From the NCBI GenBank assembly GCA_949292875.1, contig CASFBJ010000011.1:1-33414 (forward strand): a DNA stretch of 33,414 bases, in the 5' to 3' direction. Position numbers and translations under genes: made by a program. Within the stretch, counting starts at the first letter, position 1; each line of letters opens with the position of its first letter. Below, in pieces: positions 1-33,414 of the stretch. This stretch comes from an uncultured Christensenella sp. (GTDB lineage Bacteria > Bacillota > Clostridia > Christensenellales > UBA1242). The notes under the pieces were generated by a model, which was not told where the DNA came from, made no database searches, and worked only from the letters and a program-made list of their open reading frames with translations.

Positions 1-39
1 AATAGACCAACGTTTTGTTTTGTTTTTTGCAATATACAT
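1..39 (-). CDS. Partial IS3-family OrfA-like N-terminus (runs off left edge)
   Basis: Thirteen codons of a minus-strand gene begin at an ATG at 37-39, 7 nt downstream of AAGGAG (47-52). The peptide MYIAKNKTKRWSI fits the start of IS3-type OrfA proteins, which often open with a basic stretch and a K-R-W/Y-S motif before the helix-turn-helix. The upstream DNA carries a terminal repeat matching, in inverted orientation, the end of the IS3-family transposase at the right edge. That match is the main reason for calling this an IS gene. Thirteen residues alone cannot prove the family. Confidence 0.5.
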   Translation of the reverse strand, partial: MYIAKNKTKRWSI

Positions 40-72
40 ATTATTTCTCCTTATATATATTTTACAAGAAAA

Positions 73-105
73 AGAACATATTGACAAATTCTTTCAATAC
101 GTTCT
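73..105 (-). terminator. Hairpin with T-tract in the IS leader
   Basis: An 11-bp stem (73-83 with 95-105, one A/C mismatch on plus, a G-U pair on minus) has an 11-nt loop. On the minus strand it is followed by a T-rich run reading TTCTTTTTCTT. It lies between the IS end and the OrfA start. It would stop transcription entering the IS gene from the upstream ankyrin operon, and may also serve as that operon's terminator. T residues follow on the plus side as well. Confidence 0.6.
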
Positions 106-126
106 CTTTTTTATTTGGTCCATTTT
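100..126 (-). repeat. IS terminal inverted repeat, left copy
   Basis: Read inward on the minus strand, this shows AAAA, TGGACCA, four variable bases, then AAAAAGAGAACG. The right-edge element read inward on the plus strand shows AAAA, CGGACCA, five variable bases, then the same 12-mer. The two therefore behave as the two ends of one IS family. The exact outer boundary is unclear: it is TGGACCA or the preceding AAAA. Confidence 0.65.
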
Positions 127-170
127 GAGTAAACAGGCTCTCTATATAAAATTCTTTTTTTGTTTAACTT

Positions 171-695
171 TTATCTAAAAAATTCATCTATTATTTCATA
201 TTCTACAGAATCGTTTTGTTGAGTTGAGCCACTACCTGTTTTCGTATTTGTACTATTTCCACTTTGCATATTTTTCCTTGCTTCATCTTTCTTTAAGTAA
301 TACGCTAATGAAATTCCGTCATCATTTTTATGATTAGCAAGTTGATAATCTTTTTTTACTCTTTCAAGTACATTATTTAATTTGTATTTGTAAGCATATA
401 AGGCAATATTATCGCCATTTTCATCTTTAATATTTGTATTTTTTATACTATCTAAAAACCACATTACACTTCGTTCTAACCCACATTCTGCACAAAATAG
501 AATGAAAGGCTTAAAATTCTTTGGTGCATAAGTTGCAAAATCTGGGTTTGATGATAAAAATATCATAACCCTATTTTCTATATCTGCCATATCTTGAGGA
601 GATAAAGTTTTCCATACATTACTTTCTTTACTAAAGGGCTTTAACAAATTGTAAAATTCATTATACTTTTTGCAAAATCTACTTTGAAATACCAT
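171..695 (-). CDS. Ankyrin-repeat-like protein of unknown function (174 aa)
   Basis: This is the second gene of a two-gene minus-strand operon. Its start ATG is preceded by AAAGGAG, which overlaps the stop codon of the upstream gene (708-710), so the two are translationally coupled. Residues about 68-135 contain two ankyrin-like units: KDENGDNIALYAYKYKLNNV, then a similar unit around NHKNDDGISLAYYL. Both show the D-x-x-G-x-x-x-A/L pattern. The C-terminal ~40 residues are Ser/Thr/Asn/Gln-rich and end acidic, and look disordered. No signal peptide or membrane segment is visible, so it is probably cytoplasmic and binds protein. The gene ends about 45 nt from the IS terminal repeat. No specific partner can be named. 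Confidence 0.75.
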   Translation of the reverse strand: MVFQSRFCKKYNEFYNLLKPFSKESNVWKTLSPQDMADIENRVMIFLSSNPDFATYAPKNFKPFILFCAECGLERSVMWFLDSIKNTNIKDENGDNIALYAYKYKLNNVLERVKKDYQLANHKNDDGISLAYYLKKDEARKNMQSGNSTNTKTGSGSTQQNDSVEYEIIDEFFR

Positions 696-707
696 ATAAA
701 TCTCCTT

Positions 708-1271
708 TTATTGTAATCTCATTTCTTCATATTCTTTAAATGTTTCTTTAGCGACTTTTTTATTATCTTGTATTGCTTTTTCTAAAACTCTAGCACTTTT
801 AACAGACCATTTTACTTTATGCATATCTTTTGGATCTAAGCCCAATTCCTTACTCTTTGCAATCAATATTTTAATTATTTGTATAGATTTCGTATCTAAC
901 AGTCTAAAACAAATAGGTTCATCTTCATTTTCACTTTTTATAAATAACTGTTCAGGACAAACCTTTAATATAATATCTAAAGCAGGAAAAATATTTTTTG
1001 TAGTTATAAGTATGTCAACAAACGGCACGTTATTATCATCTTTTTCATGAATTAAATCAGGGCACTCTACAATTAATTGTTCTAACCATTCTTGACCCTT
1101 TTGGGTTCCTACAGGATCACAATCTCTCGCCCACCTGCAACTTAACAAAAACCATTTTGAATAAAACTTTTTCTTTTCATCATAAATTCTTTTATACAAA
1201 TCTTCATTGCTATAGTTGTCTTTTTTTTCTTCTTTACCTATTATATTTTTCAATTTGTTTAAAATTGCCAT
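708..1271 (-). CDS. Ankyrin-like helical repeat protein (187 aa)
   Basis: This is the first gene of the ankyrin-like operon. I chose the ATG at 1271 over the in-frame GTG at 1280 because the ribosome binding site AGAGGTG (1278-1284) overlaps the GTG and sits 6 nt from the ATG. The N-terminus (KLKNIIGKEEKKDNY) is short and basic. The middle (about residues 65-145) has degenerate ankyrin-like helical pairs: E-K-D-D-N-N-V-P-F-V-D-I-L, then S-E-N-E-D-E-P-I-C-F-R-L-L. The tail is highly charged. There is no signal peptide. Size, layout and repeat style resemble its neighbour, so the two probably arose by duplication or act together. A full-consensus promoter lies directly upstream. Function unknown. 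Confidence 0.75.
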   Translation of the reverse strand: MAILNKLKNIIGKEEKKDNYSNEDLYKRIYDEKKKFYSKWFLLSCRWARDCDPVGTQKGQEWLEQLIVECPDLIHEKDDNNVPFVDILITTKNIFPALDIILKVCPEQLFIKSENEDEPICFRLLDTKSIQIIKILIAKSKELGLDPKDMHKVKWSVKSARVLEKAIQDNKKVAKETFKEYEEMRLQ

Positions 1272-1297
1272 AATATACACCTCTACATTATAAAAAT

Positions 1298-1326
1298 ATT
1301 ATAACACATTCGTATTTTGATGTCAA
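1298..1326 (-). promoter_or_regulatory. Consensus promoter of the ankyrin-like operon
   Basis: On the minus strand there is a TTGACA -35 (1321-1326), a 17-nt spacer and a TATAAT -10 (1298-1303), with TGT just before the -10 (extended -10). All twelve hexamer bases match the sigma-A consensus. It is the strongest-looking promoter in the window. Confidence 0.85.
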
Positions 1327-1385
1327 GAGTGCATTTATTTATGTTATTTTACAACTTTTTATTTATAAACTTAATAAATTTAATC

Positions 1386-1414
1386 TTTACTTTTTACTCA
1401 AAACTTGCTATACT
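1386..1414 (+). promoter_or_regulatory. metG promoter
   Basis: A TTTACT -35 (1386-1391), a 17-nt spacer and a TATACT -10 (1409-1414). The predicted start near 1421 leaves a leader of about 30 nt. That is too short for a T-box, so no tRNA-sensing leader is present. Confidence 0.65.
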
Positions 1415-1449
1415 CTATATAGAGTTTTTTATTTTTCGGAGGTAATGTA

Positions 1450-3012
1450 ATGAAAAAACCTTTTTATATAACTACTCCTATATATTATGCGAGTGGCAAT
1501 CTACATATAGGACATTGCTGTACTAGCATTTTTGCAGACAGCATAGCAAGATTCAAAAGACTTGAAGGTTATGATGTTATGTTTTTAACAGGTGCAGATG
1601 AACATGGTCAAAAGGTAGAAGAAAAAGCAAAAGAATTAGGCATGACACCACAAGAATTTGTAGATTCGCTAGATATTAAGTTTAAAGAATTGTGGAATTT
1701 GCTTCACATTTCCTATGATAGATACATTCGTACAACAGACAAAAATCATGTTGAAGTTGTGAAGAAAATATACCAAAAACTTCTTGACCAAGGGGATTTG
1801 TATAAAAGCGAATACGAAGGTTGGTACTGTGTACCTTGCGAATCTTTTTTTACTGAAAGCCAACTTGTTGATGATAAATGTCCAGATTGTGGGCGAGAAG
1901 TTAAACTCATGAAAGAAGAATCTTACTTCTTTAGACTATCAAAATATCAAAAAAGACTAGAGCAATATTATGAAGAGCACCCAGACTTTATAAGATTAGA
2001 AGCAACAAAGCATGAAATGCTAAATAGTTTTATTAAACCCGGGCTACAAGACTTGTGCGTTTCTAGAACAAGTTTTAAATGGGGCGTTCCATTGCCTTTT
2101 GATGACAAACATGTTTCTTATGTATGGATAGATGCTCTTGCAAACTATATAACCGCATTAGGATATATGCAAGAAGATGATTCTTTATTTAAAAAATATT
2201 GGCCTGCAGACTTGCATTTAATGGCAAAAGAAATAGTTAGATTTCATGTAATCATTTGGCCTATACTTCTTATGGCACTAGACTTGCCTATACCTAAGAG
2301 ATTTCATGCTCATGGTTGGGTAACTGGAAAAAATGGCGCAAAAATGAGTAAAAGTATGGGAAACGGTGTAAACCCTCTTTCTATTTGCGATAGATATGGT
2401 GTTGATGCACTAAGATATTATATTTTAAGAAATGGCCCTATTATGAAAGATAGCGAATATTCTGCAGAAGGATTAATTAATGCTATTAACAATGACTTGT
2501 GCAACTCTTTAGGAAATTTGTTAAGTAGAACAACTGCTATGATTGTACAAAACTTTAATGGTGTACTTCCAAAATGTGAAAATAGTGTTCAAAATGATAT
2601 AGATAAGTATTTTGTAGAAAGCATTATATCTATGCCAAGCAAAGTAAAAGAAAAAATGGAAGATATAGAGTTAAATAATGCTATTCAAGAGATTTGGAAT
2701 GTTATAAACAATGCAAACAAATATATAGAAGAAACTACTCCTTGGTCATACAAAGAAGATAAACAAAGATTGTCTGCAATCTTCTCTAATCTATATTTTG
2801 CACTATACAGCGTTGCAACATTACTTAAAGCATTTTTACCAGATACTGCAAAACGCATAGCACAAGATTTAGGAATAGATGAAGATGAACTAAAATTAGA
2901 AAATATAAATGATGAATACAAAAATACTTTACAAAATTTAACAGTAACAAAAAATGCTCCACTTTTCCCTCGCCTTAAAGTGGAAGAAGAATTAAAATTT
3001 TTAAATAATTAA
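1450..3012 (+). CDS. metG: Methionyl-tRNA synthetase
   Basis: Charges tRNA-Met with methionine in the cytoplasm (class I aminoacyl-tRNA synthetase). The HIGH signature is at residues 19-22 (NLHIGHC) and KMSKS at 298-302 (GAKMSKSMG). A zinc knuckle is visible with Cys127, Cys130, Cys144 and Cys147. At 520 aa it ends after the anticodon-binding helical domain. It lacks the C-terminal EMAP/Trbp111-like tRNA-binding domain that lengthens many Firmicutes MetRS to about 650 aa, so it is the short form. The start is set by GGAGG about 7 nt upstream. It is expressed alone from its own promoter, divergent from the ankyrin-like operon. Recognition is secure. Confidence 0.97.
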   Translation: MKKPFYITTPIYYASGNLHIGHCCTSIFADSIARFKRLEGYDVMFLTGADEHGQKVEEKAKELGMTPQEFVDSLDIKFKELWNLLHISYDRYIRTTDKNHVEVVKKIYQKLLDQGDLYKSEYEGWYCVPCESFFTESQLVDDKCPDCGREVKLMKEESYFFRLSKYQKRLEQYYEEHPDFIRLEATKHEMLNSFIKPGLQDLCVSRTSFKWGVPLPFDDKHVSYVWIDALANYITALGYMQEDDSLFKKYWPADLHLMAKEIVRFHVIIWPILLMALDLPIPKRFHAHGWVTGKNGAKMSKSMGNGVNPLSICDRYGVDALRYYILRNGPIMKDSEYSAEGLINAINNDLCNSLGNLLSRTTAMIVQNFNGVLPKCENSVQNDIDKYFVESIISMPSKVKEKMEDIELNNAIQEIWNVINNANKYIEETTPWSYKEDKQRLSAIFSNLYFALYSVATLLKAFLPDTAKRIAQDLGIDEDELKLENINDEYKNTLQNLTVTKNAPLFPRLKVEEELKFLNN

Positions 3013-3061
3013 TATGAATATTCAATAAAATAAAGTATGCAGAAAAAGTAAAATAGATGAT

Positions 3062-3115
3062 ATGGAAATATCATTTGAAGAATTTAAAAAACTTTTAAGA
3101 AATAATTTAGATTAA
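3062..3115 (+). pseudogene. Short coding remnant resembling the tail of the LRR-type paralogues
   Basis: A 17-codon reading frame encodes MEISFEEFKKLLRNNLD and stops at 3113-3115. The frame is open a little upstream, back to about 3037. It resembles the C-terminal segment EEISFDCFKQLIKNQ of the 693-aa protein that starts 70 nt downstream. It may be the last piece of a deleted paralogue. The match is short and in AT-rich DNA, so confidence is low. Confidence 0.25.
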
Positions 3116-3184
3116 ATAAAACATTAAGAAAATATTTAAAAAGTTTTTAATACATATTACTAATTATCTCTAGAAGGAAATATC

Positions 3185-5266
3185 ATGATAGAATTAAATA
3201 TAGATAAAAGAAAACTAGAATTAAATAACACATACAATCTTGGCTTATCATATTGGGACCTTATTTTTTGGCAAAACAATAAGATACAAGCAAATAATGA
3301 AGGTGAACTAGTAGAAAAAATACAAAACAATGCAGAAGATTTGTTAAAAAAACTATATGCAATAGCAGAAAGTAAAGAAAAATTTTACATTAAATCTCAA
3401 GGTAACAAAGAACTAGATAGATACTTTTACAACAAATTAAGTAAACAAGCAGAAAACACTTCTTCAATTGCTGATGAAAATGTAAAAAAAGAAAAGCTTT
3501 CTAAAATATTAGGAGAAAACCAATACAAAGAATACAAAAATATAGTAGAAAACATGAAAAAAAGCAACTATCCTACTTCTTTTAAATGTTTAATGCTACT
3601 AGAAACTTTAACTCAAACATATAGAATAGATTATCATAATAATGATACAAGGCTTATAGTCAATAAGAGAAAATTAGGTGAAACAATATTAGGAATGATG
3701 AATTTCCCTACTGTTGCCCTTGAATACATATACAATCAAGCAAAAAATTACACTAGTTTTAAAAATTTGTATAAAGATGCACAATTAGAATATAGAAAAA
3801 TGGTATGTGTAAATAGCGAAATTGATATAAGTGATGCAGAAACTTTTAACAAAGGAAAATGGATAAAGTTTTCTTGTCTAAAAGAAGATGAAGAGAACTT
3901 CAATAAAAATGTTGAAAAACTTACTGCTCTAGTTGCAGAAACGCCTTGGTGTACAAATGCTTATGCTAGCAATCATTTAACAGAAGGCGACTTCTATGTT
4001 TTTGTAGATAACAACGGGAAACCTAGAATTGCTGTAAAAATGACAGGAAATGAATTAGATGAAATAAGAGGATTAAAAAACAACTCCTCACAAGAAATAG
4101 AAGATGAGTATAGAGATGTTGCTATTAGTTTTCTTAAAACAAATAAAGACATAAAAAATGGTTTACACTGGCTAGAAAAAGAAGAATGGAATGAAAGGCT
4201 ACTACAATATAGAAAAGATTTACAATTAGGTAATATTGATAAAATAGATATAGACAAACTTATTAAAGATTTATTTTTCAAAGACTACAAAATACATGAT
4301 GGTCAAGCAAATACTAACTTAAATGAATTAATACAAGAACTACCAAAAATAAAAAACGAAATTGCAACATATCTAAATATAAAACCTAGCGAGATTTATT
4401 TTGGAGAATATAATCCATCTAAAAAAGAAGAATGTCCATACAAAGTTATATTTGGTGATGTAGTTTTTGAAAACATTAAAAAAGCGGATAATCTTATGTA
4501 TATATTTGGCAATGCCGACTTATATAATAGTAAAATTTTAGATTTACCAAACCTAAAATTTATAGCGAATGATGTATATTTTGAAAATAGTAAAATATTA
4601 AGTTTGCCTAATCTTGAAACTATAGGCGGTTGTGCATTTTTCGGTAATAGCCAATTAAATAATTTGCCTAATTTAAAGTACATAGTTAACGATGCAGAGT
4701 TTTACAATAGCAAACTAAGAACCTTGCCTAGTTTAATTTCTATAGGTGGCGATGTAGATTTTAAAAATAGCAATTTAGAAAGTTTACCCCAACTAAAAGA
4801 AATCAATGGAGATGCAGATTTTAGAGATACTATTATTGCAGATTTACAAAATCTTACTACTATTGGTAAAAATGCCTATTTTAGCAATAGCATAGTTCAA
4901 GATTTAAGCAAATTAACTTTTGTGGGTGGAAATGCAAATTTTAGACAATGTGCTGTGCAAGACCTATCTTCCCTACATACAATAGGCGCAAATGGATATT
5001 TTTCTAATTGTAATATAAAAAGTTTAAAAAATTTAACATATGTAAATGGAAATCTAAATCTGAAATATAGCAATATTGAAAATATAGAAAAATTGCATCA
5101 CGCAACAAAAGTAACTATTGAAAAAAGCAAATTATCACTTTTAAAAAATTTAGTTTTCGCAAAAACTATTGCATTAGATGAAGAAGAAATATCGTTTGAT
5201 TGTTTTAAACAATTAATTAAAAATCAAAAGGCGATAATTAATCAAAGTGATGATTTTACTTTATAA
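3185..5266 (+). CDS. 693-aa protein: W-C-T domain plus ten leucine-rich-type repeats
   Basis: Two parts are visible. Residues ~1-390 are charged and helical. They contain TPWCTNAYASNHLTEGDFYV followed by D-N-N-G-K-P-R (about residues 255-285). This W-C-T ... G-x-F/L-Y-V pattern resembles domains I associate with large phage/mobile-element proteins, from memory only. After a linker (E-E-C-P-Y-K-V-I-F-G), residues 436-635 form ten consecutive 20-residue repeats of the type N-L-x-x-I-G-G-D-A-x-F-x-N-S-x-L-x-x-L-P. This would fold as an LRR-like solenoid and suggests protein binding. There is no signal peptide or membrane segment, so it is probably cytoplasmic. The start has AGAAGGAAA about 7 nt upstream. 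The next gene repeats the linker and solenoid. No catalytic function can be assigned. Confidence 0.85.
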   Translation: MIELNIDKRKLELNNTYNLGLSYWDLIFWQNNKIQANNEGELVEKIQNNAEDLLKKLYAIAESKEKFYIKSQGNKELDRYFYNKLSKQAENTSSIADENVKKEKLSKILGENQYKEYKNIVENMKKSNYPTSFKCLMLLETLTQTYRIDYHNNDTRLIVNKRKLGETILGMMNFPTVALEYIYNQAKNYTSFKNLYKDAQLEYRKMVCVNSEIDISDAETFNKGKWIKFSCLKEDEENFNKNVEKLTALVAETPWCTNAYASNHLTEGDFYVFVDNNGKPRIAVKMTGNELDEIRGLKNNSSQEIEDEYRDVAISFLKTNKDIKNGLHWLEKEEWNERLLQYRKDLQLGNIDKIDIDKLIKDLFFKDYKIHDGQANTNLNELIQELPKIKNEIATYLNIKPSEIYFGEYNPSKKEECPYKVIFGDVVFENIKKADNLMYIFGNADLYNSKILDLPNLKFIANDVYFENSKILSLPNLETIGGCAFFGNSQLNNLPNLKYIVNDAEFYNSKLRTLPSLISIGGDVDFKNSNLESLPQLKEINGDADFRDTIIADLQNLTTIGKNAYFSNSIVQDLSKLTFVGGNANFRQCAVQDLSSLHTIGANGYFSNCNIKSLKNLTYVNGNLNLKYSNIENIEKLHHATKVTIEKSKLSLLKNLVFAKTIALDEEEISFDCFKQLIKNQKAIINQSDDFTL
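4490..5089 (+). repeat. Ten in-frame 60-bp coding repeats
   Basis: Strict 60-nt periodicity (10 units) inside the 693-aa gene, each encoding one 20-residue leucine-rich-type repeat. The nucleotide identity between units is modest but the protein pattern is strongly kept (L-P-N-L, then I/V, then D-A-x-F-x-N-S). The array looks old and selected rather than a recent slippage expansion. Confidence 0.85.
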
Positions 5267-5311
5267 AAACTTAGTAATCTACTTACTTTAAATAGACTTG
5301 GAATTATTTGA

Positions 5312-5345
5312 GAAAAAGTTTTTAAAGACTTTTTCTTTTTTTAAA
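5312..5345 (+). terminator. Intrinsic terminator after the 693-aa gene
   Basis: GAAAAAGT (5312-5319) pairs with ACTTTTTC (5328-5335) across an 8-nt loop, followed by a long T run. It separates the 693-aa gene from its paralogue, which has its own promoter. Confidence 0.8.
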
Positions 5346-5359
5346 AAAAAATTTTTCTA

Positions 5360-5388
5360 TTTACAAACTCAAATTCTTATGCTAAAAT
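5360..5388 (+). promoter_or_regulatory. Promoter of the 331-aa LRR-type gene
   Basis: A TTTACA -35 (5360-5365), a 17-nt spacer ending in TGC (extended -10), and a TAAAAT -10 (5383-5388). It sits 15 nt after the preceding terminator. Confidence 0.7.
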
Positions 5389-5418
5389 AAATTAAGAAAA
5401 AATTAGGAGATATGTTAT

Positions 5419-6414
5419 ATGTTTTGTGAGCTAAGCAATGAATGGAATATTAGAATGAAAAATTATATAGAAAAAATTCAAAACAACACATTTATTAGTG
5501 AAGATGTTTTTTCACTTATTTACGATTTGAATCACGCAAGTATGTATAAGTATAAAAACTATAATTCAACTGAAAACATTTATTTAATTAATACTTTATA
5601 CTCTCTTTTGCCAAATGTAAAAAAAGAAATTTCCGAATTCTTTTGCATATCAGAAGATAAGATTTTATTTGGTAATTATGACCCTCAAAAAGAAGAAGAT
5701 TGCCCTTATACCGTAATATTTGGAAATGCTAATTTAAAATATGCTAAATCAGCAGATGATTTGAAATGCGTATTTGGATCCCTTATATGCTTTGAAAGTA
5801 ATGTAACTAATTTAAGCAATCTTTGGTCAGTAAGTGATGATGCCATTTTTTACAAATCAAAAAACATTAAAATAGACAACTTAAGTTTTATAGGTAGAAA
5901 TGGTAATTTCCAATATTCAAAGATTGAAAGTATACCTAAACTAGAAGAAGTAGGATATGATTTAGTAACTTGCAATAGCAATATTAGCAACGCATCTTCT
6001 TTAAAGATAGTACATGGTAATCTAAATTGTTCCTATTCACCTATGCAAAAACTAACTAATCTAGAAACTGTAAAACTTGGTGCTAACTTTAAAAATACTA
6101 ATAATCTAGAGATACCAAATCTTATTTATGTAAAATGGGAAGCAGATTTTAGAAATAGCACAATTAAAAAGGACTTAAATTTAAAAGAAGTAGATGGAAA
6201 TCTCGTAATAAATAAAAATCAATTACATCTTTTTAAAAATCTACAAAAAGCACAAACTATACAAATTGATGACAAAAAGCCTATCCCTTTTAGAGATTTA
6301 GCACCTTATATGGATAAAAATATTTCTCCACTATTATTAATGAAAGCGAATAAAGTAAAATCAACAGTAATAAATAAAATAAAAAGCCCTAAAACAAACG
6401 ATAGACAACAATAA
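5419..6414 (+). CDS. 331-aa LRR-type repeat protein, paralogue of the upstream gene
   Basis: The shared module starts near residue 70 (ISEFFCISEDKILFGNYDPQ then EEDCPYTVIFGNA). It matches the linker of the upstream protein (IATYLNIKPSEIYFGEYNPS then EECPYKVIFGD). About eight 20-residue repeats follow (residues 114-273) with the same N-L-x-x-V/I ... F-x-x-S pattern but more drift. The W-C-T part is absent; the N-terminus is only ~70 residues, mostly helical. The C-terminus is basic (NKVKSTVINKIKSPKTNDRQ). The start ATG at 5419 has AGGAGA 8 nt upstream. It looks like a tandem duplicate that kept the solenoid and lost, or never had, the N-terminal domain. No signal peptide is visible. Function unknown. 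Confidence 0.85.
   Translation: MFCELSNEWNIRMKNYIEKIQNNTFISEDVFSLIYDLNHASMYKYKNYNSTENIYLINTLYSLLPNVKKEISEFFCISEDKILFGNYDPQKEEDCPYTVIFGNANLKYAKSADDLKCVFGSLICFESNVTNLSNLWSVSDDAIFYKSKNIKIDNLSFIGRNGNFQYSKIESIPKLEEVGYDLVTCNSNISNASSLKIVHGNLNCSYSPMQKLTNLETVKLGANFKNTNNLEIPNLIYVKWEADFRNSTIKKDLNLKEVDGNLVINKNQLHLFKNLQKAQTIQIDDKKPIPFRDLAPYMDKNISPLLLMKANKVKSTVINKIKSPKTNDRQQ
5758..6237 (+). repeat. Eight in-frame 60-bp coding repeats
   Basis: Eight 20-codon units in the 331-aa gene are in register with those of the upstream paralogue but more diverged, for example KLEEVGYDLVTCNSNISNAS. They end in N-L-Q-K-A-Q-T-I-Q-I-D, which parallels the upstream protein's capping segment K-N-L-V-F-A-K-T-I-A-L-D. Confidence 0.75.
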
Positions 6415-6481
6415 TTTATAATTTATTATCTTACAAAGATGAAAAGGAATTTCTTATAACAAAATCAAGAAATACAATTAT

Positions 6482-6511
6482 AAAAAAGTTTGGATAACCA
6501 AACTTTTTTTT
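6482..6511. terminator. Bidirectional terminator
   Basis: A 12-bp perfect stem, AAAAAAGTTTGG (6482-6493) with CCAAACTTTTTT (6498-6509), has the tetraloop ATAA and T-runs on both strands. It serves the convergent 331-aa LRR gene (+) and the PrsA-like gene (-), whose stop codon overlaps its edge. Confidence 0.9.
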
Positions 6512-8501
6512 AACCTTGATATAGATATTTGTAAGGTCCTTTATTTATCTTATATGCTTTATTTGTATTTTGATACTTAGATATATATTCACTATACAAT
6601 GCACTTGAATAATTTAATGAAATAGTAGAAACCACACTTGTAAGTGTTTCATCTAGATATGTTTCTTTTGTATGAGCATTAGTTGTATAGCACTTTAAAA
6701 TCATTGCTTGCAATTCTACATTTGTAAACATAGATGCAACATTGTCTACAGTTATTGTAGAAGTCTTGTCTTGCTCTTTTATTTCATTTACTATAATTTT
6801 TTTAGCAAGTTCAACATTTTCGCTACTTGTCAAGTCTATATTTTTTGGAGTTCCTGTAAACATTATTATATGATATCCATGTTCTGTTAGAACAAGTCCA
6901 GACATAGCGCCTTCTTCTCCAACAAATATAGCATTATCTATATACTCATTATAAGCGTCTGTATAACCAACATATTCACCATCTTTTAAGTCTTCATAAT
7001 AAACTTTGCCATCTTCTACAGCATCTTCAGGTTTATCCATTATAACAGCACTATCTTTCAAATCACCTATTAAATTACTACCGCTATAATCTTGCGCAAA
7101 GATATATGCTTCAAGCAAACTTCTTGTAGCGTCTGTAAAACTTTCAACCATTTTACTTCTACTATCTGTTTCACTATCTTCTTTTATCTCTCTTCCTACT
7201 ACATAATCTCTTTCAGCATTTTTAATTCCAGGATCCATGTTATACATATATACATATTTGTTAAAAATTTTTGCTCTTTCTTCTAATGTATCTGCACTAA
7301 GTACAGCATTTTTTATTTCTTCAAATACTTCACCTGCAGGAACATTTTCTCTTATAACATTCCCATTTTCATCATAAGCATTTACTTTTATCTTATCTGC
7401 AACTTTTTTCTCATAAAGTTCATATTCTTCTTTTGAAAGAACTTTTTTCATTTCTTCTAAGTCTTTCTTTTGTTTATCACTATATTGTAGTAAAACATGA
7501 GTAACATAACCAAAAGCATTTTCATCAGGACTATAGTACACTTTACTAGAATCTTCTAGCATTGCTTTTACATAAGCGTCCATATTATTTTCATACAATG
7601 CCTTACTAGCATTATATTTTTCTAGGTAAGAGTTTACTATCTTAGTTGCATTTACACCTTCTTCCGCAATTTCAGTATAATACTCTGTAACTTTATCTAT
7701 ATACAACTGATTGATATATTCATCAAGCATTTTTGTCATTTCTTTAACTATTATTTGTTTTTCACTATACTTAGAGTAAAAAGTATAACTTGTTTTATAG
7801 GCAATAGAAATTTCTTCATAAATCCTATCTTTCATTTCATCGCCAAATTCCGCAACATAACTATCATCTAGTATTTTAAATAATGAATCTGTTATATCCT
7901 TGCCTTGCTCATAAGATTTGTAAACATCGGCATAAGTTTGAATAAACTCTACATCATCATTTTCTATAGAATCAAATACCATTTTATAAGATTTATCTTC
8001 ACCATTTTGTACAACCTGTACACCATAGTTATATGCAGGTTCAAATTTTTCTTCTTTTGTAAAACCTTCTGCGTCATCTTCTTCATCTGGCACAGTTGTG
8101 TCGTAACCCATATCTTTTCTTACTTCTTCAGCATAAGCGTCCATAAAACTACCAAAATAAGTTACCAAATCGCTTATAGTACTACTTTTGTCTTTATCGG
8201 ATATAGTAATCTTTTTGTCAGTTTCCATTTCTCTACCTATATCCGCTATTACTTCACGAATAAGAACAGAAGTTAGACAATATTCAACTGCTTGTTCTGC
8301 AGTGTATCCTTGTTGCACAAGTGATTGAGCATTATTTGCATAATTTCTTAAAAGTTCATCTAAAGTAACTTCCACATTTCCAACACTTGCAACAACTTGA
8401 TTTAGTTTCCTTTCTTGATTTTCAACAAAAAGTGAACAACCTGTAAACATATACATAATTGTTATCATACAAAAAGCAAAAGCAAATATTTTCTTTTTCA
8501 T
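6510..8501 (-). CDS. PrsA/SurA-like foldase lipoprotein (PpiC-type)
   Basis: Start ATG at 8501 with GGAGAG just upstream; the in-frame upstream extension has no ribosome binding site. It gives 663 aa. Residues 1-22 are a lipoprotein signal with lipobox F-T-G-C (Cys22). Residues ~35-80 resemble a SurA/PrsA N-domain (VASVGNVEVTLDEL). Two stretches typical of PpiC rotamases are visible: YVTHVLLQYSD midway, and AMSGLVLTEHGYHIIMF near residue 560-580. They are separated by a long insertion, so the rotamase domain may be split or inactive. It is about twice the usual PrsA length. It should act outside the membrane as an extracytoplasmic chaperone. It follows mfd at 110 nt on the same strand, the order seen in many Clostridia, and ends at a bidirectional terminator. 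Confidence 0.8.
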   Translation of the reverse strand: MKKKIFAFAFCMITIMYMFTGCSLFVENQERKLNQVVASVGNVEVTLDELLRNYANNAQSLVQQGYTAEQAVEYCLTSVLIREVIADIGREMETDKKITISDKDKSSTISDLVTYFGSFMDAYAEEVRKDMGYDTTVPDEEDDAEGFTKEEKFEPAYNYGVQVVQNGEDKSYKMVFDSIENDDVEFIQTYADVYKSYEQGKDITDSLFKILDDSYVAEFGDEMKDRIYEEISIAYKTSYTFYSKYSEKQIIVKEMTKMLDEYINQLYIDKVTEYYTEIAEEGVNATKIVNSYLEKYNASKALYENNMDAYVKAMLEDSSKVYYSPDENAFGYVTHVLLQYSDKQKKDLEEMKKVLSKEEYELYEKKVADKIKVNAYDENGNVIRENVPAGEVFEEIKNAVLSADTLEERAKIFNKYVYMYNMDPGIKNAERDYVVGREIKEDSETDSRSKMVESFTDATRSLLEAYIFAQDYSGSNLIGDLKDSAVIMDKPEDAVEDGKVYYEDLKDGEYVGYTDAYNEYIDNAIFVGEEGAMSGLVLTEHGYHIIMFTGTPKNIDLTSSENVELAKKIIVNEIKEQDKTSTITVDNVASMFTNVELQAMILKCYTTNAHTKETYLDETLTSVVSTISLNYSSALYSEYISKYQNTNKAYKINKGPYKYLYQG

Positions 8502-8611
8502 GTTCTCTCCTATAATGTTTGAACTAATACAATAATAAATTTTATCGCATATTAAACATATTATACATAATATTTTTAAAATAAGCAACTACAATCAAAA
8601 GTTTTTTATAA

Positions 8612-11600
8612 TTAAAAAGTTAAAAATTGTAAAAGCAAATCATGCAAAATTTGCTTACTTTGTATATTTGTTTTTAGTTCATACTTATTACTTATTGTTA
8701 CATCTTTTTTAAATCCAATCTTTACAAGCTCATTTAAAATATTACCATCTAATTCATAAAACTCTATACTTGCGTAACTATTCTTTAATATAATGCGTTT
8801 TATGTTGTAATTTTGAGCAATGTTTTTTAGCAAGCCTATTTCCGCTAAAGCATATACTTCGTTAGGAATGCTACCATATATATCTTGCAAATGATTAATT
8901 AATGATATTTGTTCTTCTTTATTTTGAAGCCTTGAAATTTGATTGTATATCTTTATTCTTTCATCTTCTTGTTCTATATATGTGTGCGGGATAAATGCTG
9001 GTAGTGTAACATCTATTTTTACTTCTTTTTTATCTTGCACTTTTTCTCCGTCTATTTCATTTAAAGCCTCTTCAAGAAGTTTGCAATACATATCATAACC
9101 AAGTTTTGCTATATGTCCATGTTGATTTGCGCCCAATATATCTCCTGCGCCTCTAAGTTCCAAATCTCGCATAGCAAGTTTAAAACCACTACCTAAAGAT
9201 GTAAATTCTTTTATTGCCTTAAGTCTTTCATAGGCATTTTGTGTTAAATTTTGTTCTTTCTTATACATAAAATAAGCATAAGCGAGCCTATTTCCTCTAC
9301 CAACTCTACCTTTAAGTTGATACAATTGACTAAGGCCAAAATTTCCAGCATTTAAAACAATTAGAGTATTTGCCATAGGTAAATCTATGCCATTTTCTAT
9401 AAGTGATGTAGCAACCATTATTTGAGTTTTATTTTCATACAAGTCTAGTACTGCTTGCTCTAGTTCATTACTTCTCATTTGTCCATGCGCTATACCTATG
9501 CTTGCTTCAGGCAATAACCTTTTTATCTCACTTGCAACTACATTTATATCTACAACTCTATTGTAAACAATAAGTACTTGTCCGCCTCTTTGCATTTCAC
9601 GCTTGCATGCTTCTAATATAAAACTCTTTTGCTCTTCACAAACTATTGTTTGTACTGCTTGTCTATTTTTTGGTGGAGTCGTTATTAAACTTATATCTCT
9701 TACTCCTATAAGCGACATATTTAATGTTCTAGGAATAGGAGTTGCAGACAATGTAAGAACATTAACATCTTTTTTTATCTCTTTTATCTTCTCTTTATCA
9801 TTAACTCCAAATCTTTGCTCTTCATCTAGTATAAGTAGCCCCAAATCACTAAAAGATACATCTTTGCTAAGCATTCTCTTAGTACCACATACTACATTTA
9901 CATCTCCTGATTTTAAGCCTTCAATTACTTCTTTATTTTTACTAGAAGATTGAAGCTTACTTAATTGTTCTACTTTTATGCCAAAAGAAAGCAATCTTTT
10001 TTTGAATGAAATGTAATGCTGATGACACAGTATACTTGTTGGAACTAATATAGCAACTTGTTTCGCATTTAATACCGTTAAAAATGTAGCAATCATTGCA
10101 ACTTCAGTTTTGCCAAAACCCACATCGCCACAAACAAGTCTATCCATTATTTTGCCCGAACTCATGTCTTTAATTACTTCTTCTACTGCTTGCTTTTGGT
10201 CAGTAGTAAGTTCAAATCCAAAACTGTCTTCAAACTCTTGCAATAAACTTTGATTTATTTCATATTTGAATCCTTGTTTACTCTCTCTTATTGCATACAA
10301 TTTTTTCAAATCATAAGCAAGTTTTTTAACACTATCCTTTGCTTTCGCTTTTGCTTTTTTGAAACTATCGCTACCTAATGTGTCTAACTTAGGTTCTTTT
10401 TCGCCTATATAACTTGACAACTGGTCTACATGCTCAGTAGGTACATATAGCACGCCACCATTGGCATACTCTAATACAAAATAATCTTTTTCACTTATGC
10501 CAAAATTAAGCCTGCTTATTTGCACACATTTAGCAACACCATAATTTTCATGCACGACATAATCGCCCACTTTAGGTAAGTAAAATACTCGTGCCTTATC
10601 CACATTATCCACTTTTTTAAGTCTATATCCATCAAAAGACTGAGTAGACAATACAATAAGTTTTTGGTCTAAAAATCCAAAACTGCTTTCCACATTACTA
10701 CGCATAATGTTTATTTGATTTTTTTGCAAAATGTCTGTAATCTTATAACTTAAATGCAAATCTTTTAACCTATGCGCTACTATGTCTTCTGCTTGTTTAG
10801 AACTAACACAAATGACTATAGTAAAGTTTTGCCTATCATAGTACTGAATATCTTTATACATTTGCGTTGTATCATTACCATATTTTAGGTGCGTAGGACA
10901 ACTAAAGTATAATTTTGCCCTACTAAAGAAAAAGGCATTACCTATATCCAATGACTCAAATGCTATAACATTTTTACATACATTAAATTTGCAATTATCC
11001 ACAGATATATATAGATTCGTGTAAAACTTATCTAAAATTTTTTCACCTATTCGCCTTATTATATCTGTTTGCACATCTTCATATGCTTTTTTAAGTACAC
11101 TATAACACCTACTAGGTTCGTCTATTATAATATAGTCTTCTTCAAACCATGAAGCAATGTTTGATACAGCATGCTCACTTTTAGGCAAATAATATAATAT
11201 ATCTTTATCATCTTCTTTTTGAAAATCATCTAAAACAAAAGAATAAGGCAAAATGTCTATGCTGTCCAACTTTTCTTTTGTTTTATAATCTTCTTTTTCA
11301 ATGCTAAATATGTTTTCTATTTCATTATCAAAAAACTCTATCCTAATTATGTCATCATAGTTTAGTAGATATATCTCTAGTGTATCTCCACGAAGTCTAT
11401 ATTCACCTAAATCTGTTATTTCATCTACTTTTGTATAACCTAATTTTGTAAGATTTGAAAAAAGCAATTTAAAATCTATTTCATTCCCAATTTTTAAATT
11501 CATTGCATTTTTTATAAAGTCTTTTTTATTAGGTACTCTTTGCAATAAAACTTGAACGCACGCAACTATTACATCAATCTTTTTCAAAGTAAGCAATTGT

Positions 11601-11890
11601 AACGCATTTAATATCTCATCATAACCATAAGGCTTTGCCATTTGAAACGCTAAAGAATCTAAAAAACTTGTAAGCACCTGTACTGTTTTACCTAATGATA
11701 CAAAATGCCTTTTTACTTCTTGTGCTTGCTTTGCGCTAGACACTATATATAGTAAAGGTTTGTCCACATTTGAAGCAAAAAAGATACGCTCCCCCATTTG
11801 CGCACCCTTTACATCATATTTCCCGCCTATTAACAATTTTTTATAGGCTTCACTGTTTTGTTTTAAAAATTCATTAATTTGTTTTTGCAT
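8612..11890 (-). CDS. mfd: Transcription-repair coupling factor Mfd
   Basis: A DNA translocase that removes RNA polymerase stalled at lesions and recruits UvrA. Visible parts in order: a degenerate UvrB-like N-terminal region (YRLRGDTLEIYLLNYDD); the RNA-polymerase-interaction domain (VGDYVVHENYGVAKC); helicase motif I GDVGFGKTEVA near residue 590; motif II DEEQRFGV; motif III LSATPIPRTLNMSL; motif VI GRVGRGN; and the C-terminal TRCF domain (LPAFIPHTYIEQEDERIKIY). Length (~1092 aa) is slightly below the usual 1130-1180. The start is uncertain: ATG at 11890 and GTG at 11899 are both in frame and neither has a good ribosome binding site. Translation may depend on coupling to pth, whose stop is only 15-24 nt upstream. 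Confidence 0.97.
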   Translation of the reverse strand: MQKQINEFLKQNSEAYKKLLIGGKYDVKGAQMGERIFFASNVDKPLLYIVSSAKQAQEVKRHFVSLGKTVQVLTSFLDSLAFQMAKPYGYDEILNALQLLTLKKIDVIVACVQVLLQRVPNKKDFIKNAMNLKIGNEIDFKLLFSNLTKLGYTKVDEITDLGEYRLRGDTLEIYLLNYDDIIRIEFFDNEIENIFSIEKEDYKTKEKLDSIDILPYSFVLDDFQKEDDKDILYYLPKSEHAVSNIASWFEEDYIIIDEPSRCYSVLKKAYEDVQTDIIRRIGEKILDKFYTNLYISVDNCKFNVCKNVIAFESLDIGNAFFFSRAKLYFSCPTHLKYGNDTTQMYKDIQYYDRQNFTIVICVSSKQAEDIVAHRLKDLHLSYKITDILQKNQINIMRSNVESSFGFLDQKLIVLSTQSFDGYRLKKVDNVDKARVFYLPKVGDYVVHENYGVAKCVQISRLNFGISEKDYFVLEYANGGVLYVPTEHVDQLSSYIGEKEPKLDTLGSDSFKKAKAKAKDSVKKLAYDLKKLYAIRESKQGFKYEINQSLLQEFEDSFGFELTTDQKQAVEEVIKDMSSGKIMDRLVCGDVGFGKTEVAMIATFLTVLNAKQVAILVPTSILCHQHYISFKKRLLSFGIKVEQLSKLQSSSKNKEVIEGLKSGDVNVVCGTKRMLSKDVSFSDLGLLILDEEQRFGVNDKEKIKEIKKDVNVLTLSATPIPRTLNMSLIGVRDISLITTPPKNRQAVQTIVCEEQKSFILEACKREMQRGGQVLIVYNRVVDINVVASEIKRLLPEASIGIAHGQMRSNELEQAVLDLYENKTQIMVATSLIENGIDLPMANTLIVLNAGNFGLSQLYQLKGRVGRGNRLAYAYFMYKKEQNLTQNAYERLKAIKEFTSLGSGFKLAMRDLELRGAGDILGANQHGHIAKLGYDMYCKLLEEALNEIDGEKVQDKKEVKIDVTLPAFIPHTYIEQEDERIKIYNQISRLQNKEEQISLINHLQDIYGSIPNEVYALAEIGLLKNIAQNYNIKRIILKNSYASIEFYELDGNILNELVKIGFKKDVTISNKYELKTNIQSKQILHDLLLQFLTF

Positions 11891-11914
11891 AATATTCACA
11901 CTGCTTTTTAGAGT

Positions 11915-12463
11915 TTATTTTGTTTCATTACCTATGCTTTTTTTAGCAATTATATCTAATATCATTTCGCAAGCGGTATCTACACTTTGTTTTAATATTT
12001 GTAATTTATAAGGGTCTATATGAGATAACACATATTCATCTAATCTCATACTTAAGTCCCTACCTACACCTATTTTTACTCTCTTAAAATCTTCTTTTCC
12101 TATTTCCTTAACTATGCTTCTAAGCCCATTATGTGTCCCAGAACTTCCACTTTGCCTATAACGCACTTTTCCACACTCTAAGTCTATATCATCTACTGCG
12201 ACAATTATATTGTACGATTTTACCTTGTACTTTCTCATTATCTCATTTACGCAAATACCACTATTATTCATATATGTTTTAGGTTTGACTATAAGCACTT
12301 CTTCACCTTCATATTCTGTCTTTGCTATGCTCGCTTTACACTTATCTATATCAAACTTAACATTAAGCCTTTTTGCTAGTTCATCCGCCACCATAAATCC
12401 CATATTGTGATAAGTATTTTTAAAACCGTTTCCTATATTTCCTAATCCTACTACTGCTATCAT
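11915..12463 (-). CDS. pth: Peptidyl-tRNA hydrolase
   Basis: Releases tRNA from peptidyl-tRNA that drops off ribosomes; cytoplasmic. The family's key residues are all present: Asn9 (GLGN), catalytic His19 (YHNMGF), Asn66 (KTYMNNSG), Asp91 (VDDIDL) and Asn112 (GTHNGL). One variation is GLGNIG instead of the usual GLGNPG. The 182-aa length is normal. The start has AAAAGGA about 8 nt upstream, overlapping the stop codon of the glmU-like gene (12476-12478), so the two are translationally coupled. It sits between the glmU-like gene and mfd, the classic Firmicutes order. Confidence 0.97.
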   Translation of the reverse strand: MIAVVGLGNIGNGFKNTYHNMGFMVADELAKRLNVKFDIDKCKASIAKTEYEGEEVLIVKPKTYMNNSGICVNEIMRKYKVKSYNIIVAVDDIDLECGKVRYRQSGSSGTHNGLRSIVKEIGKEDFKRVKIGVGRDLSMRLDEYVLSHIDPYKLQILKQSVDTACEMILDIIAKKSIGNETK

Positions 12464-12475
12464 AAAATTTTCCTT

Positions 12476-13261
12476 TTATCCTTGTGTTACATTTATTAAT
12501 CTTGTATAAGCGTTTATCTCTGCATTACTTTCTATTTTAGATTGTTCTATGTATGCACCGTTTAATTTGCAATAATTCCCTATTTTGCTTCTTATGATTG
12601 TATTATTTGGCAAAATCACACAGCCCTTGCCTATTTCACTTTGGTCATAAATATAGTTATTAGGGAAAATAATAGTTCCTTCTCCTATCTCTACATCTGC
12701 ATCTATATAAACAGTTTTACTATCTCTAAATATTACTCCATTTTCCATATGATAAGCAACTATTCTATCTCGCATAATATTTTGCACTTCATTATATGCA
12801 TACAGATTTGTTACTGCAAAAAACTCTTTCGCAAATCCTTCGCCTATCTTTTGTATATCCATTATAGACATTCCTTTTTTTAACGATTGCAATTCTATCA
12901 TATAACCCCTTGGCAACTTACATACACCGCCACCATTAGATGTATATATGTTCCATAAATCTTGCAATACAACTTTAGTTAAAAGTGGAGTATCTGCATA
13001 TAATACACAAACTACACTTTTATTTTTTGCATGTTTTAATACTAAATCAAATACATTATCTTGCAATGTGTAATCCACTTCTATTACTTCATTACCATCT
13101 AAAGCACTTCTAGTCCAGTCTATAATTTTTTTACCGCAAATATCCATTTCATAAGCAGGCACACTATTATATAATGACAAAACATTATTTTTTAAAAGTA
13201 TGTAACAAATATCTTTACTGCTTATAGTTTTTTGTGTCAATGTTTGAAAAGTTGTATCCAT
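12476..13261 (-). CDS. Short GlmU-like protein lacking the catalytic loop
   Basis: 261 aa from the ATG at 13261, which has AAAGGAGAT 6 nt upstream. The N-terminal half is a reduced nucleotidyltransferase fold: it keeps VPAYEMDICGKKIIDWTRSA (like GlmU P-A-L-x-x-x-G-K-P-M-I) and VLYADTPLLT (like GlmU GDTPLLT). The glycine-rich UTP-binding loop L-A-A-G-x-G-T-R-M at the very N-terminus is missing, replaced by TFQTLTQKTISSKD. The C-terminal half begins a left-handed beta-helix (YIDADVEIGEGTIIFPNNYI) with about four turns and then stops, short of the acetyltransferase active site. GlmU is normally ~450 aa and makes UDP-GlcNAc. This protein is probably not a working GlmU. Its place before pth and mfd is the usual glmU position, so it likely descends from it. 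Confidence 0.75.
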   Translation of the reverse strand: MDTTFQTLTQKTISSKDICYILLKNNVLSLYNSVPAYEMDICGKKIIDWTRSALDGNEVIEVDYTLQDNVFDLVLKHAKNKSVVCVLYADTPLLTKVVLQDLWNIYTSNGGGVCKLPRGYMIELQSLKKGMSIMDIQKIGEGFAKEFFAVTNLYAYNEVQNIMRDRIVAYHMENGVIFRDSKTVYIDADVEIGEGTIIFPNNYIYDQSEIGKGCVILPNNTIIRSKIGNYCKLNGAYIEQSKIESNAEINAYTRLINVTQG

Positions 13262-13403
13262 GTTTATCTCCTTTAAGTATAATATAGCAAATATATACGA
13301 AATAATAAAGCATAATATTAAAACAATAAAATATTTTAACAAATTTCATATACATATGCTTATATGAAAATTAGAGAAACATAGTAACTAAAATATAAAA
13401 ATG

Positions 13404-13432
13404 TTGCATATTTTGTTTTTATGTGCTACACT
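13404..13432 (+). promoter_or_regulatory. Probable tyrS promoter
   Basis: A TTGCAT -35 (13404-13409), a 17-nt spacer ending in TGC (extended -10), and a TACACT -10 (13427-13432). The leader is only about 25 nt, so no T-box is present. Confidence 0.5.
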
Positions 13433-13462
13433 ACACTATATTTTTTTAATAGGAGTAGATAT

Positions 13463-14689
13463 ATGACACTATACGAAGATTTAAAATGGCGTGGCATAAT
13501 ACAAGATATAAGTAGCCCAGAATTAGAGAAAAAATTAAATGAAGGCGGTTTAACTTTCTATATTGGAACTGACCCTACAGCAGAAAGTTTACATTTTGGT
13601 CATTATTCTTCTTTCCACATAACTAAAAGATTAGCAAAAGCAGGACACACTCCTATTTTACTTGTAGGCGGAGCTACTGCTCTTATTGGAGACCCTAGAG
13701 GAACAGGAGAAAGAAAACTTGCAGACAAAGAAGCAATACTAAAAAACTTTGATAAACTAAAAGCACAAATACAAAAGATTTTCCCATACGAAGTTGTAAA
13801 TAATTACGATTGGATAAAAGATATAAATGTTTTAGATTTTTTAAGAGATTATGGTAAAAATATAAGCGTAAATTATCTTTTAAGTAAAGACTTAATTAAA
13901 AAGCAACTTGAAGTAGGGATATCTTATGCAGAGTTTTCTTACAATATATTGCAAGGATTAGACTTTAAACACCTTTATGAAACAAAAAATGTAACACTTC
14001 AAGTCGGAGGCTCTGACCAATGGGGCAATATTACAACAGGTATAGAACTTATTAGAAAAACATTAGGTAAGGAAGTATACGCATTTACTATGCCTCTTGT
14101 TACAGACTCTCATGGTAAGAAGTTTGGTAAAAGCGAAGGAAATGCTTTATGGCTAGATAAAGAAAAAACTTCTCCATACGAGTTATATCAGTTTTTACTA
14201 AATAGCGAAGATTGTATGATAATAACATACCTAAAACGCTTTACATTCCTATCTAAAGAAGAAATTGAAGATATAGAGAAAAAGCATTTTGAAAATCCTA
14301 ATTTGCGTATAGCACAAAAAGCACTTGCTAAAGAAGTTATTTGCGATTTACATGGCGAAGAAGAATACAATAAAGCAGTATACATCTCCGAAAAACTTTT
14401 TGAAGGCGACATTAAAAAAATACAACCTAAAGATTTAATCATCGCTTTAAAAGGTGTGCCAAACTTCACTTTTGAATTAGGTACAAACATTGTAGACCTT
14501 TTAGTAAACGCTAAAATATGTAGTTCAAAAAGAGAAGCAAGAGAAATGCTATCTAGTAACGCTATATCTTTGAATGGCGACATTATAAATGAAGATAAAG
14601 GAAATATTACAAAGGAAGATACATTAGATGGAAATACAATAGTAATAAGAAAAGGAAAGAAAAAGTTTTTTATAGGTAATTTGATATAA
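13463..14689 (+). CDS. tyrS: Tyrosyl-tRNA synthetase
   Basis: Charges tRNA-Tyr; class I synthetase in the cytoplasm. The start ATG at 13463 has AGGAG at 13451-13455, which rules out the longer frame from 13421. It gives 408 aa, the usual TyrRS length. The HIGH-like motif is HFGHY (44-48) and the KMSKS-like motif KFGKS (220-224). The tyrosine-binding G-G-S-D-Q-W-G-N is near 182-189. An S4 RNA-binding domain lies at ~343-408 (KICSSKREAREMLSSNAISL). It is divergent from the glmU-like/pth/mfd operon and convergent with the gene ending at 14835, with a bidirectional terminator between. Confidence 0.97.
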   Translation: MTLYEDLKWRGIIQDISSPELEKKLNEGGLTFYIGTDPTAESLHFGHYSSFHITKRLAKAGHTPILLVGGATALIGDPRGTGERKLADKEAILKNFDKLKAQIQKIFPYEVVNNYDWIKDINVLDFLRDYGKNISVNYLLSKDLIKKQLEVGISYAEFSYNILQGLDFKHLYETKNVTLQVGGSDQWGNITTGIELIRKTLGKEVYAFTMPLVTDSHGKKFGKSEGNALWLDKEKTSPYELYQFLLNSEDCMIITYLKRFTFLSKEEIEDIEKKHFENPNLRIAQKALAKEVICDLHGEEEYNKAVYISEKLFEGDIKKIQPKDLIIALKGVPNFTFELGTNIVDLLVNAKICSSKREAREMLSSNAISLNGDIINEDKGNITKEDTLDGNTIVIRKGKKKFFIGNLI

Positions 14690-14779
14690 TCATTTATCAA
14701 TCTTACAATAAAAATATTGAAAAGCTTTTTTAATGATATTACATTTAATATTTGTTTTAAATAAATGTATACTTGATGA

Positions 14780-14815
14780 AAAAAGGATAATGTACATAAA
14801 TACACTATCCTTTTT
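14780..14815. terminator. Bidirectional terminator after tyrS
   Basis: AAAAAGGATA (14780-14789) pairs with TATCCTTTTT (14806-14815). After one mismatch, TGTA pairs with TACA across a 6-nt loop. It lies between convergent genes. Its sequence closely resembles the terminator at 29773-29807. Confidence 0.9.
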
Positions 14816-14834
14816 AAAAACTAGATTTTAATCT

Positions 14835-15638
14835 CTACTTTACTCTTTCTTGAACTTTATTATCACGCTTCTTTCTCTTTCTTTCCCTTTGCTCTTCTCT
14901 TTCTTTAAGTTTTCTAAAATACTCTTGCCTTTTGAATTTCATAAAATTTACTACTTCATCTGTTTTTGCTTTATCTTCTCCATAATCAGTAATATTTACA
15001 TTACCTGCATCATCTTTTTTTTCATACTTTAATATATAGCCATCTTGGCAATAGTATAAGGCAGGTAGCGTCATTTTCGCAGTACACATAATATTTCTAT
15101 AACACTTTGAAAATGTTGAAAGAAAAAATGAATAATAGTTTTCTTTACATTGAGTACGCAAACAAGGTATAACTACTTTATCTCCAGGCAAAAAGGAAGA
15201 ACTGAGTTGCTCTGCATCATACTCACCAAAAGTTATATCTGTTCCATCTTCTACAAACATCAAAGCCATATTATCATTAAATGCATCACTAGAACACAAT
15301 GTAGAATCTCCATTCATTACAGACAACTCTTTAATAATGCCTTTTTTTGTATCATAATAAGATGCAGAAAATCCATTATTATTTTTATCAAAATCCTCTT
15401 TACTGCTATAATCGTACAAATATCCATATAGTTCTTTTGTTCCTATATCTGAAATCTGCTTCACAAACCCTCTTTTCACATATCCTACAGGAGTATAATA
15501 CTCTGCAAAATCAGTTCTCTTATTATCAGGTCCCAAGTCATATATAGCAGTTTGATTTGTCAAAAGACATATTCTTCTTATTGGTTTATCAGGATATTGT
15601 ATCTCACTTTTTTTCATTCTTTTTATGAAAGTAGACAT
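14835..15638 (-). CDS. Conserved-looking protein of unknown function (267 aa)
   Basis: This is the second gene of a two-gene minus-strand operon, 14 nt after the 438-aa gene, with a strong ribosome binding site (AAAGGAGAT, 7 nt from ATG). I recognise no family. The body (residues 10-215) is mixed and rich in Tyr, Asp and Gly (for example YGYLYDYSSKEDFDKNNNGF), with no signal peptide or membrane segment. Residues ~222-267 are extremely charged and basic (KFKRQEYFRKLKEREEQRER, then KRKKRDNK) and probably form a long helix. Charge and pairing suggest a complex with the upstream gene product or with nucleic acid. That is inference only. Confidence 0.75.
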   Translation of the reverse strand: MSTFIKRMKKSEIQYPDKPIRRICLLTNQTAIYDLGPDNKRTDFAEYYTPVGYVKRGFVKQISDIGTKELYGYLYDYSSKEDFDKNNNGFSASYYDTKKGIIKELSVMNGDSTLCSSDAFNDNMALMFVEDGTDITFGEYDAEQLSSSFLPGDKVVIPCLRTQCKENYYSFFLSTFSKCYRNIMCTAKMTLPALYYCQDGYILKYEKKDDAGNVNITDYGEDKAKTDEVVNFMKFKRQEYFRKLKEREEQRERKRKKRDNKVQERVK

Positions 15639-15652
15639 GTGTATCTCCTTTT

Positions 15653-16969
15653 TTATCTATTCATTTCAAGGTTTTGTCCGTTTCCGCCCATCTTAAAAAA
15701 AACATTTTGTGGAGATGCATCTCTATGCTTACTACTAGTTATTGCGCCATAAGCAGAAGTTATGCCACCTCTACCCAAACTTTGACTATTTTTACTTTTT
15801 GCATCAGGTGCTTTTCCTCCGCCAGACTTATCTTTACCGCCTTTTTTCTTACCTTTTCCACCTTTTTTACCTTGAGATTTACCTTTTGCTTTACCTTTCT
15901 TTACTTTCTTTGCACTTGCTCCCAATTTAGGTGTTTGTTCTAGATTCAATTTTTGTGCGGTTTTTTCTAAATCTTGTATATGTTTCTGCTCACAAATAGT
16001 CGCATAAGATTGCATTGCAGGTCTTAAATCTTCAAATGCAACTAGATACAACTCATTGTCCATATACTGCATATTTTCAAGAGCCATATCTAATAGTTGA
16101 TTTTGAAAAAGATAATATAGTGCATGATTTTCATCATAAAATTGCCCTGCTTTTGCTCTTAACCTTGCAAATTCATTTAGTATCTTTTCATACTTAGGGT
16201 CTTTTAAAAGTTCTATTCTAGATAAGAAGTATTGCTTTTCTATTTCTTGCAATCCTTCAAGCATAAATTCTTGATAAACTTGTACTAATCTTATTCGCAT
16301 AATTATTGCTTTTACAAGTTCAGGGTCGTCTTTACCTTCTCCCTCATCTTTAAGGATATGAAAAACTTTATAAACTTTACTTAAAAAGTTTTCATCATTC
16401 ACATCTGTATATGTCGCCACTACATATGAATGAGTATTTATTACATAACCATTTAATTTTTTTATCTGCTCTAATACTCTAAGTACTGCAGTTTGTTGAT
16501 TATTTTCAGCACTTACAAAAGATAAACTAAACCGCAAAGCGCCTTTTTGTTCAAACTTGTATATAGACTCTAAAAATATAACTTCGCCAAAACCATTATC
16601 TATTCTTTTATTTAAGTTTACTAAAGAATGCAAAATGTCTTGACTTATTATATAATTGCCCTGCTCATCATAATCACCTAATAGATAATTTAAAGCAACA
16701 TCTCTAGTTTGAGAAACTCTAAAAGTCCTTATCTCATCTTCATCGTAAATGTATCCTTCTTCACAATCAACCCTTATATAAGGCAAAACCTCTTCTTCAA
16801 ATTCTTCATCGTTCATGTCATTTGCAGTTTCACCATTGACTTCAAAATTTTTCATTTCAGCATCTTCTTGTTTTATCCCATCTTGCAAACTTTTTTCAAC
16901 AACTTCTTCACTCTCTTTCTTTTGCTCTTCACTTTTGAATGCTTGAAAATTTATTTTATCTTGACTCAT
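15653..16969 (-). CDS. 438-aa protein with acidic head and Lys/Gly-rich tail
   Basis: The ATG at 16969 is chosen over the in-frame GTG at 16978 because the ribosome binding site GAGGTG overlaps the GTG. Residues ~1-60 are strongly acidic (Asp/Glu-rich, disordered). Residues ~60-325 are a helical, soluble domain with no recognised family. Residues ~340-385 are a low-complexity basic stretch made almost only of Lys and Gly with some Ser and Ala (KKVKKGKAKGKSQGKKGGKG), like histone-H1-type or RNA-binding tails. The C-terminal ~50 residues are Ser/Gly/Asn-rich. No membrane segment is visible. The tail would bind nucleic acid or acidic partners, possibly its own acidic head. It is the first gene of an operon with the 267-aa protein. 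Function unknown. Confidence 0.75.
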   Translation of the reverse strand: MSQDKINFQAFKSEEQKKESEEVVEKSLQDGIKQEDAEMKNFEVNGETANDMNDEEFEEEVLPYIRVDCEEGYIYDEDEIRTFRVSQTRDVALNYLLGDYDEQGNYIISQDILHSLVNLNKRIDNGFGEVIFLESIYKFEQKGALRFSLSFVSAENNQQTAVLRVLEQIKKLNGYVINTHSYVVATYTDVNDENFLSKVYKVFHILKDEGEGKDDPELVKAIIMRIRLVQVYQEFMLEGLQEIEKQYFLSRIELLKDPKYEKILNEFARLRAKAGQFYDENHALYYLFQNQLLDMALENMQYMDNELYLVAFEDLRPAMQSYATICEQKHIQDLEKTAQKLNLEQTPKLGASAKKVKKGKAKGKSQGKKGGKGKKKGGKDKSGGGKAPDAKSKNSQSLGRGGITSAYGAITSSKHRDASPQNVFFKMGGNGQNLEMNR

Positions 16970-16987
16970 AGGATTCACCTCACTTCA

Positions 16988-17015
16988 ATTATACTTTTTT
17001 TTATCAAAAAATCAA
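16988..17015 (-). promoter_or_regulatory. Promoter of the 438-aa/267-aa operon
   Basis: On the minus strand there is a TTGATT -35 (17010-17015), a 16-nt spacer and a perfect TATAAT -10 (16988-16993), about 20 nt before the start codon. Confidence 0.65.
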
Positions 17016-17062
17016 TACCCTTTTTGAAAATAGTTGTTACAAAATCATAAATAAAGTATATA

Positions 17063-17857
17063 TTATACTAACATATCTTTATACAATTTGCATACTATTT
17101 TTTCATAATTGTATATTTTTGTCTTTTTTACATTTTTTTGTTTATCAAAAGCACGCTCAATAGTTTTTTCATAATTTTTAAAAGTCAATACTAAACATTT
17201 TACATTACAAATACATTCAAACTCATCTTTTAAGAGTACAAAATCAGTTTTACTTACTATTTCTAAAAAATTTTTTGCTATTTTATCATTTTCTTTAAAG
17301 ACAAGTAGAAAATATGATTTCTTTTTATCTTGAAATGAAAATATTTTCTTATTAAAAACATCATTGTTTTTATTATCTTCCTGTTTTGTTTTACCATAAG
17401 TACATTCTATACCTTTAATATGCCTTACTTTTATGTTATAGAGTTTATAAACTACCTCTTTTACCTTTTTACTTTCTTTACGAATAACTTCTTTTTCTCT
17501 ATACTTTAATGCGTACACAATTATATACGCTAAAACAAAACAAGCAAATATAATGTAAAAATATACCCAATTCATTACATACCATATACAAACGGCAACA
17601 ACGCACAAGGACACATACATTACAAGGTTTTGTATTGCACTAGAAACATTATCTTTTTCTTTCTTATCCTTATCCCCTATAAACGACTGGATAAAACTCT
17701 TAAGTGTAAAAAACAATAAAATCACAGTAATAGAAAAATATATATAGTAATCTATTTCAGCATTACTAGTAATTGCAACATTTTTACTTATTATCTGCTT
17801 TATTAAAAAACAAATAGCCATAAGAACTAGGCTAATAAAAAAATCTTTAATCTTCAT
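17063..17857 (-). CDS. Membrane protein of unknown function (264 aa), coupled to cdd
   Basis: Starts 5 nt after the cdd stop and has no good ribosome binding site of its own, so it probably relies on translational coupling. Four hydrophobic segments are visible: about residues 5-23, 37-58, 77-97 and 98-119. They are followed by a basic juxtamembrane stretch (KYREKEVIRKESKKVKE) and a cytoplasmic C-terminal domain of ~135 residues. That domain has a Lys-rich, beta-strand-like composition (FLLVFKENDKIAKNFLEIVS). No family is recognised. The link to cytidine deaminase may be only operon convenience. Confidence 0.7.
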   Translation of the reverse strand: MKIKDFFISLVLMAICFLIKQIISKNVAITSNAEIDYYIYFSITVILLFFTLKSFIQSFIGDKDKKEKDNVSSAIQNLVMYVSLCVVAVCIWYVMNWVYFYIIFACFVLAYIIVYALKYREKEVIRKESKKVKEVVYKLYNIKVRHIKGIECTYGKTKQEDNKNNDVFNKKIFSFQDKKKSYFLLVFKENDKIAKNFLEIVSKTDFVLLKDEFECICNVKCLVLTFKNYEKTIERAFDKQKNVKKTKIYNYEKIVCKLYKDMLV

Positions 17858-17862
17858 ATCTT

Positions 17863-18327
17863 TTACAAACTAAAAGGACAAGGGAAAAGTTCGCCCAATG
17901 TGTGCACTTCACTATTTCCATTATATATATTTTTTGGTTTTTTCAAAATTATAATAGGAACACTTAACGAAACAAATTCTTTTAGTACTTGCCTACAAGC
18001 ACCGCAAGGATAAAAATACGAATCTTCACTAGATGTTATATACACTGCTTTTACTTGTGATAAATCTTTTCCTTGAGATAAACTAGAAAACACTGCACAT
18101 CTTTCAGCACAAACTGTATGAGAGTAACTAGAATTTTCAATGTTACAACCTCCTACTATATCCCCGTTTTTAAAACATAAAACACAAGCCACTTTTATAT
18201 TGCTATACTTTGAGTATGACCTAGTTAGCATAATATCTAAAGCATCTATAGCCTTTTTTATTTCTTCTGCCTCAAGTTTTACATTTTTTTTAGCACATTT
18301 TGAAATAATATCATCTATTAAACTCAT
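17863..18327 (-). CDS. cdd: Cytidine deaminase
   Basis: Deaminates cytidine/deoxycytidine to uridine in pyrimidine salvage. The zinc site is complete for the tetrameric class: Cys73-Ala-Glu75 (TVCAERCAVF) supplies one ligand and the catalytic Glu, and PCGACRQ (Cys108, Cys111) supplies the other two. The substrate motif CNIENSSY is present. At 154 aa it is about 20 residues longer than typical (~130) at the N-terminus. The start is well supported by AGGAGG 5 nt upstream. It heads an operon with the membrane protein. Confidence 0.95.
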   Translation of the reverse strand: MSLIDDIISKCAKKNVKLEAEEIKKAIDALDIMLTRSYSKYSNIKVACVLCFKNGDIVGGCNIENSSYSHTVCAERCAVFSSLSQGKDLSQVKAVYITSSEDSYFYPCGACRQVLKEFVSLSVPIIILKKPKNIYNGNSEVHTLGELFPCPFSL

Positions 18328-18503
18328 ATTTCCTCCTATTTTAACATGTTGTTTTCTTTTTAATTTTAATTTTAATTCAAATTTTAAAATTATATATCAT
18401 ATCAATATATTATACATATAACACAATTTTTTTATTTTGACAATCACATAACAAAGATTAAACTAAAAAAGAAAAAGTTTAGTATTATAGTTTGATAATA
18501 AAA

Positions 18504-18536
18504 AAGACTAAATATTTTATATTAACATTTAGTCTT
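18504..18536 (-). terminator. Terminator of the XRE gene, overlapping its stop codon
   Basis: On the minus strand a 10-bp stem (18527-18536 with 18504-18513) has a 13-nt loop and is followed by CTTTTTTATT. The stop codon of the XRE gene (18535-18537) lies within the first arm, so terminating ribosomes would touch the hairpin. Confidence 0.8.
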
Positions 18537-18780
18537 AATATGTACCCTCTAAATCTTTGTCTTTAAATAAATTATCATTAAAGAAATCATAGAGCGAAAT
18601 ATTTAATGCTTGACAAATATCAAGTATTGTTCTTGTTCCTGTGTTTTTACTTTTTCCATAAAAAATACTTTTTAATGAACCCGCAGGCATTCCAGCTAAT
18701 GTTGCCAACTTATTAGGTGTTATTCCCCGTTCATCACATAGATTATATATTCTTTTTGTTATTGCTTCTTCTAATTTCAT
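18535..18780 (-). CDS. Small XRE-family (Cro/CI-type) transcriptional regulator
   Basis: 81 aa, a single helix-turn-helix domain over residues ~5-70. The recognition region is TPNKLATLAGMPAGSLKSIF, followed by the typical T-I-L-D-I-C-Q-A-L-N-I-S-L-Y-D-F-F ending of helix 5. This length and ending are common for stand-alone HTH_3 proteins of Firmicutes. The ribosome binding site is weak (GGGAAA, about 11 nt upstream). It is divergent from the SLOG-like gene, and the palindrome between them is the likely operator. Autoregulation and control of the neighbour are inferred. Confidence 0.88.
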   Translation of the reverse strand: MKLEEAITKRIYNLCDERGITPNKLATLAGMPAGSLKSIFYGKSKNTGTRTILDICQALNISLYDFFNDNLFKDKDLEGTY

Positions 18781-18798
18781 AATTATAGTTTTCCCAAA

Positions 18799-18828
18799 GT
18801 TATATCTTTTATAATTTTAGCAAAACAA
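18799..18828 (-). promoter_or_regulatory. Possible promoter of the XRE gene
   Basis: A TTGTTT -35 (18823-18828), an 18-nt spacer and a TATAAC -10 (18799-18804) on the minus strand. The -35 lies 10 nt from the palindrome at 18839-18858. Confidence 0.45.
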
Positions 18829-18838
18829 TTTTTAAAAA

Positions 18839-18858
18839 ATAGAAGATATATCTTCTAT
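18839..18858. promoter_or_regulatory. Perfect 20-bp palindrome, probable XRE operator
   Basis: The sequence ATAGAAGATATATCTTCTAT is its own reverse complement over all 20 bases. It occupies the -35 region of the SLOG-like gene's promoter and lies just upstream of the XRE promoter. This is the usual geometry for a dimeric Cro/CI-type repressor controlling a divergent pair. Confidence 0.75.
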
Positions 18859-18862
18859 TGTG

Positions 18863-18871
18863 TGTTATAAT
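18863..18871 (+). promoter_or_regulatory. Extended -10 promoter of the SLOG-like gene
   Basis: TGT followed directly by TATAAT (18866-18871) forms an extended -10 element. The -35 region (18843-18848, AAGATA) is poor and lies inside the palindrome. A bound repressor would block polymerase, or an activator could compensate. Confidence 0.65.
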
Positions 18872-18921
18872 AAATTATATAATAAAAAATTTTTTACATT
18901 TACAAACACTCTGGAGGAATA

Positions 18922-19488
18922 ATGATAAGCAAAAAAACTTGTATTATTGGGCATAGAAATGCTAAGTTTAATGATGAAAAATTAAAAAAATTAAAAGAAT
19001 TTTTTGAGAATTTAATTGTTAATGATAATGTGACAGTTTTTTTATTTGGTAGTAGAAGTAATTTTGATTATATTTGTCATAAAATTATTACAGAATTGAA
19101 AACAAAATATTTTTTTATTCAAAGAAAATGTTATACTTGTAGTAGTGAAACTTGTACATTAGAGAATGAAAAAAAATATTGGGAAGCAGTTTATAGCCAT
19201 TTACATAAAAAAGAAGTTCATTTACTTTGTGTAGATGAAGAAGTAGAATTTAAAAATAAATGGATTGCAGGTAGAGCAAGTTATGTAATAAGAAATCAAG
19301 CGATGATTAATGATAGTGATATTTGTGTTTTTTATTATAATGAAAATTATGAACCAAAAATGCGTAAATATTCTAAAAGAAGTATTGCTTACTATCAACC
19401 AAAATCTGGAACTGAACTTGCATACAAATATGCTAAACAAAAAAAGAAAGAAATTATTAATGTTGTAGATATTTTATGTAATAAATAA
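18922..19488 (+). CDS. SLOG-superfamily (YpsA/DUF1273-like) protein
   Basis: 188 aa, with GGAGG 6 nt before the ATG. Pattern consistent with the Rossmann-like SLOG fold: TCIIGHR at the N-terminus (C-x-I-G-H-R), FLFGSRSNFD near residue 40 (glycine-containing nucleotide-site loop), VIRNQAMINDSDICVFYYNE near 122-141, and SGTELAYKYAKQKKKEIINV near the end. SLOG proteins bind nucleotide-derived ligands or process nucleotide-type signals; the reaction here is unknown. An unusual insert at ~68-77 carries a cysteine cluster (KCYTCSSETC) that could bind metal. It is cytoplasmic and single-gene, divergent from the XRE regulator. Family call is fairly sure, function not. Confidence 0.75.
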   Translation: MISKKTCIIGHRNAKFNDEKLKKLKEFFENLIVNDNVTVFLFGSRSNFDYICHKIITELKTKYFFIQRKCYTCSSETCTLENEKKYWEAVYSHLHKKEVHLLCVDEEVEFKNKWIAGRASYVIRNQAMINDSDICVFYYNENYEPKMRKYSKRSIAYYQPKSGTELAYKYAKQKKKEIINVVDILCNK

Positions 19489-19856
19489 CCATAAAAATAG
19501 CCGATAGTGAAACTATGACTATTTATTAGTTTTTATTTGCATCGCATATAGTAAAAATGTTTTTTATTCATATTATAAGTTAATTATATAGTTTTGTTAA
19601 AAATAACACAACATTACAATATACATTGCAAAAAATAATCAGAAAAAGTTTAAGATACAAGTTTTTTTTGAAAGCAAAAGAAACTTATCATTTTGTAAAA
19701 ATACTTATGTTTTTATTTTCCTATTTTAAAAAAGAAAAAGTTTTCACTTTTTCTTTTTTATGTATTATAAAACAAAAAACAACAAAACAAATTGTAACTT
19801 AAAAATTAAATTACATTTTGATTTTACCATATAATTAAAAAATGTCAATACCCATT
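19489..19856. other. 368-nt gap without a gene
   Basis: No credible reading frame on either strand. It holds a weak hairpin at 19495-19524 (AAATAG ... CTATTT with an inner ATAG/CTAT pair, then a T-rich run) that may end the SLOG-like gene, and a strong hairpin at 19728-19759. The rest is AT-rich with no recognised motif. Confidence 0.6.
19728..19759. terminator. Strong hairpin, probable bidirectional terminator
   Basis: A perfect 14-bp stem (19728-19741 with 19746-19759) has a TTTC loop. The outer six pairs are A-T and give T-runs on both strands. It lies about 100 nt beyond the stop of the minus-strand zinc-ribbon gene and 240 nt after the SLOG-like gene. Confidence 0.75.
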
Positions 19857-20369
19857 CTACATTTTTCTATAACCACAATAAGGACACACAAGTTCTTTAT
19901 CTTCTCTTATCATCATACCACCGCATGAATCACATTTGTAAGTTTTACCAGAACTTTCTTTTCTATGTATATTTTCTAAAACTCCATTTTCAAACTTCAC
20001 ACCAGTAATGTAGCGTTTATTTATACAAAAATGTATTACATCTTTTATCTCTTGTTCTTTTTTATTTAACAATCCCGCCAATTCTTTAACATTATATATA
20101 TGCTCTTCGGTTACTGCTATAACCACTCTTTGCACAAATGAATAATGAGCAAATCTAACCCACATTATAGGCATAACATAAAAGCCAAGTACTACTAAAA
20201 TGATACCTAAAACCGCCATAAGCGTAAAAAGAAAACTTTTACTAGAATTTGAAAATCCAAAAATAATAAAAAGTATACCAACAGGAAAGCCTATGCTCAT
20301 TATAAGCGACAGAGCAAATATAGTATTTTTAGTTTTTTTACACATTGATAAACCATTATTTTTTTCCAT
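19857..20369 (-). CDS. Membrane protein with C-terminal zinc ribbon (170 aa)
   Basis: Residues ~16-38 and ~46-72 are membrane segments. A cytoplasmic region (~75-125) follows with a helical, winged-helix-like pattern (YNVKELAGLLNKKEQEIKDV then HFCINKRYITGVKFENG). The C-terminus is a four-Cys zinc ribbon, Cys146-x2-Cys149 and Cys162-x2-Cys165 (CDSCGG ... CPYCGYRK). The ribosome binding site is AAAGGGG, about 10 nt from the ATG. It lies 35 nt after the epimerase-like gene on the same strand and is probably co-transcribed. Such small Clostridial membrane/zinc-ribbon proteins have no established role; the winged-helix reading is tentative. Confidence 0.75.
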   Translation of the reverse strand: MEKNNGLSMCKKTKNTIFALSLIMSIGFPVGILFIIFGFSNSSKSFLFTLMAVLGIILVVLGFYVMPIMWVRFAHYSFVQRVVIAVTEEHIYNVKELAGLLNKKEQEIKDVIHFCINKRYITGVKFENGVLENIHRKESSGKTYKCDSCGGMMIREDKELVCPYCGYRKM

Positions 20370-20404
20370 GAGAAATATTCCCCTTTATCTTAATTACAAA
20401 GTTT

Positions 20405-21457
20405 TTAATTTAATGATATATTTTGATTAGGTTCATAATCTTTTATTTTATTAAAGTTTATTAAGTCTTTTTTATTTACTATAAACCAATCTACAGCATC
20501 TTTAAATGATTTTATTACTTCCCTAGTTTTTAAACCCAAATTTTCTACAGCTTTTTTATTTGAAAAATTTGCATTAGCATTTAATGTATATAAAGAAAAC
20601 TCACTAAACACAGGTTTTTTACCTCTTGCCTTATAATAAGCATTACTTAGTTTTGCAAACATTTTTAAAAACCATAAAGCGTATTTTGGAGGCAATTTTT
20701 TTCTCTTTAAGACAGTATTAAGGCACACAATCATTTCCTTTATAGAGCATTCAGTTCCTGAAAGTATATAACCCTCTCCGCTTTTTCCTATTTCTCCAGC
20801 ATTTATTATTGCATCACATACATCTCTGACATCTATAAAATTATAACCGCCTTTAACATATCCTGCAAGTTTTCCATTTAAATAATCTAATACAACTTGC
20901 CCCATTTCAGATATTTTATAATCAAATGGCCCTATAACACCAGCAGGATAAACTACTACAGCATCTATCAAACCTTCTCTACTTTTATCTATTACATATT
21001 TTGTAGCAATAGTTTTTGTTTTTGAATAATTTCCAAAAATTTTAGAATCATCAAAAACATCAGGTTCTTTTAAAACTACATCTTTTACAGGCTCTATTAT
21101 ATGAACAGAACTCGTGTAAATAAGTCTCCTTGCTTTATTTTCTATGCATGCATCTACAATATTTTTAGTTCCCTCTACATTTATCTTATAAACTTTATCA
21201 TATACATCTTTTCCGCCATCATCTATATCAATTGCTGCAGCCAAATGAAAAACATCTTGTCCTTCGTGTATGCTTTTCATTACAAAATCTCTATCAGTAA
21301 TATCTCCGTATATAATACTTACATTTAAACCTTCTAAAGGAGTCAAGTCTTCATTTGGTAGGCATAGTACAGTTACTCTATAACCTTTTTCTAGCATTTT
21401 TTTAACAAGTACATTGCCTATATGACCAGTTGCACCCGTAACAAAACAATCTCTCAT
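20405..21457 (-). CDS. NAD(P)-dependent epimerase/dehydratase-type oxidoreductase (extended SDR)
   Basis: 350 aa from the ATG at 21457, which has AGGAGGGG about 4 nt upstream. Extended short-chain dehydrogenase features: the nucleotide-binding TGATGHIG (residues 7-14), GDITD (51-55) for the adenine ring, FHLAAAID (70-77), catalytic Ser near 116-117 (YTSSVH), and Tyr144-x3-Lys148 (YSKTK). The C-terminal substrate domain is of the dihydroflavonol-reductase/3-beta-HSD-like type rather than classical UDP-galactose epimerase, so the substrate is unknown. It has its own strong promoter and is followed by the zinc-ribbon membrane protein. Confidence 0.88.
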   Translation of the reverse strand: MRDCFVTGATGHIGNVLVKKMLEKGYRVTVLCLPNEDLTPLEGLNVSIIYGDITDRDFVMKSIHEGQDVFHLAAAIDIDDGGKDVYDKVYKINVEGTKNIVDACIENKARRLIYTSSVHIIEPVKDVVLKEPDVFDDSKIFGNYSKTKTIATKYVIDKSREGLIDAVVVYPAGVIGPFDYKISEMGQVVLDYLNGKLAGYVKGGYNFIDVRDVCDAIINAGEIGKSGEGYILSGTECSIKEMIVCLNTVLKRKKLPPKYALWFLKMFAKLSNAYYKARGKKPVFSEFSLYTLNANANFSNKKAVENLGLKTREVIKSFKDAVDWFIVNKKDLINFNKIKDYEPNQNISLN

Positions 21458-21486
21458 TATACCCCTCCTTAAAAACAATTATTTTT

Positions 21487-21515
21487 ATTATATCACAAAA
21501 ATTTTAATAGGTAAA
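21487..21515 (-). promoter_or_regulatory. Promoter of the epimerase-like gene
   Basis: On the minus strand a TTTACC -35 (21510-21515), a 17-nt spacer ending in TGA (extended -10), and TATAAT (21487-21492). Confidence 0.75.
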
Positions 21516-21655
21516 ATTTTTTTTAGGTTATCTTAATATACTTTTTTAATATTTTATTTTTAGACAAAATTATTACTTTTAAAATTTTTTCTATAATTTA
21601 TTTACTTTAATAAAAAATATGTTTCATGCATTATTAGCACAAAACACATTTTTTA

Positions 21656-22486
21656 TTAATTAAATTCACTATCTAATAGTTCTTTCTTTTTCTTACTATA
21701 TTCTTCTTCACTAATAAAACCATTATCCTTAAGATTTTTTAGTTTATTCAATTTTGCTTCAAGATTATCTGCATTATCTTTATCATCTTTGTCATTTATT
21801 TCACTAAAATTATTATAAGAACCATTAAATCTATTTAATCTCTGTTGTCTTTCTATATTTTCTTTTTCTAAAATTTTAAAACCTTCTTGCGTTTCTAAAA
21901 ACTTTGGTTCACGGAATATATACGCATATAACATATAGATGACACTAAATGCACCTAATAAATAATTAGATGAACACATTAAATATGCTCCAACATTTTC
22001 TGTAGCAATATCAACACTCAACAATACTCCCACTCCGCTTACAATCCAAAACACAGCTAAAATAAGTTCAAATGGAGCAGTATAATATTTGTTTTTAAAG
22101 CCAATAATTGCAATTAATATTCTCCATAAAGCAAATACTAAAACAAAGAAAAATATTATATATCTTAAATCAAATTGTGCATCTGGAATAGCAACAAAAA
22201 CCAAGGCACTAATTGCAACTAAAATAGTTAAACAAATATAGAATATACCATCTGCGCAAAGAAGCTTACTTTGTCTTTTATAATCTCCAAAAACTTTTAT
22301 TTGTACGGAACCTAAAAAAATACTAACAATAAAAACAATTACACTTGAGCCCACAACAGATACGTTTAAAAAACTACCTGTAATCAATCCTGTAATAACT
22401 AAGACAAGTAGTGATATAGCAATAATAACACTTATTACAACAACCGAAGTCTTAGTCCCACTTTGTAAAAATTTTTTATCACTCAT
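21656..22486 (-). CDS. Polytopic membrane protein with C-terminal SHOCT domain
   Basis: 276 aa with AGAGGGG about 7 nt before the ATG, overlapping the end of the upstream gene (3 nt gap), so coupled. About six or seven hydrophobic segments fill residues ~15-195. A charged linker follows, and then at ~243-272 a SHOCT motif (LEAKLNKLKNLKDNGFISEE, then EYSKKKKELL). SHOCT is a short oligomerisation module at protein ends. The membrane part matches no family I know. The tight pairing with the YugP-like protein suggests the two work together in the membrane. Confidence 0.8.
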   Translation of the reverse strand: MSDKKFLQSGTKTSVVVISVIIAISLLVLVITGLITGSFLNVSVVGSSVIVFIVSIFLGSVQIKVFGDYKRQSKLLCADGIFYICLTILVAISALVFVAIPDAQFDLRYIIFFFVLVFALWRILIAIIGFKNKYYTAPFELILAVFWIVSGVGVLLSVDIATENVGAYLMCSSNYLLGAFSVIYMLYAYIFREPKFLETQEGFKILEKENIERQQRLNRFNGSYNNFSEINDKDDKDNADNLEAKLNKLKNLKDNGFISEEEYSKKKKELLDSEFN

Positions 22487-22489
22487 ATA

Positions 22490-23245
22490 CTAACCCCTCT
22501 TTATTGCAGAACTTAAAATTTGCAAAATTAATTTTAATATAAAATATATTACTTCAAATGCATTAAATATTGCATTTATTACCACTAGTCTCTTCCATGC
22601 AGAATACAATTTTCCTATTTTCTTTGTTTCTTCATCATTAAGTATTCCCATAGCTGTAATTATTTCTTCACCTATAGTATATGCTCTTAACTCTCTTTTT
22701 AAAGCAATCATTGAAATAATGAAAGAGAAAATAGTAATAGCAAGTCCGATACAAGTAAATATTATACTATATAGTCCAATGCTTTCCATAAAAATCAAAT
22801 CTAAAATGAGACCTATAATAATAAGCGGTAAAAGAAGTACAGGGAGCCAACCAAAATATCTATTAAATTCAACTGTTTTTAGCCCTTTTACACCATCACT
22901 ATGCATTTTTGCAAGACCTACCATACGACAAACTTGAGCAAGAGTAGTCACTGAAGAATGTCTTGCAGCAAACCAACTTATTCTTATAGTTTTGCTAGAA
23001 ACTTTATAGGTATTCCCTATGAACATACTTGCAAAAAAACCAACTTTTTTTACTTGCACATCTTGTAACCCATGTTCATCTAACAAAAGTCTTGCATAAT
23101 CTTCTAAAGGTTTATTTATATCTAATTTTTTTATAGCAAACCAAGTAGTTATACTATTTGCATAAGAGCGCACAAAACTAGCATAGAAAAATATTAATAA
23201 TAGTATACCTAAAACAATCAATATAGGTATTAAATAAGCATTCAT
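22490..23245 (-). CDS. YugP-like membrane protein without the HExxH zinc motif
   Basis: 251 aa with AAAGGAGAAA upstream. The layout follows YugP (putative zinc-peptidase) proteins: an N-terminal membrane helix (residues ~5-26), then a domain with DYARLLLDEHGLQDVQVKKV (YugP: A-R-x-I-L-D-x-x-G-L-x-x-V), SKTIRISWFAARHSSVTTLA (YugP: V-I-R-L-S ... S-I-A-A), and a C-terminal set of membrane helices. YugP normally continues H-E-x-G-H-A-I-Q; here the sequence is QVCRMVGLAKM, so His, Glu and His are replaced. The L-S-D-H-Y-D-P stretch is also absent. If the family call is right, this is a pseudo-peptidase. It is co-transcribed with the SHOCT protein. Confidence 0.72.
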   Translation of the reverse strand: MNAYLIPILIVLGILLLIFFYASFVRSYANSITTWFAIKKLDINKPLEDYARLLLDEHGLQDVQVKKVGFFASMFIGNTYKVSSKTIRISWFAARHSSVTTLAQVCRMVGLAKMHSDGVKGLKTVEFNRYFGWLPVLLLPLIIIGLILDLIFMESIGLYSIIFTCIGLAITIFSFIISMIALKRELRAYTIGEEIITAMGILNDEETKKIGKLYSAWKRLVVINAIFNAFEVIYFILKLILQILSSAIKRG

Positions 23246-23269
23246 AATCTTTCTCCTTTTTACACTAAA

Positions 23270-23298
23270 TATATACCATATAATTATATAATATGCAA
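23270..23298 (-). promoter_or_regulatory. Promoter of the YugP-like/SHOCT operon
   Basis: On the minus strand a TTGCAT -35 (23293-23298), a 17-nt spacer ending in TGG (extended -10), and TATATA (23270-23275). Confidence 0.6.
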
Positions 23299-23307
23299 TT
23301 AATTTAT

Positions 23308-23334
23308 AAAGATTTATGATAATGATAAATCTTT
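23308..23334. terminator. Hairpin at the end of the frameshifted gene
   Basis: A 10-bp perfect stem (23308-23317 with 23325-23334) with a 7-nt loop. It contains the stop codon of the reconstructed gene (23314-23316). No strong T-run follows on the minus strand, so it is a weak terminator or an mRNA-stabilising hairpin. Confidence 0.45.
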
Positions 23335-24219
23335 GTTATCATAATTAACTCTATTCTTACCTTCTTCAAAATCTTCATATTTTTCTTTATCTTTAAAGAT
23401 GCGAATCACCTTCAACATTACTTCATTCACATCTTGACCTTCTTTATAGTATTGATTAATGAAATACGTAAAAGCATTTTTTTTAGATTTAATTCTATAA
23501 TTTCTTTTTTTAATTTCAACATATTTTTGCCATAGTTCAACAAAAGCCTGTACTTCATCAACAATATATAAGGAATATCCTTTTTTATTGCAGTAATAGA
23601 CAAATCTACATCTTCTTCATTTTGCAAATACACAACATCATAGTCTTTATTACTAATCCACTTATTATTTTTTTCCCTTTTAAAAAATAAATACTCATTT
23701 AAGTTTATTGAAGACTTTAATTTTAAAAGGATTTTCAAAATCTCCATATGTAAAAATCTTATTTTTTTTATCTATTTTTTCAAGCAAATATTCTTTTAAT
23801 TCTTGTAAATATTTTTCCCTGTAAATATATGGTAAATTTTCATAGACATATTTGCGATATTTTTCTTTTAAAATCATATATGGGTCAGCATTCATAGTAA
23901 TGTTATTGTTGTTAAATTTCAAATATAAAACACCTATATATTTTATGAAAAGATTTATATCATAATCGTTATAACAAATTTCACCAACACAATCATATTT
24001 ATTTTCCGTAATATCATTAAATAAAATATCTTCATTCCTATTTTTTATAAAGCGTTTTAATCTATGACTAAAATGTAAAAAGTTTTTATCATTTCTATTA
24101 TTTTCGCTATATCTAACTTTGTATAATTTAGAATTACAATCTACATTGTAAGGATTATTTTGTTTAATATATTCTAACAATTCTTCTTTTTTTAGTTTTG
24201 TTATATATCTATCACCCAT
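23314..24219 (-). pseudogene. Frameshifted gene of unknown function (about 300 aa reconstructed)
   Basis: The start ATG at 24219 (AAAGGTAG upstream) opens a 174-aa frame that stops at 23695. The next frame continues protein-like from about 23705 (LNEYLFFKREKNNKWISNKD). At an A6 run (23581-23586) the third frame takes over as GYSLYIVDEVQAFVELWQKY and runs through FINQYYKEGQDVNEVMLKVI to a stop at 23314-23316. Each piece has normal composition only up to its shift point, so one ORF broken by a +1 and a -1 error is the simplest reading. The product is charged, Tyr/Asn-rich and soluble, with no recognised family. Either a real pseudogene or two indel errors in the assembly. Confidence 0.7.
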
Positions 24220-24249
24220 AATGCTACCTTTTATTATAAGTTTTATATA

Positions 24250-24277
24250 ATTATACACTATTTTCATTTTTAGCCAA
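24250..24277 (-). promoter_or_regulatory. Promoter of the frameshifted gene
   Basis: On the minus strand a TTGGCT -35 (24272-24277), a 16-nt spacer and a perfect TATAAT -10 (24250-24255). Confidence 0.6.
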
Positions 24278-24389
24278 ATTTTGTATTGCACAAAAAATAC
24301 ACCCTATTTTAATAGATTGTTTAATTAATAGACTTTATCACTTTTAAAAAAATACAAGTCATAAAACTAAAGCATACATATTTTTATAA

Positions 24390-24420
24390 AAAAGGAATTA
24401 CTTTAATTGTAATTCCTTTT
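24390..24420 (-). terminator. Terminator of the small lipoprotein gene
   Basis: A perfect 12-bp stem, AAAAGGAATTAC (24390-24401) with GTAATTCCTTTT (24409-24420), and a 7-nt loop. On the minus strand the stem ends in CCTTTT and a T/A-rich run follows, 60 nt beyond the stop at 24479. Confidence 0.85.
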
Positions 24421-24478
24421 ATTTCAGTTTATTATATGGTTTATTTTATTTTTTTCTAATATGGTTGAAAATATTTGA

Positions 24479-25132
24479 TTAATCTACAAATGTTACATCG
24501 TATACAACTTTAACAAAATATTGATTTACTATTTCTTCATTGTCATTCATAAATGCAAAGTAGAAGTAGCCATCATTTGAAGTTGCATTTCCGCAAATTT
24601 GCCAATTTGACTTATTTGCATCGCCTAGAAGCCATTGTATGTTTTCAGTATAATAACCATCTTCTTGTTTTGTTATTTCTGTAATGTCCTTTGCTGGCAA
24701 GCCATCGTCAACACTTAACTTAGTTACACTTTCATCAACTTTAATTTTTAATGTAAAGTAATCTGTATAATAATTAACTACGCCATCTGTTCCTACAGGA
24801 TCACCATTAGCATCTCTAGCAACAGCATTCTTTGCACAATCTGCTTTAGACACTGTACCTTTAACATTAATAGTAATTAAATCAAGTTCACCATATTTTC
24901 CAAACTGATTTACTCTTGCTTCAGAGTCTCCAGCTTCTGTAGAAAATTTCTTTTTAGTTAAATCTTGATTTACTGTAATTGTAACACCATCAACTTTTGT
25001 ATTTGATTGTTCAATTATATATTTGTCTTTTTCGCCACACGCTACCAAGCATACAAAACAAGCAACAACTACAAGCGCTAATAGTATACTTGCAATAACT
25101 CCAGTTTTTTTATTAGTTATTTGATTTTTCAT
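24479..25132 (-). CDS. Small secreted lipoprotein of unknown function (217 aa)
   Basis: The ATG at 25132 has AAAGGAGGT 7 nt upstream. Residues 1-~33 are a lipoprotein signal: basic Lys residues, a hydrophobic core and lipobox L-V-A-C just before GEKDKY. The mature part is acidic and beta-rich with no recognised domain. It contains SDGYFYFAFMNDNEEIVNQY-like strands near the C-terminus (exact sequence N-D-G-Y-F-Y-F-A-F-M). It is anchored outside the membrane. It is monocistronic between a terminator and its own promoter, which carries an inverted repeat. It is divergent from the ABC transporter genes, but a link to them is not shown. Confidence 0.85.
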   Translation of the reverse strand: MKNQITNKKTGVIASILLALVVVACFVCLVACGEKDKYIIEQSNTKVDGVTITVNQDLTKKKFSTEAGDSEARVNQFGKYGELDLITINVKGTVSKADCAKNAVARDANGDPVGTDGVVNYYTDYFTLKIKVDESVTKLSVDDGLPAKDITEITKQEDGYYTENIQWLLGDANKSNWQICGNATSNDGYFYFAFMNDNEEIVNQYFVKVVYDVTFVD

Positions 25133-25155
25133 AATTATACCTCCTTTATAATTCA

Positions 25156-25184
25156 ACTATACAACATTAAAATTTTTTTGTCTT
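25156..25184 (-). promoter_or_regulatory. Promoter of the lipoprotein gene
   Basis: On the minus strand an AAGACA -35 (25179-25184), a 17-nt spacer and a TATAGT -10 (25156-25161). An inverted repeat starts inside the -35. Confidence 0.55.
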
Positions 25185-25209
25185 GAAAAATTCTTCAAAT
25201 ATTTTTCAA
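25183..25209. promoter_or_regulatory. Inverted repeat overlapping the -35, possible operator
   Basis: TTGAAAAAT (25183-25191) and ATTTTTCAA (25201-25209) are perfect 9-bp inverted arms with a 9-nt spacer. The arms are one helical turn and a half apart centre to centre. The repeat overlaps the -35 of the lipoprotein promoter. AT-rich DNA makes chance arms more likely. Confidence 0.4.
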
Positions 25210-25293
25210 ATGTTAAATATATGATTATTTTATGCAAAAAATTCTATTTTAAAACAATATTTTATTATATTTGCATTATAAAGGCTTTAAATG

Positions 25294-25322
25294 TTGTACT
25301 TTTGATTATTTATTATTATAAT
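25294..25322 (+). promoter_or_regulatory. Promoter of the ABC transporter operon
   Basis: A TTGTAC -35 (25294-25299), a 17-nt spacer and a perfect TATAAT -10 (25317-25322), about 28 nt before the start codon. Confidence 0.65.
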
Positions 25323-25356
25323 TATAATTAGAAAATATATAAAAAAGGAAGATTAT

Positions 25357-26067
25357 ATGTTAGAACTTATAAACTACAGCAAAATATATAAAAATGGTAA
25401 AATAGGTGCAGACAACATAAACCTAAAAATAGAAAAAGGCGATATATTTGCTTTCATTGGACATAATGGTGCAGGTAAAACAACAACTATTAAGAGTATA
25501 GTAGGGATAAACGATATAACAAAAGGCGATATATTAATAAATGGCATAAGCGTTAAAAACAACTCAATAGAAACTAAAAAAATTATAGCATACATACCAG
25601 ACAATCCGGACATATACTCATCTTTAACAGGAATACAATACATAAATTTTATAGCAGATATTTATAAAGTCCCAAAAAAAGAAAGAGAAGTACTTACAAA
25701 AAAATACGCTACTCAATTAGGTCTATACAATGAATTGAATAATTTAATCAGTTCATATTCTCATGGTATGCGACAAAAACTTGTTATTATCTCCGCACTT
25801 GTACACTCTCCTAAATTACTTGTTATGGATGAACCATTTGTTGGACTTGACCCTATGGCAAGTTACACACTTAAAAACATAATGAAAGACTTTACTCAAA
25901 ATGGCGGAGCAATATTTTTCTCTACTCATGTGCTTGAAGTTGCAGAAAAGTTATGCAATAAAGTAGCGATTATAAAAGATGGAAAAATAATAAAAAATGG
26001 AACAATGAGCGAAATAAAGAAAGACAATTCGCTTGAAAATGTATTTTTGGAGACAAACAATGAATAA
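25357..26067 (+). CDS. ABC transporter ATP-binding protein
   Basis: 236 aa, a single nucleotide-binding domain. Walker A GHNGAGKTT (35-43), ABC signature YSHGMRQK (134-141; H replaces the usual G of SGGQ, as is common in ABC-2 exporter ATPases), Walker B LLVMDEP (154-160), D-loop GLDP, and switch His191 (STHVLE). The layout is that of CcmA/YhaQ/BcrA-type exporters. The ribosome binding site is AAGGAAG. Its stop overlaps the permease start by 8 nt (ATGAATAA), so the two are coupled and form one transporter. The substrate is unknown; no resistance or bacteriocin gene is adjacent. Confidence 0.93.
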   Translation: MLELINYSKIYKNGKIGADNINLKIEKGDIFAFIGHNGAGKTTTIKSIVGINDITKGDILINGISVKNNSIETKKIIAYIPDNPDIYSSLTGIQYINFIADIYKVPKKEREVLTKKYATQLGLYNELNNLISSYSHGMRQKLVIISALVHSPKLLVMDEPFVGLDPMASYTLKNIMKDFTQNGGAIFFSTHVLEVAEKLCNKVAIIKDGKIIKNGTMSEIKKDNSLENVFLETNNE

Positions 26068-27619
26068 CTTTTTAATTTTAATTAAATATAGTTTTTTAAA
26101 ATTAATAGGCACAATGCAAGGTAAAAATAAGAAAATAAGCACTTTAGGCGCACTTTCTTTACTTGTTATTGGCGTTTTAGCAATTATTGCTCTTTACTCA
26201 TTTCAAGCATGGACTATGTTTGTTAGTTTTTCTCCATTAGGGCTTTCTTCTATGTGCATTTTCAACGCATATATTACAACTATCTCTTTTCTTGTTATAC
26301 TTAGCGTTATGCGTATCACAGGTTCTAGAGTGCAAAAAGATGACAACTTGCTTCTTTCTTTGCCTATAAGTAAAAAAATAATTGTCCTATATAAGACAAT
26401 AAGCAAATATATTTTTGACTTATTTTTTACCCTTATATTTATATTGCCTTTCATTATTATGTATTTTATTTTTGAAGGTTTTAATATCTTAATTCTTTTA
26501 TGTGCTATTTTAAGTATACTTCTATTACCCTTACTCTCTGTAGGCATTACTTACATTTGTGATTTTATCGTAGCAAAACTATTTAATAAAACAAAAAATG
26601 CTAATCTTTATAAGTCTTTAACTTCTGTACTAATCTTTATAATAGTTTTCGCATTGCTATTTACTAAAACTTTTAGTTATGGCTACCAAGAAGCATCTAG
26701 TTTAAGCGAATATTTTGCAGATAGACCACTTACTAATGCTTTATTAAACTTTACGCTAAATCAAGATTTATTGTCTATGCTAATTATTCTTCTTGTAACC
26801 GTTATTCCTTTTGCTATAGGCATATTATCTTATTCATTAAATTATGGTAAAAGTAATATTTCTTATATGAGCAATTCAAAAAATTTAAAATTTACATATT
26901 CAAAAACAGGATTTTCTAGTCTACTTAAAAAAGAATGGAGTGCATATACTAGCACACCTATTTATCTAACAAACACAATCATAGGACCTATTTTTATTTT
27001 AGTATTATCTATACTAGTGCCTATCTTTGGCATGCAAAATATTATGTCTTTCTTTGGAACAAACATTGATACAGATATATTTGTTGGTATCATTTGCCTT
27101 ATAACTATGTTTATGTGTAGTACTACACTTGTAAGTTGTTGTAGTATATCTTTGGAAGGCAAAAATCTTTGGATACTAAAATCGTCTCCTACAAATACTA
27201 ATCAAATATTTTTAGCAAAAATAATGCCAAATATTTGTATACTTATTCCAAGCATTATTATAGCAGGTTTGTTATACGCTATTTTCATTCCATTAAATGC
27301 TATACAAATAATAATGGTAATTCTCACTCCTCTACTTTTTACCTTTTTATTATCATGCTTAGGACTATTCATTAATCTTCTCGTACCTAAGTTAGATTGG
27401 GAAGATGAAGCACAAGTTGTTAAGCAAGGGTTATCCACATTATTAACAATGGTTTTAGGAATAGTATTAAGTCTTCTTCCATTAGGTCTATATATCCTAA
27501 TAGATGGTATAAGTATTTTAACACTTTTTATAGTATCTATTTGCCTATACTTTTTAATTTTTGTTATATTGATAATACTACTACTAACTATCGGTAAAAA
27601 ACTTTTTAACAATCTATAA
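26060..27619 (+). CDS. ABC-2-type transporter permease
   Basis: 519 aa from the ATG at 26060, which has GGAG 9 nt upstream inside the ATPase gene. The frame is open further upstream but without a ribosome binding site. About twelve hydrophobic segments are spread over the length in two groups (roughly residues 30-250 and 290-515), with a soluble loop around 265-285 (NSKNLKFTYSKTGFSSLLKK). This fits the long exporter permeases that pair with one ATPase and act as a homodimer or as two fused halves. Substrate unknown. Confidence 0.88.
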   Translation: MNNFLILIKYSFLKLIGTMQGKNKKISTLGALSLLVIGVLAIIALYSFQAWTMFVSFSPLGLSSMCIFNAYITTISFLVILSVMRITGSRVQKDDNLLLSLPISKKIIVLYKTISKYIFDLFFTLIFILPFIIMYFIFEGFNILILLCAILSILLLPLLSVGITYICDFIVAKLFNKTKNANLYKSLTSVLIFIIVFALLFTKTFSYGYQEASSLSEYFADRPLTNALLNFTLNQDLLSMLIILLVTVIPFAIGILSYSLNYGKSNISYMSNSKNLKFTYSKTGFSSLLKKEWSAYTSTPIYLTNTIIGPIFILVLSILVPIFGMQNIMSFFGTNIDTDIFVGIICLITMFMCSTTLVSCCSISLEGKNLWILKSSPTNTNQIFLAKIMPNICILIPSIIIAGLLYAIFIPLNAIQIIMVILTPLLFTFLLSCLGLFINLLVPKLDWEDEAQVVKQGLSTLLTMVLGIVLSLLPLGLYILIDGISILTLFIVSICLYFLIFVILIILLLTIGKKLFNNL

Positions 27620-27668
27620 TACTTGTGAAAACTTAACTAAATTTTAAAAATCAAAGAATGAATATAAA

Positions 27669-27767
27669 ATGAAAGGTTTAATAATTAAAGAAAAATGGCT
27701 AGATAAAATATTTTATGAAAATAAAATCTGGGAAATACGAGGCTCAAACACTAAAATAAGTGGATAA
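27669..27767 (+). pseudogene. ASCH-domain gene remnant
   Basis: A 32-codon frame, MKGLIIKEKWLDKIFYENKI then WEIRGSNTKISG, matches the N-terminal signature of ASCH-domain proteins (M-K-x-L-x-I-K-x-x-W-x-x-x-I-x-x-G-x-K-x-W-E-x-R). It ends in two stops (TAA TAG). In the same frame after them, I-Y-F-L-H-I-E-K continues briefly as a beta-strand-like stretch. A normal ASCH protein is 100-150 aa, so this is a decayed, truncated copy. ASCH domains are linked to RNA processing or modified-nucleotide hydrolysis. It lacks a clear ribosome binding site. Confidence 0.65.
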
Positions 27768-27822
27768 TAGATATATTTTTTACATATAGAAAAGCAAAAG
27801 AAAAAAATTTGCAAATGATTTT

Positions 27823-27853
27823 AAAATGCTTGCATTATTAAGCAAGCATTTTT
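27823..27853 (+). terminator. Terminator after the ABC operon
   Basis: An 11-bp stem, AAAATGCTTGC (27823-27833) with GCAAGCATTTT (27842-27852), has an 8-nt loop followed by a T. It ends the ABC/ASCH-remnant transcription unit. The gap 27620-27981 otherwise holds only that remnant and the next promoter. Confidence 0.85.
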
Positions 27854-27908
27854 ACAAAATCAATAAGTTTTTATATTTTAGCTTAATAAATATGCAATTG
27901 CATCTTTC

Positions 27909-27937
27909 TTGACAAAAAGTGTAAATAATGATATATT
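27909..27937 (+). promoter_or_regulatory. Strong promoter of the zincin-like gene
   Basis: A perfect TTGACA -35 (27909-27914), a 17-nt spacer ending in TGA (extended -10), and a TATATT -10 (27932-27937). Confidence 0.8.
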
Positions 27938-27981
27938 TTCTATGATTAAGTCAATAAATATAAACCATTGTAGGAGATGAA

Positions 27982-29697
27982 ATGAATAAAAAACTTAAGG
28001 AAGACTATATAGATTATTTGAGTCAAATATGCGATGATGAAATTATTATTGACATTGCAAGCAAATACATAGAAGATTTATCTAAACTATATAGAAACAA
28101 ATACTTTACAATAGAAGATTTCCAACAATTAAATATAAATCATAAAGTATATAATCAAGATATAGTGAACGATATGTTTAAAATTAGAAAAATGTTAACA
28201 GCTGAAGAAGTATTCTATTATCTTTTTACACACCATATCCAAAAAATAGGATTTGCTCCACCAGAAGTTATAGGCCAGAGAGTATTAGGCAAAGTAATTA
28301 TAAAAAGCAACGCAATATTATTTAATAAAGAGCTTTTTACAAGGACACCTAAATTAAAGTGTTTTGATAAAAAGTATAAACTTAATCCAGATTTTTATAT
28401 AGATGATGAATTAAGTCTTCAAGGCAGTAGGGTTTTTGAAATAATAGACTCTGTTAGCACAAAAATAAATCATTCAATTCAGCGTGATAATGACTATAAT
28501 TACAAATATTTGAAAAAAATTCTTTATCATGAGTTTTCACATGTTTTTGAACTAAGTACTTTTAATAATGTTCAATACTATAAGTTTGGTATGAATGTAA
28601 TAACAAATTTAACAAATTTAAAAATCAGGTTGCCTTTCAATTTAAGCAACTTAAATAACGAAACTTTTATTTCTCATTTAATCGAAGGCTTAAAAGCATT
28701 ATCTGAAATCTATAACGAAGTATTTGCCGCGAAAGTTTTAAGAGATGAAAATAAAAGTATTGTGAAAACTAAAAAAAGGTCTTTTATTAATTGGAATAAT
28801 GTAGATTATAGCAATAAATACCATTTCATGCATAAAACACATTATCAAATAAACTATGAAATAGTAAAATTGCTTAATCTTATAATGTTTGACAAAGAAA
28901 ATGAAGAAGACATGTACAGGTTTAACTTTGTAAACTTTTATAAAAAAATGAATCAAATAGAAGTTTCTCCTGAAGTCTTAAAAAAACTTAAAACCTTTTA
29001 CATGATTTTAATATCTAAACAAGATGAAAAGTTTCAAGACAAACAATATTATAATGAATACTATGACCTTTTAATGGAGTGCAATACAGCATGCTTCATT
29101 TTCCTTCTTATGGTAGGTAGTTACTATTTAAATAGTAGTAATTTTACAAATAAAAAGCAAAGTTATTACCAATATAAACTTTTACTACAAGAACTTTTAG
29201 TAGACGCAATAAACAATAAAATTAAAAAACAATTACAAGACAAATCTGTCATTAAAAATTGCAGTTATTTTGAGAGATTAGAGCAAACTTTACAAACTAT
29301 AGATAATTTTATATTATATCCTAACGAAATTATAAATCACGATGTACCAATAATAAGAAAAACAGAAATAAATAATATGTCAGTAAAACAATATGCCGAC
29401 AAGTACAAAAATTTAGAATATATACAGACATTTAATAATTTAATTCAAACTGTTGAAAAGTATATCAATGAAAATAGCGACGCTTTAACTAAAAAGCAAA
29501 AAGATATGCAATTTTTTAGCGACCAAGAAAATTTAGATTTAAGATACATTTCTATAAAAAACAAATTAAACTCTCCAGTAGATAAGTTTTATGCAAATAC
29601 CTTAAATAGAATGGACAAAACATTAAAAGGTATAAAAAGCCATTTAAGTGAATATAAAAAAATATTTAGAAAGAATTCAAATAATCAAGAAAAATGA
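27982..29697 (+). CDS. 571-aa putative zincin metallopeptidase (HEFSH)
   Basis: AGGAG lies 8 nt before the ATG, and the gene has its own strong promoter and a TGA stop. Residues 183-187 are HEFSH in the context ILYHEFSHVFEL, a zincin HExxH helix. A candidate third ligand is Glu246 in YNEVFAAKVL (N-E-x-x-A), 59 residues later, which fits the gluzincin arrangement. Residues ~1-160 and 270-571 are helical, rich in Lys, Asn and Tyr, and match no family I know. No signal peptide is visible. One hydrophobic stretch (CFIFLLMVGSYYL near 370) could be a buried helix. Activity inside the cell is therefore inferred. The protease call rests on the motif and its context. Confidence 0.65.
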   Translation: MNKKLKEDYIDYLSQICDDEIIIDIASKYIEDLSKLYRNKYFTIEDFQQLNINHKVYNQDIVNDMFKIRKMLTAEEVFYYLFTHHIQKIGFAPPEVIGQRVLGKVIIKSNAILFNKELFTRTPKLKCFDKKYKLNPDFYIDDELSLQGSRVFEIIDSVSTKINHSIQRDNDYNYKYLKKILYHEFSHVFELSTFNNVQYYKFGMNVITNLTNLKIRLPFNLSNLNNETFISHLIEGLKALSEIYNEVFAAKVLRDENKSIVKTKKRSFINWNNVDYSNKYHFMHKTHYQINYEIVKLLNLIMFDKENEEDMYRFNFVNFYKKMNQIEVSPEVLKKLKTFYMILISKQDEKFQDKQYYNEYYDLLMECNTACFIFLLMVGSYYLNSSNFTNKKQSYYQYKLLLQELLVDAINNKIKKQLQDKSVIKNCSYFERLEQTLQTIDNFILYPNEIINHDVPIIRKTEINNMSVKQYADKYKNLEYIQTFNNLIQTVEKYINENSDALTKKQKDMQFFSDQENLDLRYISIKNKLNSPVDKFYANTLNRMDKTLKGIKSHLSEYKKIFRKNSNNQEK

Positions 29698-29772
29698 GAT
29701 AAAAAAATAATAATAGATAATAAAATTTAAAATTTTAACAATGTATATTCATCTTATATAAAAATAAAATAT

Positions 29773-29807
29773 AAAAGGATAATGCTTTCAAATACATTAT
29801 CCTTTTT
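29773..29807. terminator. Bidirectional terminator between convergent genes
   Basis: A perfect 12-bp stem, AAAAGGATAATG (29773-29784) with CATTATCCTTTT (29795-29806), and a 10-nt loop, with T-runs on both strands. The right half (AAATACATTATCCTTTTT) is nearly identical to the terminator after tyrS. Confidence 0.9.
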
Positions 29808-29847
29808 CATTTTTCAATAAACAAAAAACAACTTATTTTGTAATTAT

Positions 29848-31665
29848 TTAAAACAAATTTTTTCTATAAAAATATACACTTAAAGCAATACACCCAACAA
29901 CAAATAATGCAATTAAACCAATTATTATTCCCCATAATAAATTATAGTTTGTATTATCTGCAGGGTTATAGTTTGTATTATCTGCAGGGCTTATCTTTAC
30001 TACAAATGTTTTACTTACATTTTTATCAATCATAGAAGTAGCCGTTACTGTGATTGAAGTCGCTTCTTCATCTTCACCAATAGTCAAAAAGCCTTTATCA
30101 TCTATACTAGTTAGTTGACTTGTTGCTCCAGATATACTCCACATTACTTGACTATTTGCAACATTTTCGCCTTCAATCTTAACGCTTAATTGCACTCCTT
30201 TACCCACTTCAACTATATTATTATCTGCAGAAATAATAATATCATCAACTGAAACTCTTTTGAATGAAATATATTTGTAAGAACCATATTTATCTTCTTC
30301 ATAAGGCACTATATTTTCACCGCTTTCATCTAATGAAACTTCCATAACTACTTTTTCTTCTAGTTTTGGCGCACAAGTAAGTACAGAAGTATTTGCAGAT
30401 AACACATAGTTACCTCCATTGAAGCTTAAATCATTTTCACAATACAAAGCATACGAACTTGCATTTTGTGCACCTTTAGCAGATACATTTACATTTCCAC
30501 CTTGTAATATTATTGCTTTATCACTATATATACCTATGGAATAACAATCTGGCGTCTCTACATCTGTATTTTCTACATTAATTGAAATATTTCCCCCTGC
30601 AATCAATACATCTCCAGCACCTTTATTTTCTTCCATTTTAGCCAAGATTCCAGCCATTATACTACTATCGCCCACGCTACTTATAGTAATATTCCCGCTT
30701 TCTATAGTGATATTACCACTATTAGGCACACTATCTAAATGTTGAGCAAATATTCCTATAAAACTTGATTTAACATCTATCGTCGCTTCTTTTATTTGTA
30801 CATTTCCTGCTTCTACAGAATCTGTATCGTAATGACTCATATCGCCTGCACATATACCTGTTGTTGACCTTCCTTCTCTACCTTGCAACACTACGCTTGT
30901 ATCCTGTCCAGAAATAATTACATCTCCTCTACGCGCTTTTAAACCTACCACAGAATAATTTTCACATTTTACATTACCGCCACTTATCTCGATATCATTA
31001 TAAACAGAATATATTCCATTTGTCTGACCATTAGTATGCAGTGCACCACTATTTACGACAATATCGTTATGCACTGTTAACGCACCAAGACCAGTAGCCT
31101 TTAATGGTTCTAATTTTAATGTTCCTCTTTCTAAAGTAAAATTACCTGTATCCGTAAAAGTACCTGGTTCCTTTCCATTCAAAACATCATAGTTGCCCAT
31201 TACATCAAATGGTGTAGCATTATTGTTTGTTTTTTCTTCATTTTCAAAACCTACAAAAAGACTTCCATCACCAGTAACTGTGACATTGCTATCATAAAAC
31301 AAAAGTCCCGTTGAAAAAGTACTAGGGTTAAGGTATACTTTATTTTCTCCTTTTAAAACCAATGTAACATTTCCAGTTCCAGCAAGTGCCGTATAGGTAT
31401 AGTTTGTATAGTAATTAGTTTTATGTTCTGCTCGCAAAACAACATCTTGTAGTGTTATTATAGAATTATTATTTTCTAAAGGTTCATACACTACTTTTCC
31501 ATTACCAATTACATACTCCGTCTTCTCGCTTGGTGCTTGATTAATGAAGTCTAGTACAACGCTTTCTTCAGCGTTAACATTTATTATACTTTGTGAAAGC
31601 ATAATAGGTAAAAGTAGTAATAAAACAATTAGAGCAAATGATAAAATTTTTATGCTTTTTTTCAT
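29848..31665 (-). CDS. Membrane-anchored surface protein: beta-helix plus Ig-like domain
   Basis: 605 aa from the ATG at 31665 (AGGGGG upstream). An N-terminal signal peptide covers residues ~1-34 (KILSFALIVLLLLLPIMLSQ ... NAEE). Residues ~35-440 form many short strands of the G-G-N-V-x-V-x-A type (for example LQGGNVNVSAKGAQNASSYA). This predicts a right-handed parallel beta-helix like those in carbohydrate-binding surface proteins. Residues ~475-560 resemble a BIG2-type Ig domain (VEVGKGVQLSVKIEG ... VMWSISG). A linker with a tandem PADNTNYN duplication follows. A C-terminal transmembrane helix (LLWGIIIGLIALFVVGCIAL) and a short basic tail end the protein, with no LPxTG sortase motif. Probably displayed outside. 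Ligand unknown. Confidence 0.8.
   Translation of the reverse strand: MKKSIKILSFALIVLLLLLPIMLSQSIINVNAEESVVLDFINQAPSEKTEYVIGNGKVVYEPLENNNSIITLQDVVLRAEHKTNYYTNYTYTALAGTGNVTLVLKGENKVYLNPSTFSTGLLFYDSNVTVTGDGSLFVGFENEEKTNNNATPFDVMGNYDVLNGKEPGTFTDTGNFTLERGTLKLEPLKATGLGALTVHNDIVVNSGALHTNGQTNGIYSVYNDIEISGGNVKCENYSVVGLKARRGDVIISGQDTSVVLQGREGRSTTGICAGDMSHYDTDSVEAGNVQIKEATIDVKSSFIGIFAQHLDSVPNSGNITIESGNITISSVGDSSIMAGILAKMEENKGAGDVLIAGGNISINVENTDVETPDCYSIGIYSDKAIILQGGNVNVSAKGAQNASSYALYCENDLSFNGGNYVLSANTSVLTCAPKLEEKVVMEVSLDESGENIVPYEEDKYGSYKYISFKRVSVDDIIISADNNIVEVGKGVQLSVKIEGENVANSQVMWSISGATSQLTSIDDKGFLTIGEDEEATSITVTATSMIDKNVSKTFVVKISPADNTNYNPADNTNYNLLWGIIIGLIALFVVGCIALSVYFYRKNLF
29942..29989 (-). repeat. 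Two perfect 24-bp tandem repeats in the surface protein gene
   Basis: The unit at 29942-29965 is repeated at 29966-29989, encoding PADNTNYN twice between the Ig-like domain and the transmembrane helix. It is a perfect duplication, so it is recent and could vary in copy number between strains. Confidence 0.9.
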
Positions 31666-31699
31666 ATTATAACCCCCTAGCATACTTTTATTATTACTT

Positions 31700-31730
31700 A
31701 TTATGGCAAAAAATACTTTTTATTTGTCAA
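31700..31730 (-). promoter_or_regulatory. Possible promoter of the surface protein gene
   Basis: On the minus strand a perfect TTGACA -35 (31725-31730), a long 19-nt spacer ending in TGC (extended -10), and a CATAAT -10 (31700-31705). Confidence 0.5.
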
Positions 31731-31834
31731 AATTATACAAAAATATACAATAATATGCAACTATTATAAAGCATAAATAATAAAATACTTTTTTGTATTC
31801 TCTTTACAAAAATGAAATTTTTAACAACTTATAG

Positions 31835-31840
31835 TATAAT
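31835..31840 (+). promoter_or_regulatory. -10 element of ogt
   Basis: A perfect TATAAT lies 20 nt before the ogt start. No good -35 is found at the right distance, so only the -10 is called. Confidence 0.4.
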
Positions 31841-31860
31841 ATCATTAATAGGAGTTTTAT

Positions 31861-32367
31861 ATGAATTATTATACATTATATAATTGCAGTATAGGAAATT
31901 TGATTCTTAAAAGTGATGGAGAATATCTAATTTCTATTGATATACAAAGTTCTAAAAACTTTATTAGTAATAACGAAAACTATGTCCTAAAAGACAATTT
32001 ACCTATATTTTATAACACTAAAAACTGGATACATAATTACTTTTTAGGACTAAAACCCAATCCAAAAGATTTAAAACTAAAACTTGTAGGAAGTGAATTT
32101 AGTAAACAAATATGGCAAATCTTACTTAATATCCCTTATGGTGAAACAATGTCATACAAACAAATAGCACAAATAATTGCAAAAGAAAAAGGACTAAATA
32201 ATATGAGTTATAGGGCTGTAGGTAACGCTGTCGGTCATAACCCTATACCTATAATTGTACCTTGTCATCGTGTCATTTCTCATAATGGTAAAATAGGCGG
32301 ATATGCATATGGAATAAAAATAAAAAAGTTTTTATTAACTCTTGAAAATATTCAATACAAAGATTGA
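31861..32367 (+). CDS. ogt: Methylated-DNA--protein-cysteine methyltransferase
   Basis: Direct reversal of O6-alkylguanine: the alkyl group is moved to the active-site Cys, which is used up. The active site is IIVPCHRVI with Cys135; the DNA-binding helix with the Arg finger is in YRAVGNAVGHNPIPI (residues ~117-131). The IPYGETMSYKQIA stretch (91-103) is typical. At 168 aa it is the short Ogt/MGMT form with a reduced N-terminal domain. AGGAG lies 8 nt upstream. It is monocistronic and ends at a bidirectional terminator shared with the peroxiredoxin gene. Confidence 0.95.
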   Translation: MNYYTLYNCSIGNLILKSDGEYLISIDIQSSKNFISNNENYVLKDNLPIFYNTKNWIHNYFLGLKPNPKDLKLKLVGSEFSKQIWQILLNIPYGETMSYKQIAQIIAKEKGLNNMSYRAVGNAVGHNPIPIIVPCHRVISHNGKIGGYAYGIKIKKFLLTLENIQYKD

Positions 32368-32409
32368 AATATTAAATTTTATATTACACAAAATTATTTA
32401 CATTATTCA

Positions 32410-32444
32410 AAAAAGAGCATCTACTTTTCGTAAATGCCCTTTTT
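32410..32444. terminator. Bidirectional terminator between ogt and the peroxiredoxin gene
   Basis: The arms 32410-32424 and 32430-32444 form a 15-position stem with two mismatches and a TTTTC loop, with T-runs on both strands. The arm AAAAAGAGCATCTACTTTT is almost repeated at 33257-33275. Confidence 0.85.
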
Positions 32445-32456
32445 CTTTATATCATA

Positions 32457-33131
32457 TTATTTCTTTTCTTTTCTAAAACACATAAACCAATCTAAACAGT
32501 ACTGTTCAGCAGTTTGATTTTCCATTCTATCCCTCGCCACACCACAACTTCCAGCAGTAGGAACAATGGCATCATCTCCAGGACGCCAATCGGCAGGAGT
32601 TGCAACATTGTCTTTATCTGCTTTTTGCAATGCTAAAACTATTCTCTTTATTTCATCAAAGTTTCTTCCTGTAGATAGTGGATAATAAAGTATAGTTCTT
32701 ATTATTCCATTAGGGTCAATAACGAAAACAGCTCTAACAGCTTGCGTATTAGATTGATTAGGTTGTATCATTCCATAAGCTTTTGCTACTTCCATACGAA
32801 TATCTTCTATTAGTGGAAAAGTAACATTGATGTTTTTCTTTCCATTCCATTCAAGTTCTTGAATCTTACGAAGCCAGGCAATGTGAGCATATAATGAGTC
32901 TACAGACAAACCAACTAATTCGGTATTTAATGCTTTAAACTCATCTATCATTGAACCAAAAGTCATAAACTCAGTAGTACAAACAGGTGTAAAATCTGCT
33001 GGATGAGAAAATAATATTACCCATTTGCCAGAAAAATCTTCTGGAAAATTTATTTCGCCTTGCGTTGTAACAGCCTTAAAAGCCGGTGCTTTATCGCCTA
33101 TAAGTGGCATTCTATTGTATTCTTGTTCCAT
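32457..33131 (-). CDS. Peroxiredoxin (Prx6-type, AhpC/TSA)
   Basis: Reduces hydrogen peroxide and organic peroxides through a peroxidatic Cys. This is Cys51 in PADFTPVCTTE, the universal P-x-x-x-T/S-x-x-C motif. The 224-aa length, DWRPGDDAIVP and the long C-terminal arm are typical of the Prx6/1-Cys and archaeal-type group. Three more Cys are present (196, 212 and 218). The 212/218 pair matches the spacing of the resolving Cys in the archaeal decameric type, so a disulphide mechanism is likely. AAAGGAG lies upstream, and the promoter is near-consensus. No reductase gene is next to it. Confidence 0.95.
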   Translation of the reverse strand: MEQEYNRMPLIGDKAPAFKAVTTQGEINFPEDFSGKWVILFSHPADFTPVCTTEFMTFGSMIDEFKALNTELVGLSVDSLYAHIAWLRKIQELEWNGKKNINVTFPLIEDIRMEVAKAYGMIQPNQSNTQAVRAVFVIDPNGIIRTILYYPLSTGRNFDEIKRIVLALQKADKDNVATPADWRPGDDAIVPTAGSCGVARDRMENQTAEQYCLDWFMCFRKEKK

Positions 33132-33162
33132 TTGAAAAATCTCCTTTTTTTAGTTTATGTTT

Positions 33163-33191
33163 ATTATATTGAAATATTTTTTATAAGTCAA
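33163..33191 (-). promoter_or_regulatory. Strong promoter of the peroxiredoxin gene
   Basis: On the minus strand a TTGACT -35 (33186-33191), a 17-nt spacer and a perfect TATAAT -10 (33163-33168). I see no clear PerR-type box. Confidence 0.8.
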
Positions 33192-33256
33192 ATAATTACA
33201 TAAATAATTAATCAAATATTTTTATTTATAAATATCATTATTGCACTTTTATGTTT

Positions 33257-33275
33257 AAAAAAAGCATCTACTTTT
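33257..33275. repeat. Half of a terminator arm next to the IS end
   Basis: The 19 bases AAAAAAAGCATCTACTTTT match the left arm of the terminator at 32410-32428 in 18 of 19 positions. The pairing right arm is missing: the IS terminal repeat begins within about 20 nt instead. Confidence 0.6.
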
Positions 33276-33292
33276 AACCCGTAGGGTTAAAA
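33272..33292. repeat. Short perfect hairpin at the IS boundary
   Basis: TTTTAACCC (33272-33280) and GGGTTAAAA (33284-33292) form a 9-bp stem with a GTA loop, at or just outside the IS end. On the minus strand it follows the transposase stop and could act in termination, though the nearest T-run is 8 nt further. Confidence 0.6.
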
Positions 33293-33316
33293 CGGACCAG
33301 TATTAAAAAGAGAACG
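33289..33316 (+). repeat. IS terminal inverted repeat, right copy
   Basis: Read inward: AAAA, CGGACCA, five variable bases, AAAAAGAGAACG. It is the inverted counterpart of the repeat at 100-126 and overlaps the last codons and stop of the transposase, as is common in IS3-family elements. Confidence 0.65.
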
Positions 33317-33414
33317 ATGCAAGAGTTTGTCTCCTAAATTCACTTGGAGCAAGTTCTTGTATTTTTTCTTGTAATCTTTCTGTATTATAATACATTATGA
33401 AGTTTTTTACAACT
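33303..33414 (-). CDS. Partial IS3-family transposase, C-terminus (runs off right edge)
   Basis: The last 36 residues of a minus-strand gene, FIMYYNTERLQEKIQELAPS then EFRRQTLASFSF, ending in TAA at 33303-33305. The Y-Y-N-T-E-R-x-Q-x-K-I-x-x-L-x-P-x-x-F/Y-R pattern is the typical end of the IS3 OrfB/DDE integrase domain. The catalytic DDE residues lie outside the window. The frame is open to the window end. Confidence 0.85.
   Translation of the reverse strand, partial: VVKNFIMYYNTERLQEKIQELAPSEFRRQTLASFSF

Follow-up and report, generated by a model that had tools for sequence, protein, structure and literature searches.

What is controlled by a small XRE-type regulator whose gene faces a single SLOG-like gene across a perfect palindrome? 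This question was raised by a 33,414-nucleotide stretch of DNA from an uncultured Christensenella sp. (contig CASFBJ010000011.1, assembly GCA_949292875.1), hereafter the window, for which the original prediction, made from the sequence alone, proposed a dedicated repressor with one target, forming a small inducible switch. The comparisons described below, all of which rest on metagenome-assembled genomes (MAGs), upheld this interpretation in part and revealed features that it had missed: a second operator, the exchange of the repressor together with its operator region, repressor arrays, orphan repressors, and the mobility of the whole module.

The Divergent Gene Pair and Its Operators

The repressor gene (18535..18780, minus strand) encodes an XRE/Cro-CI-type protein of 81 aa with a single helix-turn-helix (HTH) domain, which scored above the cut-offs of HTH_26 (PF13443, 35.4 bits against 22) and HTH_3 (PF01381, 24.2 bits against 23). 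It is divergent from the SLOG gene (18922..19488, plus strand), which codes for 188 aa with a YpsA-like Rossmannoid fold and is preceded by the ribosome-binding site GGAGG (18913..18917, plus strand); the intergenic distance is 141 bp. A hairpin with a 10-bp stem, found 3′ of the XRE gene (18504..18536, minus strand), forms the left edge of the module, and another hairpin, 3′ of SLOG (19496..19523, plus strand), its right edge, both being likely terminators. The whole module, comprising hairpin, XRE, operators, SLOG and hairpin, was placed at 18498..19508, since this stretch aligns as a unit with the module of a related locus (L045).

The predicted 20-bp palindrome, ATAGAAGATATATCTTCTAT (18839-18858), was confirmed as exact and is contained in a perfect 22-bp palindrome, AATAGAAGATATATCTTCTATT (18838..18859), named O2, whose core is conserved in relatives. 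Dinucleotide shuffles give an expectation of 0.02 perfect palindromes with arms of 11 bp per window. A second, imperfect site, O1 (AGTTATATCTTTTAT, 18798..18812), is located 46 bp from O2 and immediately precedes the XRE start codon. The SLOG promoter had been described as depending on an extended -10, with its -35 covered by the palindrome. The extended -10, TGTTATAAT (18863..18871, plus strand), is indeed present just downstream of the palindrome, and a TG(T/C)TATAAT-like element occupies the equivalent position in most window-type relatives, i.e., those whose XRE is 75-93% identical to that of the window in the operator comparison. The palindrome also occupies the expected -35 position, yet no consensus -35 was found for the SLOG promoter.

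It had also been suggested that the palindrome might recur elsewhere in the genome. In the 1.04-Mb genome, a single exact O2 site was found, the two sites with three mismatches were at background level, and the four near-palindrome sites examined fell within open frames or AT-rich DNA. A regulon of further operator sites was rejected, because the genome held no sites above background. In this way, the idea of a dedicated repressor with a single target and a real operator gained support, both from this result and from the conservation of pairing and operator presented below. The window XRE is most likely an autoregulated repressor with SLOG as its putative target, and the sequence makes it very probable that XRE would repress SLOG.

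The SLOG Protein

The SLOG-like identity of the target was borne out by its AF2 model (pLDDT 92.8), which displays the SLOG Rossmannoid fold. The closest solved structure was that of Bacillus subtilis YpsA (SLOG superfamily, PF06908/DUF1273), with the same fold (2nx2, Z 15.3, 148 residues, rmsd 3.0), and further matches included DprA (Z 11.2), a molybdenum-cofactor carrier, ShosA, LOG (9.7) and ThsA (8.7). Unlike YpsA proper, with which it shares 14% identity in the structural alignment, the window protein does not reach the gathering score of the Pfam YpsA profile (24.2 bits, E 3.6e-5, against 27.7), and it was filed as a divergent YpsA-like subfamily. Sequence searches returned no relative of solved structure. 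Residues invariant among 20 SLOG homologues included G10-H11-R12, F40, F42-G43-S44, S46, F48, R124-N125 and S162-G163-T164. Residues 43-49 read GSxSxF(D/N), with E, D, N or Q at position 47 and D or N at position 49; GxD/E, the motif assigned in the literature to substrate recognition in the YpsA clade (PMC6459960), is not readily apparent there.

The uncommon C-x2-C-x4-C insert that had been pointed out in this protein does exist (C70, C73 and C78), but it is only partly conserved and is no feature of the family: all three cysteines were found in 16 of 81 homologues and the C73-C78 pair in 50, and the segment is absent from some distant members. A zinc-site reading of the insert was rejected because the cysteines are not conserved. 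The window genome contains five SLOG profile matches in total. Each of two further paralogues (L034, G000:C15:10983-11525; L041, G000:C4:53477-53956) is paired with a separate divergent XRE that belongs to another type.

Conservation of the Pair and of the Operator

The pairing expected in other genomes was found at 102 SLOG loci (86 non-redundant), where a divergent XRE gene lay within ~320 bp upstream of SLOG. Loci in which no XRE was detected include L022, L068, L069, L075, L076, L079 and L095, and in L037 and L117 the XRE is on the SLOG strand rather than divergent. Both O1 and O2 occur with nearly all SLOG-facing XREs at least 75% identical to that of the window (L045/L157, L046/L158, L006/L159, L048, L160, L162, L163, L164 and L165); O1 lies ~20 bp and O2 ~66 bp upstream of the XRE start, positions kept in nearly all window-type loci, and the spacing is 46 bp (48 bp in L165). 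Thus, the palindrome, whose loss in relatives keeping both genes would have spoken against its role, is retained at XRE identities of 75% or more, and a replaced XRE comes with a different operator. The latter situation is illustrated by L005, in which SLOG is 77% identical, the XRE has been replaced and a different operator is in place. In L160, L163 and L165, O1 and O2 were kept although the SLOG that they face belongs to a very distant subfamily. Another window-type XRE, in L166, has one operator copy and faces a tiny HTH gene rather than SLOG. The persistence of the operator with window-type XREs, even opposite a distant SLOG or this HTH gene, indicates that it belongs to the repressor.

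Exchange of Repressor and Operator

The XREs group into many clusters that differ in operator motif, such as AGATATATCTTCTATT for cl1, the cluster of the window, TATGTAGATATATCTACATA for cl3, TTACGGAGTTTCGTAA for cl4, TTTAGGGAAAACCC for cl5, and GTGTGTAAACAC for cl6. Over the 86 non-redundant pairs, SLOG identity and XRE identity were barely correlated (r = 0.09), and the XRE cluster was the same in 27% of pairs whose SLOGs are at least 90% identical. At least 15 of 16 operator bases were common to 44% of pairs with the same XRE cluster and SLOGs below 60% identity, and to 3% of pairs with different XRE clusters and SLOGs of at least 60% identity (1% in shuffles); common 16-mers track XRE, not SLOG. 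When XRE types were placed on a SLOG tree, a quick one with modest support, 38 changes were counted for 14 types, against a minimum of 13 and 48 after shuffling. Together with the arrays described next, these patterns indicate that XRE and operator region have, in all likelihood, been swapped jointly at the 5′ end of SLOG, as a cassette that sets specificity.

Of 85 pairs, 19 have two or more XREs ahead of SLOG, in arrays holding two to four XREs of different types. The distal genes were full-length XREs of another type in 14 of these 19, and for most of these distal genes an XRE in the proximal position at another locus was 73-99% identical. Since the gaps are mostly short, the genes of an array look like one operon, and since the arrays come from several independent assemblies, chimeras are an unlikely explanation. 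Two pairs of loci with flanks 97-98% identical showed how arrays probably grow. In the first, the place of 138 bp in L048, covering the intergenic region and 29 nt of SLOG, is taken in L047 by 608 bp with two further XREs and another control region; the distal XRE of L047 is of the window type (99% identical). In the second, 136 bp of L086 correspond to 665 bp in L082, with two further XREs, a new control region and a distal cl14 XRE. Both L047 and L082 are read as probable gains, because a loss would need a matching operator to be restored to the distal XRE. Permuted arrays were found at one locus in L014, L093 and L094.

The intergenic operator agrees with the proximal XRE at a median of 15 of 16 bases, and with the distal XREs at 13, which corresponds to background. 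An exception is L019, in which the operator on the SLOG side continues to fit the distal XRE, which means that cis action would persist for some XREs in the distal position. This locus may represent an intermediate of cassette exchange.

Retained and Orphan Repressors

Window-type XREs were also found as orphans, with neither SLOG nor operators, in L156 (93% identical) and L161 (90%). Between these two orphans, dN/dS was 0.13, a signal that may partly predate orphaning; the comparison of the distal cl9 XREs of L093 and L094 (dS 0.57, dN 0.01) is stronger in this respect. Purifying selection acts on retained as well as orphan XREs, as observed for several of them. Within one mismatch, no window-type operator was found in G177, G042 and G237, incomplete MAGs that carry an orphan or distal window-type XRE, and a longer, looser operator pattern gave only background there; given their incompleteness, a matching operator could sit in missing sequence or be more degenerate. 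Because distal and orphan XREs are mostly devoid of a cis operator yet kept by selection, they most likely act in trans.

Mobility and Distribution of the Module

The modules of the window and of L045 are 85% identical over 1,013 bp, with no alignment beyond, and the latter sits between unrelated genes. A clean empty site was recognized in L192, which has the same flanks as the L045 module (90%) and only 8 bp where the module has 1,062 bp. At the greA-thrS locus, the module was present in two of the 17 genomes of one genus. Judged from these sequence comparisons, XRE-SLOG behaves as a mobile unit of ~1 kb. SLOG matches were found in 109 of the 197 genomes of the family, with up to eight per genome, and, at a stricter threshold, in two of 299 genomes sampled across the phylum, one of which was the window's own. 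In most loci the flanks are unrelated housekeeping genes; neither a transposase nor a recurrent neighbour was found beside the module in the SLOG loci, and no partner genes besides XRE and SLOG recur there.

By tblastn, no plasmid or phage homologues of SLOG were recovered, and neither the XRE nor the operator pair occurred in viral contigs, so that carriage by a phage or prophage was not encountered. In the distantly related L124 and L125 (IMG/VR contigs), XRE-SLOG modules directly adjoin large serine recombinases, a position that suggests carriage on integrating elements in some lineages. At the greA-thrS site of a related genome, a different, hairpin-rich insert of ~150 bp (L191:640-900) has a copy of the greA terminator hairpin on either side, which gives the impression that terminators serve as targets for insertion.

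A Model for the Module and Its Alternatives

In the proposed mechanism, an XRE dimer would occupy two sites, O2 overlying the SLOG promoter and O1 overlying the start region of the XRE gene, silencing SLOG and limiting its own synthesis, as the anatomy and conservation of the locus suggest. Among relatives, comparison shows that the XRE is swapped with its operator region as a specificity cassette, the displaced XRE often remaining distal to the new one in one apparent operon. Retained and orphan XREs may repress in trans the incoming modules that bear a matching operator, as a resident prophage repressor does, a role whose odds, judged from sequence, we consider about even. Such immunity would make sense if unrepressed SLOG were costly or growth-inhibiting, which is plausible by analogy with YpsA: in B. 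subtilis and S. aureus, cells that overproduce it are reported to be blocked in division (PMC6459960, PMC7376506). Repression, autoregulation, trans action and the cost of unrepressed SLOG are steps that we infer; pairing, operator conservation, cassette exchange, arrays, the empty site and selection on distal and orphan genes were observed. Taken as a whole, an autorepressed mobile SLOG module, with a specificity region that turns over and old repressors retained to confer immunity against modules that come in, is the reading that we moderately favour. A bolder version is put forward tentatively and with less confidence: effector-immunity at the DNA level, in which a mobile SLOG effector would be tagged by its operator, and ordered repressor arrays, the newest next to the effector, would record the module types that a lineage has met and trans-immunise against them. 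Old repressor genes lined up behind the new one resemble a memory of immunities, one that works through gene repression. Points against the mobile-module model are the operator of L019 that fits its distal XRE, the absence of XRE and operator pair from the viral contigs searched, and the fact that a transcriptional repressor alone cannot cause post-segregational killing.

The main alternative is that SLOG is an anti-phage effector that binds or processes a nucleotide (e.g., an ADP-ribose derivative), and that its repression is lifted through inactivation or titration of XRE by a phage; XRE types would then follow changing phage signals, and old XREs would be leftovers or extra sensors. A connection of the SLOG/YpsA clade with cADPR sensing and with NAD-related immunity has been reported (PMC9503650), and the mobile, patchy distribution of the module, as well as the recombinases adjoining two relatives on viral or mobile contigs, would suit such a function. 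We consider it unlikely, since recurrent defence partners were not found beside the module and strong purifying selection on distal and orphan XREs that have no cis operators is unexpected for leftovers. Unlike Thoeris, in which SIR2-SLOG ThsA works with TIR ThsB, the window SLOG stands alone, with no PADLOC match and no recurrent neighbour.

An ordinary autoregulated housekeeping switch, in which a metabolite-sensing XRE controls SLOG and regulator swaps are neutral replacements, would account for the core repressor-operator anatomy and for the one target in the genome, but it fits poorly with the patchy presence of SLOG across the family, with empty sites, and with repeated exchange, ordered arrays and selected orphans, and is thus held to be quite improbable. 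Least probable of all is a toxin-antitoxin system in which XRE would also bind and neutralise the SLOG protein. XRE-type proteins are common antitoxins, and the effector-less orphan XREs resemble orphan antitoxins; against this, the two genes are divergent and do not form the co-directional operon of type II systems, the XRE is a bare HTH domain of ~80 aa, and one SLOG type pairs with XREs only ~30% identical, so that no conserved protein-protein interface is expected.

Relation to Known Systems and Significance

For the mobile module with retained repressors, the closest parallels appear to be phage superinfection immunity and the immunity arrays of type VI secretion systems (T6SS) that arise from sequential displacement. 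As in Cluster A mycobacteriophages (PMC6550527), a repressor with matching operators exists in many specificities and the immunity region is exchanged in mosaic fashion, trans protection being proposed for the window system as well. Unlike phage immunity, the XRE-SLOG system would guard a single chromosomal two-gene module of 1 kb rather than a prophage, and its old repressors accumulate in an array. In the T6SS arrays described for Vibrio cholerae (PMC5361080), the displacement of one pair after another at a single locus leaves the older genes for immunity ordered behind the new pair, as seen here; their immunity proteins are described as binding toxin proteins, whereas the specificity of XRE-SLOG would lie in operator DNA, the effector gene body is kept, and the retained genes encode transcription repressors. 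Orphan or anti-addiction antitoxins (PMC7354431) are likewise solitary protective genes without an effector, unlike which the XRE-SLOG genes are divergent and appear limited to transcriptional control. No description of XRE-SLOG pairing or of repressor arrays was found in a literature search that reached few subscription journals.

If the proposed reading is true, effector-immunity displacement arrays, known for secreted toxins, would extend to pure transcriptional control, and a reason would be provided for the orphan XRE genes of bacterial genomes. Many natural repressor-operator pairs of distinct specificity would also become available, and a testable role would be assigned to the YpsA-like SLOG proteins, which have been little studied.
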